Positions 1-64,000 of a stretch of DNA of 64,000 bases are shown piece by piece. The notes under the pieces were generated by a model. That model was not told where the DNA came from. It did no database searches and saw only the letters and a program-made list of their open reading frames with translations. The stretch is from contig JAFEGA010000013.1 of the NCBI GenBank assembly GCA_018240285.1, positions 1 through 64,000 of the forward strand, read 5' to 3'. Origin of the DNA: Pseudomonadota bacterium. Lineage in GTDB: Bacteria > Pseudomonadota > Gammaproteobacteria > Burkholderiales > Nitrosomonadaceae. Numbering within the stretch: the first letter of the stretch is position 1; every line of letters begins with the position of its first letter. A program made the translations under genes and the position numbers.

Positions 1-82
1 GCACGAAAAAATTTTCTCGGAGAGCCGCTTCAGTACTTAGCTCAAACATTTCAATAGCTAATTTAACCGAACACTACTGGAA

Positions 83-1855
83 GTGGATACACTCTCAGAA
101 GCAGCCGTGTCCTTATCGCTGCAACTGGAGAAACTGGAACAGGAAGTGTCAACGCGCACCAAAATGCTTATTGAGCAAAAAAATGAGCTCAGTAAAGAAA
201 GGGATTTCGTCGAAAATCTGCTCGATACTGCACAGGCGATCGTATTGACGCAGAATGTCGAGGGTAAGATCATGTCATTGAATGCTTATGGCGAGATGCT
301 GACTCGTTACACCGAAAGCGAGTTGCGAGGAAGATCTTTCCTTAGCATTTTGATTCCGGAGTACGAATCGCAGGATTTGCTGATGCGCTTTAAAGAGATT
401 CACAGCGGGCAAAGAATGCAGTTACGGCATGAAGCGATTACCCATTGCAAAGATGGCACAACACGCCATGTCGCCTGGTTGCATTCACATCTCAGCCAGC
501 AGTCGGCGGATGATCCATCGATACTATCCGTAGGTTTGGATGTTACTGAATATAAACGTGTTGAAGGGCACTTAGCTTGGCTGGCGGATCATGATCCGTT
601 GACCAATTTGTATAACCGGCGGCGTTTTAGCGATGAATTGGAACAAGTGCTCAGCCGCGCGGAGCGTTACCGCCATCCTGGCGCGTTATTATTTTTTGAT
701 CTCGATCGTTTCAAATACATCAATGATATCAGTGGTCATCAAGCAGGGGATACGCTACTGAAGATGGTGGCGAGTATGCTGACCCAAACGATCCGGGCGG
801 ATGATATTACCGGCCGCTTGGGTGGTGACGAATTTGCGATCATTTTGCCGGAAATCAATGCCAGCGGTGCGATCGAAGTGGCCAAGAAAGTTTTGGATCA
901 ATTGGGTCAGGCGCAATTGACCATCAATAACCGCACGCATAAGATTTCAGCGAGCATCGGTATTGCGTTATTTCCCGAGCATGGTGCCAATATTCATGAT
1001 TTACTGGCGGCTGCGGATCTGGCTATGTATCAGGCCAAGGCGATGGGGCGCAATGCCTGGTACCTGTTTTCCGATAAAGACCGCAGCCGCGAGCGTATTC
1101 ATACGCTGGTTTATTGGAAAGAAAAAATCGAGTATTCACATTTGCATGATAATTTCATGTTGTATTTGCAGCCGATCATGCACGTAAAAACGAAAGAAAT
1201 CTTGCACTATGAAGTGCTATTGCGGATGCAGGATAAGGACGGCTCGGTATTGTCGCCCGGTGAATTTATTCCGGCGGCGGAGCATACCGGGTTAATTCAT
1301 GCCATCGATCACATGGTGTTGCGCAAGGCCATCGCGCAGGTGGCCAAAATTTATCAAGCAGGATTCAAGGTCAGCTTTTCGATCAACCTTTCTGCACATG
1401 CGTTTAACGATCCTGAGTTGCTACCGATCCTCAAAGAAGAATTGGCATCGCAGAAAATGGATCCGGCCTGTGTCATGTTTGAGATCACCGAGACCGCAGC
1501 GCTGGAAGATTTGCCCGGTGCGCGTGGGCTGATGATAGAAATTAAGGAGCTGGGCTGCGGTTTTGTGCTGGATGATTTTGGTGTCGGTTTTTCTTCGTTT
1601 TATTATCTGCGAGAGTTGCCGGTTGATGTCGTTAAAATCGACGGCTCGTTTATTCGCAATTTATCCGAAAGCAGCGACGACCTGATTCTGGTCAACGCAC
1701 TGTGCAGTGTGGCCCGCGGTTTCGGCAAGAAAATCACGGCAGAATTTGTGGAAAGCGCCGAGATTCTGTCGCTAATCGAAAAGATGGATATTGATTACGC
1801 ACAAGGGTATTACATTGGAAAACCTGCGCCGGCCAATGAATTCTTTTTGAAGTAG
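83..1855 (+). CDS. PAS-GGDEF-EAL cyclic-di-GMP signalling protein
   Basis: Predicted to make and/or break cyclic di-GMP. In order: a short coiled coil (about residues 8-45), a PAS domain (about 45-155), a GGDEF domain with intact GGDEF at 247-251 and an RxxD inhibitory site (RADD) exactly five residues before it, then an EAL-type domain. The EAL signature is EVL, and the NLS, FEITE, DDFG and K-I-D catalytic segments are all present, so both activities look possible. No membrane segment or signal peptide is visible, so it is probably cytosolic. The start is a GTG with a poor ribosome site; an in-frame stop at 59-61 closes the frame upstream. The coiled-coil beginning would suit the middle of a longer sensor, so the true N-terminus is uncertain. 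Domain assignment is firm, the start is not. Confidence 0.85.
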   Translation: MDTLSEAAVSLSLQLEKLEQEVSTRTKMLIEQKNELSKERDFVENLLDTAQAIVLTQNVEGKIMSLNAYGEMLTRYTESELRGRSFLSILIPEYESQDLLMRFKEIHSGQRMQLRHEAITHCKDGTTRHVAWLHSHLSQQSADDPSILSVGLDVTEYKRVEGHLAWLADHDPLTNLYNRRRFSDELEQVLSRAERYRHPGALLFFDLDRFKYINDISGHQAGDTLLKMVASMLTQTIRADDITGRLGGDEFAIILPEINASGAIEVAKKVLDQLGQAQLTINNRTHKISASIGIALFPEHGANIHDLLAAADLAMYQAKAMGRNAWYLFSDKDRSRERIHTLVYWKEKIEYSHLHDNFMLYLQPIMHVKTKEILHYEVLLRMQDKDGSVLSPGEFIPAAEHTGLIHAIDHMVLRKAIAQVAKIYQAGFKVSFSINLSAHAFNDPELLPILKEELASQKMDPACVMFEITETAALEDLPGARGLMIEIKELGCGFVLDDFGVGFSSFYYLRELPVDVVKIDGSFIRNLSESSDDLILVNALCSVARGFGKKITAEFVESAEILSLIEKMDIDYAQGYYIGKPAPANEFFLK

Positions 1856-1934
1856 AGTGCGGCTTTCTATCGATATCACGAGTGTGAAAGAGTGAGTCCT
1901 TGAAGCGCAGCGCATTGGTTTTGTGCTGCATGGA

Positions 1935-2378
1935 TTATTTAATCAATTCAGAAATCCATTCGACCAAATCCGGTTTAACCACCACCAAAATTACCACTGC
2001 AAACAAAATCAGCACCGGAAATTCATTGAACCAGCGGTAAAATACATGACCATGCTGATTGGTGTCGTTTTTAAACGCTTTGACGTATTTTCCACAGTAA
2101 TAATGGTAATAGATCAAGATCAATACCAGGGCGACTTTGGCGTACAACCAATCGCCGGAGAAGCCGTAGCCAATCCATAGCCATACCCCGAACACTACAG
2201 TCAGTACGGCACCGGGGGTCATGATGCCATAATAGAGTTTGCGTTCCATAATTTTGAAACGCTCTTTGCCCGGCTGATCTTCGCACATGGCGTGATAGAC
2301 GAATAAACGCGGTAGATAAAAGAGCCCCGCGAACCAAGTGACCATGAAAATGATGTGCAGTGATTTGATCCAGAGCAT
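1935..2378 (-). CDS. hemJ: HemJ-type protoporphyrinogen IX oxidase
   Basis: Small integral membrane protein of 147 residues matching the HemJ (UPF0093/CopD-like) family, which oxidises protoporphyrinogen IX to protoporphyrin IX in haem synthesis. It starts MLWIKSLH, carries the family's early histidine (SLH, residue 8) and an arginine in the following LPRLF segment, has four hydrophobic segments, and keeps the WLYAK lysine region in the middle. The frame stays open upstream to 2477, but the ATG at 2378 gives the family's normal length and N-terminus, so I start there. It is divergent from the M32 peptidase, the two starts being about 120 bases apart. The identification rests on overall pattern and on the length. 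Confidence 0.82.
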   Translation of the reverse strand: MLWIKSLHIIFMVTWFAGLFYLPRLFVYHAMCEDQPGKERFKIMERKLYYGIMTPGAVLTVVFGVWLWIGYGFSGDWLYAKVALVLILIYYHYYCGKYVKAFKNDTNQHGHVFYRWFNEFPVLILFAVVILVVVKPDLVEWISELIK

Positions 2379-2499
2379 GACAGTATGTGAGCGATGAGTG
2401 GAAAAGTTGTTATGATACTGGGCTTGCGATGTTAGCGCTATCCCTAAGAATTTGGGAGGTATATACAATGCAAACAAACGAATCCGGGACGAGAGAAGA

Positions 2500-4005
2500 A
2501 TGAATCCGCATTATCAAAATTTAATACAAAGACTGGAAGAAATTTCTCATTTGAGTGGCGTCATGAGCACGCTGGGCTGGGATCAGGAGGTAATGATGCC
2601 GCCGGGTGCCGCAGATGTACGTGCAAAACAAATCGCCGCTTTGGCAGGGGTGATTCACGAGCGCATGACCGATCCTGGACTGGGAGATTGCTTGAATGAA
2701 TTGGCGGTGATAGGGAGTGCTGATTTTGCGGCGGCGGAACAGTGCAATATCCGTGAAGCGCTACGCAGTTACGAGCTAGAAGCCAAAGTGCCAAAGCGGC
2801 TGGTGCAGGAACTGGCGGAACTCAGTTCGCGCGGACATGGCATTTGGGTTGCGGCAAGACAGGAAAATAAGTTCGCTGATTTTGCACCGGTATTGCAGCG
2901 TTTTTTACACCTGAGAAAAGAATGGGCGCAGTATGTATTGCCCGATCTCGATCCGTACGATGCGAATATCGATCTATTTGAACGCGGTACGACGATGAGT
3001 ATGATCGCACCTGTATTCGAGCGCTTGAAAGCAGAGCTGATTCCATTAATTCAGGCGATTCAGAATCATGCAGATCAACCGGATACTTCGTTCTTGCAGG
3101 GGCGGTTTGCACTGAATAAGCAGGAAGCACTGGCGCGCAGAATCAGTCGCGATATTGGTTTTGATTTTGAGAAAGGCCGTATGGACGTATCGGTGCATCC
3201 GTTTTGCGGTGGCAGTCACCCAACCGATGTGCGTATCACCACACGCTACAGCGAGCGTAATTTCATCGAATCGCTGTATGCGGTAATTCATGAAACGGGA
3301 CACGCCTTGTATGAGCAGGGGCGCCCCTATGAGCTAGGCGATTTGCCAGTATCCGAATCGCTGACGATGGGTATACATGAATCACAATCGCTTTTTTGGG
3401 AGCGCATGATTGCGCAAAGCAAGCCGTTTTGTCAGCATTATTTCGCTACGATACGTGCTGCATTTCCAGAAAATTTGCAGCATGTTAGCGCGGATTCTTT
3501 TTACCGTGCGATCAATATCTGCAAACCGGATTTTATTCGGGTCGAAGCGGATGAGGTGACCTATCCGTTACACGTTATTCTACGTTATGAAATAGAGAGG
3601 GGATTGTTTGACGGTTCGATACCGGTTGATGATTTACCACTGATCTGGAATGAGTTGATGCGGAAATACTTGGGAATCGATCCACCGGATGACGCGCACG
3701 GTGTGTTGCAGGACTCGCATTGGAGCAGCGGCGCATTCGGGTATTTCCCTTCGTATACCTTAGGGGCGTTGTATGCTTGCCAGTTCTACCGAACACTGCT
3801 GAATGAGCAACCCGACACTGAACAGAACGTCATGAAAGGCAACTTTGTGCCAGTTAAAAATTGGCTCAATGAAAAAATCCATCGTCAAGGCAGACTCTAC
3901 ACACCGCAGCAACTGGTTGAGCGTGTAACTGGTGAACCATTGAGTTCAGATTATTTCATTGATTACCTTAAGGATAAGTATCGTGATATTTATCAGCTTG
4001 CTTGA
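2500..4005 (+). CDS. M32 family metallocarboxypeptidase (Taq-type)
   Basis: A 501-residue zinc carboxypeptidase of family M32, which removes C-terminal residues from peptides in the cytoplasm. The zinc motif HETGH sits at residues 264-268, where the family has it. The early GWDQEVMMPPG segment, the HPFCGG and DVRITTR segments before the zinc site, and the E-S/H-E-S-Q-S-L-F-W block after it are all M32 signatures. The length is the family norm. The frame is open back to a TTG at 2452, but the ATG at 2500 is preceded by a purine-rich GAGAGAAG ribosome site and begins directly with the expected N-terminus, so I use it. Its stop is only 16 bases from that of the convergent pbpG-like gene, and I see no terminator between them. 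Confidence 0.9.
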   Translation: MNPHYQNLIQRLEEISHLSGVMSTLGWDQEVMMPPGAADVRAKQIAALAGVIHERMTDPGLGDCLNELAVIGSADFAAAEQCNIREALRSYELEAKVPKRLVQELAELSSRGHGIWVAARQENKFADFAPVLQRFLHLRKEWAQYVLPDLDPYDANIDLFERGTTMSMIAPVFERLKAELIPLIQAIQNHADQPDTSFLQGRFALNKQEALARRISRDIGFDFEKGRMDVSVHPFCGGSHPTDVRITTRYSERNFIESLYAVIHETGHALYEQGRPYELGDLPVSESLTMGIHESQSLFWERMIAQSKPFCQHYFATIRAAFPENLQHVSADSFYRAINICKPDFIRVEADEVTYPLHVILRYEIERGLFDGSIPVDDLPLIWNELMRKYLGIDPPDDAHGVLQDSHWSSGAFGYFPSYTLGALYACQFYRTLLNEQPDTEQNVMKGNFVPVKNWLNEKIHRQGRLYTPQQLVERVTGEPLSSDYFIDYLKDKYRDIYQLA

Positions 4006-4021
4006 AATCAACTAACTAACT

Positions 4022-4849
4022 TTATACTTGCCTGCGGCCTTGATTGCTTTCGATCCACTTTTTGACGCGATTGGCGTCGCCAATACGGGTATTTTTACCC
4101 CAGGAGTTCAGTAAAACAATGACCATCGGCTGTCCGGAGATTTTGGCTTGCATAACCAAACAACGCCCGGCTTCGCTTAGATAGCCGGTTTTGGAAACAT
4201 CGATATCCCAATTTTGATTACGTACTAAGCTGTTGGAGTTGACATACTGTAATTGCCCACGTTTATTTCCTGGCGATACGGCGTGTTGAGTAGTAGTAGA
4301 GAATTCGCGGATAGCAGCATAATTGTTAGAAGCCGCGACTAGTTTGGCCAGATCTCGTGCAGTTGCTACATTGCTGCTATTTAAACCGGTGGAGTCGACA
4401 AAATGACTGTTAACCATGCCAAGTTTCTTGGCTTTCGAATTCATGGCTTGCACGAAAGCTTTTATGCCTCCGGGATATGTGCGACCAAGTGCCGCAGCAG
4501 CACGGTTTTCAGAAGACATCAATGCCAATCGCAACAGCTCATAACGTGGGAAAGTGCTGCCTACAGGTAAACGTGACGACGAATTTTTAAGTTTGTCGAC
4601 ATCCGCGCTGGTAATGGTAATTTTTTCATTTGGCGGCAATCGTGCATCTAATGTGACCATTGCAGTCATCAATTTGGTAATGGAAGCAATCGGCATTACC
4701 TTGTCTGCGTTCTTGTCGTAAATAATGCGTTCATTTTTTGCATTAAATACGAGCGCAGCTTGCGACTTTATATCTGGGTTGCCTTTTTGTGCAAAAGCGT
4801 TATTGATAAAAAAAGATAGGATGCAAAATAAAAAAATTCCTCGCTTCAT
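4022..4849 (-). CDS. pbpG: PBP7/8-type D-alanyl-D-alanine endopeptidase (S11)
   Basis: Periplasmic penicillin-binding serine peptidase of family S11 that trims or cuts peptidoglycan cross-links. A signal peptide covers about residues 1-20 (cleavage after NNAFA). All three active-site motifs are present: SITK at 56-59 (nucleophile Ser56, Lys59), SEN at 113-115 and KTG at 220-222. At 275 residues it lacks the extra C-terminal beta domain and membrane anchor of PBP5/6, which points to the PBP7/8 (PbpG) branch. The ATG is preceded by GGAGAG. The upstream region is very AT-rich (see the gene-free stretch 4850-5334). Confidence 0.9.
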   Translation of the reverse strand: MKRGIFLFCILSFFINNAFAQKGNPDIKSQAALVFNAKNERIIYDKNADKVMPIASITKLMTAMVTLDARLPPNEKITITSADVDKLKNSSSRLPVGSTFPRYELLRLALMSSENRAAAALGRTYPGGIKAFVQAMNSKAKKLGMVNSHFVDSTGLNSSNVATARDLAKLVAASNNYAAIREFSTTTQHAVSPGNKRGQLQYVNSNSLVRNQNWDIDVSKTGYLSEAGRCLVMQAKISGQPMVIVLLNSWGKNTRIGDANRVKKWIESNQGRRQV

Positions 4850-5334
4850 TCTTTCTACTCTCCGATTGACAAAAATTACAGGTTCTTATGAATTCATATC
4901 AGCATTTAATGAACGAGGATAATGTCAGTTTAGAGTTTTTTATATATATATATTGAATTTTCTCATTTTACTATAACTTTATTAGGGTTTTTATTAAAAA
5001 TTGCAAGAAAATCATTATTTGTAAAAAGTTAAGCATCCTAACGATAAATCATATCATGATATTGATCTTATCATCATGATTATTAATCAATTAATTAGGA
5101 TTGGTGAACAATCTGGAGCCGTATTTTTTTAGTTAATTTGTGAGGCTTGGGACTTTGCGTTGTAGGTGAATGTGATAAAACAAGTGAAATTCTTTAATTA
5201 CTGAAAGAAATAGGTCAAGCCAGCAGCTGCTAAATATTTAATCCCTATCCAATTTTTGTATTTGAGATACAGCAGAGAAAAACTCATTAATGCAGCTTGA
5301 CCTATTCGCCAATCACATAGTGGCTGGTTGATTA
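4850..5334. other. AT-rich gene-free stretch
   Basis: About 485 bases with no convincing reading frame, lying downstream of the small secreted gene and upstream of pbpG (both on the minus strand). It holds the pbpG 5' region, a (TA)6 run at 4941-4952, a perfect 12-base palindrome at 5051-5062 (atatcatgatat) in a patch of further ATCATGAT-like half sites, and the 12-base inverted repeat described separately. It is much more AT-rich than the flanking genes. No tRNA or known small RNA was recognised. Confidence 0.6.
5209..5306. repeat. Perfect 12-base inverted repeat enclosing 74 bases
   Basis: AATAGGTCAAGC at 5209-5220 is the exact reverse complement of GCTTGACCTATT at 5295-5306. The 74-base interior has no reading frame. 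The repeat lies about 30 bases past the stop of the small secreted gene. It could be the ends of a tiny non-autonomous element, a long-range RNA stem, or chance. No target-site duplication is visible immediately outside the arms. Confidence 0.4.
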
Positions 5335-5562
5335 TTATTTACCAAAATTAGGCTGTTTGATTTTTGCCGGGCAAGTAATCATTTCACCATCAGTGCGATC
5401 TCTAATCTTTTCGCCGTCTTTTTTCCCTTCACATGACATTTTATTCAAAATGTCTTGAGCAGCCATTGGGGGCATTTTAGATTCTTTGTTGCCACTTGCC
5501 ATGGTTACAGAAGAGCCCATCAAAAAGACTAAACCGAGTGCAGCGATAAGATATTTGCTCAT
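5335..5562 (-). CDS. Small secreted two-cysteine protein, unknown
   Basis: A 75-residue protein of no family I recognise. It has a clear signal peptide (basic start, hydrophobic core, cleavage likely after TMASG or VTMA), leaving a mature chain of about 50 residues with two cysteines spaced 20 apart (MSCEG and ITCPA) that could form one disulphide in the periplasm. It is rich in Lys, Asp and Met. The start is well supported: the ATG is preceded by AGGAG with a spacing of about seven, and the sequence continues upstream as an AT-rich promoter-like region. It stands alone, about 230 bases upstream of the next gene on the same strand, pointing to its own promoter. The gene is probably real; its function is unknown. 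Confidence 0.7.
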   Translation of the reverse strand: MSKYLIAALGLVFLMGSSVTMASGNKESKMPPMAAQDILNKMSCEGKKDGEKIRDRTDGEMITCPAKIKQPNFGK

Positions 5563-5766
5563 TTTTTACTCCTATAATAATGTTATGAAGGAAGCCAATT
5601 TTAATATACCTGACTTACCAACCATGAATTTATCACAATCATAACTGTCAGGCCATTTCTTTTTAAAATCTTGTGAATTGAAGAATCGGATTATCATATC
5701 ACGTGTGGTTGATTCAGCAAAAAATCAGGCGATTTGAAGAGAATCTTCTCTCGATTTTGAATAGCG

Positions 5767-6135
5767 CTATATCAAAACAGCTGCGGCGACACGACGGCCT
5801 TCTTCCACTAATATATTATAAGTGCGGCAGCAGGCTTTTGTATCCATTATTTCTATTCCGATTCCCATTTTTGCTAACTGATTCAGCAGAGTATGATCAG
5901 GAAATTTATGTGCAGCTCCTGTTCCTAGAAGAATAATCTCAGGTGAATGCGGCAATAAACTTTCGAAATGTTGTAACTTCAATTCCTGCACCGATAAGAT
6001 AGGCCAATCTTCAACCAGATGATCAGGTAGCACAATCAAGTTTTTCTCATAGCGGATCTGATTGATCAGTACATAACCTTCGCCATAGCCGGTGAAGATA
6101 TATTGGTGTGCAAAATTTGCAAGATGAAGCTTCAA
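5767..6135 (-). CDS. DUF498 / Mth938-domain protein
   Basis: A 122-residue protein of the Mth938/DUF498 family (Xcc1710-like, related to the mitochondrial complex I assembly factor NDUFAF3). The signature segments are visible: the GYGEGYVLIN strand near the N-terminus, PEIILLGTGAAHKFP in the middle, and GIGIEIMDTKACCRTYNILVEEGR near the end. The bacterial role is not established; it is cytosolic with no membrane segment. The start is a TTG, chosen because an AGGA ribosome site lies nine bases upstream and no ATG gives a complete fold. It follows the acyl carrier protein gene on the same strand by 126 bases, so they may share a transcript. Confidence 0.8.
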   Translation of the reverse strand: MKLHLANFAHQYIFTGYGEGYVLINQIRYEKNLIVLPDHLVEDWPILSVQELKLQHFESLLPHSPEIILLGTGAAHKFPDHTLLNQLAKMGIGIEIMDTKACCRTYNILVEEGRRVAAAVLI

Positions 6136-6261
6136 TGATGTGTTTCCTGATGTTGATTGATGAGCTGTCAGTGATTATGCATGATTCAAATCAAAATACA
6201 ACATCTGTCACTTTTAAAAGTTTGGTTCGCGCAAAAATCAGAATTCTTTGTTTGCGATTGT

Positions 6262-6540
6262 TCACGTTGATTGTTTTTTATCTTCAGCTATTTTATTTTC
6301 CACAAAATCAACCAAAGTACCTAGTGTCGCAAAGGTTTGTGCACTGATTTCATCGTCTTTTATTGTGATAGAAAATTTTTTTTCTATCGCAATAATGACG
6401 GTAACGACTGCAACCGAGTCAAGCTCGGGAACATTGCCGAGTAAAATCATATCCGATCCCATTCTATCCAGCCGGTCGCCTAATCCCAAAGTATCCGTGA
6501 GAATTTTTTTTATTTCGGTGATATGACTAATGTTTGTCAC
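6262..6540 (-). CDS. Stand-alone acyl carrier protein
   Basis: A 92-residue acyl carrier protein. The phosphopantetheine attachment serine is in the ELDSVAV motif near residue 41, on the usual acidic helix, followed by the IAIEKKFSITIKDDEI helix-loop typical of carrier proteins. It is not next to fab genes, so it is more likely a specialised carrier than the fatty-acid AcpP; carriers of this type occur in exopolysaccharide/exosortase loci, but no such neighbour is seen here. The start is a GTG at 6540 with a poor ribosome site. It is more AT-rich than the flagellar genes next door. Confidence 0.85.
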   Translation of the reverse strand: MTNISHITEIKKILTDTLGLGDRLDRMGSDMILLGNVPELDSVAVVTVIIAIEKKFSITIKDDEISAQTFATLGTLVDFVENKIAEDKKQST

Positions 6541-6618
6541 AATAAGAAGCTGTTTTTTTACAAGCGTTATGAGAATCGCTTATTATAAATCTGATCGTGA
6601 GCAATAATCGCGGGATTA

Positions 6619-6650
6619 TGCAATGACTGCAAAAAGATTGCATCATTGCA
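6619..6650 (-). terminator. Hairpin after flgA
   Basis: A 13-pair stem with one bulged C: TGCAATGA at 6619-6626 pairs with TCATTGCA at 6643-6650, then TGCAA at 6628-6632 pairs with TTGCA at 6638-6642 around a five-base AAAGA-type loop. It lies 25 bases beyond the flgA stop on the minus strand, where a terminator would be expected. No clear U-run follows it on that strand, so it may be a transcript-end stabiliser or factor-dependent site rather than a classic intrinsic terminator. Confidence 0.4.
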
Positions 6651-6674
6651 GAAAAGTATTTGAGGATGAAAAAG

Positions 6675-7385
6675 CTATGGCTGTATTTCTACAATGGAAT
6701 TGGCACGTGCAAGCCCATTGAGAATTCGCCCGGATTTATTGCGAACCTGTATGACTTGCCCTTCGGTAGCGTTGATCAATGCTTGACCTTCAGAGCGGAT
6801 GCTGAATCCGCGGCCTTGAACAACAAGATTCACCGCCTGTCCTCGTACGATTACATAGGGTGCTCGCAACATTTGCGGGCGTAAGGGCTGACCAGCCGGA
6901 AGGTTAGTGGTGGCAACCTTGCCAATGATTTGCGCGGCATTTGTCAATATGCCTTCCGGCATTTGCGTCAAATTGACATTCTGGGGTGCGATATCCTCGT
7001 AAGTCAGTGCCTGTCCTGATGATACTGGCCGGGCGAGGTGCAGTACATCCGCCATAACACCAATTTCAGTTTGGACGTAAATGGTCCAGGCCGCGATTTC
7101 GCTGTCACAGCGCACGCCGATTGAGGTTTTTCCCCACAAACGTCCGCCTGCTGGAACAAAAGGTTCTAATTGCGGACACTTTGGTAGCATCAAGTGTTTG
7201 TCGATTTGACCAACATTCACAATAACCTGCCCTGGAAGTGATGCCGTGTTGCTATAGAGAAAGTTTTCAATGGCATTTTTAATCACTGAGATTTCCTGAT
7301 GGTCAATGGATGTTTTTTGCTGCGATGCAAGTGCTGGAAAAACAAGCGTCAGCAGACAGAGGATTGTCGTTAAGCAACGTATCAT
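6675..7385 (-). CDS. flgA: Flagellar P-ring assembly chaperone FlgA
   Basis: Periplasmic chaperone that helps FlgI polymerise into the P-ring. A signal peptide (MIRCLTTILCLL... ending FPALA) starts at the ATG at 7385, which has an AAGGA ribosome site; an upstream in-frame ATG at 7421 would put a charged extension before the signal peptide and is less likely. The C-terminal half is a SAF/ChapFlgA domain (VSSGQALTYEDI, NLPAGQPLRPQML, VRGQAVNLVVQG). Length 236 is normal. It is divergent from flgB; the 214-base gap carries the flgB sigma-54 type site. flgM and flgN, often beside flgA, are not found in the window. Confidence 0.92.
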   Translation of the reverse strand: MIRCLTTILCLLTLVFPALASQQKTSIDHQEISVIKNAIENFLYSNTASLPGQVIVNVGQIDKHLMLPKCPQLEPFVPAGGRLWGKTSIGVRCDSEIAAWTIYVQTEIGVMADVLHLARPVSSGQALTYEDIAPQNVNLTQMPEGILTNAAQIIGKVATTNLPAGQPLRPQMLRAPYVIVRGQAVNLVVQGRGFSIRSEGQALINATEGQVIQVRNKSGRILNGLARANSIVEIQP

Positions 7386-7541
7386 GGTTTCTAATCCTTC
7401 ATTTTTTGCCGTACTCGGCAATTATTGCCGCTATACCGTGACGCTATATTAAACGACTGCAAAAAAATCCAAGCTCAAAGATAACGTCGTTTTCATATCT
7501 TATTTGCGGGTTGGTCGATTAATCCCTGCATATATTATTGC

Positions 7542-7557
7542 TGGCATGCTAAATGCT
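7542..7557 (+). promoter_or_regulatory. Sigma-54 type -24/-12 site before flgB
   Basis: The 16-mer TGGCATGCTAAATGCT has the invariant GG at -25/-24 and GC at -13/-12 at the exact spacing and differs only slightly from the TGGCACGNNNNTTGCW consensus. It sits about 43 bases before the flgB ATG, leaving a normal leader. This suggests RpoN-dependent transcription of the rod/hook operon under a FleQ/FlrC-like activator, as known in Pseudomonas and Vibrio. No activator gene is in the window. Confidence 0.6.
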
Positions 7558-7599
7558 AATAACTGAATAGACACTTATTTGAATTAGGCGATAGAGAAG

Positions 7600-8010
7600 A
7601 TGATTAACAAACTTGATAAAGAATTGAATTATCACCATAATGCGCTAAGTTTAAGGGTTGCAAGACAAGAATTGCTTTCCAGCAATGTGGCCAATGCCGA
7701 TACACCGAATTTTAAGGCGAAAGATATCGATTTTGCCAGTGTGTTGAACGAAAGATTGTCATCAACTCCTAGCTTGAAAAAAGTAAGCATGAATACGACA
7801 TCGGCAATGCATATTAATTCTGCTGCATCCGGAGTCTTCGGAGACAACATTTTATACCGTGTTCCTCTGCAACCCAGTGCAGATGGAAACACTGTAGATA
7901 TGGATATGGAACGAACCCGGTTTGCGGATAACGCCATTAAATATGATGCAAGTATTACATTCATTAATAATGAATTCAGAAACTTAACGTCAGCTATGTT
8001 GGAGAGATAG
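7600..8010 (+). CDS. flgB: Flagellar proximal rod protein FlgB
   Basis: Rod subunit of 136 residues. It carries the rod/hook N-terminal motif (SSNVANADTPNFKAKDIDF) that forms the packing helix, and the short C-terminal helix ending FRNLTSAMLER. FlgB is the first rod subunit beyond the MS-ring and export gate. First gene of the flgBCDEFGHIJKL run, followed after three bases by flgC, so translation is probably coupled. A GATAGAGAAG ribosome site precedes the ATG. Transcription probably starts at the sigma-54 type site at 7542-7557. Confidence 0.95.
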   Translation: MINKLDKELNYHHNALSLRVARQELLSSNVANADTPNFKAKDIDFASVLNERLSSTPSLKKVSMNTTSAMHINSAASGVFGDNILYRVPLQPSADGNTVDMDMERTRFADNAIKYDASITFINNEFRNLTSAMLER

Positions 8011-8013
8011 AAA

Positions 8014-8418
8014 ATGTCATTATTCAATGTATTTGGTATCGCAAGCTCCGCCATGTCGGCTCAGTCGCAGCGCTTGAATGTGGTAGCCAGTAATCTTTCA
8101 AACGCGGATAGTGTAACCAGTTCAACCGGCGAACCCTATCGGGGTAGGCAAGTGGTTTTCAGTACTTTGCAAGCGGATGCGAATGGCGCAAGCGGCGTTA
8201 AAGTTGCAGGTATTGTTCATGATCAATCGCCAATGCGGCAAGTGTTTGAGCCTAAGCATCCGCTGGCGGATAAAAATGGTTATGTGACGATGCCGAATGT
8301 CAATGTTGTCGATGAAATGGTCAATATGATGTCGGCATCGCGTTCGTATCAAAACAGTGTCGATATGATGAACACGACCAAGTCATTGTTGCAAAAAACA
8401 CTGACTATTGGCCAATAA
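8014..8418 (+). CDS. flgC: Flagellar proximal rod protein FlgC
   Basis: Rod subunit of 134 residues with the N-terminal SNLSNADS motif, the [11 protein letters not shown] segment characteristic of FlgC, and a C-terminal helix containing [25 protein letters not shown], the shared axial-protein signature. It stacks with FlgB and FlgF in the proximal rod. Three bases separate it from flgB and eight from flgD. Confidence 0.95.
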
Positions 8419-8426
8419 AGGAGTAA

Positions 8427-9104
8427 ATGATGAGTTCAATCTCGCAAGTCAATACCGCAACCGCTACAGCTGCTTCAACCGCAACCTCTGGTACTACCAG
8501 TAAGAAAGATGTTGAAAACCCGCAAGACCGGTTTCTGAAGCTATTGGTTACCCAAATGAAAAATCAAGATCCGTTGAAACCGCTGGACAATGCCGAAGTG
8601 ACCAGTCAATTGGCGCAAATCAGCACAGTATCGGGTCTTGATAAGCTGAACTCAACACTGCAGCAATTGGTTACCAGCGCTGAAGATACCCGTTCAGTGG
8701 AGGCATTGGGATTGATCGGACACAAAGCATTTGTTCCAGGAACAGCGATAGCATTAAGTGGGGATGGCGCCATAGCTGGTATTGAATTGGCGCAACCGGT
8801 TGATCAGCTCAAAGTCACCATTCTGGATAGTGCCGGATTTGCTATTCGCACAATGGATCTCGGTGCACAACCGACTGGTATCAGTACAATTTCTTGGGAT
8901 GGTTTGACCGATAGCGGCACTAAGGCAGTCGATGGAGACTACACTTTTGCGGTAAGCGCAAAACAAGGGGGTAACGACGTCAAAGCCGATACCCTTTCAT
9001 TTGGGATGGTAAAAAGTGTAACACCTGGCGACGGGGATACTCACCTGGATATGGGCGATAAATTAGGCTTGATTAGTTTATCTAACGTTAAACAGGTGTT
9101 TTGA
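8427..9104 (+). CDS. flgD: Hook-capping scaffold FlgD
   Basis: Hook cap protein of 225 residues needed for FlgE polymerisation; it is removed when the hook is complete. The conserved N-terminal block (DRFLKLLVTQMKNQDPLKP...AEVTSQLAQISTVSGLDKLN) is followed by a Tudor/Ig-like FlgD core containing SWDGLTDSGTKAVDGDYTF. The first 25 residues are a low-complexity Ala/Thr/Ser tail, as expected for an export signal. Two adjacent ATGs (8427 and 8430) follow a GGAG ribosome site. Confidence 0.95.
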   Translation: MMSSISQVNTATATAASTATSGTTSKKDVENPQDRFLKLLVTQMKNQDPLKPLDNAEVTSQLAQISTVSGLDKLNSTLQQLVTSAEDTRSVEALGLIGHKAFVPGTAIALSGDGAIAGIELAQPVDQLKVTILDSAGFAIRTMDLGAQPTGISTISWDGLTDSGTKAVDGDYTFAVSAKQGGNDVKADTLSFGMVKSVTPGDGDTHLDMGDKLGLISLSNVKQVF

Positions 9105-9116
9105 TAGGAGATTATT

Positions 9117-10382
9117 ATGACTTTTCAACACGGCTTAAGCGGATTGAATGCAGCGTCGACCAATCTGGATGTCATCGGAAATAATATTGCTAACGCCAAT
9201 ACAGCAGGGTTTAAGCAATCCATCGCACAATTTTCCGATATTTTTGCCAACTCGATGGAGGGTACCGATACTGCGCAGGTCGGGATTGGGTCAAAAATAT
9301 CCGCAATTGCACAACAATTTGGTCAAGGTACTATTACTCCGACCAGCAATCCTTTGGATATTGCGATTAACGGACAAGGATTTTTCCGCATGAGTGACAA
9401 CGGTACGGTAAGCTATAGCCGGAACGGCCAATTTCATGTGGATGATTCAGGCTATATTGTCGATGCATCGGGTGCCAATCTGACAGGTTTCTTGGCTGAT
9501 GAGAATGGTGATATCAAAGCCAGCGGCGTACCGGCGAATTTAAAATTCAGCACTTCTGATCTCGCACCAAAAGCAACCACGACATTTGATCTGGGTTTTA
9601 ATCTGGATGCACGAAAAACGGCTATTACTACCGCTTTTAATGCCACCAATCCGAAAACCTATAACAGCACAACCTCGGGCACAGTGGTCGATAGTCTTGG
9701 AAATTCGCATGTGTTATCTTTGTTTTTTCAGAAGAGCAATACAGCTGCCAATACATGGACTGCATTCGCAACTGTAGATGGCAAGGTGGATGCATCCGGT
9801 ACACCTATTGGTGTCACCATTGGCGGCGGTCCTTCACAATCCATGGTGTTCGATGGGGATGGTGTCTTGCAGAATATTACCACTCCACTAACCTTGAACA
9901 TTGATTTTAGTCTGATTAACCCCGCTTTAGGTGCGACAACTCCGCAAGCTGTCAGTCTCGATATGACGACTGCTACCCAGTATGGATCTGATTTTGGTGT
10001 CAATGCGATTACACAGGATGGCTATACCTCTGGGCGAATGTCCGGTTTTACTATCAGTGCAGAAGGTGTGATTCTTGGAAATTACAGCAGTGGTCAAACA
10101 AAAACACTAGGGCAGATTGTACTTGCCAATTTTGTTAATCCGCAAGGCCTAGTTCCAATCGGAGATGGTCATTGGGCGGAAACTCCTGGTTCTGGCGAAC
10201 CATTGGTGGGGCCACCGAAAACCGGCAATCTCGGTGTGCTTCAATCCAATGCCATTGAAGATTCTAATGTGGACTTGACAGCCGAATTGGTCAAATTGAT
10301 TCAGGCGCAGCGAATGTATCAAGCCAGCGCCAAACAAATAGAAACGCAGGATCAGATTATTCAAACCATAACTCAAATTTAA
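9117..10382 (+). CDS. flgE: Flagellar hook protein FlgE
   Basis: Hook subunit of 421 residues. N-terminal axial motif (GNNIANANTAGFKQS), FlgE D1 segments (NGQGFFRMSDNGTVSYSRNG), D2 insertion, and the C-terminal NVDLTAELVKLIQAQRMYQASAKQI helix are all present. It forms the flexible joint between rod and filament. AGGAG lies directly upstream of the ATG. The middle is rich in Thr, Ala and Asn with few charges, as usual for surface-exposed hook domains. Confidence 0.95.
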   Translation: MTFQHGLSGLNAASTNLDVIGNNIANANTAGFKQSIAQFSDIFANSMEGTDTAQVGIGSKISAIAQQFGQGTITPTSNPLDIAINGQGFFRMSDNGTVSYSRNGQFHVDDSGYIVDASGANLTGFLADENGDIKASGVPANLKFSTSDLAPKATTTFDLGFNLDARKTAITTAFNATNPKTYNSTTSGTVVDSLGNSHVLSLFFQKSNTAANTWTAFATVDGKVDASGTPIGVTIGGGPSQSMVFDGDGVLQNITTPLTLNIDFSLINPALGATTPQAVSLDMTTATQYGSDFGVNAITQDGYTSGRMSGFTISAEGVILGNYSSGQTKTLGQIVLANFVNPQGLVPIGDGHWAETPGSGEPLVGPPKTGNLGVLQSNAIEDSNVDLTAELVKLIQAQRMYQASAKQIETQDQIIQTITQI

Positions 10383-10420
10383 TTTGAAGTACCAAGCTAC
10401 TTATAAAAGTTGAGTGAACA

Positions 10421-11164
10421 ATGGATCGATTAATTTATACCTCAATGACTGGTGCAAACCATACGCTGAATCAGAAAGCGACTGTTGCTCAGAATCTTGC
10501 CAATGCATCGACAACGGGATACCGCGCTGAAAGCAATGCATTCCGCGCAGTTCCGGTATTTGGTGATGGTTTGCCGACACGCGCTTTTGTTGTAGATTCA
10601 ACAATAGGCGCCGATTTTACTCCCGGTGCGTTGCAAACGACCGGCCGTGATCTCGATGTTGCGATTCGAGGTTCCGGGTGGATTGCGATTCAATTGGATG
10701 ATGGCAAGGAGGCATATACCCGTAACGGCAATTTGCAAGTAAGCCCTAATGGCATTCTGCAGACAAGCAGCGGTCATAAAGTTAAAGGTGATACAGGCAT
10801 TATTACCTTACCACCCGATACTCGTATCACAATCGGTGTCGATGGAACTGTGTCTTCAGTTCCGATTACGCCGCAACCGAACACGGTGGCGCAAATAGGC
10901 CGGATCAAACTGGTCAATCCACCGGAAGATAAGCTTGTAAAAGGCACTGACGGCTTATTCCGGCTTAAGGATGGCGGCGAGTCGCCTGTTGATGCCAGAG
11001 TCAAGCTTGTCGACGGCACATTGGAAGAGAGTAATGTGAATGTGGTGCATGAAATGGTCAATATGATCGACTTGGCGCGGCAATTCGATATGCAAATGAA
11101 AATGCTCGATAACGCACAGAATAATGCGCAGAAAGCCGGTGAGATAATGGTATTAAGGGTTTGA
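10421..11164 (+). CDS. flgF: Flagellar proximal rod protein FlgF
   Basis: Rod protein of 247 residues. It has the axial motif AQNLANASTTGYRAE, the RGSGWIAIQLDDGKEAYTRNGNL core shared with FlgG, and a C-terminal helix ending EMVNMIDLARQFDMQMKML. It starts MDRLIYTSMTGA, typical of FlgF rather than FlgG. Separated from flgE by 38 bases and from flgG by 30, with no promoter recognised between. Confidence 0.94.
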   Translation: MDRLIYTSMTGANHTLNQKATVAQNLANASTTGYRAESNAFRAVPVFGDGLPTRAFVVDSTIGADFTPGALQTTGRDLDVAIRGSGWIAIQLDDGKEAYTRNGNLQVSPNGILQTSSGHKVKGDTGIITLPPDTRITIGVDGTVSSVPITPQPNTVAQIGRIKLVNPPEDKLVKGTDGLFRLKDGGESPVDARVKLVDGTLEESNVNVVHEMVNMIDLARQFDMQMKMLDNAQNNAQKAGEIMVLRV

Positions 11165-11194
11165 TTCTATAACAAATTTAATGGGTAAATTATT

Positions 11195-11977
11195 ATGATA
11201 CGTTCGCTGTGGATTGCAAAGACCGGGCTTGATGCACAACAAACCAAGATGGATGTGATTTCAAATAACTTGGCGAATGTCAGCACTAATGGATTTAAAC
11301 GTGCTCGTGCGGTTTTCGAAGATCTGCTGTATCAAACGATACGTCAGCCCGGTGCGCAATCTTCGCAGCAGACCCAATTACCATCTGGGTTGCAGTTAGG
11401 AACAGGGGTTAAGCCGGTTTCTACCGAAAGTATATTCACTCAGGGTGGATTGCAACAAACCGAGAATCAACGCGATGTTGCCATACGTGGTGTAGGTTTT
11501 TTTCAGGTTCTGTTGCCGGATGGTACGACAGCATACACTCGCGATGGGGCATTTCAGTCCGATCTTAACGGTCAACTTGTGACATCCAGTGGATACGCTG
11601 TTCAACCCGCCATTACTGTTCCACCGAATGCACTGGGTATCACGATAGCACGTGATGGCACAGTGACCGCAGCAGTTCCGGGAGCGGTTGCGCCCATCCA
11701 AGTTGGCAATATTCAATTGGCAAGCTTTGTTAATCCGGCTGGATTACTGAAGATGGGCGAGAATTTGTATCAGGAAACCGCATCGAGCGGAGCTCCCAAT
11801 CAGAATGCACCGGGTACCAATGGATTAGGCCTGCTGGAGCAGAATTTTGTTGAAACTTCGAATGTAAACGTGGTGGAAGAATTGGTGAATATGATTCAAA
11901 CCCAGCGCGCTTATGAAATGAATTCCAAATCAATCGAAACTTCGGATCAGATGTTGCAGCGGCTGGCCCAGCTATGA
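11195..11977 (+). CDS. flgG: Flagellar distal rod protein FlgG
   Basis: Distal rod subunit of 260 residues. It begins [34 protein letters not shown]-type sequence, the hallmark of FlgG, and includes the YQTIRQPG rod-straightening segment around residue 45-52, the [10 protein letters not shown] core and the C-terminal [15 protein letters not shown] helix. Its stop overlaps the flgH start by four bases (ATGA), so the two are translationally coupled. Confidence 0.95.
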
Positions 11978-12717
11978 TTGACTGGATGATCGGGAATCGT
12001 GCAATGGTGAGTGGCAGCCAGATAATAAAGAATTTCTACCGGCACTTTTTTATGTTGGTGTTAATTGCGCTTGTGTCCGGTTGTGCACTGACACCATCGA
12101 CAGTGACTCACCAGCCAAATACATTACGCGCTCCGCAGCATGCGGCAGCCGTGAGTCAACCCAACGGCTCCATTCTGCAAACGGTCCATAGCACAACAGG
12201 CGGGGTTCGATATACACCATTATTCGAAGATCGCCGCGCAAGAAGTATCGGCGATACGATTATTGTTACGTTAAATGAAACCACAAATGCCAGTAAAAGT
12301 TCGGGAAGTAATGCAAACCGTTCTGGTAGTATCGAATTTTCCGTGCCGAACTTTATGGGAATCCCGTTAAGCCTGTTAAAGAATGCATCGGTTGAAGCTA
12401 AATCCAATAACAAATTTGATGGCAGCGGTGAAAGTTCAAGCAAAAATAATTTTAAAGGAACCATTACGGTAACTGTTATCGAAGCGCTACCGAATGGAAA
12501 TCTTGTTGTCAGTGGCGAGAAACAAATCGGTATTAATCAGGGGCAGGAATTCATCAGGCTGTCCGGGGTTGTGAATCCGGTTCATATTTTGGGAAATACG
12601 ATCTCTTCAACGCAGATTGCCGATGCGCGCGTCGAGTATCGCAGTAATGGGTATATCGACGAAGCGCAGACGATGGGGTGGCTATCGCGTTTTTTCCTGT
12701 CGATATCGCCTTTCTAG
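11974..12717 (+). CDS. flgH: Flagellar L-ring lipoprotein FlgH
   Basis: Outer-membrane L-ring subunit. The lipobox LVSGC and following residues (ALTPS) mark lipid attachment. Conserved FlgH segments follow: [42 protein letters not shown] and the end [28 protein letters not shown]. The ATG at 11974 overlaps the flgG stop but gives an unusually long pre-lipobox leader of about 34 residues; ATGs at 12004 or 12052 would give a more usual signal peptide, so the start is uncertain. Confidence 0.92.
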
Positions 12718-12736
12718 TCGGCCAATTTCAGGATGA

Positions 12737-13873
12737 ATGTTTCAACAATTGATATTTAAGATTATGAAAAAACGAAATGTCATTATTTTTTCTTTTCTTG
12801 CGCTAAGCCTGCTTTTACCAAGTATCAGTCTGGCCGATCGCATTAAGGATTTGGCATCGATTCAGGGTGTTCGCAATAATCAATTGATCGGATATGGATT
12901 GGTGGTTGGATTGGATGGCAGTGGTGATATGACCACACAAACGCCATTTACCGTTCAGAGTGTTATTAATATGCTAGGCCAATTAGGCGTTAACCTGCCA
13001 CCCGGTACCAATTTGCAATTGCGTAATGTTGCCGCTGTGATGGTGACGGCGACGCTGCCGGCATTTGCTAAACCGGGTCAACACATCGATATCACAGTTT
13101 CTTCCATGGGTAACGCCAAAAGCTTGCGTGGCGGAACACTGTTGTTGACACCGCTCAAAGGGGCGGACAATCAAGTTTACGCAATGGCGCAGGGGAATAT
13201 ATTGGTTGGTGGCATTGGGGCCGCAGCCGGCGGTAGCAGCGTGCAAGTGAATCATCTGAGTGTGGGGCGTATCACAGGAGGCGGTATTGTGGAACGCGAG
13301 ATTCCAACGACAGTAGGACAGGGTGATTTTATCAATCTAGAATTGAACTCAACGGATTTCACGACGGTAAACCGTATCGTTGATGCGATCAACGGGCTTT
13401 ATCCAGCGGCCGCATCTGCCGTGGATGGCCGGATGGTGCAAGTAAAAGCACCCGCAGACAATAGTCAGCGCATTATGTTTATTTCCCGAATTGAAAGTCT
13501 GGATGTTCAGCCTGCAAAAACCACAGCAAAAGTGATTGTTAATTCACGTACCGGTTCAGTAGTCATGAATCAGGCAGTAACACTTGAATCAAGCGCGGTA
13601 GCGCATGGCAATCTTTCGATCATCATTAATACGGAGCCTGTGATTAGTCAACCCGGACCTTTAGCGCAGCGGGGCGAAACCGTGGTCACACAGCGATCTC
13701 AAGTCGAGATCCGTACCGATGAAGGAAATTTAATGTTGTTGCCGAATGGTGCGGATCTTGGTGAGGTTGTGAAAGCGTTAACGGCGATTGGCGCTACCAC
13801 TCAGGATCTATTGTCCATCCTGCAAGCCTTAAAAGCTGCCGGCTCGTTGCGCGCCGATTTGGAAATAATTTAA
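12737..13873 (+). CDS. flgI: Flagellar P-ring protein FlgI
   Basis: Periplasmic P-ring subunit of about 370 residues. Mature sequence begins DRIKDLASIQGVRNNQLIGYGLVVGL, the classic FlgI start, after a signal peptide ending ISLA. Other family blocks: the NMLGQLGVNLPPGTNLQLRNVAAVMVTA segment, VGRITGGGIVER, and VKALTAIGATTQDLLSILQALKAAGSL near the end. Either the ATG at 12737 (AGGA just upstream) or the one at 12764 (MKKRN, a cleaner signal peptide) could be used. Confidence 0.95.
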   Translation: MFQQLIFKIMKKRNVIIFSFLALSLLLPSISLADRIKDLASIQGVRNNQLIGYGLVVGLDGSGDMTTQTPFTVQSVINMLGQLGVNLPPGTNLQLRNVAAVMVTATLPAFAKPGQHIDITVSSMGNAKSLRGGTLLLTPLKGADNQVYAMAQGNILVGGIGAAAGGSSVQVNHLSVGRITGGGIVEREIPTTVGQGDFINLELNSTDFTTVNRIVDAINGLYPAAASAVDGRMVQVKAPADNSQRIMFISRIESLDVQPAKTTAKVIVNSRTGSVVMNQAVTLESSAVAHGNLSIIINTEPVISQPGPLAQRGETVVTQRSQVEIRTDEGNLMLLPNGADLGEVVKALTAIGATTQDLLSILQALKAAGSLRADLEII

Positions 13874-13889
13874 CTATTGGATACAAGAA

Positions 13890-14897
13890 ATGGTAATTTC
13901 AGCAGATATCTCTAGCAAACTTGCCATTGATACCAAAAGTATCGATGACTTGCATTTAATGGCTAAACAGAAACCGGACGAAGCCTTACAAAAAGTTGCA
14001 CAGCAGTTTGAAGCGCTATTTGTAAATATGTTGCTCAAAAGCATGCGTGAGGCGACGCCTAAGGATGGATTGTTCGATAGTCAACAAACGCAGTTTTTTA
14101 CCCAGATGCATGATCAGCAGCTGGCGCAAAAGATATCCACAAAAGGAATTGGCATTGCTGACATGATGGTTCAGCAATTATCCCGAACCAATAAATCGAT
14201 TGAACCGCAAACTGCAATTAGCCAAACCAATGCCATTCTGTCCGCGATTAATTCTATGCAGCAGACACAGCCAGTAAGCGACGGACATCCTAATGACAAA
14301 TCCGGGCAATTGTGGTCAGTGTCTCAGACTTCTTCCAATGCGGTGATGCCGGCAGCAAAAGTTAGTCCGGTAATTGATGAATTCTCTGCCCCGATTCAGT
14401 TAGATACGCAGCAGAAGAAGCCATCCAGTCAATCGGCAAATTTTATCGATAAGCTTTTACCTCATGCAAAAATTGCATCCGAATCTACCGGCATTCCATC
14501 TAAATTTATGCTGGCACAGGCTGCATTGGAAAGTGGCTGGGGTAAATATGAGATTCGTCATGCGGATAATAGCCCAGCCTATAATCTTTTTGGCATTAAA
14601 GCAGGCGCCAATTGGAAAGGAGAGGTTGTAGAAACGACAACGACTGAATACATCAATGGCATGCCACAGAAAACGGTTGAGAAGTTTCGCGCTTACAGCT
14701 CGTATGCAGAGGGATTCAATGATTATGCCAAGTTACTAATGGATAACCCACGCTATGCAAAAGTGCTGAACTCTGCGGATGCTGAGGCATTCGCAAATGG
14801 TTTGCAACGTGCAGGATATGCTACCGATCCTATGTATGCTGAAAAACTAATGCGAATTCTGAATAGTGAAAAGTTGCAAAACCGTGAATTTATTTGA
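13890..14897 (+). CDS. flgJ: Rod cap / peptidoglycan hydrolase FlgJ
   Basis: Bifunctional FlgJ of 335 residues. The N-terminal domain (about 35-110; QQFEALFVNMLLKSMREATPKDGLF) is the rod-capping scaffold. A Ser/Gln-rich linker follows, then a C-terminal GH73 glucosaminidase-type domain (about 185-330) with the AALESGWGKYEIR catalytic-Glu segment, NLFGIKA and AYSSYAEGFNDYAKLL. It locally opens peptidoglycan so the rod can pass. Beta- and gammaproteobacteria have this two-domain form, while alphaproteobacteria have a shorter one. No signal peptide, as expected for export by the flagellar system. Confidence 0.95.
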   Translation: MVISADISSKLAIDTKSIDDLHLMAKQKPDEALQKVAQQFEALFVNMLLKSMREATPKDGLFDSQQTQFFTQMHDQQLAQKISTKGIGIADMMVQQLSRTNKSIEPQTAISQTNAILSAINSMQQTQPVSDGHPNDKSGQLWSVSQTSSNAVMPAAKVSPVIDEFSAPIQLDTQQKKPSSQSANFIDKLLPHAKIASESTGIPSKFMLAQAALESGWGKYEIRHADNSPAYNLFGIKAGANWKGEVVETTTTEYINGMPQKTVEKFRAYSSYAEGFNDYAKLLMDNPRYAKVLNSADAEAFANGLQRAGYATDPMYAEKLMRILNSEKLQNREFI

Positions 14898-14912
14898 TAC
14901 AGGAAGTTTTCT

Positions 14913-14939
14913 TTAATTCTTTGATCAGTATGCCGATAC
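14913..14939 (+). promoter_or_regulatory. FliA (sigma-28) type promoter before flgK
   Basis: GCCGATAC at 14932-14939 matches the sigma-28 -10 box (GCCGATAA) at seven of eight positions. TTAA at 14913-14916, 15 bases upstream, matches three of four positions of the TAAA -35 core. It is 43 bases before the flgK ATG and just past the flgJ stop. A class 3 start for flgKL inside the longer run would fit known practice, where hook-filament junction proteins are made late. Confidence 0.55.
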
Positions 14940-14981
14940 TGCAACTATATATTCTTTAAGATCCGGAACTGAAATAACATT

Positions 14982-16886
14982 ATGGGAAATGGTATTCTCG
15001 ATATTGGAGTGACTGGTTTAGCAACAGCGCAAAACCAATTATTGACGACCAGTCATAATATTAGCAATGCGGGTACGCCGGGCTTTAATCGGCAACAAGT
15101 CCTGCTCAGTACAAATACACCGCAATCGGGTGGTGCTGGATTTATTGGACGAGGTGTTCATTCTTCCACAGTGCAGCGTGTTTACAGTCAATTTCTTGTC
15201 AGTCAATCACTACAAATACAAACACAAAGCCAGTCGATGGATAGCAACTATGCCGAGATAAAACAGTTGGATAATATGTTTGCCGAGACTACATCGGGAC
15301 TTTCTCCAACATTGCAGAATTTCTTCAGTGCCATACACGATGTCGCAACCAATCCCGCTGTCATTCCGTCGCGCCAATCGATGTTAAGCAATGCTGATGC
15401 CCTTGTGGCGCGTTTTCACAGTATGGATCAGCGTATGTCACAGATCAGGGATGGAATCAACACACAGATTACCAGCTCAGTAGTTCAGATTAACTCGCTG
15501 GCTAAGCAGATCGGTGAGATAAATAAACAGATAATATGGGCGGAAGGTGCAGCAGGGGGGCAGCCCGCAAATGATATGCTGGATCAGCGCGATGAACTTG
15601 TAAATCAATTAAATAAATTGGTTAATACCGATACCGTTCGTCAAAGCGATGGCACGCTGAATGTCTATATCGCAAATGGGCAGGCGCTGGTCGTCGGTGC
15701 ACAAATACTCTCAGTGGAAGCGATTAAGTCGCCGGATAGTCCTGATAATTTAACAATTGGATTGATTAATGGAAATAGTACTATCCAACTACCTGAGGAC
15801 CAAATCAGTGGCGGTACTCTAGGAGGTATTTTGTCTTTTCGTGGTGCTACGCTTGATAATGCGCAAAATTCATTAGGCCGGATTGCTATGACTCTGGCGC
15901 AGACATTTAATGCACAGCATCAATTAGGCATGGATTTAAATGGAGATATGGGTACGAATTTCTTCGCCATGCCTACCCCCAAAGTGATCTCGGCGTTGAC
16001 CAATAACTTAACCTCCAATATCTCGGCGTCAATTAGTGACTATAGTGCACTGACAGCCAGTGATTATGAATTCTCATTCGATGGTACCAATTATACATTG
16101 ACCAGATTGTCCGATAATGTATCAGCTACTCCATCAGGTACTTTGCCATTAACGCTGGATGGTATATCAGTAACAAGTGCTACTATGCTGGCCGGTGAAA
16201 GATTTCGAATTCAACCCACCATCAATGGCGCGAAGGATATAGCAGTAAATATTACAGACACCACCAAAATAGCTGCGGCAAGCCCAAATCGTACCAGTGC
16301 TGCATCTACCAACACAGGTACTGGTACCATTAGTGCGGGAACGGTCAATCCGTTGCCATTGGATTCTAATCTCCAACAACCGCTTACCATCACGTTTCAT
16401 GCGCCTTATGATGGGAAGTTTGATGTTGCAGGAACTGGAACTGGGCTGCCTGCGGCTAATCAGACGTATACAGCGGGTACGGATATTAGTTTTAATGGTT
16501 ATACATTTCAGATCAGTGGCAGTCCGGCCGCAGGGGATGTTTTTACGGTCACTCCCAACAATAATGGTGTTGCTGATAATCGCAATATATTGTTGCTGGG
16601 CGTATTGCAGGCAGCTAATACCCTGGAGAATGGTACCGCGACATATCAATCTGCTTATGGACAGCTAGTCAGTCAAATTGGTAACAAGACACGTGAATTG
16701 GATGTAACCAGTAAAGCACAAGCCAATTTGTTGACACAAACTCAGCAATCTATTCAATCCGTTTCCGGTGTCAATCTGGATGAAGAAGCTGCGAATTTGT
16801 TGCGTTATCAGCAAGCTTATCAAGCATCAAGTAAAGTGATTGAGATGAGCAGCACTTTATTTGATTCCATTCTTCGCTTCGGTTAG
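14982..16886 (+). CDS. flgK: Hook-filament junction protein FlgK (HAP1)
   Basis: First junction protein between hook and filament, 634 residues. N-terminal axial motif TSHNISNAGTPGFNRQQV and C-terminal VNLDEEAANLLRYQQAYQASSKVI are both canonical. The outer domain is enlarged and includes two copies of a small module (about residues 360-415 and 498-528) with a DYEFSF-type strand and a GDxFTVTP-type ending; a third copy is in FlgL. It is probably expressed from the FliA-type promoter at 14913-14939 as well as by read-through from flgJ. Confidence 0.95.
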   Translation: MGNGILDIGVTGLATAQNQLLTTSHNISNAGTPGFNRQQVLLSTNTPQSGGAGFIGRGVHSSTVQRVYSQFLVSQSLQIQTQSQSMDSNYAEIKQLDNMFAETTSGLSPTLQNFFSAIHDVATNPAVIPSRQSMLSNADALVARFHSMDQRMSQIRDGINTQITSSVVQINSLAKQIGEINKQIIWAEGAAGGQPANDMLDQRDELVNQLNKLVNTDTVRQSDGTLNVYIANGQALVVGAQILSVEAIKSPDSPDNLTIGLINGNSTIQLPEDQISGGTLGGILSFRGATLDNAQNSLGRIAMTLAQTFNAQHQLGMDLNGDMGTNFFAMPTPKVISALTNNLTSNISASISDYSALTASDYEFSFDGTNYTLTRLSDNVSATPSGTLPLTLDGISVTSATMLAGERFRIQPTINGAKDIAVNITDTTKIAAASPNRTSAASTNTGTGTISAGTVNPLPLDSNLQQPLTITFHAPYDGKFDVAGTGTGLPAANQTYTAGTDISFNGYTFQISGSPAAGDVFTVTPNNNGVADNRNILLLGVLQAANTLENGTATYQSAYGQLVSQIGNKTRELDVTSKAQANLLTQTQQSIQSVSGVNLDEEAANLLRYQQAYQASSKVIEMSSTLFDSILRFG

Positions 16887-16907
16887 AAATAAACAAGGAG
16901 TAGTTTC

Positions 16908-18119
16908 ATGCGTATCAGCACAAGCACCATTTATGAGACCGGAACTAATCTAATGCTCCAGCAGCAGGAAAAGTTGATTAATACACAGCAACAATTATCG
17001 ACTGGCCGACGAATTTTAACACCCTCGGATGATCCGATTTCTGCGGCACAGGTATTGAATATCTCACAATCGGCATCACTCAATGAGCAGTATTCGGTAA
17101 ATCGATCCAGTGCGAGTTCCTCGCTCGAATTGGAAGAGAACGTTCTAAAGCAGGTTACAGGAATTCTGCAAGACATTCACAGTTCAACTGTCTATGCCGG
17201 GAATGCAACACTGACCGATTCGGATAGAAAGACACTGGCTACCGAATTGCGCGGTAAATTGGAATCGCTCGTTGGTTTAGCCAACACAACTGATGAGAAA
17301 GGGCAATTTCTTTTCTCCGGATATCAAGCAAATACCAAGCCCTTTGCGCAAACTGGATTAACTGTGCAGTATGTGGGTGATCAAGGGCAACGCTTAAATC
17401 AGGTTGGTCCTGCACGCCAGCTGGCGGTTAGTGATTCCGGTACGGATGTTTTTGAACGCATCAAAAATGGCAACGGTGTTTTTACAACTGCTGCTAATTC
17501 TTCGAACATGGGTACAGCTGTTATTGACGGAGGATCGGTGCTTACTCCTTCGAGTCTTACCGGCGATGATTACGAGATTACATTTACCGTGTCTGCAACC
17601 GGTGTTGCAACCTACGATATTGTAAACACCACGACAGGAACACCGATTTCATCCGCTAACCCTTATGTCAGCAACAATACAATCAGTTTTGATGGTATGC
17701 AATTGAGTATTAAGGGGGATCCGGCTAATGGCGATAAATTTACAGTGACTCCAAGCAGTAATCAAAGCATTTTTAAAACGGTAGGAGATTTGGTCGCCGC
17801 GCTCGAAACCCCATCAAGCGGGCAGCCTGGCGGCACCCGGCTGGCAAACAATTTAAAATCAACATTGCAAAGTATCAATAACAGCCTGGAGCATGTGCTT
17901 TCAAAACAAGCCTCTATCGGAGCACGGTTGCAAGAGATCGATACTTTGGAAAGTGTTGGCAGTGATCAGAATATTCAATTTGAACAGATGCTTTCACAAT
18001 TACAAGATGTTGACTTTGCACAAGCAACTTCGGATCTGCAGCGGCAACAGCTCTATCTTCAAGCTGCACAGCAGTCCTATATCAAAATCTCCGGATTATC
18101 GCTATTTAATTATATTTAG
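16908..18119 (+). CDS. flgL: Hook-filament junction protein FlgL (HAP3)
   Basis: Second junction protein, flagellin-like at both ends: MRISTSTIYETGTNLMLQQQ at the start with STGRRILTPSDDPISAAQ, and DVDFAQATSDLQRQQLYLQAAQQS at the end. At 403 residues it is about 85 longer than the E. coli protein; the extra length is a central insertion (about 215-290) that resembles the FlgK modules. AAGGAG lies upstream of the ATG, 21 bases past flgK. It ends six bases from the convergent purD stop, with no terminator seen between them. Confidence 0.95.
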   Translation: MRISTSTIYETGTNLMLQQQEKLINTQQQLSTGRRILTPSDDPISAAQVLNISQSASLNEQYSVNRSSASSSLELEENVLKQVTGILQDIHSSTVYAGNATLTDSDRKTLATELRGKLESLVGLANTTDEKGQFLFSGYQANTKPFAQTGLTVQYVGDQGQRLNQVGPARQLAVSDSGTDVFERIKNGNGVFTTAANSSNMGTAVIDGGSVLTPSSLTGDDYEITFTVSATGVATYDIVNTTTGTPISSANPYVSNNTISFDGMQLSIKGDPANGDKFTVTPSSNQSIFKTVGDLVAALETPSSGQPGGTRLANNLKSTLQSINNSLEHVLSKQASIGARLQEIDTLESVGSDQNIQFEQMLSQLQDVDFAQATSDLQRQQLYLQAAQQSYIKISGLSLFNYI

Positions 18120-18125
18120 AGTGAT

Positions 18126-19448
18126 TCAGTCGCGTTTTTCGCTATTGCCGCGCTGGTAGTTCATGCCTTGATGGCCGATATCGTGACGAATCTGGGAACC
18201 GTCAAAGCGGATTCTTTCAACGAGTTTGTAAGCCGTTTGCTGTGCGATTTTTACACTATCGCCCAATGCTGCTACGCATAAAACCCGTCCGCCGGCAGTT
18301 ACGATCTCATTGCCGTTTTCTCCTCCCATCGAAGTTCCGGCATGAAAAATATGAAAATTATCGGTATTTTCTTGTTCCGCAGCCAAATCTTGCAAGCCGT
18401 AAATCGCATCATTCTTTCTCGGATTTTCGGGATAGCCTTTAGCGGCCATCACAACACCAAGAGCCGTACGCCGATCCCATTCAATGTTCATTTCATTCAG
18501 TGTCCCATTCACCGCATGCTCAATGAGCGGAAGTAGGTCACTTTTTAAACGGAGCATGATCGGTTGTGTTTCCGGATCGCCTAAGCGGCAATTAAACTCC
18601 AATACTTTCGCCTGGTCTTGCGCTGTGATCATCAGACCTGCATAAAGAAATCCGGTATAGCGGATACCATCTTGTTTTAAGCCACTGATGACCGGATCGA
18701 TAATGGAGCGCATGATTTGCGCGTGCAAGGTTGGGGAGACGAAAGGAACCGGCGAGTAAGCCCCCATTCCGCCTGTATTCGGACCCTGGTCGTCGTCGCA
18801 AAGCCGTTTATGATCCTGGCTGGTAGCCAATGGAAGAATATGGTTTCCGTCCGTCATGACGATAAAACTGGCTTCAATGCCTTGAAGAAATTCTTCGATA
18901 ATGATTTCATTTCCCGCGTTGCCGAGGTTCTTTTCAATCATGATCGCATTGACTGCGGAATGCGCTTCTTCATGTGATTGTGCAACGATAACACCTTTTC
19001 CTGCTGCCAGGCCGTCAGCTTTGATGACAAGCGGGGCAGGGTGTTGCTCAATATAGGCATGTGCCAATCCAGGATCTGTGAATCTCGCATAAGCCGCAGT
19101 CGGTATATGGTGCCGCTGCATAAATTCCTTGGCGAAGATCTTCGATGTTTCGAGTTGAGCCGCTTGCCGGGTTGGGCCGAAGATTTTCAGACCGGCCGCT
19201 TGGAATGCATCCACGATGCCGGCGGCAAGCGGAATCTCGGGGCCGACGACTGTAATCGCAACCGACTCTCTTTTTGCGAATTCGATTAACTCAGGAATGG
19301 CGGTGATGGGAATATTTTCCAATCCCGGTTCTAATGCAGTACCGGCATTGCCGGGCGCAACAAATACCTTATGCACGCGCGGCGACAGGCTTAATTTCCA
19401 CGCTAGGGCATGCTCTCTGCCACCACCGCCGATCACTAATAGTTTCAT
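18126..19448 (-). CDS. purD: Phosphoribosylamine-glycine ligase
   Basis: ATP-grasp enzyme for step two of purine synthesis, joining glycine to phosphoribosylamine. Conserved segments: MKLLVIGGGGREHALAWKL at the N-terminus, FAPGNAGT-like VAPGNAGT, VIKADGLAAGKGVIVA (ATP-grasp), DHKRLCDDDQGPNTGGMGAYSP and LEFNCRLGDPETQ. Length 440, with about 12 extra charged residues at the C-terminus compared with typical PurD. Last gene of dusB-fis-purH-purD, 14 bases after purH. Confidence 0.96.
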   Translation of the reverse strand: MKLLVIGGGGREHALAWKLSLSPRVHKVFVAPGNAGTALEPGLENIPITAIPELIEFAKRESVAITVVGPEIPLAAGIVDAFQAAGLKIFGPTRQAAQLETSKIFAKEFMQRHHIPTAAYARFTDPGLAHAYIEQHPAPLVIKADGLAAGKGVIVAQSHEEAHSAVNAIMIEKNLGNAGNEIIIEEFLQGIEASFIVMTDGNHILPLATSQDHKRLCDDDQGPNTGGMGAYSPVPFVSPTLHAQIMRSIIDPVISGLKQDGIRYTGFLYAGLMITAQDQAKVLEFNCRLGDPETQPIMLRLKSDLLPLIEHAVNGTLNEMNIEWDRRTALGVVMAAKGYPENPRKNDAIYGLQDLAAEQENTDNFHIFHAGTSMGGENGNEIVTAGGRVLCVAALGDSVKIAQQTAYKLVERIRFDGSQIRHDIGHQGMNYQRGNSEKRD

Positions 19449-19462
19449 AATGATGAGATTAG

Positions 19463-21022
19463 TTAATGACGGAAATGTCGAATACCTGTGAATGCCATGG
19501 TGACACCATGTTCGTCTGCAGCGGCAATCACTTCTTGGTCACGGATGCTGCCGCCGGGCTGAATGATTGCGGTTGCGCCTGCTTCGACGACGACGTCCAA
19601 TCCGTCCCGGAACGGGAAAAACGCATCCGACGCTACAACCGTTTGTGCCAATGTGAGACCAGCTTGCTGTGCTTTGATGGATGCGATGCGTGCGCTATCG
19701 ACACGGCTCATTTGCCCGGCGCCGATACCGATGGTCTGACCATTGCGGCAAAATACGATCGCATTGGATTTAACAAATTTTGCGGCGCGCCAAGCAAACA
19801 ACAAATCATCCAATTGTTGTGGTGAGGGTTGTAACTTGGTGACGATTTTTAAATCGGAAGCAGCAATGTTCTGAATATCCGGTGTTTGCACCAGAAGACC
19901 ACCGCCGACGCGTTTTAAATCATAAGCATTGTGACCGGTTCGTAAAGGCACCAGCAAAACCCGGATATTGTTTTTTTGCGCCAGAAGCTGTTGCGCTTCC
20001 GGTGTTATTTCAGGCGCGATAATGACTTCGACGAATTGTTTTAAGACTGCATCAGCCGTATCTTTATCGACGGCGCGGTTAAAAGCGATGATACCGCCGA
20101 AAGCCGAAACCGGATCGGTTGCGAATGCCAGCTGGTAGGCGCGTAACACAGTTTCTGCAATGGCAATGCCACAAGGATTGGCATGCTTGACGATGACACA
20201 TGCCGGATTATCGAAAGTTTTGACGCATTCCCAAGCGGCGTCGGTATCCGCGATATTATTGTAGGATAGCTCTTTGCCCTGTAATTGCCGGTAACTCGCC
20301 AAACTTCCCGGCGTATTGGTTTCGTCGCGATAGAAAGCGGCTTTTTGATGTGGGTTCTCGCCATAGCGCAAAGGTTGTGCGATAGTGAAGTTCAGATTCA
20401 GCGAATCGGGAAAATCCTTGCGCTGATAATCGCTATCCAGTGCAGTCAAATAGTTACTGATGGCGCTGTCGTAGGAGGCTGTATGGGTAAAAGCTTTTTG
20501 CGCCAATTTAAAGCGTGTGGCTAAGCTAACGGTACCGTGGTTTTCCGCCAATTCCCGGCTGAGTTGTAAATAGTCCTGCGGATCGGTGACGATGGCGACT
20601 TTACGGTAATTTTTTGCGGCCGCACGTACCATGGTCGGCCCGCCGATGTCGATATTTTCAATGGCCTCATCGAAACTGCAATCCGGTTTTGCAATGGTTT
20701 GTTTGAAGGGATAGAGATTGACAATAACCAGTTCGATATTCGGAATCGACGCTTGTGCGAGTGCTTGCTGGTGATCGGGCAAGTCGTTACGCGCGAGGAT
20801 GCCGGCATGAATTTTTGGGTGCAGTGTTTTAACCCGGCCGTCGAGCATTTCCGGGAAACCCGTATAATCACCCACTTCGACAACCGGGATTCCGGCTTCC
20901 TGCAACAACTTGGCGGTGCCGCCCGTGGACAGGATGGTGATATTTTGTGCAATCAGATTCTTTGCTAATTCTACGATTCCGGTTTTATCCGAGACACTGA
21001 TGAGGGCTTGTTTAATGGTCAT
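19463..21022 (-). CDS. purH: Bifunctional AICAR transformylase/IMP cyclohydrolase
   Basis: Catalyses the last two steps of IMP synthesis. The N-terminal cyclohydrolase (MGS-like) domain starts [11 protein letters not shown] and contains STGGTAKLL and [18 protein letters not shown]. The C-terminal transformylase domain has [24 protein letters not shown] and the end region [31 protein letters not shown]. 519 residues, full length. The ATG overlaps the fis stop (ATGA), so synthesis is probably coupled to Fis. Confidence 0.97.
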
Positions 21023-21261
21023 TTAATTTGATATTGCTTCATTTTCTGGCGGAGCGTATTGCGGTTTATTCCCAGTAACTCAGCTGCTTGAGTCTGGTTT
21101 CCTTTGGTGTATTGTATCGCGATTTCAATTAATGGTTTTTCGACGCTATGCATGACCAGGTTGTAAATATGACATGGCTTCTCCCCATCCAGGTCATTGA
21201 GATATCCGTTTATGGCTTTGCGTATGCACGATGCAATTTCATTCTCCTTGATTGCATTCAT
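21019..21261 (-). CDS. fis: Fis family nucleoid-associated protein
   Basis: An 80-residue DNA-bending protein. The C-terminal helix-turn-helix ([21 protein letters not shown]) is nearly identical to the well-known Fis/NtrC-type HTH. It lies directly after dusB (7 bases) as in E. coli, which supports Fis rather than an isolated NtrC fragment, and overlaps purH by four bases. Roles: rRNA and growth-phase transcription, chromosome architecture. Confidence 0.93.
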
Positions 21262-21268
21262 AAACTCA

Positions 21269-22273
21269 CTACTCCCCTTCTTTGATATAACTCAATCGTT
21301 GACCTTTTTCAGCTAATGTGGAAAAAAAATTGTTGGTTTCCAAAAGTTGCTGATCACTGGTTTGCAGTTGGTTCATGGACTGACGAAAACCGGCGGAGCC
21401 GACAAGTCCCTTGGTGTACCAGGAAATATGCTTGCGTGCGATGCGCACACCTGAGTATTCACCGTAAAATTCGTATAAATCATGTAAATGATTAATGAGT
21501 ACCTGATGGATTTCAGATACCTCGGGTGCCGGTAAATGTTCACCGGTTGTGAGATAGTGATTGATTTCGCGGAAGATCCACGGTCTGCCTTGTGCGGCTC
21601 GGCCGATCATGATCGCATCCGCCTTCGTGTAATCAAGGATTTGGCTTGCCTTTTCCGGCGTCGTGATATCGCCGTTGGCGATGACAGGAATCTTAATCTC
21701 AGCTTTAACTGCTGCAATGGTGTCGTATTCCGCAGTGCCGGTGTAGGCACAGGCGCGTGTGCGGCCGTGAATCGCGAGCGCTTGAACACCCGAGTTTTCG
21801 GCAATATGTGCGATGGTGAGCGCATTTTTGTGTTGCTTGTCCCAGCCAGTGCGTATCTTCAGTGTCACCGGAATGTCCACGGCTTTAACCACCGCGTCCA
21901 GAATTTTTCCCACTAATTGTTCATCTTGCAATAACGCGGAACCGGCCATGACGTTGCAGATTTTTTTGGCCGGACAGCCCATATTAATATCGATAATCTG
22001 AGCGCCATTGTCGACATTGTAGCGTGCAGCCGCTGCCAGCATGTGCGGATCAGCACCGGCAATTTGTACGGAAACCGGTGAAACTTCGCCGTCATGATTC
22101 GCGCGCCGCTGTGTTTTTTTTGAGCCCCACAGCAATGAGTTGCTCGACACCATTTCGGAAACCGCCATGCCAGCCCCCATCGTTTTGCATAATTGCCTGA
22201 ATGGCCGGTCGGTAACACCCGCCATGGGAGCGACAATCAGTTTGTTTTTCAAAATATGCGTGCCGATTTGCAT
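21269..22273 (-). CDS. dusB: tRNA-dihydrouridine synthase B
   Basis: FMN enzyme that reduces uridines in tRNA. Features: PMAGVTDRPFRQLCK at the N-terminus, the DINMGCPAKKICN motif with the catalytic cysteine, VTLKIRTGWD, IHGRTRACAYTG, and VIANGDITTPEKA/DAIMIGRAAQGRPWIFREI in the TIM barrel. 334 residues is the normal length. First gene of the dusB-fis-purH-purD operon; the 169-base gap upstream to ubiH would hold its promoter. Confidence 0.96.
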   Translation of the reverse strand: MQIGTHILKNKLIVAPMAGVTDRPFRQLCKTMGAGMAVSEMVSSNSLLWGSKKTQRRANHDGEVSPVSVQIAGADPHMLAAAARYNVDNGAQIIDINMGCPAKKICNVMAGSALLQDEQLVGKILDAVVKAVDIPVTLKIRTGWDKQHKNALTIAHIAENSGVQALAIHGRTRACAYTGTAEYDTIAAVKAEIKIPVIANGDITTPEKASQILDYTKADAIMIGRAAQGRPWIFREINHYLTTGEHLPAPEVSEIHQVLINHLHDLYEFYGEYSGVRIARKHISWYTKGLVGSAGFRQSMNQLQTSDQQLLETNNFFSTLAEKGQRLSYIKEGE

Positions 22274-22442
22274 GTTAAGCGCAGCGTATAAGTTAAATCA
22301 GTTACTCAGGAGAGCGATTAATTGAGATGTTGGGAATCTTGGCTGCAGCAGGTGAATATTCATATAAAAATCTCACAGTGCATAAAGCGCCAATTATAAC
22401 TTTTGTTTCGTCGGGCTGATAGAGGCGCGACAGGAAAACGGA

Positions 22443-23615
22443 TTACCCGCGTGCGCCAAAGATCATGCGGCGGGCGACAAAGCGTTTTAATGGCGGTGTG
22501 CAATTCAATGTAATCAATCCGATTCCGCAAGCATGTTTGAGTAATGGATTATCATTGGAAAAAAGTTTGATGAGCGAATCGGTAAAAAGCCGGCCGCCGC
22601 CGCTGTCGATTTGTCTTTTTTGGCGGTAATTCGACAGCATCGCCGGAGCACCGATCCCTCGTAATGTATTTTGCGTAGCGATCGCTTCTTGCGCTAACTC
22701 ATAGGCATCTCTCAAACCCAGATTAAATCCCTGTCCTGCAACAGGATGCAATGTTTGCGCCGCATTCCCGATGAGCGCAACTCTTTGCGCTGTAACATTC
22801 ATGGCATATTTCAACGTTAAAGGGAATGCCGATCTTTTCCCGGCGTGCATAAATTTCCCAAGCCGGTCGCCAAAATGGCGATGCAGCCTGAGCAGAAATT
22901 CGGCTTCGTTCAGCGCGGTAATTTCATGAACGGCTTCAGGGCTTACCGTCCACACCAGTGCGAAATCTTCTTCATTGGGCAGCAATGCGACCGGTCCATC
23001 CGCGGTGAAGCGTTCGTAGGCGACCCCGCTTTGTTTTTTTTCCGCTTTGACATTGCCAACCACAGCGAATTGGTGATAGTCATGCGACTGATAAGCGACA
23101 TCGGGTAATTGCTGCGCCAGTTTGCCGCCGTCCGCGAGCACTATCAGTTTGGCGGTTACTTTTTGCTCTTCGTTCTGATAATTGAAGTACACCGTGCCTG
23201 AATTTTCCGCAGTATCCAGTCCGGTGACGATCGCACCGGCAATGTAACCGGATGTACTGGTGGTTAGTCGCTGGTGCATCGAACGGAATAAGTCATGATA
23301 GTTGACGACGAATCCCAACGTGGGAACGCCGGCGTCTTGCGGTGTCAGAATGGTTTGACCGAGGCTGCCGCGATTGGAAATATGGATTGTCGTGATCGGC
23401 GTTTTTTTCGCCAGTCCGTTCCATACGCCCAAGCGGTGCAGGATTAAGTGACTGCCGTACGATAGCGCCAACGGGCGAGGATCTTCGTCTTTTTCCGGCA
23501 AACCGCGCGCTTCCAGCAACAAGCTCGAAATACCGGTATCCTGCAGTGCCAGTGACAAAGCCATACCCACCGGTCCGCCGCCAATGATGACGATATCGTA
23601 ATGCGCACTGATCAT
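22443..23615 (-). CDS. ubiH: UbiH-type ubiquinone synthesis FAD monooxygenase
   Basis: FAD-dependent aromatic-ring hydroxylase of the UbiH/UbiF/VisC family, acting in ubiquinone synthesis. The N-terminal FAD fingerprint is DIVIIGGGPVGMALSLAL; the C-terminal FAD block is GNAAQTLHPVAGQGFNLGLRD, whose GNAAQTLHP wording is that of E. coli UbiH rather than UbiF. I start at the ATG at 23615 (MISAHYD), giving 390 residues; the frame is open 28 codons further upstream, but that part is not family-like. Neighbouring dusB-fis-pur genes support a conserved housekeeping locus. Confidence 0.88.
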   Translation of the reverse strand: MISAHYDIVIIGGGPVGMALSLALQDTGISSLLLEARGLPEKDEDPRPLALSYGSHLILHRLGVWNGLAKKTPITTIHISNRGSLGQTILTPQDAGVPTLGFVVNYHDLFRSMHQRLTTSTSGYIAGAIVTGLDTAENSGTVYFNYQNEEQKVTAKLIVLADGGKLAQQLPDVAYQSHDYHQFAVVGNVKAEKKQSGVAYERFTADGPVALLPNEEDFALVWTVSPEAVHEITALNEAEFLLRLHRHFGDRLGKFMHAGKRSAFPLTLKYAMNVTAQRVALIGNAAQTLHPVAGQGFNLGLRDAYELAQEAIATQNTLRGIGAPAMLSNYRQKRQIDSGGGRLFTDSLIKLFSNDNPLLKHACGIGLITLNCTPPLKRFVARRMIFGARG

Positions 23616-23887
23616 ATGATTGCTTGAAATTTTTTCAGGATGTCGATGGATGATTGATAAACCGGATGGAATATTGCCCCTGGAAATTCCGGCAGCCATG
23701 GCATCGCGATGTTGATCCTGCTTTCATGAGAATTAAACAGGGCAGGAGAATAGCATATTGCAACAAGTCATGGAATGTGCGGAATGTGCGATGGGATGAG
23801 TTAACTGTAATGCGCGGGCAAGATGATGCCTTAAACGGTATAATCTGCATCGTTTAATTGTCTGGGTTACATTTTTGAGGAATTTGC

Positions 23888-24637
23888 ATGACAAGATTGT
23901 TAGAAAATAAATTTGCAGGATGGATCGTATTTTTACTTTCTATCGTTTCCACTGAAGCCTGGTCAACGAATACTGGCAGCGAATTGATCAATGCCGCGGA
24001 CAAAGGCAATATTCCCTTGGTCAAAAAAATACTGGATACGCAGCGCATTGATCAGGAGGAACTGAACGCCGCTTTTCTGGCAGCGGTTAAAAAAGGCCAT
24101 GCCGCTGCTGTCGAGCGCTTCCTGCAAGCAGGTGTGGATATCAATTTGAGAGCGGATGATCATTATACCCCGCTGATGCGATCGGCCCGCGACGGCCGCG
24201 ATCAGGCGGTGGAAATTTTGCTGGCTGCCGGTGCTGATGTGAATGCCGCTAGCGATGAAGACGGCACGGCCTTAATGCTGGCCGCCGAGAAAGACCGCAG
24301 GAAAGCCATCGACTTGTTGCTGGCGGCTAAAGCGGAGGTGAATGCAAAACGCGCCGACAGTATGACAGCGTTGACACTGGCTGCGCAGCAAGGCCATCGG
24401 CAAGTCATTCAGACATTGATCAATGCCGGTGCCGATGTCAATTATCAATTAGTAAATGGCGCGACAGCCCTAATGCTGGCTGCGCAGCATGGCCATCTGG
24501 GAGCGGTTCATACTTTGCTGGCGGCAAACGCCAACCCTAATCTGAAAGCCAGCAATGGTGCGACTGCACTGACTTTGGCCAAACTATATCATTATAAAGA
24601 AGTGATTGAATTATTGATAAAGGCAGGAGCCAAATAG
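23888..24637 (+). CDS. Secreted ankyrin repeat protein
   Basis: A 249-residue protein made almost wholly of ankyrin repeats (about six, from residue 35 to the end; e.g. HYTPLMRSARDGRDQAVEILLAAGADVN and following copies at 33-residue spacing). A hydrophobic N-terminus (FAGWIVFLLSIVSTEAWS) looks like a signal peptide, so the repeats probably act in the periplasm as a binding scaffold. The ligand cannot be told. GAGGAATTTGC precedes the ATG. It is followed by a Sel1-repeat lipoprotein on the same strand, 76 bases on. Confidence 0.88.
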   Translation: MTRLLENKFAGWIVFLLSIVSTEAWSTNTGSELINAADKGNIPLVKKILDTQRIDQEELNAAFLAAVKKGHAAAVERFLQAGVDINLRADDHYTPLMRSARDGRDQAVEILLAAGADVNAASDEDGTALMLAAEKDRRKAIDLLLAAKAEVNAKRADSMTALTLAAQQGHRQVIQTLINAGADVNYQLVNGATALMLAAQHGHLGAVHTLLAANANPNLKASNGATALTLAKLYHYKEVIELLIKAGAK

Positions 24638-24713
24638 CAACTATGCTATCCGGTGTCTGGCTGGATTTGAAAATACACTGTTATCGTTATAACCCCTATA
24701 GAGGAAATCCTAG

Positions 24714-25388
24714 ATGAATGTTTTGGCTGTTTTAATTCTTGCTGCGACGGTTGCAGTGCTGACCGGCTGTGGCGGTGAACCGGGAAGTGATAAACAGGCG
24801 GCAAACTCGATACCTGCGCCTATGAACGAAATCACCAAGATGGGTGAGATTCCGTCGTTCATGAGCGAGGGATTGACGGAAGAAGAAAAGGCGGAATTAA
24901 AAGAACAAATTATGCCCGGAGGTTTCGGCGATGTAAAAGCCGCCGAAGAGAAATTCAAGGCATTGATGGCCGATGCGAAAGCGGGGGATCCGGCGGCGCA
25001 AAACAGTCTGGGGGTGATGTACTACACCGGTGAGGCGGTATCAAAGAATTTATCCGGCAAGGTATTGAATAACGATCCGGAACTGGCCGCCGGATGGTTT
25101 TTCCGCGCCGCCGAGCAAGGTTATGCCGACGCGCAGTTTAATTTGGGATTGATGTACGCGAATGGCGAAGGTGTTCCGCAAGACATGGAGCAGGCGGTGG
25201 AATTATTCAAGAAAGCAGCCGAACAGGGCCATGTCGATGCGCAAAATAATCTCGGCGCCATGTATTTCACTGGAGAAGGTGTAGCCAGAGACGAAAAGAA
25301 AGCTATCCAGTGGTTTGAAAAGGCGGCTGCACAGGGAAATCAGGAGGCGCGCGCCAATCTCGATGCCATTAAGGCATCCGGTAAATAA
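24714..25388 (+). CDS. Sel1-repeat lipoprotein
   Basis: A 224-residue predicted lipoprotein: a short hydrophobic leader ends in the lipobox LTGC (Cys about residue 19). Three to four Sel1-like (TPR-related) repeats cover roughly residues 85-220, each with the AQxNLGxMYxxGEGV pattern. Such proteins scaffold protein-protein contacts in the envelope. It probably shares a transcript with the ankyrin protein upstream; both are solenoid scaffolds sent across the inner membrane. Confidence 0.88.
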   Translation: MNVLAVLILAATVAVLTGCGGEPGSDKQAANSIPAPMNEITKMGEIPSFMSEGLTEEEKAELKEQIMPGGFGDVKAAEEKFKALMADAKAGDPAAQNSLGVMYYTGEAVSKNLSGKVLNNDPELAAGWFFRAAEQGYADAQFNLGLMYANGEGVPQDMEQAVELFKKAAEQGHVDAQNNLGAMYFTGEGVARDEKKAIQWFEKAAAQGNQEARANLDAIKASGK

Positions 25389-25456
25389 GTTATCCGTTCA
25401 TCCGGCCGCGTTCTTCATGGACCCGGCCGGGTGCGGTAGTTTTTCAGAGTTTTTTC

Positions 25457-26506
25457 TTACGCAACGGTCACTTCATCGGATAAATAAACATCCTGAATAG
25501 CGTGCAGTAACTTGACGCCTTCGGCGAACGGTTTCTGAAATGCCTTGCGCCCAGAAATCAATCCCATGCCACCGGCCCGCTTGTTAATGACGGCGGTGCG
25601 GATCGCTTGGTGCAAATCGTCGCTGCCGGACTCTCCGCCTGAATTGATCATGCCGATCCGTCCCATATAGCAATTGGCTACTTGATACCGCACCAGATCG
25701 ATCGGATGTTCCGTGGTCAACTCGCTATAGACCTTGGGGTGCGTTTTACCGAATTTGATCGCGTTGTACCCGCCATTATTGGTCGCCATTTTCTGCTTGA
25801 CGATATCGGCCCCGATGGTTACCGCCAGGTGATTCGCTTGACCGGTCAAGTCGGCGCTGACGTGATAATCCTTCTCAGCGGTTTTAAACGCGGCGTTGCG
25901 AGTATAAGCCCACAAAATGGTGACCATGCCCAAGTTATGCGCATGCTCGAAAGCGGCTGAGACTTCCTGGATCTGACGGCGGGATTCTTCCGAACCGAAG
26001 AAAACAGTGGCACCGACCGCGCAGGCTCCCATATTGAACGCTTGATTGATGCTGGCAAACAGCGTTTGATCGTATTTATTGGGATAAGTCAGCAGCTCAT
26101 TGTGATTGATTTTAAGGATCATCGGGATTTTGTGCGCATATTGCCGCGCCACGATTCCTAGCACACCCAGCGTCGATGCGACACCGTTACAACCGCCTTC
26201 AATCGCCAGCTCGACGATATGCTTGGGATCAAAAAACATCGGATTGGGCGCAAATGATGCACCGGCGGAATGCTCAACACCCTGATCGACCGGAAGAATA
26301 GACAGATAGCCAGTACCCGCTAGACGCCCTTGATTAAAAAGCGCTTGCATATTGCGTAGCACGCTTGGTTTGCGGTTGCTCAAAGCCATGACGCGGTCGA
26401 CAAAATCGGCACCGGGTAATTGCAGGCTTTGTTTCGGTATGGTTTTGCACACATGGTTGAGCAGTTGCTCGCTTTCACTGCCCAGTGTCGCGGAAATATT
26501 GGTCAT
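25457..26506 (-). CDS. Class I fructose-bisphosphate aldolase (DhnA type)
   Basis: Schiff-base aldolase of the archaeal-type/DhnA family (E. coli FbaB group), which splits or forms fructose-1,6-bisphosphate. The family pattern is visible: [14 protein letters not shown] near residue 75, [39 protein letters not shown] (presumed Schiff-base lysine region) and MINSGGESG near the end for phosphate binding. The ATG at 26506 has a strong AGGAG site, giving 349 residues; an upstream in-frame ATG at 26533 is less likely. Its stop faces the Sel1 gene stop across 68 bases containing a GC-rich inverted repeat (CCGGCCG/CGGCCGG). Confidence 0.9.
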
Positions 26507-26578
26507 TTTGGCTCCTTGTCGATGGGAAAACAAACACTCTCGTTATTTCCGCTGCGCATCAATTGCGCTAACCGGAAT

Positions 26579-27226
26579 TTAGGCTTGAATAACATTGTTA
26601 TTGATCGCCATGCGGATAAGCTGAGTAGTATTTTGTAATTGCAATTTACGCATCAGGTTAACATGGTGAACACCCACAGTCTTCGGGCTGATGGTCAATT
26701 TTTCCGCGATTTGCGTACTAGAATTTCCTTCCGCGATCAGCTTGAAAATTTGAAATTCGCGTTTAGTTAGCATGTCCAATGGACTTTCGCAAGTTTCCTT
26801 TCGCGTTGCATTGAGTGCCAGCGTCGCGGCGAGCTCCGATTCAATATAAATTTTTCCTGCATTGACTTGCCGTACCGCTTGAATCATTTCCCCGATCCCG
26901 CTTTGTTTGCTGAGAAATCCAGTGGCCCCGGCTTTTAATGAGCGTTGTGCCATCGTGACATTTTTCAACATACTGAATACCAAAATGTGTGCCGCAGAGT
27001 CCCGGGCTTTAATGCGGCGGATAGTTTCAAGGCCGCCGATACCGGGCATATTCAAGTCTAAAATGGTGACGTCAGGTTGATACTCCAAATATTGCTGATA
27101 ACCAGATTCGCCATCATCGGCTTCCGCCACTACACAAATATCCTCAGTACTTTCCAGTAGCCGGCGATAACCGGTGCGTACTACGGGGTGATCATCAATC
27201 AATAGGATACAAATCGGTTTCGTCAT
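26579..27226 (-). CDS. NarL/GacA-family response regulator
   Basis: A 215-residue two-component regulator: a receiver domain with LIDDHPVV, the phospho-acceptor Asp in TILDLNMPG (near residue 54) and a conserved FLSKQ lysine, then a LuxR-type helix-turn-helix (LTKREFQIFKLIAEGNSSTQIAEKLTISPKTVGVH). Layout and wording are closest to GacA/UvrY. Its start lies inside the 3' end of the kinase gene (32 bases of overlap), so the pair is co-translated. Targets are not evident. Confidence 0.9.
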   Translation of the reverse strand: MTKPICILLIDDHPVVRTGYRRLLESTEDICVVAEADDGESGYQQYLEYQPDVTILDLNMPGIGGLETIRRIKARDSAAHILVFSMLKNVTMAQRSLKAGATGFLSKQSGIGEMIQAVRQVNAGKIYIESELAATLALNATRKETCESPLDMLTKREFQIFKLIAEGNSSTQIAEKLTISPKTVGVHHVNLMRKLQLQNTTQLIRMAINNNVIQA

Positions 27227-28409
27227 AGTTTAAATGCTCTATCGGCAATTTAATATTGATTTCCGTACCTTCATTGTATGCGCTGCGCACTGACAATGTA
27301 CCGCGCATGGCGATAACGCGCTCGCGCATACCCAGCAACCCTAAACCGCGAAATTGCTGATGAGTATTATAACCTTTGCCATTGTCTTCAATGGTGAGCA
27401 GCAGGCAATCATCAGCTGGTTCAGCGCCATTTTTGCGGCTTAGGCTGATTTGCGCCCAGGTCGCCTCTGCGTGATTGTAAATATTAGTCAGACCTTCCTG
27501 GACGATGCGGTATACCGCAATGTTAATCGACTCGCTCAGCTTATCAAGCTCGCCGTTCAACTTGAGTTCGAGAATAATCTGTGGATGGTGCACGCACCAT
27601 TGCCGTTTGAGTTCTGACAAAGCATCGGTTAATCCCACTGTATCCAGCAGCACGGGCCGCAACTGATGCAGAATTTCATGAATTATTTCATTCATTTTTT
27701 GAGTGCATTCATTGATTGCGCGCGCACTGATGGCGGCTATTGAGCCGCTCGATGTGTTATTCAGAATGACTTCGTTTTCTACACGGATAACCGTTAACCA
27801 CTGTCCTAATTCATCGTGCAATTCGCGCGCAATCAATCGCCGCTCTTTTTCCTGAATATGAAATAACTCCTTCATAAGCCGTCTGTTTTCATGCAATAAA
27901 TTGCGATTGAGATTGATGGTTTTTTTTAACTGACTGATATCGGATATGATCATTAAGCAGGTATTGCTATCGCACATGAGTGTGCTTTCTAGCCGGATAT
28001 AGCTGAGCTGTTCATCTGCGTTTTTGATTTCCAGATCGACGGCAGCTTTGCCCGAAATAGTGAAAATTTCCTGCAGATACTGAATAAAGGCTTGGCGGTC
28101 GATATTGAAAAAACAATCGATAAATGATTTACCAATCAAGAATTCCCGGTTATTTCTCAGTAATTCTTCGCCAGCCTGATTCAGCGACAGAATGTGTCCG
28201 GTTTTATTTAGAGTCAAAAAACCGACTGGTGCATACTCGTAGAGATCTGCATAGCGTTTATGTGATTGTTTCAAGAGCGATTGCGTTTCGAGGAGTTCCC
28301 GGTTTTGCAATTCCAACTCCCGGTGAGAAACCTGCAGTTCGCTCAGTAGCTCGGTTTTACTTTGTCTTATATCATCATCTTTTCTTCGTTGCTCTTCAGC
28401 TTGCATCAT
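27195..28409 (-). CDS. PAS-containing NarX-type sensor histidine kinase
   Basis: Soluble sensor kinase of 404 residues. A coiled-coil N-terminus (10-50) leads to a PAS domain (about 52-165), then a HisKA_3 dimerisation domain with phospho-accepting His198 in ARELHDELGQ, and a HATPase domain with VYRIVQEGLTNIYNHA, DNGKG and GLGLLGMRERV. No membrane segment, so it probably senses a cytoplasmic cue; PAS ligand unknown. The start is an ATGATG preceded by a strong AGGAGG. Partner regulator overlaps its 3' end. Confidence 0.9.
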   Translation of the reverse strand: MMQAEEQRRKDDDIRQSKTELLSELQVSHRELELQNRELLETQSLLKQSHKRYADLYEYAPVGFLTLNKTGHILSLNQAGEELLRNNREFLIGKSFIDCFFNIDRQAFIQYLQEIFTISGKAAVDLEIKNADEQLSYIRLESTLMCDSNTCLMIISDISQLKKTINLNRNLLHENRRLMKELFHIQEKERRLIARELHDELGQWLTVIRVENEVILNNTSSGSIAAISARAINECTQKMNEIIHEILHQLRPVLLDTVGLTDALSELKRQWCVHHPQIILELKLNGELDKLSESINIAVYRIVQEGLTNIYNHAEATWAQISLSRKNGAEPADDCLLLTIEDNGKGYNTHQQFRGLGLLGMRERVIAMRGTLSVRSAYNEGTEINIKLPIEHLNYDETDLYPID

Positions 28410-28652
28410 GGTGTTTCCTCCTGCTCACATTTGCGGTACTGGAGCTAATTGCGGTTGAGCTGATTAACCGCAATACATCTACTAAAGATATACATTACTA
28501 TACTATCAAATTATGACAAATGATAACGTTATAATTTCATGAGAATAATCCTACAAATAAATTTGCCGGGAAGTGCATCAAGAGTTTTTTAGTTTTACAG
28601 AATAGCACTGTAGTGCCGATTGATTTCTCTTGAAAACTAGGCGGACCCGTTG

Positions 28653-31034
28653 ATGAGATTCAATATACTTGCATTTGTTTCAGGCGTCGGCTTGTTGCAG
28701 CAACAAGCGCAGCTACCGCAAACAGAGTGGAGTTGGATTTTAATCTTGATCGCCATCATTATCGGGTTGATGTGGCGGCGTTATGCAGTAATGAAGTATA
28801 TTGCACTACGCAAAATTTTAGTGGGATTGCTTTGTCTGGGAATAGGTTTCTTTTGGGCTGCCGCATTTGCGCAGTGGCGCTTGTCCGATATCTTGCCGCA
28901 CGACTGGGAACGCAAAGATATTCAGATCACTGGCGTTGTGGCGAGTGTGCAACCGGAAAATGATCGCGGCATCCGTTTCCGCTTCGATGTGGAACAGGTG
29001 CTCACCGAAGGGGCAGTGGTTCCTCAGCATTTGGCATTATCCTGGTTCAAAACACGACCGGCGGAAACGGCAGACAAGTCTTTACCAGTGCTTCATGCGG
29101 GAGAGCGCTGGCGCATTACGGTCCGGCTGAAACAGCCGCATGGCAACATGAATCCGCATGGTTTCGATTATGAAGCGTGGGCGCTGGAACGCAATATCCG
29201 CGCAACCGGATATGTGCGTCCTTCCATTGATAATCAGCGTTTGCAGGCTTGGGTTCCAGCGGTTGCCTATTGGATTGAACATATTCGTGAAGAAATCCTG
29301 CATCGCTTTGCGGCAAATTTATCCGGTCAAGCTTACACCGGTATTTTGCAAGCTTTGGCCATCGGTGAACAGCATGTTATTCCGCGCGATCAGTGGCAAA
29401 TTTTTACCCGCACCGGAACCAATCACCTGATGGCAATTTCCGGCTTGCATATCACGATGGTCTCCAGCATGGTTTTTGCACTGGTTTTCTGGTTATGGCG
29501 CTGGAGTGCTTATTTAACGCTACGTTTACCGGCGTACCGGGCTGCTACTATCGCAGGATTGCTGGCGGCTTTTGCCTATACCGTACTATCCGGTTTTGCC
29601 ATCCCGGCACAACGGACACTCTACATGCTTGCCGTAGTGGCGGTTGCGTTATGGCGAGGACAGCAGGCTTCCGCAACCGCGGTGCTGGCATGGGCGTTAT
29701 TTTGGGTGATTTTGCTCGATCCATGGGCCGTGAACGCGCCCGGGTTTTGGTTGTCATTCGGCGCTATTGCGATCATCATGCTGATTACGGTGGGGAGGAT
29801 TGGTGCAAGCCATTGGCTTACCGGTTGGGTGCGGGTTCAGTGGGCAATTACACTGGGGTTAATTCCATTATTGCTGGTCTTTTTCCAGCAAGTACCGATG
29901 CTGTCGCCGCTCGCCAATGCCATTGCCATTCCTCTGATCAGTCTCGCGGTTGTGCCGCTAACGTTGCTGGCCGCGATACCGCTGTTTGATTTTGTGTTGC
30001 CTTGGGCGCACATGCTTTTAAGCTTCCTGATGACGATTCTTCGCTCATTGAGCGATTTCCCGCAAGCCGTATGGCAACAGCATGCGCCACCGCTGTGGAC
30101 GATCATCGTGGCCGCTATTGGAATTCTATGGGCGCTGCTACCGGGAAGCTTGGGGAGAGGCTTCTTCGCCGGTTTTCCGGCTCGCTGGCTGGGTGTGATT
30201 GCATTATTACCGTTGTTCTGGATACCGCCATCTCAACCTGGAACCGGTGAATTATGGTTGGCGGTGCTGGATGTCGGTCAGGGATTGGCTGTCGTGGCGC
30301 GCACTGAACATCATGCAATGGTGTTTGATACCGGCCCCGGGTTTGGTGATAGCGATAGCGGTAAGCGCATTATTGTGCCTTATTTGAGAGGCGAGGGTAT
30401 ACGGCAATTGGATGCCTTGATTGTGTCGCACGCGGATAACGATCATAGCGGCGGCGCACTGTCGGTAATGGCTGAGATACCGGTTGAGCTGCTGCTGTCA
30501 TCTTTACCAGACGCTCACCCCATAGCGCGCGCTGCAACTCGTACCGTTCATTGCCACGCCGGGCATTCCTGGTACTGGGATGGGGTGCATTTTGAATTGC
30601 TGCATCCACTGGCGCAGGATTATGCCAATCCGCAACGCCGGATGAATGCGAACAGCTGTGTATTAAAGATTTCATCTGCTCATGGCAGTATCTTGATACC
30701 GGCGGATATCGAGAGTAAAGATGAGCAAACATTGCTTAGCCACGCTGGTAATAAGCTTGCGGCAACAGTTCTGATTGCGCCGCATCATGGCAGCTTAACT
30801 TCATCAACGGCTGATTTTGTAAATCAAGTGAACCCAGCGCTGACGATTTTTACCGTAGGCTATTTAAATCGCTATGATCATCCGCATGAAACTGTTATGG
30901 ATCGTTACCTCAATGCGAACAGCAATTTGCTACGCAGTGACAGAGACGGTGCAATTTTGCTGCGGTTTGCGCAAAGTGAGTGGTCGGCTGAAAGCTGGCG
31001 GAAACTATACCGGCGCTATTGGCATTACCGCTGA
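28653..31034 (+). CDS. comEC: ComEC/Rec2 DNA uptake channel
   Basis: Inner-membrane channel for single-stranded DNA uptake in natural transformation. Architecture: hydrophobic N-terminus plus DUF4131 region (1-200), a multi-helix Competence domain (about 230-500, with the GxNHLMAISGLHITM signature), and a C-terminal metallo-beta-lactamase-like domain (about 535-770; LDVGQGLAVVART, FDTGPGFGDSDSG, SHADNDHSGG, APHHGSLTSS). 793 residues, full length. I take the ATG at 28653 over an immediately preceding TTG. Divergent from the PAS kinase; no other competence gene is in the window. Confidence 0.93.
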   Translation: MRFNILAFVSGVGLLQQQAQLPQTEWSWILILIAIIIGLMWRRYAVMKYIALRKILVGLLCLGIGFFWAAAFAQWRLSDILPHDWERKDIQITGVVASVQPENDRGIRFRFDVEQVLTEGAVVPQHLALSWFKTRPAETADKSLPVLHAGERWRITVRLKQPHGNMNPHGFDYEAWALERNIRATGYVRPSIDNQRLQAWVPAVAYWIEHIREEILHRFAANLSGQAYTGILQALAIGEQHVIPRDQWQIFTRTGTNHLMAISGLHITMVSSMVFALVFWLWRWSAYLTLRLPAYRAATIAGLLAAFAYTVLSGFAIPAQRTLYMLAVVAVALWRGQQASATAVLAWALFWVILLDPWAVNAPGFWLSFGAIAIIMLITVGRIGASHWLTGWVRVQWAITLGLIPLLLVFFQQVPMLSPLANAIAIPLISLAVVPLTLLAAIPLFDFVLPWAHMLLSFLMTILRSLSDFPQAVWQQHAPPLWTIIVAAIGILWALLPGSLGRGFFAGFPARWLGVIALLPLFWIPPSQPGTGELWLAVLDVGQGLAVVARTEHHAMVFDTGPGFGDSDSGKRIIVPYLRGEGIRQLDALIVSHADNDHSGGALSVMAEIPVELLLSSLPDAHPIARAATRTVHCHAGHSWYWDGVHFELLHPLAQDYANPQRRMNANSCVLKISSAHGSILIPADIESKDEQTLLSHAGNKLAATVLIAPHHGSLTSSTADFVNQVNPALTIFTVGYLNRYDHPHETVMDRYLNANSNLLRSDRDGAILLRFAQSEWSAESWRKLYRRYWHYR

Positions 31035-31106
31035 ATCCAGCAATTTGACAAGGTAAAAATTCCGATGGCGCTTAATTAAATGTTTGGAATGAAAACCAGT
31101 TCAATA

Positions 31107-32531
31107 TCAATCGGGTAGTTCGATATTGTTAAAAATGATGGTGAAAGAAGTACCCGCACCGGGTTCGCTGGTTACTTTGATTTTTAGTTTATTATTCTCC
31201 GCGGCAATTTTTACGATCGATAAACCGATTCCGCTGGTCGCCTTGTTATGCAATGCTGCCCGAGGTGAATAAAAATATTCATTAAATATATTGGGCAAGT
31301 CTTTGTTCTCTATGCCGATGCCATGATCAGTGACGGTAATGGTGGCACTTTGATCACGCCTGTTAACAGCGGATGCAATTTCAACCGATGTATTATTATG
31401 CGAATAAGTGATGGCATTGGTAATAATATTTTCCAGAAGAATATCAAGTTGATCAGGGATAACTTTGCAGACAAAATTATCAATCGATAAATTGAACTTG
31501 ATATGTTTTGCGTTGGCAACCGGTGTCAGTTTTTCAATGCATCGCTGCAAAGTAGTTTGAATATCGGCAGACTCGAAAACTGCAGTGTTCAAGCAGGTAT
31601 CTTTTAAACGCTCGAGTCTAAGTAAATCCAAAATCAAACTCGACATGCTTTGAGCGCGGCTATCAATCTTATCCAGTGCCTCGTTAACGCCGTCAGAAGC
31701 ATCGCCGCAATAACCTCCTTTGATCAGATTGATTTTGCTGCGGATGGCATCCAGCGGTGATTTAAGCTGATGTGTCATCAATACGGCGTATTGATCTTTT
31801 TCAACCTGCGCCTGATTGATTTGTTTGTAAGCATCTAAAAGATGACGTTCATGAGCACGAACAATCAAGGAAAGTCTAGACACCACATACCAAACGATAA
31901 TAAACAAGATGTCGAGAAAAAACATCCATAGTATCGCCCCTTCTTTGCGTGAACTTTCGGACAATATATTGCTGCCGAGTAGATTCGAAAGGGGTGTCTG
32001 AGCGGTCAGAAAATTATCGATGACGATCACAATCGTGTCCATGAAACAGACTAAGATCGTGACATACAAACTTTCACGCGTAGAAAAAAAGATGCAAGCA
32101 AGCGCGATATGTAATACATAGAAGAAGGAAATCGGCGTGGTGGTGCTACCGATATAATGCACGACAACCGATAAACAGATCAGATCGATTATGATCTGTA
32201 TCCACAAATTAATGGTAGGTGAATTGTATTTACTGGGTTTGCAGTAATCTAATGCGAAGATGTAAGCGATATTGGCAATCACCAATACAATAATCACCGC
32301 AACTGGCCATTTTTGCTGCTCGCTGATACCAAATTGCGTCAGAACATCCGATGCGGACAGCATCAAGATTTCGAAAAAAACCAGTGTGACAATCAAAGCC
32401 CAACGAAAAGTAATAAACCAACGAATATTGCTGATTAAAACATCGTCGCTGAGTTTGAGTTTGTCTCCTTTTATTTCAAGCAGAATATTCTGGTTATTAG
32501 GTTTATCCCAGGAAAATTCCGTAGTTGCCAT
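31107..32531 (-). CDS. Membrane sensor histidine kinase
   Basis: A 474-residue kinase whose N-terminal half is a bundle of about six hydrophobic segments (residues 35-235) with only short loops, so it probably senses a membrane-associated or intramembrane signal rather than a periplasmic ligand. The kinase core has phospho-accepting His254 in LMTHQLKSP, an N-box (LLENIITNAITYSHNN), DHGIGI and SGIGLSI. No HAMP or PAS domain is seen. It follows its likely partner, a receiver-only regulator, by 15 bases. Confidence 0.88.
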   Translation of the reverse strand: MATTEFSWDKPNNQNILLEIKGDKLKLSDDVLISNIRWFITFRWALIVTLVFFEILMLSASDVLTQFGISEQQKWPVAVIIVLVIANIAYIFALDYCKPSKYNSPTINLWIQIIIDLICLSVVVHYIGSTTTPISFFYVLHIALACIFFSTRESLYVTILVCFMDTIVIVIDNFLTAQTPLSNLLGSNILSESSRKEGAILWMFFLDILFIIVWYVVSRLSLIVRAHERHLLDAYKQINQAQVEKDQYAVLMTHQLKSPLDAIRSKINLIKGGYCGDASDGVNEALDKIDSRAQSMSSLILDLLRLERLKDTCLNTAVFESADIQTTLQRCIEKLTPVANAKHIKFNLSIDNFVCKVIPDQLDILLENIITNAITYSHNNTSVEIASAVNRRDQSATITVTDHGIGIENKDLPNIFNEYFYSPRAALHNKATSGIGLSIVKIAAENNKLKIKVTSEPGAGTSFTIIFNNIELPD

Positions 32532-32546
32532 ACTTGCAAATTCCAG

Positions 32547-32936
32547 TTAGGCAGCTGCTCCCGTCTGCTTCAAACGGTCGTTGATCGTTGCCAGCAGGCT
32601 GACGGGTTCAACGGGTTTTTCCATAATACATACCCATTCATGCGATCCATCCTCGAAATAAGGTCTGATCATATCGCCCAGCGAGGTCAGAAAAATGGTT
32701 TGTATTTGCGGAAAACGCTTGTGTATTTTTGCATAAGTGGTCAAGCCGGAATCCATCGATTCAACCATCACGTCCAGAATTGCCAGATCGGGGCGCTTGC
32801 TTTCATCTTCCAAGGAATCGATAAATTCCTGCATCGACAGATAACTGTCGACTTCATAGCCGTTTTTACTAAGAATCCGTCCAACCGCCTCGCGGATATC
32901 CGCGTCATCGTCAACATGTGCAATTCGTAGTACCAT
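32547..32936 (-). CDS. Single-domain response regulator
   Basis: A 129-residue receiver with no output domain. Acidic cluster DDD at 9-11, phospho-acceptor Asp55 (ILDVMVES), switch Thr in FLTS, and conserved Lys in MEKPV are all present. It precedes the membrane kinase in one operon, so it may be a phosphate shuttle or act by protein contact as CheY does. The ribosome site is AAGGAGAATT just before the ATG. Confidence 0.9.
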   Translation of the reverse strand: MVLRIAHVDDDADIREAVGRILSKNGYEVDSYLSMQEFIDSLEDESKRPDLAILDVMVESMDSGLTTYAKIHKRFPQIQTIFLTSLGDMIRPYFEDGSHEWVCIMEKPVEPVSLLATINDRLKQTGAAA

Positions 32937-33157
32937 TTTAATTCTCCTTACTTCGTAATGTGAGCCCGGAAATTAAGCCTTTTAGAGAAACCGTTTGCTC
33001 ACCGGGGATATTCTTGAGCCGATCATATCTTAGCAAATGTGAAGAAGATGTGAAGGATAAATATTAGCGCCATACATAAAATGAGAATTTTCTTTTTATG
33101 GTTAAGTTAATTCGAAAAAATTGATCTTTCCATCCCCATTTCTTGAGTACTTACAGA

Positions 33158-36100
33158 TTACGATGTGGAAAATGCAAAGTAATTCAATAAATACCCCCCG
33201 CCGGCGCTACCAAGCGGAATCAACCACGATAGAACCATTGGATGTTGTGTTAGCGGCAGAAAAGGCCCTTTGTTAAGATTTTCTATTTCAGTAATTAGCA
33301 ATTTTACTTGAGAAGAATTTTCTGAATTGTTGTTCTGTATTAATGCATTCAATCTTTTAAGGATTTTTTCTCTGGCTAATTTCGCCGCTCTCGTCAACCG
33401 GAATGTACTGCACCAGGCGATGAACACAATAAAGCCGATAATAATAAAAAGTGATGTTGTGAATTGCCAATTATCAAAGTAAGAATTGCGCGCCAAAATG
33501 AAGAGGAATAGAAAAATGAAGGGGTAGTAAATAAACCCATTGATGGTTTCAGTGGCTTTATAAATGATGTTCATCAGAATTTTATCTTTTACTGCGGCAT
33601 CCGGTAGATTGGATTTTTGGCGATACTTATCGACTAACTTATTGTCAAAATTGATGTTTCTTTCTGTGAGCAAACTTACAAAGTGACTAGTTAAATGTGA
33701 AATATCCACGATGGCGAAAATTAAAGTGAAAAAGGCAAATACTGCGGCAATAACAACCCCGGTGGAAATGTCGAAATTGCACTTGCCTCTGAAAGGAATG
33801 CTAGGGTTAAAAAAATCTTCCCAAAATCCGAAAAAAAGAATACACAAAAAATAAATCAAAAACAGAATCGATATTCGTAAAGCAACATTCGGAAATTTTC
33901 TGTAGGTAGAATATTCACACCAAAGTTCTGAAAATTTAACAGGCTCATTACTTTTTGCTTTCCTCCAATTATCAATCCAAAGATACTTGCAGAAATAATC
34001 TGTATTGCCTGACCATAACGAGAGATTCTCTGCTTTCCCTGCCTGGACGGCTTCACTATTGCATACACTGGGTAAGTAATCTTCTTTGATGGAATCATCG
34101 CCTTTCTTGATCTGATCGCGTATTACCCGAATAAAAATAATAACTAAAATGATTGTTGAAATCCTTATCATAGTGGCTGGCCAGGAACTAATACCGCTGC
34201 TGAAAGATAAAGGCTCAGACCCTAGATCCCTATTGAATAGTACGAAACAATAAAAAACGATCAAAATAAGAAAAAGACCAGCAATTACCCAGATACCAAA
34301 GTGATACCGTCTCGGAAGAACAAGCTGTAAGAGTATCGTTAAAGGGAAAATGCCAATTATTATTAATAATGCAAATATAGGGTTATTGTTTTTAGCATTT
34401 TCCGGTTCTGGATGAATGCTGTTTGTGCGGTTGCTGCTATGACTAAGATCAATCGCGCCATAATTACCAATCTCAAACATCCGTGGTTCTGCGGTCCATT
34501 CATTAGCTTTATCCTGCGCAGATTTACCACAAAGTCCAATCTCACCGTGGCATTGCATTGCAAGTAAAATCGTTAAATAGATAGAAGTTTGATAGACATC
34601 TCTGAATGGTGCGCCTTTTTTCTGTACGATATTACTTCCAACCTGCACTTCATCGTTGAGTTGCAAACCAAAGGGCGATGCAACCAGTAAATTGCGCGTC
34701 CATTTGATTTCAGCCGGATAAAACAGCCGCGCATCGAGATCGGTTGTGAAAAAGAGCGTTTTGGGAAATTTCTTCCGTAGAGCCTGTAATATCAGCAACT
34801 TGTCGTAAGTATCACTACCCGTAATGCCAATCGCCTTAATGCCGCCTTCACTGGCATGTTGATTGTCCAATCGTTTTATTTGCTCGGCAAGGCTGCGTAA
34901 ATAATCAAGCTGGCTTGACCCCACGGGACGTTCTACAGTGTCTTTTGTTTCCTGGTTGTTGGGGTTATTTGCTTGCGATTCCTTATTTTTGTTGTCTTTC
35001 TGAGCCGGAGAATATTCCGAAGTAATACCATCCAATCCGCGTAGATAAGGAAAAGAGTGTACCCAGGGTGGATTACGGTTGCTATTTAATGACGATCTAA
35101 AAGAATGTGCCCAGTCTGACTGACTATTGTTGTTATCTGATGACGGTCTGATTGCATCCAACAGAGATTCGGTCAGTTCTTGCGAATAAAATGTATCTCT
35201 TTCGCCAATCAGTGCAATATGATGCGGTTTATGATTGTCCGCTAGCATAAACCCGGACAGGCCATTACACTTTCTTTCAATAGCTTGTGTGCTTCCAGCG
35301 TGATAAGGAATTACGCCCCGTAATGCGAGTTCACAGAGAATCGTGTTGGCTAATTTATCTTGCGTACTGATTGTTCTTATAATTCTTGTGTTAAGCCATT
35401 CTCTGTTTTTCTGATTACGGGAACCAAAATCCTTATCCAATCGCTCCTCTTTCACGGTGGCGGTAGCTGTGTATATATAACTATCTTCAAGATTCTTATA
35501 GAGAGATACGCTGAAATTACCGGTATCGTTAGCATTAGCATCATCAGTTGAACTTATATCAAAGCTGAGCTTTGATATTTCACGATACATTTCCTTTAAT
35601 GAGTCGGATCCGGCGGGGCCGATTATGCTGAGATGACTCGAAGGTTCTTTAATACCCAGTTCCTTTTTCAGGAAAGCGATGGTATTGAGGGGTGCTTTAG
35701 AGGCCGTGAATCCGCTATTATCCAGCCAGAGTACTAAAATTTTATTGGCATCGTTGTTTTTTTGGTGTTTAAACCATTCGTAGGGCATAAAAGCCCCCAT
35801 ATGACAGAAGTGCACCTTTTCTTTCAGTTTATTCAGTTCTTCTTTGTCTTTATTTTCGGCCAATTGAGCAGCACGCAATTCTCGCAATACTGCATCGCAA
35901 GTTTCTTTAAATTCGACAAATTCGACGTGCTCAGGATCCTGAGGTGTATAGGCTAAATCTGTTAATGCGGATATCACCGCATACCGGGCACGCAGCCGCC
36001 GTTCTTTATCTTCGGCATAAGGGCCACCCGGCACCATTACTGCGAGAACATGTAGTTTTTCATTAAAGCTTTTTCTATCTATTTTTATCTTGCATCTCAG

Positions 36101-36586
36101 TTCTTCGATCGAATGAGCCAATATTTTTGAATCCTTATAGGCTTTTTTCCTGTCTCCCATGTCACCTTGGTCGTAACAAACGCGTGTGGGGCCATGATTG
36201 TATTCGTAACCAAATTGATCTGAAAGCTCGGGAAATAGAATCAAAGAATTTTTCCCATCGCCATCGTTGCGGGCGTTTTTAAACGTGATCTTGCCATGCC
36301 CATCGAGCGAATAGTGAAAGGATATTTCATCGGGTGTTGTCAGATTAATCGAGGCATTTTGGGTTTGCCGGTGTTGTTTACGATGCTCTTCCACGGCTTG
36401 AAACGGATCTTGCCATAACCGGGAACGCACATCTTCGCTGACGGTTCTTTCCGAATCGATCGTGGGTGGCCGGTTGGATTTGAGAATTGATTCCTGCGCG
36501 GCAAAAAGACTTAACAGGATGGCGACGATTGCTATTCCTGGTGTTGCTAGAGAGGATTTCTCATCGGGTTTATTTTGCTCACTCAT
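33158..36586 (-). CDS. Large membrane protein with periplasmic binding-fold domain, unknown
   Basis: A 1142-residue protein I cannot assign to a named family. An N-terminal membrane segment (about 11-33) is followed by a roughly 700-residue region, then eight or so membrane segments between about 733 and 1140 with short loops. Several stretches of the large region read like alternating strands and helices of type I periplasmic binding proteins (ILVLWLDNSGF near 282; HIALIGERDTFYSQ; AIGITGSDTYDKLLILQAL near 584; FFTTDLDARLFYP), with a low-complexity Asn/Lys/Gln insert between them. The topology suggests a periplasmic sensing domain and a membrane output. It stands alone, AT-richer than the hydrogenase genes nearby, ATG preceded by AGGAGATATATC. 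No catalytic motif was recognised. Confidence 0.75.
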   Translation of the reverse strand: MSEQNKPDEKSSLATPGIAIVAILLSLFAAQESILKSNRPPTIDSERTVSEDVRSRLWQDPFQAVEEHRKQHRQTQNASINLTTPDEISFHYSLDGHGKITFKNARNDGDGKNSLILFPELSDQFGYEYNHGPTRVCYDQGDMGDRKKAYKDSKILAHSIEELRCKIKIDRKSFNEKLHVLAVMVPGGPYAEDKERRLRARYAVISALTDLAYTPQDPEHVEFVEFKETCDAVLRELRAAQLAENKDKEELNKLKEKVHFCHMGAFMPYEWFKHQKNNDANKILVLWLDNSGFTASKAPLNTIAFLKKELGIKEPSSHLSIIGPAGSDSLKEMYREISKLSFDISSTDDANANDTGNFSVSLYKNLEDSYIYTATATVKEERLDKDFGSRNQKNREWLNTRIIRTISTQDKLANTILCELALRGVIPYHAGSTQAIERKCNGLSGFMLADNHKPHHIALIGERDTFYSQELTESLLDAIRPSSDNNNSQSDWAHSFRSSLNSNRNPPWVHSFPYLRGLDGITSEYSPAQKDNKNKESQANNPNNQETKDTVERPVGSSQLDYLRSLAEQIKRLDNQHASEGGIKAIGITGSDTYDKLLILQALRKKFPKTLFFTTDLDARLFYPAEIKWTRNLLVASPFGLQLNDEVQVGSNIVQKKGAPFRDVYQTSIYLTILLAMQCHGEIGLCGKSAQDKANEWTAEPRMFEIGNYGAIDLSHSSNRTNSIHPEPENAKNNNPIFALLIIIGIFPLTILLQLVLPRRYHFGIWVIAGLFLILIVFYCFVLFNRDLGSEPLSFSSGISSWPATMIRISTIILVIIFIRVIRDQIKKGDDSIKEDYLPSVCNSEAVQAGKAENLSLWSGNTDYFCKYLWIDNWRKAKSNEPVKFSELWCEYSTYRKFPNVALRISILFLIYFLCILFFGFWEDFFNPSIPFRGKCNFDISTGVVIAAVFAFFTLIFAIVDISHLTSHFVSLLTERNINFDNKLVDKYRQKSNLPDAAVKDKILMNIIYKATETINGFIYYPFIFLFLFILARNSYFDNWQFTTSLFIIIGFIVFIAWCSTFRLTRAAKLAREKILKRLNALIQNNNSENSSQVKLLITEIENLNKGPFLPLTQHPMVLSWLIPLGSAGGGYLLNYFAFSTS

Positions 36587-36761
36587 GATATATCTCCTTG
36601 ATGATTATCATGTGCTGCGTATTTATTTGTCATTGTGACAAATAAATGACGCATTGTCCGTGATAATAATCACAGTCTTGAGCGGCGCTAACGGTATATC
36701 GATAAGGTTTTTAGGCGAATTGCTTGAAATTTATGAAGCGATTTTTTATTGCTGAAATGAC

Positions 36762-37616
36762 TCAATGAACTGTCGGCCCCGCTTCACGGAATATGGCGTC
36801 AACAGCCAAGGCATCCAGACGGTATTCACGGTTGCAAATATCATCGTGCACAACGACTTCGCCGAATTCCTGCAGAATCGAATCGACTTCCGTCCGCCCG
36901 AGTGAACGCAGCATGGCATAGATCTTGGCGGGATCTTCATGACAACCGTATTGAACAGTTTGCGCATCATAGATGCGGATGGTTTCCTCATAAAACAGCC
37001 GAGTCAGAATTTCTTCTGCAGTCAAATCGAATAAAGCATGGTCATGAACCGTTGCCGCCAAGGCTTCGGCGCGCGGCCAGCCGTCGGGATCCTTCTGATC
37101 GGCGGCGGGCAATTTCTGCAGCAGCAAACCGAAGACGGCGTTATCCGTGGTAATCAGGAACAGGCGTGATGGCAATTGCTCCGATTGCCGGAAATAATGT
37201 TCAAAGATTTCAGCGATATTATCGCCATCGAGCGGCACGATGCTCTGATAGCACTCGCGCATCGACGGCATATCCAAAGTGAGTACCAACCGGCCGTTCC
37301 CGAGCAAATCAGGCGCCGTCTGCGCAGTGATAGTTTGCTCGCATTTGGCCATGCCGCGCAGTTGCAGGGTGTCGGTGCAGTCGATGACCAGCATCGAAAC
37401 CGGGCCGCTGCCGTTCAATTGGATCGTCAAGCGGCCGGTTTGCTTCAGATTCTCGCCCAGCAACAAGGTGACTGCGCTCATTTCTCCCAGCAACCGGGAT
37501 ACCGGTTGCGGGTAATGGCGTCCGGTCAGCATCGCTTGCCAAACGGAATCCAGGTGCACCACGGCGCCGCGGATGTCCAGATTTTCCAGAAGAAAGCGCT
37601 GTACGTAATTACTCAT
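36762..37616 (-). CDS. hslO: Hsp33-family chaperone with incomplete zinc site
   Basis: Hsp33 (HslO) homologue of 284 residues; in E. coli this holdase is switched on by oxidation of four zinc-binding cysteines. The N-terminal fold is complete (RGAVVHLDSVWQ, LLGEMSAVTLLLG, GPVSMLVIDC, PDLLGNGRLVLTLD). In the C-terminal redox domain the linker motif RTEVDSILQEFGEVVVHDDIC aligns with E. coli, but only two of four cysteines remain: Cys225 and Cys261 match E. coli Cys232 and Cys268, while Glu227 and Asp258 replace the other two. The reading frame is intact. It is downstream of hypF on the same strand, about 36 bases on. Confidence 0.9.
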   Translation of the reverse strand: MSNYVQRFLLENLDIRGAVVHLDSVWQAMLTGRHYPQPVSRLLGEMSAVTLLLGENLKQTGRLTIQLNGSGPVSMLVIDCTDTLQLRGMAKCEQTITAQTAPDLLGNGRLVLTLDMPSMRECYQSIVPLDGDNIAEIFEHYFRQSEQLPSRLFLITTDNAVFGLLLQKLPAADQKDPDGWPRAEALAATVHDHALFDLTAEEILTRLFYEETIRIYDAQTVQYGCHEDPAKIYAMLRSLGRTEVDSILQEFGEVVVHDDICNREYRLDALAVDAIFREAGPTVH

Positions 37617-37651
37617 GGCAAGTTCCTAAGCAGTTTTACAAGAAAACGCCA

Positions 37652-38863
37652 TTATACCTGCATGTGTTGCAGCGCTACCCATGCCTGACCTAACGCAATC
37701 GCACTGTCGTCCGGTAATACTTGTTGCCCGCTGAATACATTAAAAGATGTGAAAGCCAACCGGCGGACTAAGCCGTTCCGCAATACGGCGTTGTGAAAAC
37801 ACCCGCCGCCTAACACCAGCCGTGAAATGCCGTGCTGCTTGCCGGCTTGTTCCACCCACGCCGCTAACCCCGCAGCCAGCGTCGCGTGGAAAAGCGCAGC
37901 GGCTAGATTGGTATGGTGAGCGGCATCATGATAATCGGCCATCGTCGCCAGTAACGGGGAAAAATCGAGTTGGTTGTTCGCATCAATGCGGTAGCCATCC
38001 GCCATTGCATCGGTTTCGCCATAGTGCTCGGCCAATTGTTGCAACTGGATCGCGGCTTGCGCTTCGTGCGATTGTAGTGCGCAGATTCCAAGTAAACCGG
38101 CGGCGGCGTCGAATAAACGTCCCATGCTGGAAGTGCGCGGGCAATTCACATTGCTTGCCAGCATCGCCGCCACCGTCGCGGCTGCCGGTTGATCCGGGAA
38201 ACGCCGGGTAATTTCAGCACCGCGGTTAAGCCGGGCGAGCGCGGCTGCGGCCATGCGCCAGGGTTCATGCGCCGCGCGGTCGCCGCCGGGTAAGGCCAGC
38301 GGTGTCAAATGACCGAGACGTTCAAACCGGGTGCCATCGACCAGCAGCAATTCACCGCCCCAGGGTGTGTTATCCGTTCCTAAACCAACCCCATCCAGCC
38401 CCAGGCCTAATACCGGTCCGGTCAATTGATGTTCAGCGCAGACGGCGGCGATATGGGCGTGGTGATGCTGTACCGCGAGCGACGGAATTTGCTGTTGTTC
38501 GGCATAAGCTTGCGCAAATTGCGTACTGTAAAAATCTGGGTGCAAATCGTGCGTAACGATGGCAGGTTGAATGGAATAATTCCGGCACATGCGCTGCACG
38601 GTGCGATCGAATTGATGGCGTGCGTCTGCTGTAGCCAAATCGCCGATGAGCGGGGAAATATATGCGCGGTTTCCTTGCGTCAGGCAGACGGTATTTTTTA
38701 GCCAGGCGCCGCAGGCTAAAACGGAAGGGCCACTAATGGCCAGGGAAATCTGTGTATCGGGCGGATTAGCCAAACCGGGAATCGAGCGCTTGTGCTGTAT
38801 GAGAGATTGCAGCGGCACGGTGGCAACCGGCCATGATCCAATCGATCCATTCTTGCATACCAC
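37652..38863 (-). CDS. hypF: Short HypF (Kae1-like carbamoyltransferase part only)
   Basis: Corresponds to the C-terminal half of HypF, which passes a carbamoyl group towards HypE for cyanide-ligand synthesis in [NiFe] hydrogenases. Present: the [13 protein letters not shown] start of the transferase domain, the HHHAHIAAV metal site (near 132-138), [19 protein letters not shown] and [16 protein letters not shown]. Absent: the acylphosphatase, zinc-finger and YrdC-like domains of the usual 750-residue HypF. At 403 residues it resembles short HypF forms reported in Cupriavidus. The start overlaps hypB by 98 bases, and a GTG 15 codons later is an alternative, still inside hypB. Confidence 0.85.
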
Positions 38864-39686
38864 TGCCTTTCGTGGCGGAAATCTGCATCACGGGCAATCC
38901 GGGATGAATGCGCTGCGCATAGGCAATCGCTTGGTTAACGTCGAAAGTCAGATAAGGCAGTAGGTCGCATTTGTTCAGCAGCATCAAATCGGCGGCGTGG
39001 AACATATCGGGATACTTCAGCGGCTTATCCTCACCCTCGGTAACCGACAGAATCACCACTTTATGCGCTTCGCCCAGATCGAAACCGGAAGGGCACACTA
39101 AATTGCCGACATTTTCGATGAACAGCAGGCTGTTTTGTTGCAGCGGCAATTGCTGCAGCGCCTGGCCGATCATATGCGCGTCCAGATGGCACCCTTTGCC
39201 GGTGTTGATTTGCAGCGCCGGAACACCGGTCGCGCGGATGCGTGCGGCGTCGTGGTCGGTTTGTTGGTCGCCCTCGATCACGGCGATCGGGAAGCGATCC
39301 CGCAGCATTTCGATGGTTTTTACCAGTAAGGTGGTTTTGCCGGAACCCGGACTGGAAACCAGATTCAACGCAAAAATGCCGCGTTCGGCTAAGTACTGGC
39401 GATTCTCATCCGCGTACTGGTTATTTTTTGCCAGAATGTCGCGCTCGATTTTCACCATCCGCGTTTGACTCATGCCGGGTGCATGTGTGCCTGCAATACC
39501 GACGCCGAAATCTATCGTGCCGGGTGTTTGCGGATTCGCAACCGAGGATGGCACGTGCTCATGTGAATGCACGTGACCAGACTGCAACGGACGGAAACGC
39601 AATGACGCATCCGTGCGCTGCTGCGATTGCACCGTTTTGCCATTGATGCGGGTTTGTCCAACACCGCAACCACAAGTCGTACACAT
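38766..39686 (-). CDS. hypB: Hydrogenase nickel-insertion GTPase HypB
   Basis: GTPase that delivers nickel to hydrogenase large subunits. The N-terminus has a Cys cluster (MCTTCGCG), known in HypB as a high-affinity nickel site, then a His-containing linker (HVHSHEH), and a G domain with P-loop [11 protein letters not shown] near 110, [14 protein letters not shown], the zinc/nickel-type Cys-His pair ([10 protein letters not shown]), [10 protein letters not shown] and NKCDLLPYL. 306 residues. AAGGAAG ribosome site; 12 bases after hypA. Confidence 0.95.
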
Positions 39687-39698
39687 AAAGACTTCCTT

Positions 39699-40040
39699 TT
39701 ATTCCACTTCCAGTTCTCGAATGCGCATTTCATCACCCTGCGTGATTTGCAGCGCATAACTGCCGCAATGCGGGCATGCCTGATAGAGTGCAGTAATTAA
39801 TAGAGTGCGATGGCAATCATTGCAAACCGCCTGTCCTGCAATACCGGTAATTTCCAGTTTGGCTTGCCGGGCGATGCTGTCCTCCGTCACCACAGCGAAA
39901 AAGAAACGTAGCGATTCCTGCTCGACGCAGGCCAACTCACCGATTTCCAGCCAAACCGTTTTGACACGGTGAAATTGCTGGGTCTGCGCGGCGTCTTCGA
40001 TCTGTTGCAAGATATTTTCGGCGAGCGATAGTTCATGCAT
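39699..40040 (-). CDS. hypA: Hydrogenase nickel chaperone HypA
   Basis: Partner of HypB in nickel insertion. 113 residues beginning MHELSLAENIL, where the N-terminal Met and His2 form the nickel site, and carrying the zinc-binding pair of CxxC motifs (CNDC and CPHC). Thirteen bases downstream of hupE and 12 upstream of hypB, so a single operon. Confidence 0.95.
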   Translation of the reverse strand: MHELSLAENILQQIEDAAQTQQFHRVKTVWLEIGELACVEQESLRFFFAVVTEDSIARQAKLEITGIAGQAVCNDCHRTLLITALYQACPHCGSYALQITQGDEMRIRELEVE

Positions 40041-40053
40041 CGATGGCTGCGCA

Positions 40054-40656
40054 TCACTGCGTCAATAAAAAACCGCCGTAACACGCGATCATGATACCGC
40101 CGAAACGCATCCAGAAGGTAGCGGCGAATCGCTTGCACAGCAGTGCCAGGCCGATGCCGCCAAGGTGCAACAGCATCGTCGCCAGCATAAAACCGGCGGC
40201 ATAGGAAGCCATCGAGATACTCGCTGGCATTTCGCTGCCGTGCGCGTAGCCGTGACTGAGGGCAAAAAATCCGATCAGCAGCACGCTGGCGCTGAGCGGC
40301 AAGCGCTGGCGAACAGCGAGTAACCCGCCCAGAACGAGCAGCGACAGCACGATGCCATGCTCGGCAAAAGCGACCGGCAAAGTGATCATGCCCAAAAGAC
40401 CGCCCACTCCCATCACGGCGACAAAAATCAGCGGAAACAGCCAAACAATACGGTCATGCGCTTGCGCAGCCCATAGACCGACCGCCGTCATCGCCAGAAC
40501 ATGATCCAATCCGCTCAGCGGATGCGCAAATCCGTGCAGCCAGCCGTTGTGCGGGCCATCGCCGGTATGGGCAAAAAGCGGTAGCGGTAGTAGTAACAAT
40601 AGCGCGACCGGCAGCAAAGAGCGGAGAAGCTTCGGGTTTAAGGTAAGTTTTTTCAT
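40054..40656 (-). CDS. hupE: HupE/UreJ-family metal transporter
   Basis: Six-helix membrane protein of 200 residues, thought to take up nickel for hydrogenase. The signal-like N-terminus is cleaved to leave HTGDGPHNGWLHGFAHPLSGLDHVLAM, the classic His-rich HupE/UreJ motif, and a second motif FALSHGYAHGSEMP follows. The start at 40656 overlaps the protease stop (ATGA), which fixes it; an upstream in-frame ATG at 40674 would lie inside that gene. The placing beside hypA and hypB supports nickel supply. Confidence 0.92.
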   Translation of the reverse strand: MKKLTLNPKLLRSLLPVALLLLLPLPLFAHTGDGPHNGWLHGFAHPLSGLDHVLAMTAVGLWAAQAHDRIVWLFPLIFVAVMGVGGLLGMITLPVAFAEHGIVLSLLVLGGLLAVRQRLPLSASVLLIGFFALSHGYAHGSEMPASISMASYAAGFMLATMLLHLGGIGLALLCKRFAATFWMRFGGIMIACYGGFLLTQ

Positions 40657-41096
40657 AAGTGTTGAGCATGCCATTGCCGGATTTTGCGAATTGCCGCCGC
40701 CAGATTGTTGTCCGCTTGCGCGCTTAAAACATCGCCCAGTTCAAAACGATAACCGCGGATGCGCAATAAAAAAGCCGCTGGCACCGCACCTTGCCGGATG
40801 TGCCGATAGACGTGCAGCAATGCTGCTGGCGTCAGGGCATGACTGGTATAGCTATCATCCTTTTCCGCATACGCGGCGGAAAATTCAAAAGGTTCTTGGC
40901 ACGACATATCCGCGTCAACGAAAATAATCTGATCGAATCCGCAAAGATCGGTAGCATGCTCAATCAAAAGCTGCATGTCAACGAGGCAAGTGACGCCCGC
41001 CAACTGAAGTTGACCGATGTGCTCCACCAGCATGGGACCCAAGCCGTCGTCCCCGCGTCCGGGGTTGCCGTAGCCGAATAACAGCAATTTGTTCAT
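40653..41096 (-). CDS. [NiFe] hydrogenase maturation protease
   Basis: Endopeptidase of the HycI/HyaD/HoxW group that trims the hydrogenase large subunit after metal insertion. It begins MNKLLLFGYGNPGRGDDGLG, the family signature with the first metal-binding acid, then VDADMS (second) and SHALTP (His). 147 residues, short as in proteases for cytosolic bidirectional enzymes. It is the first gene of protease-hupE-hypA-hypB-hypF-hslO, facing the binding-protein fusion gene across a 75-base divergent spacer. No hydrogenase subunit gene is in the window. Confidence 0.88.
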   Translation of the reverse strand: MNKLLLFGYGNPGRGDDGLGPMLVEHIGQLQLAGVTCLVDMQLLIEHATDLCGFDQIIFVDADMSCQEPFEFSAAYAEKDDSYTSHALTPAALLHVYRHIRQGAVPAAFLLRIRGYRFELGDVLSAQADNNLAAAIRKIRQWHAQHL

Positions 41097-41171
41097 GCAG
41101 TGCCTTGTAAAATGACCTCACAGAGGGATAAATTAGCATGTACTTAAAAATTAGCAACCGGGAGGGTATCG

Positions 41172-43043
41172 ATGATGCGCGCAGATGAACGAAAATCACA
41201 GGCAATACAGTGGCTGATGATTCTTTGCGGCGCATTGCTGGCACTGTTGGTCATGCAGGCAAATGCGATGGATCAGAACACCATCGCGATCGGCGTCATT
41301 TCGCCAAAAGACGGCAGTAGCCTGGTTCTCGCCGGTGAATCGCACGAGGAAAGCATCCGGCTGGCGTTTGATCATCTCGGCCCGTTGCAAGTGGGCAATT
41401 TGCAGATAAAACTCAAGCTGATTCCGTGGAACGATAACGGCAAACCGGAAATGGCCGCCGAAGGCGCGGCAAGACTGGTGCACGAGGATCATGCCGTGGC
41501 GATCTTGGGGCCGGTGAACAGCGGTTCGACCAAGGAAACTTTGCAACGGCTGCGCAACGAGCAAATCGAGCTGCCGGTGATTTCAGCCATGTCGACCGCA
41601 CCCGAACTGACGCGCTCCGAGGGCCGGGATAAGAATTTTTTCCGTCTGATTTTCGACGATGCCGACCGCATGGGGCAATACGCGACGTTTATCAAACAGG
41701 AAAAAGGCAAAGCCGGTGAGCAGCAGTTTTTGTTTTTGTACGAGGATAATCCTTACGGTGCAGGGTTGAAAAATTCGCTCAAAGACCGCTTTTATACGCC
41801 CAATGTCACCGCACTGTCCTGGCCTGAAACGCGTAGCAAAGATTGCGTCAATCCGCAAGGCAACCGCTATGCCACCGACTTTGAAGCCTTCCGTAGCGGC
41901 CAGTGTTTCACCGCGGAATTCATCAAACTGCTCGACGACGCCAATATCAACAATATCGTTTTGCTGGGCGAAACCGCCGGTTCGTTAGCCTTGGTCAACG
42001 GGCTGCGTGTAGCGGTGAACGATCTGAAATTCGACTATTTCTTCGTCGGTTCGAGTAAACGGTTGTTCGACGAAGCGCCGGTCGGATCGCTGACGATCGG
42101 CGATCCGGTTTTGGATTACCAAAGAACCTCGACCGCCGAGCTGGAACATAATTGGCGCAAGCTGCTAGGCGAATTCGAGGAGCGCGCGAAAAAAGACCGC
42201 GCCGATTTCATGATGACCGCCTACGAAGCGGCGCTGGTACTGCACAGCGCATTGCGCCTGGTGCTCAACGGCCATCACGAACTGCCGCAGCCGCATGCGT
42301 TGCGGCAAAAATTGTTGCACGTGCTCGAAAGCGAAACGTTCGATTCGCTTGAGCCGTGGCGCAACATCAGCTTCAGCCAAGGCGATCTGAATCAGATCCC
42401 GACCGCGCCGATTTACCGCATCACCCGCGGCGTTACCCGCGAAGATCCGCTCAATTTGCATCCGTGGGTGCATATCTCGGTCGACCCGTATAATCCGTGG
42501 CTCGAAACCCCGATTGAAGTGCAACTGAATGCGCACGGTGTGGAATCCGGTAAATTAGCCGTGTACCGGGTCGATCCGTTGAGCAATCACGAACATCTGA
42601 TCGAAGACCGGCCGGTGAAATTCTCTGCGGGCAAAGCAACCGAGCGGTTCCACTTATTCGAGCGCGGCTTGTACCACTTCAAAATGCTTGACGTGCCGTT
42701 TTACCCGGCGCTCACTGAAACCCATGTCGATCTATCCAATACTTACCTGATTTCCGCTTGCGCCGCTTTGGTTGGCGCGTTGCTGGCGGTCAGCCGTGCC
42801 GCCGCGACGATCTGGACTTGGCTTATCCGCCTCCCGGCGGGTGTCGCGGCCGGTCTGCTGCTGACGTTTTCCTCTTTCTACGGTCAGCAAATCTCCGGCT
42901 GGTTGCCGATCCCGTCGTTCGGCAGCGAACCGGTGGTCAACGCGATGCTCACCGGTTTGCTCGGTGGATTGCTGGGGCCGCACACCATGACCGACTTACT
43001 GTTGGCGTGGGCAAGACGGCTGCTGCCGGGTAAATCCGCTTGA
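41172..43043 (+). CDS. Periplasmic binding-protein fused to membrane helices, unknown
   Basis: A 623-residue protein with a signal peptide (about 1-34), a type I periplasmic binding domain like branched-chain amino acid receptors (about 36-400; TIAIGVISPKDGSSL, AVAILGPVNSGSTKETL, FFRLIFDDADRMGQYA, YEDNPYGAGLKNSL), a beta-rich Ig-like stretch (about 430-515), then two to three hydrophobic segments (from about 521, 553 and 590; last one GLLGGLLGPHT). Binding proteins of ABC importers are not normally fused to membrane helices, and no ABC permease or ATPase is nearby. It looks like an anchored sensor. GGGAGG precedes the ATGATG start. It meets a SLATT-like gene tail to tail. Confidence 0.82.
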   Translation: MMRADERKSQAIQWLMILCGALLALLVMQANAMDQNTIAIGVISPKDGSSLVLAGESHEESIRLAFDHLGPLQVGNLQIKLKLIPWNDNGKPEMAAEGAARLVHEDHAVAILGPVNSGSTKETLQRLRNEQIELPVISAMSTAPELTRSEGRDKNFFRLIFDDADRMGQYATFIKQEKGKAGEQQFLFLYEDNPYGAGLKNSLKDRFYTPNVTALSWPETRSKDCVNPQGNRYATDFEAFRSGQCFTAEFIKLLDDANINNIVLLGETAGSLALVNGLRVAVNDLKFDYFFVGSSKRLFDEAPVGSLTIGDPVLDYQRTSTAELEHNWRKLLGEFEERAKKDRADFMMTAYEAALVLHSALRLVLNGHHELPQPHALRQKLLHVLESETFDSLEPWRNISFSQGDLNQIPTAPIYRITRGVTREDPLNLHPWVHISVDPYNPWLETPIEVQLNAHGVESGKLAVYRVDPLSNHEHLIEDRPVKFSAGKATERFHLFERGLYHFKMLDVPFYPALTETHVDLSNTYLISACAALVGALLAVSRAAATIWTWLIRLPAGVAAGLLLTFSSFYGQQISGWLPIPSFGSEPVVNAMLTGLLGGLLGPHTMTDLLLAWARRLLPGKSA

Positions 43044-43046
43044 AAG

Positions 43047-43682
43047 TTACGCTGATTTATTCGTGTCTTGTGTAGCGGATTTGGTTTTTGCACTGCTGTC
43101 GATCTGTTTCAGCGCATCCTGAAATTCAGCCAGCCATTGATCGGTTTCCTGCCGGATGATGGCATCCACCTGAAACAAAAATGTTTTGCAGCGGCCTAGA
43201 ATTTTCTGCGTTTGTTCTACCGACGGTTGCGCGTCATCCCATCCGGCTTGTTCCAGTTCATAATCCATCTGGAATTCATGCAGACTTTGCCGGATCTGAT
43301 GCTCGGCAGCGATGAAGCGCATCCACGCAGTCGAATAACCGCAAAACTTGTCGACGGCCAAAGCCACACCTGCCAGCCCCAAAACAATGGAAGCCCAAGC
43401 CGGTGACGAAAATTTATAAATCTCGCTGATGATCGGCAAAAGTCCGGCCAATGCCGTCAAGCCGATCGTGCCAAGCCTGAGTAGCTGCGCCCAGAATTTC
43501 TTTTGACGCTTGGAAAGCAAATACCAATTAATCGCTTCCAATGCATGCTTCTCTGCGCGTTGATAAACGGTATGAATCGATTCGCGCCGATGTTCTGGAC
43601 TCCAGTCGAGTACATTGCTTGGTTCCGGCTGAACATCGCGGCGTCCGATATCCGGTTTGGGGTTGATGGCGTTTTCAGTCAC
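43047..43682 (-). CDS. SLATT-like two-helix membrane protein
   Basis: A 211-residue protein with the SLATT layout: an N-terminal soluble helix (RAEKHALEAINWYLLSKRQKKFWAQ), two membrane helices (LRLGTIGLTALAGLLPIIS and ASIVLGLAGVALAVDKFCG) and a long C-terminal helical part (AEHQIRQSLHEFQMDYEL). SLATT proteins are predicted pore-type effectors in bacterial conflict systems, usually beside SLOG or nucleotide-cyclase sensors; none is here. The start is a GTG with a strong AAGGAG at good spacing. Its stop is three bases from that of the binding-protein fusion. Family call is by pattern, function inferred. Confidence 0.7.
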   Translation of the reverse strand: MTENAINPKPDIGRRDVQPEPSNVLDWSPEHRRESIHTVYQRAEKHALEAINWYLLSKRQKKFWAQLLRLGTIGLTALAGLLPIISEIYKFSSPAWASIVLGLAGVALAVDKFCGYSTAWMRFIAAEHQIRQSLHEFQMDYELEQAGWDDAQPSVEQTQKILGRCKTFLFQVDAIIRQETDQWLAEFQDALKQIDSSAKTKSATQDTNKSA

Positions 43683-43967
43683 GTTATTGCTCCTTACATT
43701 GGTTCAGGTTGCCGTTCTTGCTCGGCGATATTCTTCGTTCGACAGTGCAATATAAATCAAGATGGTTGCCATGAGAATCGCATATTGAAAATTAGCCCCT
43801 GATGATTCAATACGTGCGATGCGGCGGTTAGAAATCAATGATAAACATCGAACGTGCCCGCGCGCGGCAGTATAATGCACGAATTTCATCCCGATTTATC
43901 CTCAGTATGGACGGTTCCAGCAGCATTGAGGCATGGTTTGGTTCTGATTGACCGCTTTCCTGATTTT

Positions 43968-45890
43968 ATGTTCGATATCGATTCCATTTTTGCACCGGGT
44001 GGTGCGCTTTCCCAGCATATTGCGGGATTCCGCACGCGCGCGCAGCAAGTGGAAATGGCGCGGGCAATTGCAGATACGATTGCGCAGCATGGGGTTTTGG
44101 TGGCTGAAGCGGGCACCGGCACGGGCAAGACGTTCGCTTATCTGGCGCCTGCTTTGCTGGCGGGCGGCAAGGTGATCATTTCGACCGGCACGAAAACCTT
44201 GCAAGATCAGTTGTTCAACCGCGATATTCCGACGGTGCGCGCGGCACTGAAGATTCCGGTCACCGTGGCGCTGCTGAAAGGGCGTGCCAATTATATTTGC
44301 CACTATCATCTGGAAAGAAGCTTGCAGGATACTCACCTCAGTTTCATCAACCGCGATGAGATTCACTATTTGCAGTTGATCGAACGCTACGCGCAGCGCA
44401 GTCAAAGCGGCGATAAAAGCGGCTTGAGCGAAGTGCCTGAGAATGCCGCGATCTGGCAAAACGTCACGTCGACGCGCGATAGCTGTCTGGGTTCCGAGTG
44501 CCCCAATTACAAGCAATGCTTTGTCATGGAGGCGCGCAAGCAGGCTTTGGCTGCGGATATCGTGGTGGTGAATCATCATTTATTTTTCGCCGATGTGATG
44601 CTGCGCGACGAAGGATTGTCCGAATTGCTGCCAGCGTGCAATACCGTCATTTTTGACGAAGCGCACCAATTGCCGGAAACCGCCAGTCTGTTTTTCGGTG
44701 AATCGGTCAGCACCGGGCAGTTGCTTGATCTGGCGCGCGATGCCAAAGTGGAAGCGGTGCAGGCTGCCGGAGATTTTGCCGCATTGCCCGAAGCGATTGC
44801 GGCGATGGAAAAAGCCGCGCGCGATGTGCGCTTGACGATTGCGGAAGACAATACGCGGTTATCGCTGGCAGCGGTCAAGCAAAATAGCGGTTTTAGTTCC
44901 GCGCTGGATGATTTGCTGGAAAAGTTGACCGCGCTGGCAAAATTGCTCGAGAGTCAGGCGGAGCGCTCTGAAGGTTTGGAAAATTGCCGCCAGCGTGCGG
45001 CTGAGCACCTGTATTTGCTAAAACGCTGGCGCGACGAGACGGAAATGCAGGATCATGTGCGCTGGGTTGAAGTGTATCATCACGCCCTGCAGCTCAACGC
45101 GACGCCACTGTCGATCGCGGAGATTTTCCAGCGGCAGATGGTGTCGTCGCCACGCGCGTGGATTTTCACTTCGGCGACATTGTCGGTCAAAAAGGATTTC
45201 AGCCATTACACTAACGAAATGGGATTGACCGCAGCGCAAACGGCGTGCTGGGAGAGCCCGTTCGATTTCGCGCAACAAGCATTATTGTATGTTCCAACCG
45301 GTTTGCCTGAACCCAATTACAAAAACTATACCGATCAGGTGGTTCAAGCGGCATTACCGGTGCTGCGCGCAAGCCACGGACGGGCTTTTTTTCTCTGCAC
45401 CAGCTTGCGCGCGATGCAGCGTGTGCATGAATTGCTGCAAGCTGCCGGTGATTTCGATTTTCCGCTGTTGCTGCAAGGGCAGGGATCGCGTTCCAGCATG
45501 CTGGAGCGTTTCCGCGCACTGAACAATGCTGTGCTCATCGGCAGTCAATCGTTCTGGGAAGGCATCGATGTGCGCGGCGAGGCATTGTCGTTGGTGATCA
45601 TCGACAAACTGCCGTTTGCGCCGCCGGACGATCCGGTGTTGTCCGCGCGGATCGAAAAGATGCAACATGAAGGACGCAATGCGTTCATGGAATATCAATT
45701 GCCGCGCGCTGTCATCAATCTGAAGCAAGGCGCGGGACGGTTGATCCGCGATGAGGCGGATCGCGGCGTTTTGATGATTTGCGATCCGCGCCTGACAACG
45801 AAAGCCTACGGTAAACAGATCTGGCAAAGCCTGCCGCCGATGAAACGTACGCGCGATCTGGCGGAAGTCGAACGGTTTTTCAGCGATTGA
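43968..45890 (+). CDS. DinG/YoaA-type iron-sulphur DNA helicase
   Basis: XPD-like superfamily 2 helicase. Walker A is AEAGTGTGKTF, Walker B box VIFDEAHQL, and the late motif GRLIRDEADRGVLMICDPR is present. Four cysteines (RANYIC, DSC, SEC, KQC) between the helicase motifs form the expected 4Fe-4S site. The ATG at 43968 gives 640 residues, matching E. coli YoaA (636), and a TATAAT box at 43871-43876 upstream supports a start after that point; the frame is open back to 43854. Role: DNA repair/replication helicase. Confidence 0.9.
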   Translation: MFDIDSIFAPGGALSQHIAGFRTRAQQVEMARAIADTIAQHGVLVAEAGTGTGKTFAYLAPALLAGGKVIISTGTKTLQDQLFNRDIPTVRAALKIPVTVALLKGRANYICHYHLERSLQDTHLSFINRDEIHYLQLIERYAQRSQSGDKSGLSEVPENAAIWQNVTSTRDSCLGSECPNYKQCFVMEARKQALAADIVVVNHHLFFADVMLRDEGLSELLPACNTVIFDEAHQLPETASLFFGESVSTGQLLDLARDAKVEAVQAAGDFAALPEAIAAMEKAARDVRLTIAEDNTRLSLAAVKQNSGFSSALDDLLEKLTALAKLLESQAERSEGLENCRQRAAEHLYLLKRWRDETEMQDHVRWVEVYHHALQLNATPLSIAEIFQRQMVSSPRAWIFTSATLSVKKDFSHYTNEMGLTAAQTACWESPFDFAQQALLYVPTGLPEPNYKNYTDQVVQAALPVLRASHGRAFFLCTSLRAMQRVHELLQAAGDFDFPLLLQGQGSRSSMLERFRALNNAVLIGSQSFWEGIDVRGEALSLVIIDKLPFAPPDDPVLSARIEKMQHEGRNAFMEYQLPRAVINLKQGAGRLIRDEADRGVLMICDPRLTTKAYGKQIWQSLPPMKRTRDLAEVERFFSD

Positions 45891-46011
45891 TGTTTTTAAA
45901 AAGGAATTGCAGAAAATTGGTTGTGCATAACGCTTAGGATTGAGCGGCATGATAAATTCTGAAAGTACGGTATTTTTCGATGGTCCGGTATTTTGAGGTA
46001 GTAAAAATATA

Positions 46012-46779
46012 ATGAAGATAGCCACCTGGAACGTGAACTCGCTCAAAGTGCGGTTGCCGCAAGTAATCGATTGGTTGCAAGCGAATCAACCGGATATGTT
46101 GTGCTTACAGGAAACCAAGCTGACCGATGAAAATTTTCCGGTTGAGGAAATCGCGGCGGCCGGTTATCAATCGATTTTTACCGGTCAGAAAACTTACAAT
46201 GGTGTGGCGATACTCAGCAAACGGCAAGGCAATGAAGTGATTGCCGGGATACCGAAGTTTGCCGATGAGCAAAAAAGAGTGATTGCGGCAACGTATGACG
46301 ATGTGCGCGTCATTTCGGTGTATGTGCCGAACGGCGATACCGTCGAGTCGGAGAAATATAGTTATAAATTAAGATGGTTACCGGCATTGACCGAGTGGCT
46401 GCAACAGGAACTGAAGGATTATAAGAAACTGGCGATATTAGGCGACTTCAATATCGCACCGGAAGATCGTGACGTTTACGATCCGCAGCTGTGGCAAGGA
46501 AAAGTATTGTGCAGTCAACCGGAACGTGCAGCTTTCAACGATTTGTTGAAATTGGGATTGGCAGATAGCTTCCGCTTATTCGAGCAAGCGGAGAAATCGT
46601 ATACCTGGTGGGATTACCGCATGATGGCTTTCCGCTTGAATCGAGGATTGCGCATCGATCACATCTTGTTGAGTAATGAACTGACTGGTGCTTGCATGAC
46701 ATGCATCATCGATAAAGCGACGCGCAAGCTGGAGCGTCCATCCGATCATGCGCCGGTGATGGTGGAATTGTCGTTGTAA
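46012..46779 (+). CDS. xthA: Exodeoxyribonuclease III
   Basis: AP endonuclease/3' exonuclease of base-excision repair, 255 residues. Conserved blocks: KIATWNVNSLKVRLPQV, LCLQETKL (catalytic Glu), YNGVAILSK, LGDFNIAPEDRDV (Asp-Asn) and the C-terminal RPSDHAPVMVEL (His). It lies after the helicase gene with a 121-base gap and converges with a DUF4124 gene eight bases on. Confidence 0.95.
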   Translation: MKIATWNVNSLKVRLPQVIDWLQANQPDMLCLQETKLTDENFPVEEIAAAGYQSIFTGQKTYNGVAILSKRQGNEVIAGIPKFADEQKRVIAATYDDVRVISVYVPNGDTVESEKYSYKLRWLPALTEWLQQELKDYKKLAILGDFNIAPEDRDVYDPQLWQGKVLCSQPERAAFNDLLKLGLADSFRLFEQAEKSYTWWDYRMMAFRLNRGLRIDHILLSNELTGACMTCIIDKATRKLERPSDHAPVMVELSL

Positions 46780-46786
46780 GCTGGGA

Positions 46787-47236
46787 TTATTTGCTGCTGC
46801 TGGATAATTCCTGGAGTTCTTTTCTCAAACTATTCAGGTTTTTTTCCCGGGCATCGATTTCTTCGCGCAACCGCTCGACACGGTTCAGGTAACGCTGGTA
46901 ATTGCGCTCGCTGCCCAGGCGGTCCGGATTGCCGTCTTTGTATTCACTTTTGACTTCATTGAGACGCTTTTCTTCTTCGGTTATTTTGCTTTGAATTTGT
47001 TCGCGCTGTTCCCCGATTTTCATCGCTTCCCTGCGTTTTGCGATTCTTTCTTCCACATTGCCGGAATCAACCGATGGCACCACCACAAGCGGCGGTAAAG
47101 CAATTTTCTTGGCATTGCTGGAAGGCACGTTGGAGTAGGTAACATTGCCGTGTTCATCGACATGCTTATAAACACCGGCCTGAATCGTACAGGAAAGAGA
47201 AAACAAGGCGGCAAATAAACCGGTATTTCTTTTCAT
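46787..47236 (-). CDS. DUF4124 secreted coiled-coil protein A
   Basis: A 149-residue secreted protein: signal peptide (1-20), then the DUF4124 core VYKHVDEHGNVTYSNVPSS, and a long charged coiled coil (about 62-145) rich in Glu, Arg and Lys. DUF4124 proteins are common in betaproteobacteria and of unknown role. The ATG at 47236 has a GAGG site; a preceding TTG codon is less likely. It is 36 bases from the start-side paralogue at 47276-47725, same strand. Confidence 0.85.
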   Translation of the reverse strand: MKRNTGLFAALFSLSCTIQAGVYKHVDEHGNVTYSNVPSSNAKKIALPPLVVVPSVDSGNVEERIAKRREAMKIGEQREQIQSKITEEEKRLNEVKSEYKDGNPDRLGSERNYQRYLNRVERLREEIDAREKNLNSLRKELQELSSSSK

Positions 47237-47275
47237 CAATCAGACCTCGCAAGCTATTCGTGATTTTTAGAACAG

Positions 47276-47725
47276 CTATAGCCTGGCAAGTTCTTTTTTC
47301 AATGCCGTGATATTTCTTTGGTGCAGAAACAGCTTGTTTTTCAGTTGCACGATTTTTTCCTGAAAGCTGCTTGCTTCAGGGCTGCTACTGAATTGATCCA
47401 AGTTTGTTCGAGTTTCGGTGAAATTCTTTTCTTCAGTCACCAATTCTTTCTGCAAGATTTGGCGGCGCACTGTATCGCGCCCTTTTTGTGTCGCGTCTTT
47501 TACCCGCGGCGCATTCCCGTTGGATTGCAAGCGTGTTGAATTGGATTCCGGATTTCTCGAATAAGAAGCGATCGATATTTTTTCCGCGTTCGGGATGCGC
47601 CGGTTGGTGAACGTGATATTGCCGTCTTTATCCACATGCTTATAAATATTTGCTTGCGCGATCGCTTGCGGTATGGAGACCAATGAAATAAGGACTGCTA
47701 GGATAAATAATGTTTTGGTTTTCAT
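47276..47725 (-). CDS. DUF4124 secreted coiled-coil protein B
   Basis: A 149-residue paralogue of the neighbouring DUF4124 protein: signal peptide ending AIAQA, core NIYKHVDKDGNITFTNRRIPN, then a coiled coil to the end (ILQKELVTEEKNFTETRTNL...). Core sequences match at most positions but the coiled coils differ, so the two arose by an old tandem duplication. The pair is probably one transcript. Role unknown; likely periplasmic. Confidence 0.85.
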   Translation of the reverse strand: MKTKTLFILAVLISLVSIPQAIAQANIYKHVDKDGNITFTNRRIPNAEKISIASYSRNPESNSTRLQSNGNAPRVKDATQKGRDTVRRQILQKELVTEEKNFTETRTNLDQFSSSPEASSFQEKIVQLKNKLFLHQRNITALKKELARL

Positions 47726-47890
47726 ATTTAGCTAGAAGAATGTTGATAACAATTACCACAATCCAATCAGTTTACCAATGATTTCTCTAACGAAAAGCAA
47801 AAAAAGAGCAAATAAATCCTACTTATTACGCAATGCCATTTTATTTTGCCATGCGCACCGATCCCGCGAATGTTTGCATATGATTGCCGC

Positions 47891-49300
47891 TTATAAACTG
47901 TAGTACAAGTCGAACTCAACCGGATGTGTCGTGGTGCGCAGCAAAGTGACTTCATCCATCTTCAGCTGAATGTACGCGTCGATCATGTCATTCGAAAAAA
48001 CGCCGCCGCGAATTAAAAAGTCTCGATCTTTATCCAGACAGTTCAATGCTTCATCTAACGATGCGCAAGCATTCGGTACTTTGGCTGCTTCTTCCGGAGG
48101 CAGATCGTACAGATTTTTATCCATCGGATCGCCGGGATGGATTTTGTTCTGAATGCCATCGAGTCCCGCCATCATCAATGCGGTAAACGCCAGGTAGGGA
48201 TTGGCCATCGGATCGGGGAAACGGACTTCGATGCGCCGCCCCTTCGGACTGCTGGTGTGCGGTATGCGGATGGCGGCCGAGCGATTGCTGGCGGAATAGG
48301 CCAGATTGACCGGCGCTTCAAATCCGGGGATCAAGCGTTTGTATGAATTGGTGCCAGGGTTGCAGATGGCATTCAGCGCTTTGGCGTGTTTCAAAATGCC
48401 GCCGATGTAAAACAGCGCGATTTCCGATAAACCGGCGTAACCGTTACCGGAAAATAAATTTTTACCGTCTTTCCAGATCGATTGATGCACATGCATACCG
48501 GAACCGGCATCGCCGACGATCGGCTTGGGCATGAAGGTTGCCGTTTTGCCGTAGGAATGCGCAACGTTATGTACGACATATTTAAGAATCTGATTCCAGT
48601 CGGCGCGTTTGACCAGACTGTTAAAGCGTGTGCCGATTTCGCATTGGCCTGCCGTGGCGACTTCGTGATGATGCACTTCGACGCCGATGCCCATTTCTTC
48701 CAATGTCAGGCACATGGCCGAGCGGATATCCTGCAATGAATCGACGGGTGGCACGGGAAAATAACCGCCTTTGATCGCCGGCCGGTGGCCGATATTGCCG
48801 CTTTCATACTTGATCGCCGAACTCCAGGCGGCTTCCTCGGATTCAATTTTGACCGAGCAGCCGGACATGCCGGTATGCCAGCGCACCGAATCGAAAATGA
48901 AAAACTCGGGTTCCGGGCCGAAATAGGCAACATCACCGATGCCGGTGGATTTCAAGTAAATTTCGCCGCGTCTTGCCAAGGACCGAGGATCGCGGCTATA
49001 GCCTTTACCGTCCGCCGGTTCGACGACATCGCAAGTGAGCAGAAGCGTCGGTTCGTCCATAAACGGATCCATGTTGGCGGTATCCGGATCCGGTATCAAT
49101 AGCATGTCGGAAGCTTGGATGCCCTTCCAGCCGCCTATCGATGAACCGTCAAAAGGATGGCCGTCTTCAAATTTATCCGCATCAAAGTTTTGTGCAGGAA
49201 TGGTGACATGATGTTCTTTTCCGTTAGTATCGGTAAAGCGCAAATCAACAAATTTAACTTCATTGTCTTGAATCAATTTCAAAACATCGGTTACCACCAT
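47891..49300 (-). CDS. glnA: Glutamine synthetase type I
   Basis: Makes glutamine from glutamate and ammonia; 469 residues as in enteric GlnA. Seen: [65 protein letters not shown] and the adenylylation loop [10 protein letters not shown] with its Tyr near residue 398, so activity is probably controlled by GlnE. The ATG is preceded by GGAGAG. I found no convincing NtrC/sigma-54 site in the 237-base upstream gap. Confidence 0.97.
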
Positions 49301-49537
49301 TTTTTCTCTCTCCAGACTTGCGTCACAAATTGTATAAATAAAGATGCATTTAGATAGAATTATACCAGCACAATCCCGCGAATGATCTGAAACGATACGC
49401 GCGGGAATTACTAAAACGATTCATCGCTAGTAGCTTGGCTGATGTCTGGGCGTGCATTCTACTGTACTATCGCGCGCTAAGTCTTTACGATTCGCAAATT
49501 AACCTGCCCAGTTTTCTGTAAAAACCGGGAAATCGAA

Positions 49538-51400
49538 GTGTGGAATTCAAGAAAATTGGATAATTCAGCAGTGCCGCCCAGAATGCCCAGCGCGCTCAAT
49601 ATTCTCAAGGAAGTTTTCGGTTATCCGGCATTCCGTGGACAGCAAGCGGAAGTGATCGAGCATCTTGCCAGCGGCGGTGATTGTTTGGTTCTGATGCCGA
49701 CGGGCGGCGGCAAGTCGTTGTGCTATCAAATTCCGGCTTTATTGCGCGACGGTACCGCTATCGTCGTGTCTCCGCTGATTGCCCTGATGCAGAATCAAGT
49801 AGCGGCGTTGCTTGAAGCTGGGGTAAGTGCGGCTGTGCTGAATTCCTCGCTATCGCAGCAGGAAGCGGCGGAAGTTGAACAAAGGCTCTTGGCGGGTGAA
49901 TACGATCTGCTGTACGTCGCGCCGGAGCGGCTGTTGACGGCGCGCTTTTTAAACCTGATCTCACGGACTCCCATTGCCTTGTTCGCCATCGACGAAGCGC
50001 ATTGCGTTTCACAGTGGGGCCATGATTTCCGCCCGGAGTATATACAGTTATCGGTTTTGCATGAGCGCTTTCCGCAAGTGCCGCGCATTGCGCTGACGGC
50101 TACGGCGGATATGGATACTCGCAAGGAAATTATCGAACGGCTAGGGTTGGATGAAGCCAGGATATTCGTATCCAGTTTTGACCGGCCCAATATCCGCTAT
50201 CAAATCATCGATAAAACCAACAGCCGGGCGCAATTATTGACCTTCCTGCGAACGGAACATCCCGGCGACGCCGGCATCGTGTATTGCCTGTCGCGTAAGA
50301 AAGTCGAGGAAACGGCGGCGTGGTTGACTACGCAGGGTTTGCGCGCGGTTGCCTACCATGCCGGTATGGACATGCAAGAGCGCAGTCAGAATCAGGAAAG
50401 GTTTTTGCGCGAGGAGGGCATCATCGTGGTCGCTACCATCGCTTTCGGCATGGGAATCGATAAGCCCGACGTGCGTTTTGTCGCGCATCTCGATTTGCCG
50501 CGCAGCATTGAAGGTTATTATCAGGAAACCGGCCGCGCCGGACGTGACGGGCAGGCTGCCAACGCTTGGATGGTGTATGGTCTCGGCGATGTCATTCAAC
50601 AGCGGCGCATGATCGAGGAATCGGAGGCGCAGCTCACATTCAAACGGGTCGCCGCGCGTAAACTGGAAGCCATGCTATCGCTGTGCGAAACGACCACATG
50701 CCGGCGCGTGAGCATGTTGCGCTATTTCGGTGAAGCGGTGAATGACTCTGCGGTCTGCGGAAATTGCGATGTCTGCCTGAATCCGCCGCAAGTCTGGGAT
50801 GCTACCGTGGAAGTGCAAAAGGCGTTGTCTTGCGTTTATCGCAGTGGACAGACTTTCGGCGCGGGTCATTTGATCGATATTTTGCGCGGCAATCAAACGG
50901 AGCGAGTCAAGGAATGGCATCATGACCGGCTCAGCACTTTCGGCATTGGCAAGGATTTGCCGGAGAGTGCCTGGCGTGCGGTATTCCGCCAGATTGTCGC
51001 GCTCGGTTTGCTGACAGTGGATAGCGAAAGTCATGGTGCACTGCATCTGACCGAAGCGAGCCGCGCCGTGTTGAAAGGGCAGCAAACGATACAGTTGCGG
51101 CGGCAAACCAAACAAGCACAAACATCCGGAAACCGGCACCACGGGGATGTTGCGCTACTGGACGAAACCGAACGGTATTTGTGGGAGCAGCTGCGTAACT
51201 GGCGGGCGAAAATGGCCAAAGAACACGGTGTCCCGGCATATGTAATTTTTCACGATGCTACTTTACGCGAACTGGCGCGCCAGTGCCCGAAAACGGAAGA
51301 TGAATTGCGCCAAGTAACCGGTATCGGCGCGCGTAAGTTCGATAAATACGGCGGTTATCTGATTGAAATACTTCGCAATTGTGAGTCGAGAGCAGGGTAG
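49538..51400 (+). CDS. recQ: ATP-dependent DNA helicase RecQ
   Basis: 3'-5' helicase in recombination and fork repair. Walker [31 protein letters not shown], motif [14 protein letters not shown], a four-cysteine zinc subdomain (CETTTC...CGNCDVC) and a C-terminal HRDC domain (about 535-612). The GTG at 49538 has a GGGA site; alternatives are GTG 49571 and ATG 49583 (MPSALN), which would remove 11-15 residues outside the conserved core. Confidence 0.96.
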
Positions 51401-51408
51401 TAAACTAC

Positions 51409-51438
51409 TTGTTTGAATATTTGAAGTTCTGTTATATA
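51409..51438 (+). promoter_or_regulatory. Possible sigma-70 promoter of small lipoprotein
   Basis: TTGTTT at 51409-51414 and TATATA at 51433-51438 are separated by 18 bases. It is about 50 bases before the lipoprotein ATG, immediately past the recQ stop. Weak match, suggested mainly by position. Confidence 0.35.
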
Positions 51439-51487
51439 CTCGAATCCCTGATTAAATTTGGGTTTTTTAAAGAAAGGAACGATTAGA

Positions 51488-51673
51488 ATGATGAAAAAAT
51501 CAATTTTTGCTGCAACTTTATTAGTTTTCCTGGCTGCTTGTTCAAATGCGAACATGGGTGACCCCAATGCTTCGAATGCCGATTGTAAGTTTGGCGTAGG
51601 TGGTAATGGTGAATGCCTCAAAGAAGGACAAGATCCACGGCCTTATGGTGGTACCAGCAAACCTGGACACTAA
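51488..51673 (+). CDS. Tiny lipoprotein with two cysteines, unknown
   Basis: A 61-residue predicted lipoprotein. The signal (MMKKSIFAATLLVFLAAC) ends in lipobox LAAC with Cys18 for lipid attachment. The mature part of about 43 residues is small, Gly/Asn-rich and holds two further cysteines (ADCKFG, GECLKE), perhaps a disulphide. AAGGAACG lies before the ATGATG. A clean terminator follows 27 bases after the stop, so it is an independent unit. No family recognised. Confidence 0.8.
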   Translation: MMKKSIFAATLLVFLAACSNANMGDPNASNADCKFGVGGNGECLKEGQDPRPYGGTSKPGH

Positions 51674-51699
51674 CACCCTCAAGTATCAAAGCATCAAAT

Positions 51700-51728
51700 A
51701 AAAAACCGCCCGAAGTGGCGGTTTTTTT
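51700..51728 (+). terminator. Rho-independent terminator of the tiny lipoprotein
   Basis: AAAAAACCGCC at 51700-51710 pairs perfectly with GGCGGTTTTTT at 51717-51727 around a six-base CGAAGT loop, giving a GC-rich stem flanked by A- and T-runs. It would work in both directions. Confidence 0.9.
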
Positions 51729-51958
51729 ATGGCTACGAAAATTGATGCATCGAGTGCACCGGGTGCCGATTAAGTTCGTTTTTGGTGTGCGCTCATCGTA
51801 AAGAGTTTCGCATCGTTTTTTGCCGGAAAACGGTCATAGATAGATGGCTCGGATTTGTTTCTCAAAGCGGATGTAAGCAATCGAGTGGTATTTGTTGCCG
51901 CCAATTGGCAGGTTAGGTTGAATGGCATGAAGTCCAACGGTTGACGGATTCCAGTTGC

Positions 51959-51983
51959 GTTGGGGTTCGTGCCTCACCCCAAC
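51959..51983. repeat. GTTGGGGT palindromic element
   Basis: GTTGGGGT at 51959-51966 pairs with ACCCCAAC at 51976-51983 around a nine-base loop. GTTGGGGT/ACCCCAACCTA-type palindromes of this look recur as dispersed REP-like repeats in many bacterial genomes; only this one copy was seen in the window. It sits 20 bases past the kinase stop and might also act as its transcript end. Confidence 0.55.
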
Positions 51984-52002
51984 CTATCGCGCTTGATATT
52001 TC

Positions 52003-53133
52003 TCAAAAGGGAATGTCGTCATCGAAGTCGCTGAATTTTTGAGGCTCATACCGCCCGATAGCATTCAGACGCGACTGAATGTTCGCCAGAATAATTCTTC
52101 TTTTTTCATCGTTGGAGGACTTCATCAAGGAAATGAAGTTTTTAACACAAAAGACATTGAACCCGCTCTTGTGATATTTAAATCCACCATTTAGAAAACA
52201 CCGTAATATGGGTGCACAGTCTGGTGCTTCATCTTCGAGCATAAAGTTTCGGTATGCCGATTCAAGCTTAGTAACAATCTTTTCATGATCGTCCGTGTAT
52301 TTTGTTCCGTTCTCGATTTTTGCCACGTGCTTCGTTAGAGCATTTGCGAAGGTTCTGTAACTACTAAGTTCTTGTCCAAAAAATTCGATTTCGGATAATT
52401 TGTTTGAAAGCAATTCCCTTTCAACATCAAGAAAGCTGGTATATCGATTCTCTGGGTTAATTTGACACATCTTTCGAACAACAGATCGATATTGGAAGTC
52501 TTCGATTGATAGTTCTTGGATAACTTTTTCGAACAACTTTCCGACGAAATATACTTCAGTAGCAAAATTGTAATTTTTCACCATGAATTCGTTTGGTGGC
52601 TCGCACCACCAGTTCAGACTGATGCTCTTGTCAAAATCATCAACGACCTCGACTCGCTTTCCAAATCCAAGATCAATGATTTTTACCGTTCCGTCATTTG
52701 TAACCATAAGATTCATCGGTCTAATGTCCCGATGAAGTATGTTCCTAGACTCGAGGTGACAGAATCCATTGATTGTTTGATTGAATATGTCGGCAAGGGT
52801 GCTCGGGTTCGCCTTGACGTATTCATCCAAGTCAGAACCATCAACGTACTCCATAAGTATGTATCCGGTTAGTCTCTCAGGATATAAATGGTAGTTGAAT
52901 ACTCTAACGACGTTTTGATGATATACGTCATGTAGTAACTTTATTTCTCGTAAGAAATTATTGAAAAATTCTTGTTTGTGCTCCTCGTAATACGGTGAGT
53001 ATTTTTTGCAAACAAATAATTCATCAATTACATCGTCCCGAAGGAGAACGGTCTTCCCACACGCACCCTGACCAAGCTCGCTGACGAGAACGTAGTTTCG
53101 TTTGCGCACAAACTCGATAACGTTATCAATCAT
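52003..53133 (-). CDS. Stand-alone cytosolic protein kinase
   Basis: Eukaryotic-like Ser/Thr kinase of 376 residues. Glycine loop GQGACG near 21-26, ATP lysine in FVCKKY, and catalytic loop HRDIRPMN at 134-141, where Arg138 replaces the usual Lys of HRDLKPxN; the metal site is DLG (near 154) instead of DFG, and CEPPNE replaces APE. The C-terminal 130 residues are helical with no known domain; there is no membrane segment, PASTA domain or partner phosphatase. Base composition is clearly more AT-rich than neighbours, and AT-rich DNA flanks it on both sides, suggesting acquisition. Substrate unknown; a defence role is possible but unsupported. Confidence 0.85.
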   Translation of the reverse strand: MIDNVIEFVRKRNYVLVSELGQGACGKTVLLRDDVIDELFVCKKYSPYYEEHKQEFFNNFLREIKLLHDVYHQNVVRVFNYHLYPERLTGYILMEYVDGSDLDEYVKANPSTLADIFNQTINGFCHLESRNILHRDIRPMNLMVTNDGTVKIIDLGFGKRVEVVDDFDKSISLNWWCEPPNEFMVKNYNFATEVYFVGKLFEKVIQELSIEDFQYRSVVRKMCQINPENRYTSFLDVERELLSNKLSEIEFFGQELSSYRTFANALTKHVAKIENGTKYTDDHEKIVTKLESAYRNFMLEDEAPDCAPILRCFLNGGFKYHKSGFNVFCVKNFISLMKSSNDEKRRIILANIQSRLNAIGRYEPQKFSDFDDDIPF

Positions 53134-53323
53134 GAAAGACCTGTCTCATTGCGTAACATCGAAGGTAGTATCGAATTAAAATAGGCATTTGAAATGAGAC
53201 GCAAAATATTATGTCACCAATCAAATTTAATTTGGAATCATTCATGCCATCCTCTTATTTATTGATCTAATGATCCAATTTAGTCGTCATCATAACAAAC
53301 TAGTTTAGTTCAACAAATCTACA

Positions 53324-54493
53324 TTATCCCTGCCTGGCCCATTTGATTCTCTCCAATACCCCCAAAACCGTCTGCCTCGGTGCTCCAATATTCAACCGCA
53401 TAAATCCGTTACCCTCAGACCCGAATTGCACGCCGGGATTTAGGCCGACACCGGCTTGGTGGATAAAGAAGTCTTTCAGTTGCGCATCGGTCATTTGCCA
53501 TTCTCGGCAGTCGAGCCATAGCAGGTAGGTGCCTTCGGCTTTGATTACCTGTATGTCCGGTAAATGTTCCGCGACGAAGTTTTCGACGCTGGTGCGGGTG
53601 TCTTGCAAGTAATTCAGCAGTGCAGTGAGCCAGGCTTCGCCGTCGCGGTAGGCGGCTTCGAAGGCGGCGACGCTGAACGGGTTGGAGGCGCTGACGTGGA
53701 ATTGATTGAAGATTTGCGTGACGGCGTTGCGAACGGTTTTATCGGGAATGACCAGCGCGGATAGATTCAAGCCGGGGATGTTGAAGGTTTTGCTCGGCGC
53801 GACGGCGGTGATCAAGTTGCTGTTGTCATTGGCGATGGACGCCAGCACGTGGTGCCGGTGGTCGGGGTAGATCAGGTCGTGGTGGATTTCGTCGGAAAAT
53901 ACGATCAGGTTGTGGCGGGTGGCGATTTGTTGCAGTTGCTGCAATTCTTCTGGCGACCATACGCGCCCGACCGGGTTGTGCGGCGAGCACAGCAGTAGCA
54001 GTTTGGCTTGCCGGGCGCACTGTTCCAGATGATCGAAGTCGATGGTGTAACGGCCGTTGTCGAGATGCAGCGGGTTTTGGATCAGTTTGCGGCCGGTTTG
54101 CGTGACGGCGGAGAAGAACGGGAAATATACCGGCGGCTGGACGATGACGGCTTCCCCGGGTTGCGTGAATGCCATCACGGCGGCGTTGATCGACGGCACC
54201 ACGCCGGGGCACATCACGATCCAGTCGCGCTGCACCGTCCAGCCGTGCCGCCGTTGCAGCCAATCGATTAGTGCGTCATACATACTGTCGGGAAATACGG
54301 TGTAGCCGTAGATCGGGTGTTGCGCTCGCTCGATCAGCGCTTGTGTGACCGCAGGCGGGGCGGCGAAGTCCATGTCCGCCACCCACGCGGGAATGACATC
54401 GGCCTTGCCGAATACCGCCAGGCGGCTGTCGTATTTGACGCTGTGCGTGCCAGTGCGATCGATTTCCCGGTCGAAATCGAACGTGTCGCTCAA
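53324..54493 (-). CDS. ovoB: PLP-dependent C-S lyase, probable OvoB
   Basis: Fold-type I PLP enzyme of the PatB/MalY family, 389 residues: PAWVADMDFAAPPAV start, LLLCSPHNPVGRVW, FSDEIHHDLIYP, and the PLP lysine in APSKTFNIPGL near 233. Because it is translated directly after ovoA it is probably OvoB, which splits histidylcysteine sulfoxide to 5-thiohistidine in ovothiol synthesis. The start is a TTG at 54493 overlapping the ovoA stop (TTGA); the open frame further upstream lies antisense-free within ovoA and is not protein-like. A cystathionine beta-lyase role is the alternative. Confidence 0.82.
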   Translation of the reverse strand: MSDTFDFDREIDRTGTHSVKYDSRLAVFGKADVIPAWVADMDFAAPPAVTQALIERAQHPIYGYTVFPDSMYDALIDWLQRRHGWTVQRDWIVMCPGVVPSINAAVMAFTQPGEAVIVQPPVYFPFFSAVTQTGRKLIQNPLHLDNGRYTIDFDHLEQCARQAKLLLLCSPHNPVGRVWSPEELQQLQQIATRHNLIVFSDEIHHDLIYPDHRHHVLASIANDNSNLITAVAPSKTFNIPGLNLSALVIPDKTVRNAVTQIFNQFHVSASNPFSVAAFEAAYRDGEAWLTALLNYLQDTRTSVENFVAEHLPDIQVIKAEGTYLLWLDCREWQMTDAQLKDFFIHQAGVGLNPGVQFGSEGNGFMRLNIGAPRQTVLGVLERIKWARQG

Positions 54494-56604
54494 GCGATGC
54501 GCTCCCAGATCGTGACTTCCGCCAGTGTGTGCTGGAATTTGCGTTTGGTTTCGCGGATCACGAATGGCACCGCTTGCGGCCCTTGAATCAGGCGGAAGTG
54601 CGGGGCGAGCATTTCTTTCAGGCCGTCGAGCGTGGTGAAATTCTCGCCGTCGCGCTTGAAGCCGCCGACCCACGCTTCTTTCTTGGTGTGTTCGGTCAGC
54701 CAGGTATACGGCGACGTGATCATCAGCAAGCCGCCGATGTTGATGCGCGTGTGAATGCCGGTGAGCAATTTGGCCGGATCGTACAGGCGGTCGATCAAAT
54801 TGGCGGCGAGGATCAGGTCATAGCCGGTGAAGATCGGCTTCAGGTTACAGGCGTCGCCCTGGAAGAATTCGACCTTGTGTTTGACGTGATCGAGCCCCAG
54901 GTTGCTCAGCGTGCGTTCCTTGTACGACACCAGTTCACCTTCGTCGGTCAGCGTGTAACGCAAGATGCCTTGCTGCGCGAGTTGTACGCCCTGACCGATG
55001 AAACGCGCGGAAAAGTCGACGCCGGTGACATGATCGAACACTTTGGCCAACTCGAAGGTCGAACGACCGGACGCACAGCCCAGATCAAGCGCGGTACGCT
55101 TGGGCCGGTCGCCCATCGCGGCGACGGCGATTTCCGCCAGCGCCTTGGAGAAATTTGGCACGCCGAAGTAGGTGTCGCCGTAATGAAACTCGGCGTATTC
55201 CGATAACAATTTATCGGTTTCGTAGTTGGAACTCGGCAGCGTGGCCGGTGCATCCGACACGACGTAGCGGAAACCGGCGTGCTGGAAGAAGTGGCGGCGG
55301 AAGGCGTAGCGCGAGCTGCGGATCGATTCGTTGCCGCAGGCGATCCACGAACCGCCTTTGATCAGATTGTGCTGATTGTCGAACGTCGGCGTGGTGAAGT
55401 CGTCGTACAGCGGATGCACGTCGAAGCCTTCGAACGGATACGTCGGCGTTTCGGTCCATTGCCAGACGTTGCCGACGATGTCGAAAAACTCACCATGCGC
55501 AAATTCGTTGACCGGACAGCTCGACGCGTAGTAATCCAGATGGAGATTGGCGGTCGCTTTGCGGTCGTGCGGCACTTCGGAAAGACCGGCAACATCGTAT
55601 AGCCGGTACCATTCGTCTTCAGTCGGCAGCCGCACCGGTTGTTTCGTCGTCTCGGCCTTCCAGTTACAGAATGCTTTCGCTTCGTGATAATTGACCTCGA
55701 CCGGCCAGTCCCACGGCATCGGCACTTCCTCGGTCATCAGGCGCAGATACCAGTCGCTACCTTTTTTGACCCAAAAAGTCGGATGCTCGGCTTGCGTGAA
55801 CTGCCGCCACGAGCGGCCTTCTTCCGGCCAGTAACTGCCGGTGCGGTAGCCGCCGGCTTCGACAAACGCCAGAAATTCCTGATTGCTGACTAAGTATTTG
55901 CTGGCTTGGAAAGCGGCAATTTCGGCGCTGTGCAAGCCGTATTCGTTATCCCAGCCGTAGTGCTGATGATTGGCTCTGGTTTTATGCAGCGTAACCGTTC
56001 CGGCGGCGACATTAACTAAGGAATTCTGCGGCGCGGTGCCGGATGTGCGGCACGGTTGCCAATCCGGGTGCGGTTGCACGAAATGCAGCGCGTGCTGGCG
56101 GATCAGTACCGACGATGTTTCCAGGTGGATGCGTTCATGCTCGATCCCCATCACAATCGGCCACCATGGACTTTCCCAGGTGATCGGCAGGCTTAGCGGC
56201 AGCGTGGTGATGAGGTTGTCGACCATGGCGCGCATGGTTTTGCGGTATGCGCGTACTTCATCGACGGTCGGCCAATCGTAGTGTGTGCTGTCGAGGTCAT
56301 CCCAACTCATTTCGTCGACGCCGACGGCGAAAATGGATTCTAACCGGGGGTTGATGCGCTCGCCGATCAATCCGGCGAGAATCAGCTTGTTGACGAAAAA
56401 TGTGGCGGTATGGCCGAGATAAAAAATCAGCGGATGACGCAACGAGATCGGTTTTTTGTAATAGGCTTCGTCAGTGCGCAGTGTTTCGAATAATTGTTCG
56501 TAGCGATTCAGTGTGGTGTGAAAGTAGTTGCGGATTTCTTCACGTTTCAGGTTGATATCGTCACCGTCCAGCAGAGGTGTTCGTTGGAATAAGGTTTCTG
56601 ACAT
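54490..56604 (-). CDS. ovoA: OvoA: histidylcysteine sulfoxide synthase/methyltransferase
   Basis: A 704-residue three-domain enzyme of ovothiol synthesis. N-terminal DinB-like part with the iron-binding histidines His65 (YLGHTATF), His156 and His160 (HERIHLE); central FGE-sulfatase/EgtB-like domain (about 200-450; PVEVNYHEAKAFCNWKA, LPTEDEWYRL, GNVWQWTE, GGSW); C-terminal SAM methyltransferase (about 480-700; ALDLGCASGRSTFEL). EgtB lacks this methyltransferase, so the fusion identifies OvoA, which joins cysteine to histidine C5 with oxygen and later N-methylates the product. Followed by the PLP lyase through a TTGA overlap. Confidence 0.93.
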   Translation of the reverse strand: MSETLFQRTPLLDGDDINLKREEIRNYFHTTLNRYEQLFETLRTDEAYYKKPISLRHPLIFYLGHTATFFVNKLILAGLIGERINPRLESIFAVGVDEMSWDDLDSTHYDWPTVDEVRAYRKTMRAMVDNLITTLPLSLPITWESPWWPIVMGIEHERIHLETSSVLIRQHALHFVQPHPDWQPCRTSGTAPQNSLVNVAAGTVTLHKTRANHQHYGWDNEYGLHSAEIAAFQASKYLVSNQEFLAFVEAGGYRTGSYWPEEGRSWRQFTQAEHPTFWVKKGSDWYLRLMTEEVPMPWDWPVEVNYHEAKAFCNWKAETTKQPVRLPTEDEWYRLYDVAGLSEVPHDRKATANLHLDYYASSCPVNEFAHGEFFDIVGNVWQWTETPTYPFEGFDVHPLYDDFTTPTFDNQHNLIKGGSWIACGNESIRSSRYAFRRHFFQHAGFRYVVSDAPATLPSSNYETDKLLSEYAEFHYGDTYFGVPNFSKALAEIAVAAMGDRPKRTALDLGCASGRSTFELAKVFDHVTGVDFSARFIGQGVQLAQQGILRYTLTDEGELVSYKERTLSNLGLDHVKHKVEFFQGDACNLKPIFTGYDLILAANLIDRLYDPAKLLTGIHTRINIGGLLMITSPYTWLTEHTKKEAWVGGFKRDGENFTTLDGLKEMLAPHFRLIQGPQAVPFVIRETKRKFQHTLAEVTIWERIA

Positions 56605-56974
56605 AAGGTAATGTTTAGTAGTTTACTCAGTTATTGACCGGTATTATAACGCCTTGCGCTTTTCAGGCCATACTTAACTGGGATAAATATCACTAACCTC
56701 TGATACTATGATAGAAAAGTTCTAAATATTACAAGTAATTGATTTTTCGTAAGTGTAAATGCATGATCTGAGTTTCTCAATATTGAAAAGACTAATACTA
56801 GATTTCAAGTTTTGGTGCGTCGCGGCGGACAATGGACCCCGACTTTATTGAGTTTGGAAATACTTTGTCACAAAAAAGAGATGCTATGTACAGTGACCCT
56901 ACCTAATGCAGAAATGATTGAGTATGATTATAAGACAATATGTTGTACTCAATTAAACTAATAGAGGTTTTCCT
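56605..56974. other. Gene-free stretch with a short open frame
   Basis: About 370 bases between divergent ovoA and the DUF4185 gene, with the promoters of both expected here. The left 150 bases are AT-rich. A frame open from 56767 to a TAA at 56959-56961 (48 residues if begun at GTG 56815) reads protein-like (VRRGGQWTPTLLSLEI... TVTLPNAEMIEYDYK) but has no ribosome site and no family match; it may be a gene remnant. Confidence 0.5.
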
Positions 56975-59287
56975 ATGAACGATATGGTTCTACTCTTGGC
57001 ACCTGGTAGTATGATTCAGAGCACATTCATTTCTGGTGAAAGTCAAACACAAAATTTCGAAGCTGTATTATACGTGCCGGAGCACGGCCAGCTCCAACAC
57101 TATTACCGTCAAAATGATCAACCGGATAGGTTCTGGCGAAGAGCCCAGATCGTCAATTCATCGGAATTTCCAGTAATTGGTCCAGGAGCTCTTTGTCAGA
57201 GCAATTTCGGCACAAAAGGCAATTTTGAGCTTGTAGTGCCGGAAGCTACAGGCCTTGTGCATTATTGGCACGACAATGATCAAATCGAATCAAAATGGCG
57301 GCGAACGAATACGATTGCTCTCGGGTCTCAAGGGGCCGGTGCGATTTTGCAGAATCGACGAAGCAATGATCTTGAAGTTGTTGTATGCCATGGGCGTAAT
57401 CTCATTCACTATTGGCGAAATGATGGTAATTGGCAAATGACGACCCAACCAGTTATGACCAATGCTTCCGGCCCGGCTGCTCTCATCCAGTCCTCTTACG
57501 GCGACAATCTGGAACTGATTGTTCAAGATGGTGAGCGACTTGTACTATATTTCCGCGAATGGGATGCTGCTGGTAAGCCCTGGAAGTTTGGTGGTGTTAT
57601 TGCAGAACGAGCAACGGGTGCACCAGGCTTTATTCAAGGCAATTTTGGCTTGGCTCCTCAAATGAATTTCGAAGTAGTATTTCCCGTTGATAATCATTTA
57701 GAATTATACTGGCGTGACAATACACCTTCAGGAAGGATGATTTGGAAGTCAGGTGGTGTTATAACCCATGGTACTGGTAACATAAACGCCGTTTCTATGA
57801 TCAGGGGTAGCATGAAGGATCAGCATACTCTTAATCTCATTACACAGGAGTGTTGGGAAAGTGTATTTCAGTACTACCGCTACCAAGAAACGAATGGTGA
57901 ATTTGTATGGATGCGAAATGGCTGCCTTCGCATCCACGAAGGCAAGCCTGGTCAGCGCTATCCTGATCCCATGACTATCCCTTCACAATCATTTAAAATC
58001 AATCAGGTGACAGGAAGCTGGGATGCACAAATAAAGAAGCCGACACTCTCAGTTAACCCGGATGCAAGGATTCGTGGTACTGATTTGGGTGCGTCCTTTG
58101 AACATAATGGCAAGCTCTACTTTCTCTTTGGTGATACCCACTGGCAAGGCAATTCTCTTCCTGGAACGGCTGATTCCTTGGCCTATACATCCGATACTGA
58201 TCCTTGGGGCGGCATAAACCTTCACTTTCACAAATCGTATCTTTGTGTTCGCTTCCCTGACAGGGAAGTAGAATTTTATGCTGATGTACACGGTATATAT
58301 GATGTTCCCCAGGATGGCTTTAGCTTCCGAGGTCAAATTTTCTCGTTTTTTAGCACTGATCACTTCAAGGATGGAAAGGTCATGGGGCGATCAGTGCTCG
58401 CCCGTTGCGATGAGGAACCAAACATCGAAGAATCCGATGCAAATCATCGCATAACATTCCAGTACTTAACCGAGTTTTCACGCTATCGCTTCATTAATGT
58501 GTCGGTTCAGTATGCGAATATAGTCAACAGCTCTAACTGGGGGTTGCCAAACGGACGTGAGGGGTTGCTTATTTGGGGAACGGGTGCTTATCGAGCGGAC
58601 CACATTTATCTAGCGTTTATGCCACTAGATAACGAGCAAATTTTAAGTAAGCTGCTAAGTCCATTTAATGTAAATCCTATCGACTTGGGCAATCTCAACA
58701 TCCTCTACTATTGCGGCTTAGATAATGGAAATCCCCAATGGAGTCTGCATGAAAAAGATGCTATGCCTTTATTTTACCCAGCAGCAATTGGCGAGCTCTC
58801 TGTTAGATGGGATGCGACACTCAGCGCATTTGTGATGATGTATATGAGTGGTCCCGATGACCCAATTGGACCTTGCGTAGTGATCCGCTTAAGCCATAAG
58901 CCTTGGGGGCCGTGGTCAGATCGGCGTATGGCGTTCAACTGGTACCTAGATGGTTTGGGATATCGTGATGATAAACATTCTAAACCTGGCAATTGGTTCA
59001 TTCATGTGGCAGACTTAAATGATGGCTTGGGCGATAACATCATCAACAATCGTGGTCCTAACGAAGGAGGCGCTGCCTATGCACCATATCAAATCCCACG
59101 CTATACTCGACTAGAAGGTAATACTTTCCATATTTTCTATTTGCTATCAACCTGGAATCCATATCAAGCGGTTTTGATGCGGCACGCTATATCGAAGTGG
59201 GATTGTTTTGCTCTGCTTGGGGATTGGTATGTCAAGAAATTAACCTCGTCTACCTTGACTGCATTGGGTAAATTGAAGTGGGATTGA
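56975..59287 (+). CDS. Lectin-like repeat protein with DUF4185-like propeller
   Basis: A 770-residue protein. Residues about 25-300 hold five repeats of near 50 residues with the pattern (F/L)E-hydrophobic-...-L-x-H/L-Y-(Y/W)-x-R/H-x-x-D (e.g. LQHYYRQND, LVHYWHDND, LIHYWRNDG, LVLYFREWD, LELYWRDN), like PLL/tachylectin-type sugar-binding propellers. The C-terminal part (about 350-750; GTDLGASFEHNGKLYFLFGDTHW) looks like the DUF4185 five-bladed propeller related to glycosidases. No signal peptide is seen. It probably binds or acts on glycans. AGAGG precedes the ATG. It differs from neighbours in style and may be acquired. Confidence 0.72.
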   Translation: MNDMVLLLAPGSMIQSTFISGESQTQNFEAVLYVPEHGQLQHYYRQNDQPDRFWRRAQIVNSSEFPVIGPGALCQSNFGTKGNFELVVPEATGLVHYWHDNDQIESKWRRTNTIALGSQGAGAILQNRRSNDLEVVVCHGRNLIHYWRNDGNWQMTTQPVMTNASGPAALIQSSYGDNLELIVQDGERLVLYFREWDAAGKPWKFGGVIAERATGAPGFIQGNFGLAPQMNFEVVFPVDNHLELYWRDNTPSGRMIWKSGGVITHGTGNINAVSMIRGSMKDQHTLNLITQECWESVFQYYRYQETNGEFVWMRNGCLRIHEGKPGQRYPDPMTIPSQSFKINQVTGSWDAQIKKPTLSVNPDARIRGTDLGASFEHNGKLYFLFGDTHWQGNSLPGTADSLAYTSDTDPWGGINLHFHKSYLCVRFPDREVEFYADVHGIYDVPQDGFSFRGQIFSFFSTDHFKDGKVMGRSVLARCDEEPNIEESDANHRITFQYLTEFSRYRFINVSVQYANIVNSSNWGLPNGREGLLIWGTGAYRADHIYLAFMPLDNEQILSKLLSPFNVNPIDLGNLNILYYCGLDNGNPQWSLHEKDAMPLFYPAAIGELSVRWDATLSAFVMMYMSGPDDPIGPCVVIRLSHKPWGPWSDRRMAFNWYLDGLGYRDDKHSKPGNWFIHVADLNDGLGDNIINNRGPNEGGAAYAPYQIPRYTRLEGNTFHIFYLLSTWNPYQAVLMRHAISKWDCFALLGDWYVKKLTSSTLTALGKLKWD

Positions 59288-59414
59288 TTCATTATTCAAT
59301 CGATCCGGTTTTGCAGAAGCTTTCGCAATATGCCTGATAACGAAAAAAACCTGTGTGATTCAATAAAGATCTCATAGAGTAAATGTTGAATCTGTTGCAT
59401 TGCTATTTTTAGGT

Positions 59415-60827
59415 TTAAAATGTGATTATTCCTAAATAGTCGGGGATGCTGGCCTTCCAATGAAGTTTTTCCTGAATGGCCTCAGCCAGCGCTTTGGAAT
59501 TGTTGAGTTCGCCGTGTACGACAAAAATCTTTTCCGGCATTTTCTCGAAATGACTCAACCATTTGAGCAAATTGGCCTGATCGGCGTGTGCCGACAGTCC
59601 GCCGATGGTGTAAATGGCCGCTTTGACTTGAATATCCTGACCAAAAATTTTGACTTGCTTTGCGCCGTCCACGAGCCGCCGGCCGAGCGTTCTTTCCGCC
59701 TGGAATCCGGTGATCAGGATGCTGCACTCCGGCCGGTCAAGATTGTATTTGAGGTGGTGCTTGATACGTCCGGCGTCGCACATACCGCTGGCCGAGATAA
59801 TGACGATGCCGTGCTTGATGTGGTTGAGCCGCATCGATTCCTCGATATCTTGCACGAAATGAATGCGCGGTTTTTGCGCATTGCTGTTCATCCATTGCAA
59901 GGCTTCGGTGGATTCCTTATCGAGCAACGCAATGTGTTTGAGCGTGATTTCGGTGGCGGCTTGCGCCATCGGTGAGTCGACATAAATCGTCATTTCCCCG
60001 AGTTTGCCCTGGCGGTACAGATCGATCAGCAGAAACAATAAATCTTGCGTGCGGCCGACGGTAAACGCCGGGATGACGACGTTGCCGCCTTTAGTGATCA
60101 GCGTATCGTTGATGGCAAATGCCAATTCATCGAGAGTGTCCGGCATGCTGCGATGCAGGCGGTTGCCATACGTGGATTCGATCAGCAGGACATCGGCGTG
60201 GCGGATGATCGCCGGGTCGCGCACGATGGGGTGGCCGGGTTGTCCGAGATCGCCTGAGAAGACGATTTTCTTGTAACCGCCGTCTTTCTTCACCCACAAT
60301 TCGATGATAGCGGAACCGAGAATATGGCCGGCATCGCGGAAGCAGCAGCGGATCGATGGGTGAGGGGTGATTTCGGTGTTGTAATCGACGCGCTGCAACT
60401 GCTTCAGCAGCGCTTCCGCTTGCGTCACGGTGTAGAGCGGCGCAAATTCCTGGCTGGGCGGGTTATTGCGGCGGTCGTTGTTGTGGCGGTTTTTATTGTG
60501 CCACTCGACTTCTTTTTCCTGAATATAAGCGCTGTCCTTCAGCATGACTTGGAGCAGGTCCGCCGTCGCCGTCGTGCAATACACCGGGCCGCGAAAACCC
60601 CACGCACTGAGCCGTGGCAATAGCCCGGAATGATCGATGTGCGCGTGGGTCAGCAGGACAAAGTCGATGGTTTTAGGGTCGTATTTGAAAGCCGTGCGAT
60701 TCTTTGCATCCGCTTCCCGCCCACCCTGAAACATACCGCAATCGACCAGAAAGCGCACGGTATCGGTCTCGATCAGATAACTGGAGCCGGTTACTTCCCC
60801 GGCTGCACCTAAAAAAGTCAGTTTCAT
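59415..60827 (-). CDS. CPSF-type metallo-beta-lactamase RNase
   Basis: A 470-residue beta-CASP nuclease related to CPSF73 and Ysh1, probably an RNA endo/exonuclease. Metal motifs: THAHIDHSGLLPRL, FSGDLGQPG (Asp), the beta-CASP region with LIESTYGNR and the closing RMMBL motif IGGLSAHADQANLLKWL. Length is typical of bacterial members. It ends 128 bases from the DUF4185 gene, tail to tail, and begins 20 bases from the bioA stop, same strand. Confidence 0.9.
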   Translation of the reverse strand: MKLTFLGAAGEVTGSSYLIETDTVRFLVDCGMFQGGREADAKNRTAFKYDPKTIDFVLLTHAHIDHSGLLPRLSAWGFRGPVYCTTATADLLQVMLKDSAYIQEKEVEWHNKNRHNNDRRNNPPSQEFAPLYTVTQAEALLKQLQRVDYNTEITPHPSIRCCFRDAGHILGSAIIELWVKKDGGYKKIVFSGDLGQPGHPIVRDPAIIRHADVLLIESTYGNRLHRSMPDTLDELAFAINDTLITKGGNVVIPAFTVGRTQDLLFLLIDLYRQGKLGEMTIYVDSPMAQAATEITLKHIALLDKESTEALQWMNSNAQKPRIHFVQDIEESMRLNHIKHGIVIISASGMCDAGRIKHHLKYNLDRPECSILITGFQAERTLGRRLVDGAKQVKIFGQDIQVKAAIYTIGGLSAHADQANLLKWLSHFEKMPEKIFVVHGELNNSKALAEAIQEKLHWKASIPDYLGIITF

Positions 60828-60847
60828 CGCGTCAAATCAAAATTAAT

Positions 60848-62185
60848 TTAGATTGCATCCAATACCTTTAGCGTACCCTCGACCAGCCAATCCATTTCCT
60901 GTTCGTTGATGATATACGGTGGCATGAAATAAACGGTTTTTCCCAGCGGGCGTAGCAGTATCTGCTGTTTCAAACCGGCCTGAAAGCATCGGGCGGCAAA
61001 GTCGGCATCGTCCGTTTCGACTTCAAACGCCCAAATCATACCGCAATTGCGAAAATTTCTGACTTTTGGATGGCTGGCGAGCGGCGCGGCGATGCTATTC
61101 AGATATGCCGCTTTGGTTTTATTGCTTTCGATGACCCGGTCGCGTTCAAAAATATCCAGCGAAGCTAAAGCCGCGCGGCAAGCCAGCGCATTGCCGGTAT
61201 GCGAGTGCGAATGTAAAAAAGCCTGCGCCGTTTTGTCGTCGTAAAAAGCCTGAAAAACTTGATCGGTCGTCATCACGGCCGAGAGCGGCAGATAGCCGCC
61301 GCTCAATCCTTTCGACAGGCATAGAAAATCCGGTGCGATATTTGCCTGATTGCAGGCAAACAAGGTTCCGGTGCGGCCAAAACCGACCGCAATTTCATCG
61401 GCGATCAAATGCACCTGATAGCGATCGCAAATTTCCCGGGCGCGTTGCAGATATACAGGGTGATACATTCCCATTCCCGCCGCGCCTTGCACCAGCGGTT
61501 CCAGAATCAGCGCGGCGGTTTGCGCATGATGTTTTGCCAGATGATTTTCCAGTGCGGTTGCGGCGCGTAATGCGAAATCCCGAGGCGATTCACCGGTTGC
61601 GGCGTAACGCCAATCCGGTGTCGGCACATGGGTGCACGGTCTCAACAGAGGTGCGTACGTCTCGCGAAATATAGCGACATCGGTGACCGATAGCGCGCCG
61701 AGTGTTTCGCCGTGATAATCGTTTTTCAGGCTGATAAAACCATTCTTTTGCGGTTGTCCGCACAACAGCCAGTAATGAAAACTCATTTTCAGCGCGATTT
61801 CGATCGCCGATGCGCCGTCGCTGGCGTAAAAGCAATGGCCGAGCGCGCCGGGTGCGATATTTTTCAGCCGTTCGGATAATGTGACCACCGGTTCATGGGT
61901 AAAACCCGCCAGCATGACATGCTCGATTTTCTCCAGTTGATCGCAGATTGCTGCATTGATGGTTGGATTGGCATGACCGAACAGATTGACCCACCAGGAA
62001 GCGATCGCATCCAGGTAGCGGTTGCCGTCAGCGTCGTATAACCATACACCTTGGCCGCTTACAATCGGAACCAGCGGATACGTCTCGTGTTGCTTCATTT
62101 GCGTGCACGGGTGCCATACCGCGGCCAGGCTTCGTTGTTGCAGTTGCGATGCGGAAAATGGGGGCTCGTGGTGAATGATTGACAT
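60848..62185 (-). CDS. bioA: DAPA aminotransferase BioA
   Basis: PLP enzyme of biotin synthesis that converts KAPA to DAPA using S-adenosylmethionine as amino donor. Seen: VWHPCTQMKQHETYPLVPI (BioA N-terminal signature), FYASDGASAIEIALKM, the DEIAVGFGRTG segment, and the PLP lysine region CLSKGLSGGYLPLSAV. 445 residues. No bioBFDC genes are adjacent. The upstream 170-base gap separates it from divergent DUF3422. Confidence 0.95.
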   Translation of the reverse strand: MSIIHHEPPFSASQLQQRSLAAVWHPCTQMKQHETYPLVPIVSGQGVWLYDADGNRYLDAIASWWVNLFGHANPTINAAICDQLEKIEHVMLAGFTHEPVVTLSERLKNIAPGALGHCFYASDGASAIEIALKMSFHYWLLCGQPQKNGFISLKNDYHGETLGALSVTDVAIFRETYAPLLRPCTHVPTPDWRYAATGESPRDFALRAATALENHLAKHHAQTAALILEPLVQGAAGMGMYHPVYLQRAREICDRYQVHLIADEIAVGFGRTGTLFACNQANIAPDFLCLSKGLSGGYLPLSAVMTTDQVFQAFYDDKTAQAFLHSHSHTGNALACRAALASLDIFERDRVIESNKTKAAYLNSIAAPLASHPKVRNFRNCGMIWAFEVETDDADFAARCFQAGLKQQILLRPLGKTVYFMPPYIINEQEMDWLVEGTLKVLDAI

Positions 62186-62355
62186 GTCTTTGCTTTAACT
62201 GAATGGCGGAAATCCCGGAAGACGATTGCAACCGGGATGAGTCCTTGATGACCGGTCATTGTAGACTATGCCTGGCAGTTTTTCAGCGCTTTTGACCTGA
62301 TTGAGGGATTCTTGGTACATTCCGGTTTTCAACCAGAAACAGTGGTTTTATCCGT

Positions 62356-63690
62356 ATGCATACAATGATTGACAGCGGCCTGACCGACTGGCTGCCCGAT
62401 AACGATCCGCAACGCGTCATGCTGCACAATGAAGTGCACGCCCGCCCTAGCCAACGCATTCGGTTGCCCGCACTGATCATCTATGTCGTGGTCATCAATG
62501 AAGGTGTCACACGCGCACAGGAGTGCGAACATTTGCGGCGCTTACCCGGGCAGGAGACGCTGCTGCTCGAGCAATTACAGAATAATTTTTTGCGTTTACG
62601 ATTGCAGGGCTATACCTTGCGCTGGGAGCGCCATACCGAATTCACGCGCTATTCGCTGGTGCAGCATTTACCCGAAGCTGCGCAATTGGGAGCGACCGAT
62701 CCGGAGCTGCTTTCATACCTGACTTTGCCGCCCGGCTGGCTGGCCGAAATTCCGGGACGAACGTTTGCCGCGGTGAAAGTCGCGCTGGTGCCTGGCGATT
62801 TGCATCGAACCGACGAATTGCTCGTGCAAGCGCGCAAATGGTTCGGCGGAAATCCGGTGGTAGCCTCGCTGATCGGCCGGGAGACGCATTCATTGGCGGT
62901 GACGGATTTCATGCTGCGCCCGAGCGGCTTTGAACGCATGCTGGTGATGATGCAGGGCGATGCGTCCGAGACGCGGGCCGGGCGTGTTTCGCAGCGTTTA
63001 CTGGAAATTGAGACTTACCGCTTGATGGCGCTGCGCGGCCTGCCGATGACTAAACGCCTCATTCCGGAATTGACCGATGCCGAGCGGCAATTGGCTGAAA
63101 TCACCGCACAGCTGGAAAATAAAGCCGCTTCCGATCAGGAACTGCTCGATACGCTCACCTCGCTGGCAGCGCGCATCGAGCGCGCGACGGTTGAGCATGG
63201 TTACCGCTTCGCCGCGACGCAAGCGTATAACAAACTGGTGATGCAACGCATTGCCGAATTGCGCGAAAAAGCCATTCCCGGCACGCAAACCATCGGGGAA
63301 TTCATGCAGCGGCGGCTTTCTCCCGCCATTGCCACGGTGGAAGCAACCGCGCAACGCTTGAGTTATCTTTCCGCGCGCGTTTCGCGTGCCAGCGCATTAT
63401 TGCGCACCCGGGTCGACATCTTGGCCGAAACGCAGAATCAGCAACTGCTGGAGAAACTGACGCGCGGCCAGGAATTGCAACTGCGGCTGCAAAGCACCGT
63501 GGAAGGTTTGTCGATTGCGGCGATTTCGTATTACGTCGTCAGCTTGCTGCTATACGTTGCAAAAGCAGGTAAAGAAGCCGGATTGCCGATTCATCCGGAA
63601 CTGGTGACCGGCGCGATGATTCCGGTCGTGCTCTGGGCGGTATGGCGAACGACGCGGCGTATTCACGATAAATTTTTTAAATCGCATTGA
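62356..63690 (+). CDS. DUF3422 membrane-anchored protein
   Basis: A 444-residue protein of the DUF3422 family, common in alpha- and betaproteobacteria, function unknown. Early motif LHNEVHARPSQRI and the FTRYSL segment are family marks. The middle is helical and coiled (about 225-390), and two hydrophobic segments end the chain (IAAISYYVVSLLLYVAK and TGAMIPVVLWAVW). It is followed by a strong hairpin terminator. Confidence 0.85.
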   Translation: MHTMIDSGLTDWLPDNDPQRVMLHNEVHARPSQRIRLPALIIYVVVINEGVTRAQECEHLRRLPGQETLLLEQLQNNFLRLRLQGYTLRWERHTEFTRYSLVQHLPEAAQLGATDPELLSYLTLPPGWLAEIPGRTFAAVKVALVPGDLHRTDELLVQARKWFGGNPVVASLIGRETHSLAVTDFMLRPSGFERMLVMMQGDASETRAGRVSQRLLEIETYRLMALRGLPMTKRLIPELTDAERQLAEITAQLENKAASDQELLDTLTSLAARIERATVEHGYRFAATQAYNKLVMQRIAELREKAIPGTQTIGEFMQRRLSPAIATVEATAQRLSYLSARVSRASALLRTRVDILAETQNQQLLEKLTRGQELQLRLQSTVEGLSIAAISYYVVSLLLYVAKAGKEAGLPIHPELVTGAMIPVVLWAVWRTTRRIHDKFFKSH

Positions 63691-63704
63691 TTTTGATGCA
63701 GCGA

Positions 63705-63746
63705 AAAGCTGATTAATTCACCTGCAACAGGCAATTAATCAGCTTT
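63705..63746. terminator. Bidirectional terminator
   Basis: AAAGCTGATTAATT at 63705-63718 pairs perfectly (14 pairs) with AATTAATCAGCTTT at 63733-63746, and the 14-base loop holds a further CCTG/CAGG stem. It lies 15 bases past the DUF3422 stop and 10 bases past the stop of the convergent gene. Confidence 0.8.
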
Positions 63747-63755
63747 CTCAAATCG

Positions 63756-64000
63756 TTAGTGCGGTAAGTAATCATCAAAGGGCAGCAAGGCATTGGCTCT
63801 GCCTTCCGCGCCAACCGCTGGAATTATAATGAATTCATCCGCAGCCAATACGTCACTCAATGGATTTACTTCGGAGCTTGCTGCATGACCGTGAGGAACC
63901 GGCAATTCAGGGTGATCGAACGGCGCCTTTTCATACCGCACGCGATCGTCCGTCAGGCTTTTTAGAAAATTGAGCAGATCTTCGCGGCGCTGTGGCGAAA
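63756..64000 (-). CDS. C-terminus of probable di-haem cytochrome c peroxidase family protein (partial)
   Basis: Only the last 80 or so codons lie in the window; the frame is open to the edge at 64000. The visible end reads REDLLNFLKSLTDDRVRYEKAPFDHPELPVPHGHAA, a tail typical of MauG/CcpA-like di-haem cytochrome c peroxidase proteins (the DLLxFLxSLTD element closes the haem c fold). No CxxCH haem site is within the visible part, so the assignment rests on the tail alone. Confidence 0.6.
   Translation of the reverse strand, partial: SPQRREDLLNFLKSLTDDRVRYEKAPFDHPELPVPHGHAASSEVNPLSDVLAADEFIIIPAVGAEGRANALLPFDDYLPH

What the first reader, a model, noticed from the sequence alone, without database searches (positions are those of the whole stretch)
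36762..37616. Hsp33 that has lost two of its four redox cysteines
Seen: Cys225 and Cys261 are kept at the exact 36-residue spacing of E. coli Cys232/Cys268, but Glu227 and Asp258 stand where the other two cysteines should be, while the flanking linker and the rest of the chaperone are intact. Known: the E. coli zinc centre needs CxC and CxxC for redox activation. Inference: zinc binding by C-E-D-C ligands, a simple one-disulphide switch, or a constitutive chaperone.
Basis: partly seen in the sequence, partly recalled or inferred. Interest (0 to 1): 0.52.

Follow-up and report, generated by a model that had tools for sequence, protein, structure and literature searches.

The report
Hsp33 chaperones without the zinc switch
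The Nitrosomonas version of the stress chaperone Hsp33 belongs to an old bacterial branch that dismantled the zinc-cysteine switch thought to be universal in this family, in some members down to no switch cysteines at all, while keeping the rest of the protein under strong selection.

Summary
In detail: a full-length, in-frame Hsp33 with C225/E227/D258/C261 where the family has four zinc-binding cysteines. It is not an error and not private to this genome. All 68 other Hsp33 copies read in the genus (named hits: Nitrosomonas) lack the same two cysteines, and so do all typed members of Rhodocyclaceae-type families, a Gallionellaceae bacterium, an Ectothiorhodospira and others. On trees built without the C-terminal domain these 'zinc-less' Hsp33 form one clade (100/97). 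Inside it the last two cysteines are also lost, never C225 alone, giving 35 distinct forms with no switch cysteine (mostly W/F at 225, S/G at 261). Residue 227 varies freely, so a C-E-D-C zinc site is not supported; D258 is almost fixed even when both cysteines are gone, so it looks structural. The domain stays under purifying selection and is predicted to be folded. Best reading: a metal-free lid that senses unfolding, with C225-C261 as an optional single-disulphide pair. Biochemistry is untested. The published family survey that I read calls the four cysteines fully conserved; my searches found no paper describing this clade.

The parts
36762..37616 (-). hslO/hsp33 ORF, 284 aa, zinc-less Hsp33
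36966..37109 (-). linker region (about residues 170-217), with the clade's conserved D-x-DGW-x-R motif
   Evidence: alignment A2 and column comparison; boundaries approximate
36789..36965 (-). C-terminal former zinc (redox switch) domain, residues 218-276
36942..36944 (-). Cys225 codon (first zinc cysteine, kept)
36936..36938 (-). Glu227 codon where the second zinc cysteine should be
36843..36845 (-). Asp258 codon where the third zinc cysteine should be
36834..36836 (-). Cys261 codon (fourth zinc cysteine, kept)

Best explanation
This is a member of a single old clade of Hsp33 whose zinc centre was dismantled. The two middle ligands went once, at the base of the clade; the third position became an almost fixed Asp/Asn that most likely caps the turn in place of a metal thiolate, and neighbouring positions changed too (E/D255 to V/I/L, F260 to I/L, S228 to D/N). 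The C-terminal domain still folds without metal and still acts as a lid over the linker and client site, so activation should follow unfolding of the domain (heat, strong denaturing oxidants) and not zinc release. In the 2-Cys forms such as this one, C225 and C261, former ligands of one zinc and hence close in space, can at most form one disulphide that crosses the two knuckles; it may tune stability. Shown: the sequence pattern, its single origin, the selection. Inferred: no metal, folded lid, mode of activation, the disulphide.
For: Single origin on trees made from residues 1-217 only: 126 zinc-less rows against 70 four-Cys rows, one change, support 99; careful tree 100/97, 72 rows. Position 227 not conserved, D258 nearly fixed (3 changes against a median of 27). 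35 distinct sequences have neither C225 nor C261; 258 is D 171, N 6, E 1 over all 178 distinct zinc-less sequences. C-domain dN/dS mostly 0.04-0.1 in the genus and 0.05-0.3 in most 0-Cys pairs. AlphaFold2 models of the window protein and of a 0-Cys relative are confident through the C-domain, and the window model matches whole Hsp33 structures 1vzy and 1vq0 at TM about 0.80. Zinc-free reduced E. coli Hsp33 is reported to be inactive and zinc release alone not to activate (passages of PMC10598452), so a metal-free lid is plausible.
Against: No biochemistry. A confident AlphaFold2 model does not prove a zinc-free fold, since solved Hsp33 structures were probably in its training. The coupling of C225 and C261 is suggestive only: the independent-pairs test has 2-3 usable pairs and no power. 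Some pairs show looser C-domains (omega 0.54 for the 0-Cys pair L299/L303; 0.56 on very few changes for the 2-Cys pair L029/L057), so decay in some lineages is possible.
Confidence: 0.6

Rival explanations
1. One-disulphide on-switch: oxidation joins C225 and C261, strains or unfolds the domain and turns on the chaperone, a simplified version of the E. coli switch.
For: C225 and C261 kept together in 136 of 178 distinct zinc-less sequences, slower than most columns of the domain (13 and 12 changes, median 27); no typed row keeps C261 without C225.
Against: A bond across the two knuckles should hold the domain together, not open it (inference). Many lineages lost the pair and kept the gene under selection.
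Confidence: 0.2
2. Zinc or iron is still bound by C225, E227, D258 and C261.
For: D258 nearly fixed; E227 common in Nitrosomonas (54 of 68).
Against: 227 is R, K, P, A, Y and others in relatives, and K, D, A, N or V in 14 of 68 copies inside the genus; D258 persists when both cysteines are lost.
Confidence: 0.06
3. Constitutive holdase: without zinc the lid is always partly open, so the chaperone is on at all times and controlled by expression.
For: A single linker mutation is reported to make E. coli Hsp33 constitutively active (passage of PMC10598452); 0-Cys forms have no switch cysteines at all.
Against: Strong conservation and low dN/dS of the C-domain and the clade's own conserved residues suggest a lid that must fold; a useless lid should decay.
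Confidence: 0.2
4. Sequencing error or pseudogene.
For: None found.
Against: 68 of 68 genus relatives read lack the same cysteines; intact frame; purifying selection.
Confidence: 0.005

Closest known systems
E. coli Hsp33 (HslO), redox-regulated zinc chaperone
   Same: Domain order, N-terminal chaperone fold, linker, position of two cysteines.
   Different: No CxC / CxxC zinc centre; cannot form the two neighbouring-cysteine disulphides (pairing recalled).
Chlamydomonas HSP33 (Segal and Shapira 2015, seen only as cited in passages of PMC7423844)
   Same: Hsp33 that lost cysteine and zinc binding and is said to be more sensitive to mild heat or oxidation.
   Different: Loses one cysteine, eukaryotic; here two to four are lost in a large bacterial clade with a nearly fixed Asp/Asn replacement.
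L382 (genome G700, family f109): Hsp33 with only the third switch cysteine
   Same: Zinc centre lost.
   Different: Falls outside the clade: a separate loss.

Membership tests
Hsp33 (Pfam PF01430) | Full-length profile match above the curated cut-off | tested here: met
   230.3 bits against 21.4, profile 2-273 of 273
Hsp33 (Pfam PF01430) | Hsp33 fold including linker and C-terminal domain | tested here: met
   Predicted model only: mean pLDDT 92.7; 1vzy_A and 1vq0_A TM about 0.80 over nearly the whole length
Redox-regulated zinc Hsp33 (HslO) | CxC and CxxC, four zinc cysteines | tested here: not met
   C-x-E and D-x-x-C
Redox-regulated zinc Hsp33 (HslO) | NCBIfam HslO equivalog cut-off (NF001033) | tested here: not met
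   210.5 bits, cut-off 244
Redox-regulated zinc Hsp33 (HslO) | Oxidation-dependent holdase activity and zinc release | not testable with these tools
   Needs purified protein
Zinc-less Hsp33 clade (defined here) | No Cys at 227 and 258; D/N/E at 258; I/L/M/V at 260; one clade on residues 1-217 | tested here: met

The most novel reading that the evidence does not exclude
The clade has changed what Hsp33 senses: from oxidants through zinc release to unfolding alone. In the 2-Cys forms the logic may even be reversed: a C225-C261 disulphide staples the lid shut, so oxidation locks the chaperone off and reduction or heat frees it; the 0-Cys lineages then replaced the staple by an aromatic-small packing pair (W/F225 with S/G261) and became redox-blind.
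Probability: 0.15. Interest if true: 0.78.

Novelty: new variant of a known kind. Interest (0 to 1): 0.6.

Why it matters
Hsp33 is the textbook zinc-thiolate redox switch, and the survey that I read (PMC7423844, section 5) describes four fully conserved cysteines, the second missing in fewer than 10 of 1579 sequences. A whole clade of environmentally important bacteria (nitrifiers, Accumulibacter and relatives) that keeps the chaperone under selection without the switch gives natural variants to separate what zinc, disulphides and unfolding each do. Annotation that calls these proteins redox-regulated by the E. coli mechanism would be wrong about mechanism.

Tried and rejected
C-E-D-C metal site: rejected on the variability of 227 and on D258 in the 0-Cys forms. 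Histidine ligands (H226, H257): both positions are variable in the genus. A second, normal Hsp33 in the same genome: none. A replacement cysteine: C80 is common but is also C in 44 of 70 four-Cys rows, so it is no compensation. In-genus co-loss of both cysteines: the one 0-Cys Nitrosomonas copy (L062) groups with a Rhodocyclaceae-type 0-Cys sequence (97), so it is more likely an acquisition than a loss within the genus. The paired-loss statistics had no power. Zinc-less forms in Alphaproteobacteria-type genomes (same phylum, other class): 30 of 30 typed rows have four cysteines. Gene neighbourhood: hypF-hypB-hypA beside hsp33 in most Nitrosomonas, no bearing on mechanism found.

Rows dropped: two genus fragments (L070, L071) could not be typed at these sites. 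Of the matches, five fragments (G125:C35, G279:C123, G347:C205, G363, G509) were not fetched. For f20, 74 distinct sequences were typed, not all 125 matching genomes, and one of the two fetch lists took the lowest-scoring genomes, so the share of 0-Cys forms is biased upward. Of the class search (143 of 274 genomes matching), the 30 best plus 40 others were typed. Most of the 317 matching genomes of the order search were not typed, and among them one strong f43 match (G349), so f43 may be mixed. Tree rows were thinned by identity and fill, and seven long-branch or oddly composed four-Cys rows were left out of the careful tree. Literature: eight searches of a library that lacks most subscription papers; the original E. 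coli and Chlamydomonas Hsp33 papers were not read. PMC10490939 was searched for Hsp33 passages and has nothing on its cysteines.

Full report
What is there. The minus-strand ORF 36762-37616 encodes a 284-residue protein that matches Pfam HSP33 over its whole length (4e-68) and E. coli Hsp33 at 4.8e-53. At the four zinc positions it reads C225, E227, D258, C261. It is the only Hsp33 of the genome. NCBIfam's HslO model gives 210.5 bits, below its cut-off of 244.

Not an error, not private. Named relatives are Nitrosomonas species. Of 85 genomes searched in the genus, 68 have an Hsp33, and none of the other 40 genomes searched in the family has one. In the 68 other genus copies read, 227 and 258 are never Cys, D258 is invariant, C225 and C261 are each kept in 67, and 227 is E 54, K 5, D 4, A 3, N 1, V 1. 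Cys and Asp codons vary synonymously.

A wider clade. Over all loci typed (388 distinct aligned sequences, the window's own copies left out): 206 with four cysteines from 106 family labels, 136 with C225+C261, 7 with C225 only, 35 with neither, 2 others (L370, L382) and 2 fragments. No family label with a zinc-less member had a typed four-Cys member, but sampling was partial. In genomes of the phylum outside the class 30 of 30 typed are four-Cys.

One origin. Trees were built on residues 1-217, leaving out the domain that bears the trait. With 196 rows the label four-Cys against zinc-less needs one change (support 99, quick tree). A careful tree of 95 rows gives 100/97 for the 72-row clade and puts L382 outside it, a separate loss (the bootstrap had not fully settled). 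The four-Cys state is taken as ancestral because it is general elsewhere. Nitrosomonas copies other than L062 lie together inside Rhodocyclaceae-type sequences next to Propionivibrio and Accumulibacter (99 for the 27-row set), and the other genera of the family lack the gene, which suggests that Nitrosomonas acquired hsp33 already in 2-Cys form; this was not tested by an AU test.

What replaced the zinc. In 126 zinc-less rows against 70 four-Cys rows: 258 is D 119, N 6, E 1; 227 is E 48, R 31, P 12, A 8, K 5 and others; 260 changes from F/Y to I/L/M/V; 255 from mostly E/D to V/I/L; 228 from S/T to D/N; 223 from F to Y/H. On the tree D258 changes 3 times, C261 12, C225 13, residue 227 41, median 27. 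So 227 is no fixed ligand, and D258, kept in 0-Cys forms, is most likely structural. In forms without cysteines 225 is mostly W or F and 261 mostly S or G, which looks like repacking of the site.

Still under selection. dN/dS of the C-terminal domain is mostly 0.04-0.1 in close Nitrosomonas pairs, like the rest of the protein; 0-Cys pairs give 0.05-0.3, with one at 0.54 (L299/L303); one 2-Cys pair (L029/L057) gives 0.56, one pair (L005/L007) has no synonymous change in the domain and one pair (L059/L060) is identical (21 pairs in all). Structure prediction with alignments of the clade alone is confident through the C-domain for the window protein (mean 92.7) and for a 0-Cys relative (95.2); the window model aligns over nearly its full length to B. 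subtilis and T. maritima Hsp33. This is weak evidence on zinc, since such models can be confident without their metal.

Mechanism. In E. coli, the linker masks the client site in the reduced zinc-bound protein; oxidation forms two disulphides, releases zinc and unfolds the domain (passages of PMC10598452). Those passages also report that zinc release alone does not activate and that reduced protein that does not bind zinc can be inactive. The clade therefore can keep the lid while losing the metal. I commit to a metal-free, unfolding-triggered holdase; the C225-C261 pair is at most one disulphide.

Known or new. PMC7423844 (section 5 read whole; other passages) describes four fully conserved cysteines, with the second missing in fewer than 10 of 1579 sequences, and cites an algal Hsp33 that lost one cysteine and zinc binding. 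My searches found no paper on a zinc-less bacterial clade; the library lacks most subscription journals.

Noticed in passing
37652-38863 (-): The HypF-like ORF holds only the C-terminal Kae1-like half of HypF; no zf-HYPF match exists in the whole genome, and the 35 homologous ORFs found in the 80 named loci are all 319-432 aa long, so Nitrosomonas seems to use a C-terminal-only HypF beside hypB and hypA.
   Followed up: partly
36762-40674 (-): hsp33 lies beside hypF-hypB-hypA; a HypF-like hit is present in 36 of the 53 Nitrosomonas-type named loci (my count from the listing) and in none of the other 27.
   Followed up: partly
33158-36586 (-): A 1142-aa membrane-type protein without any Pfam or NCBIfam match; partial relatives beside hsp33 in three named loci.
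   Followed up: no
L382 (genome G700, 1.1 Mb): An Hsp33 outside the clade that kept only the third switch cysteine: an independent loss of the zinc centre.
   Followed up: partly
L062 (genome G013): A Nitrosomonas genome whose Hsp33 has no switch cysteine and groups with a Rhodocyclaceae-type 0-Cys sequence, probably a second acquisition.
   Followed up: partly
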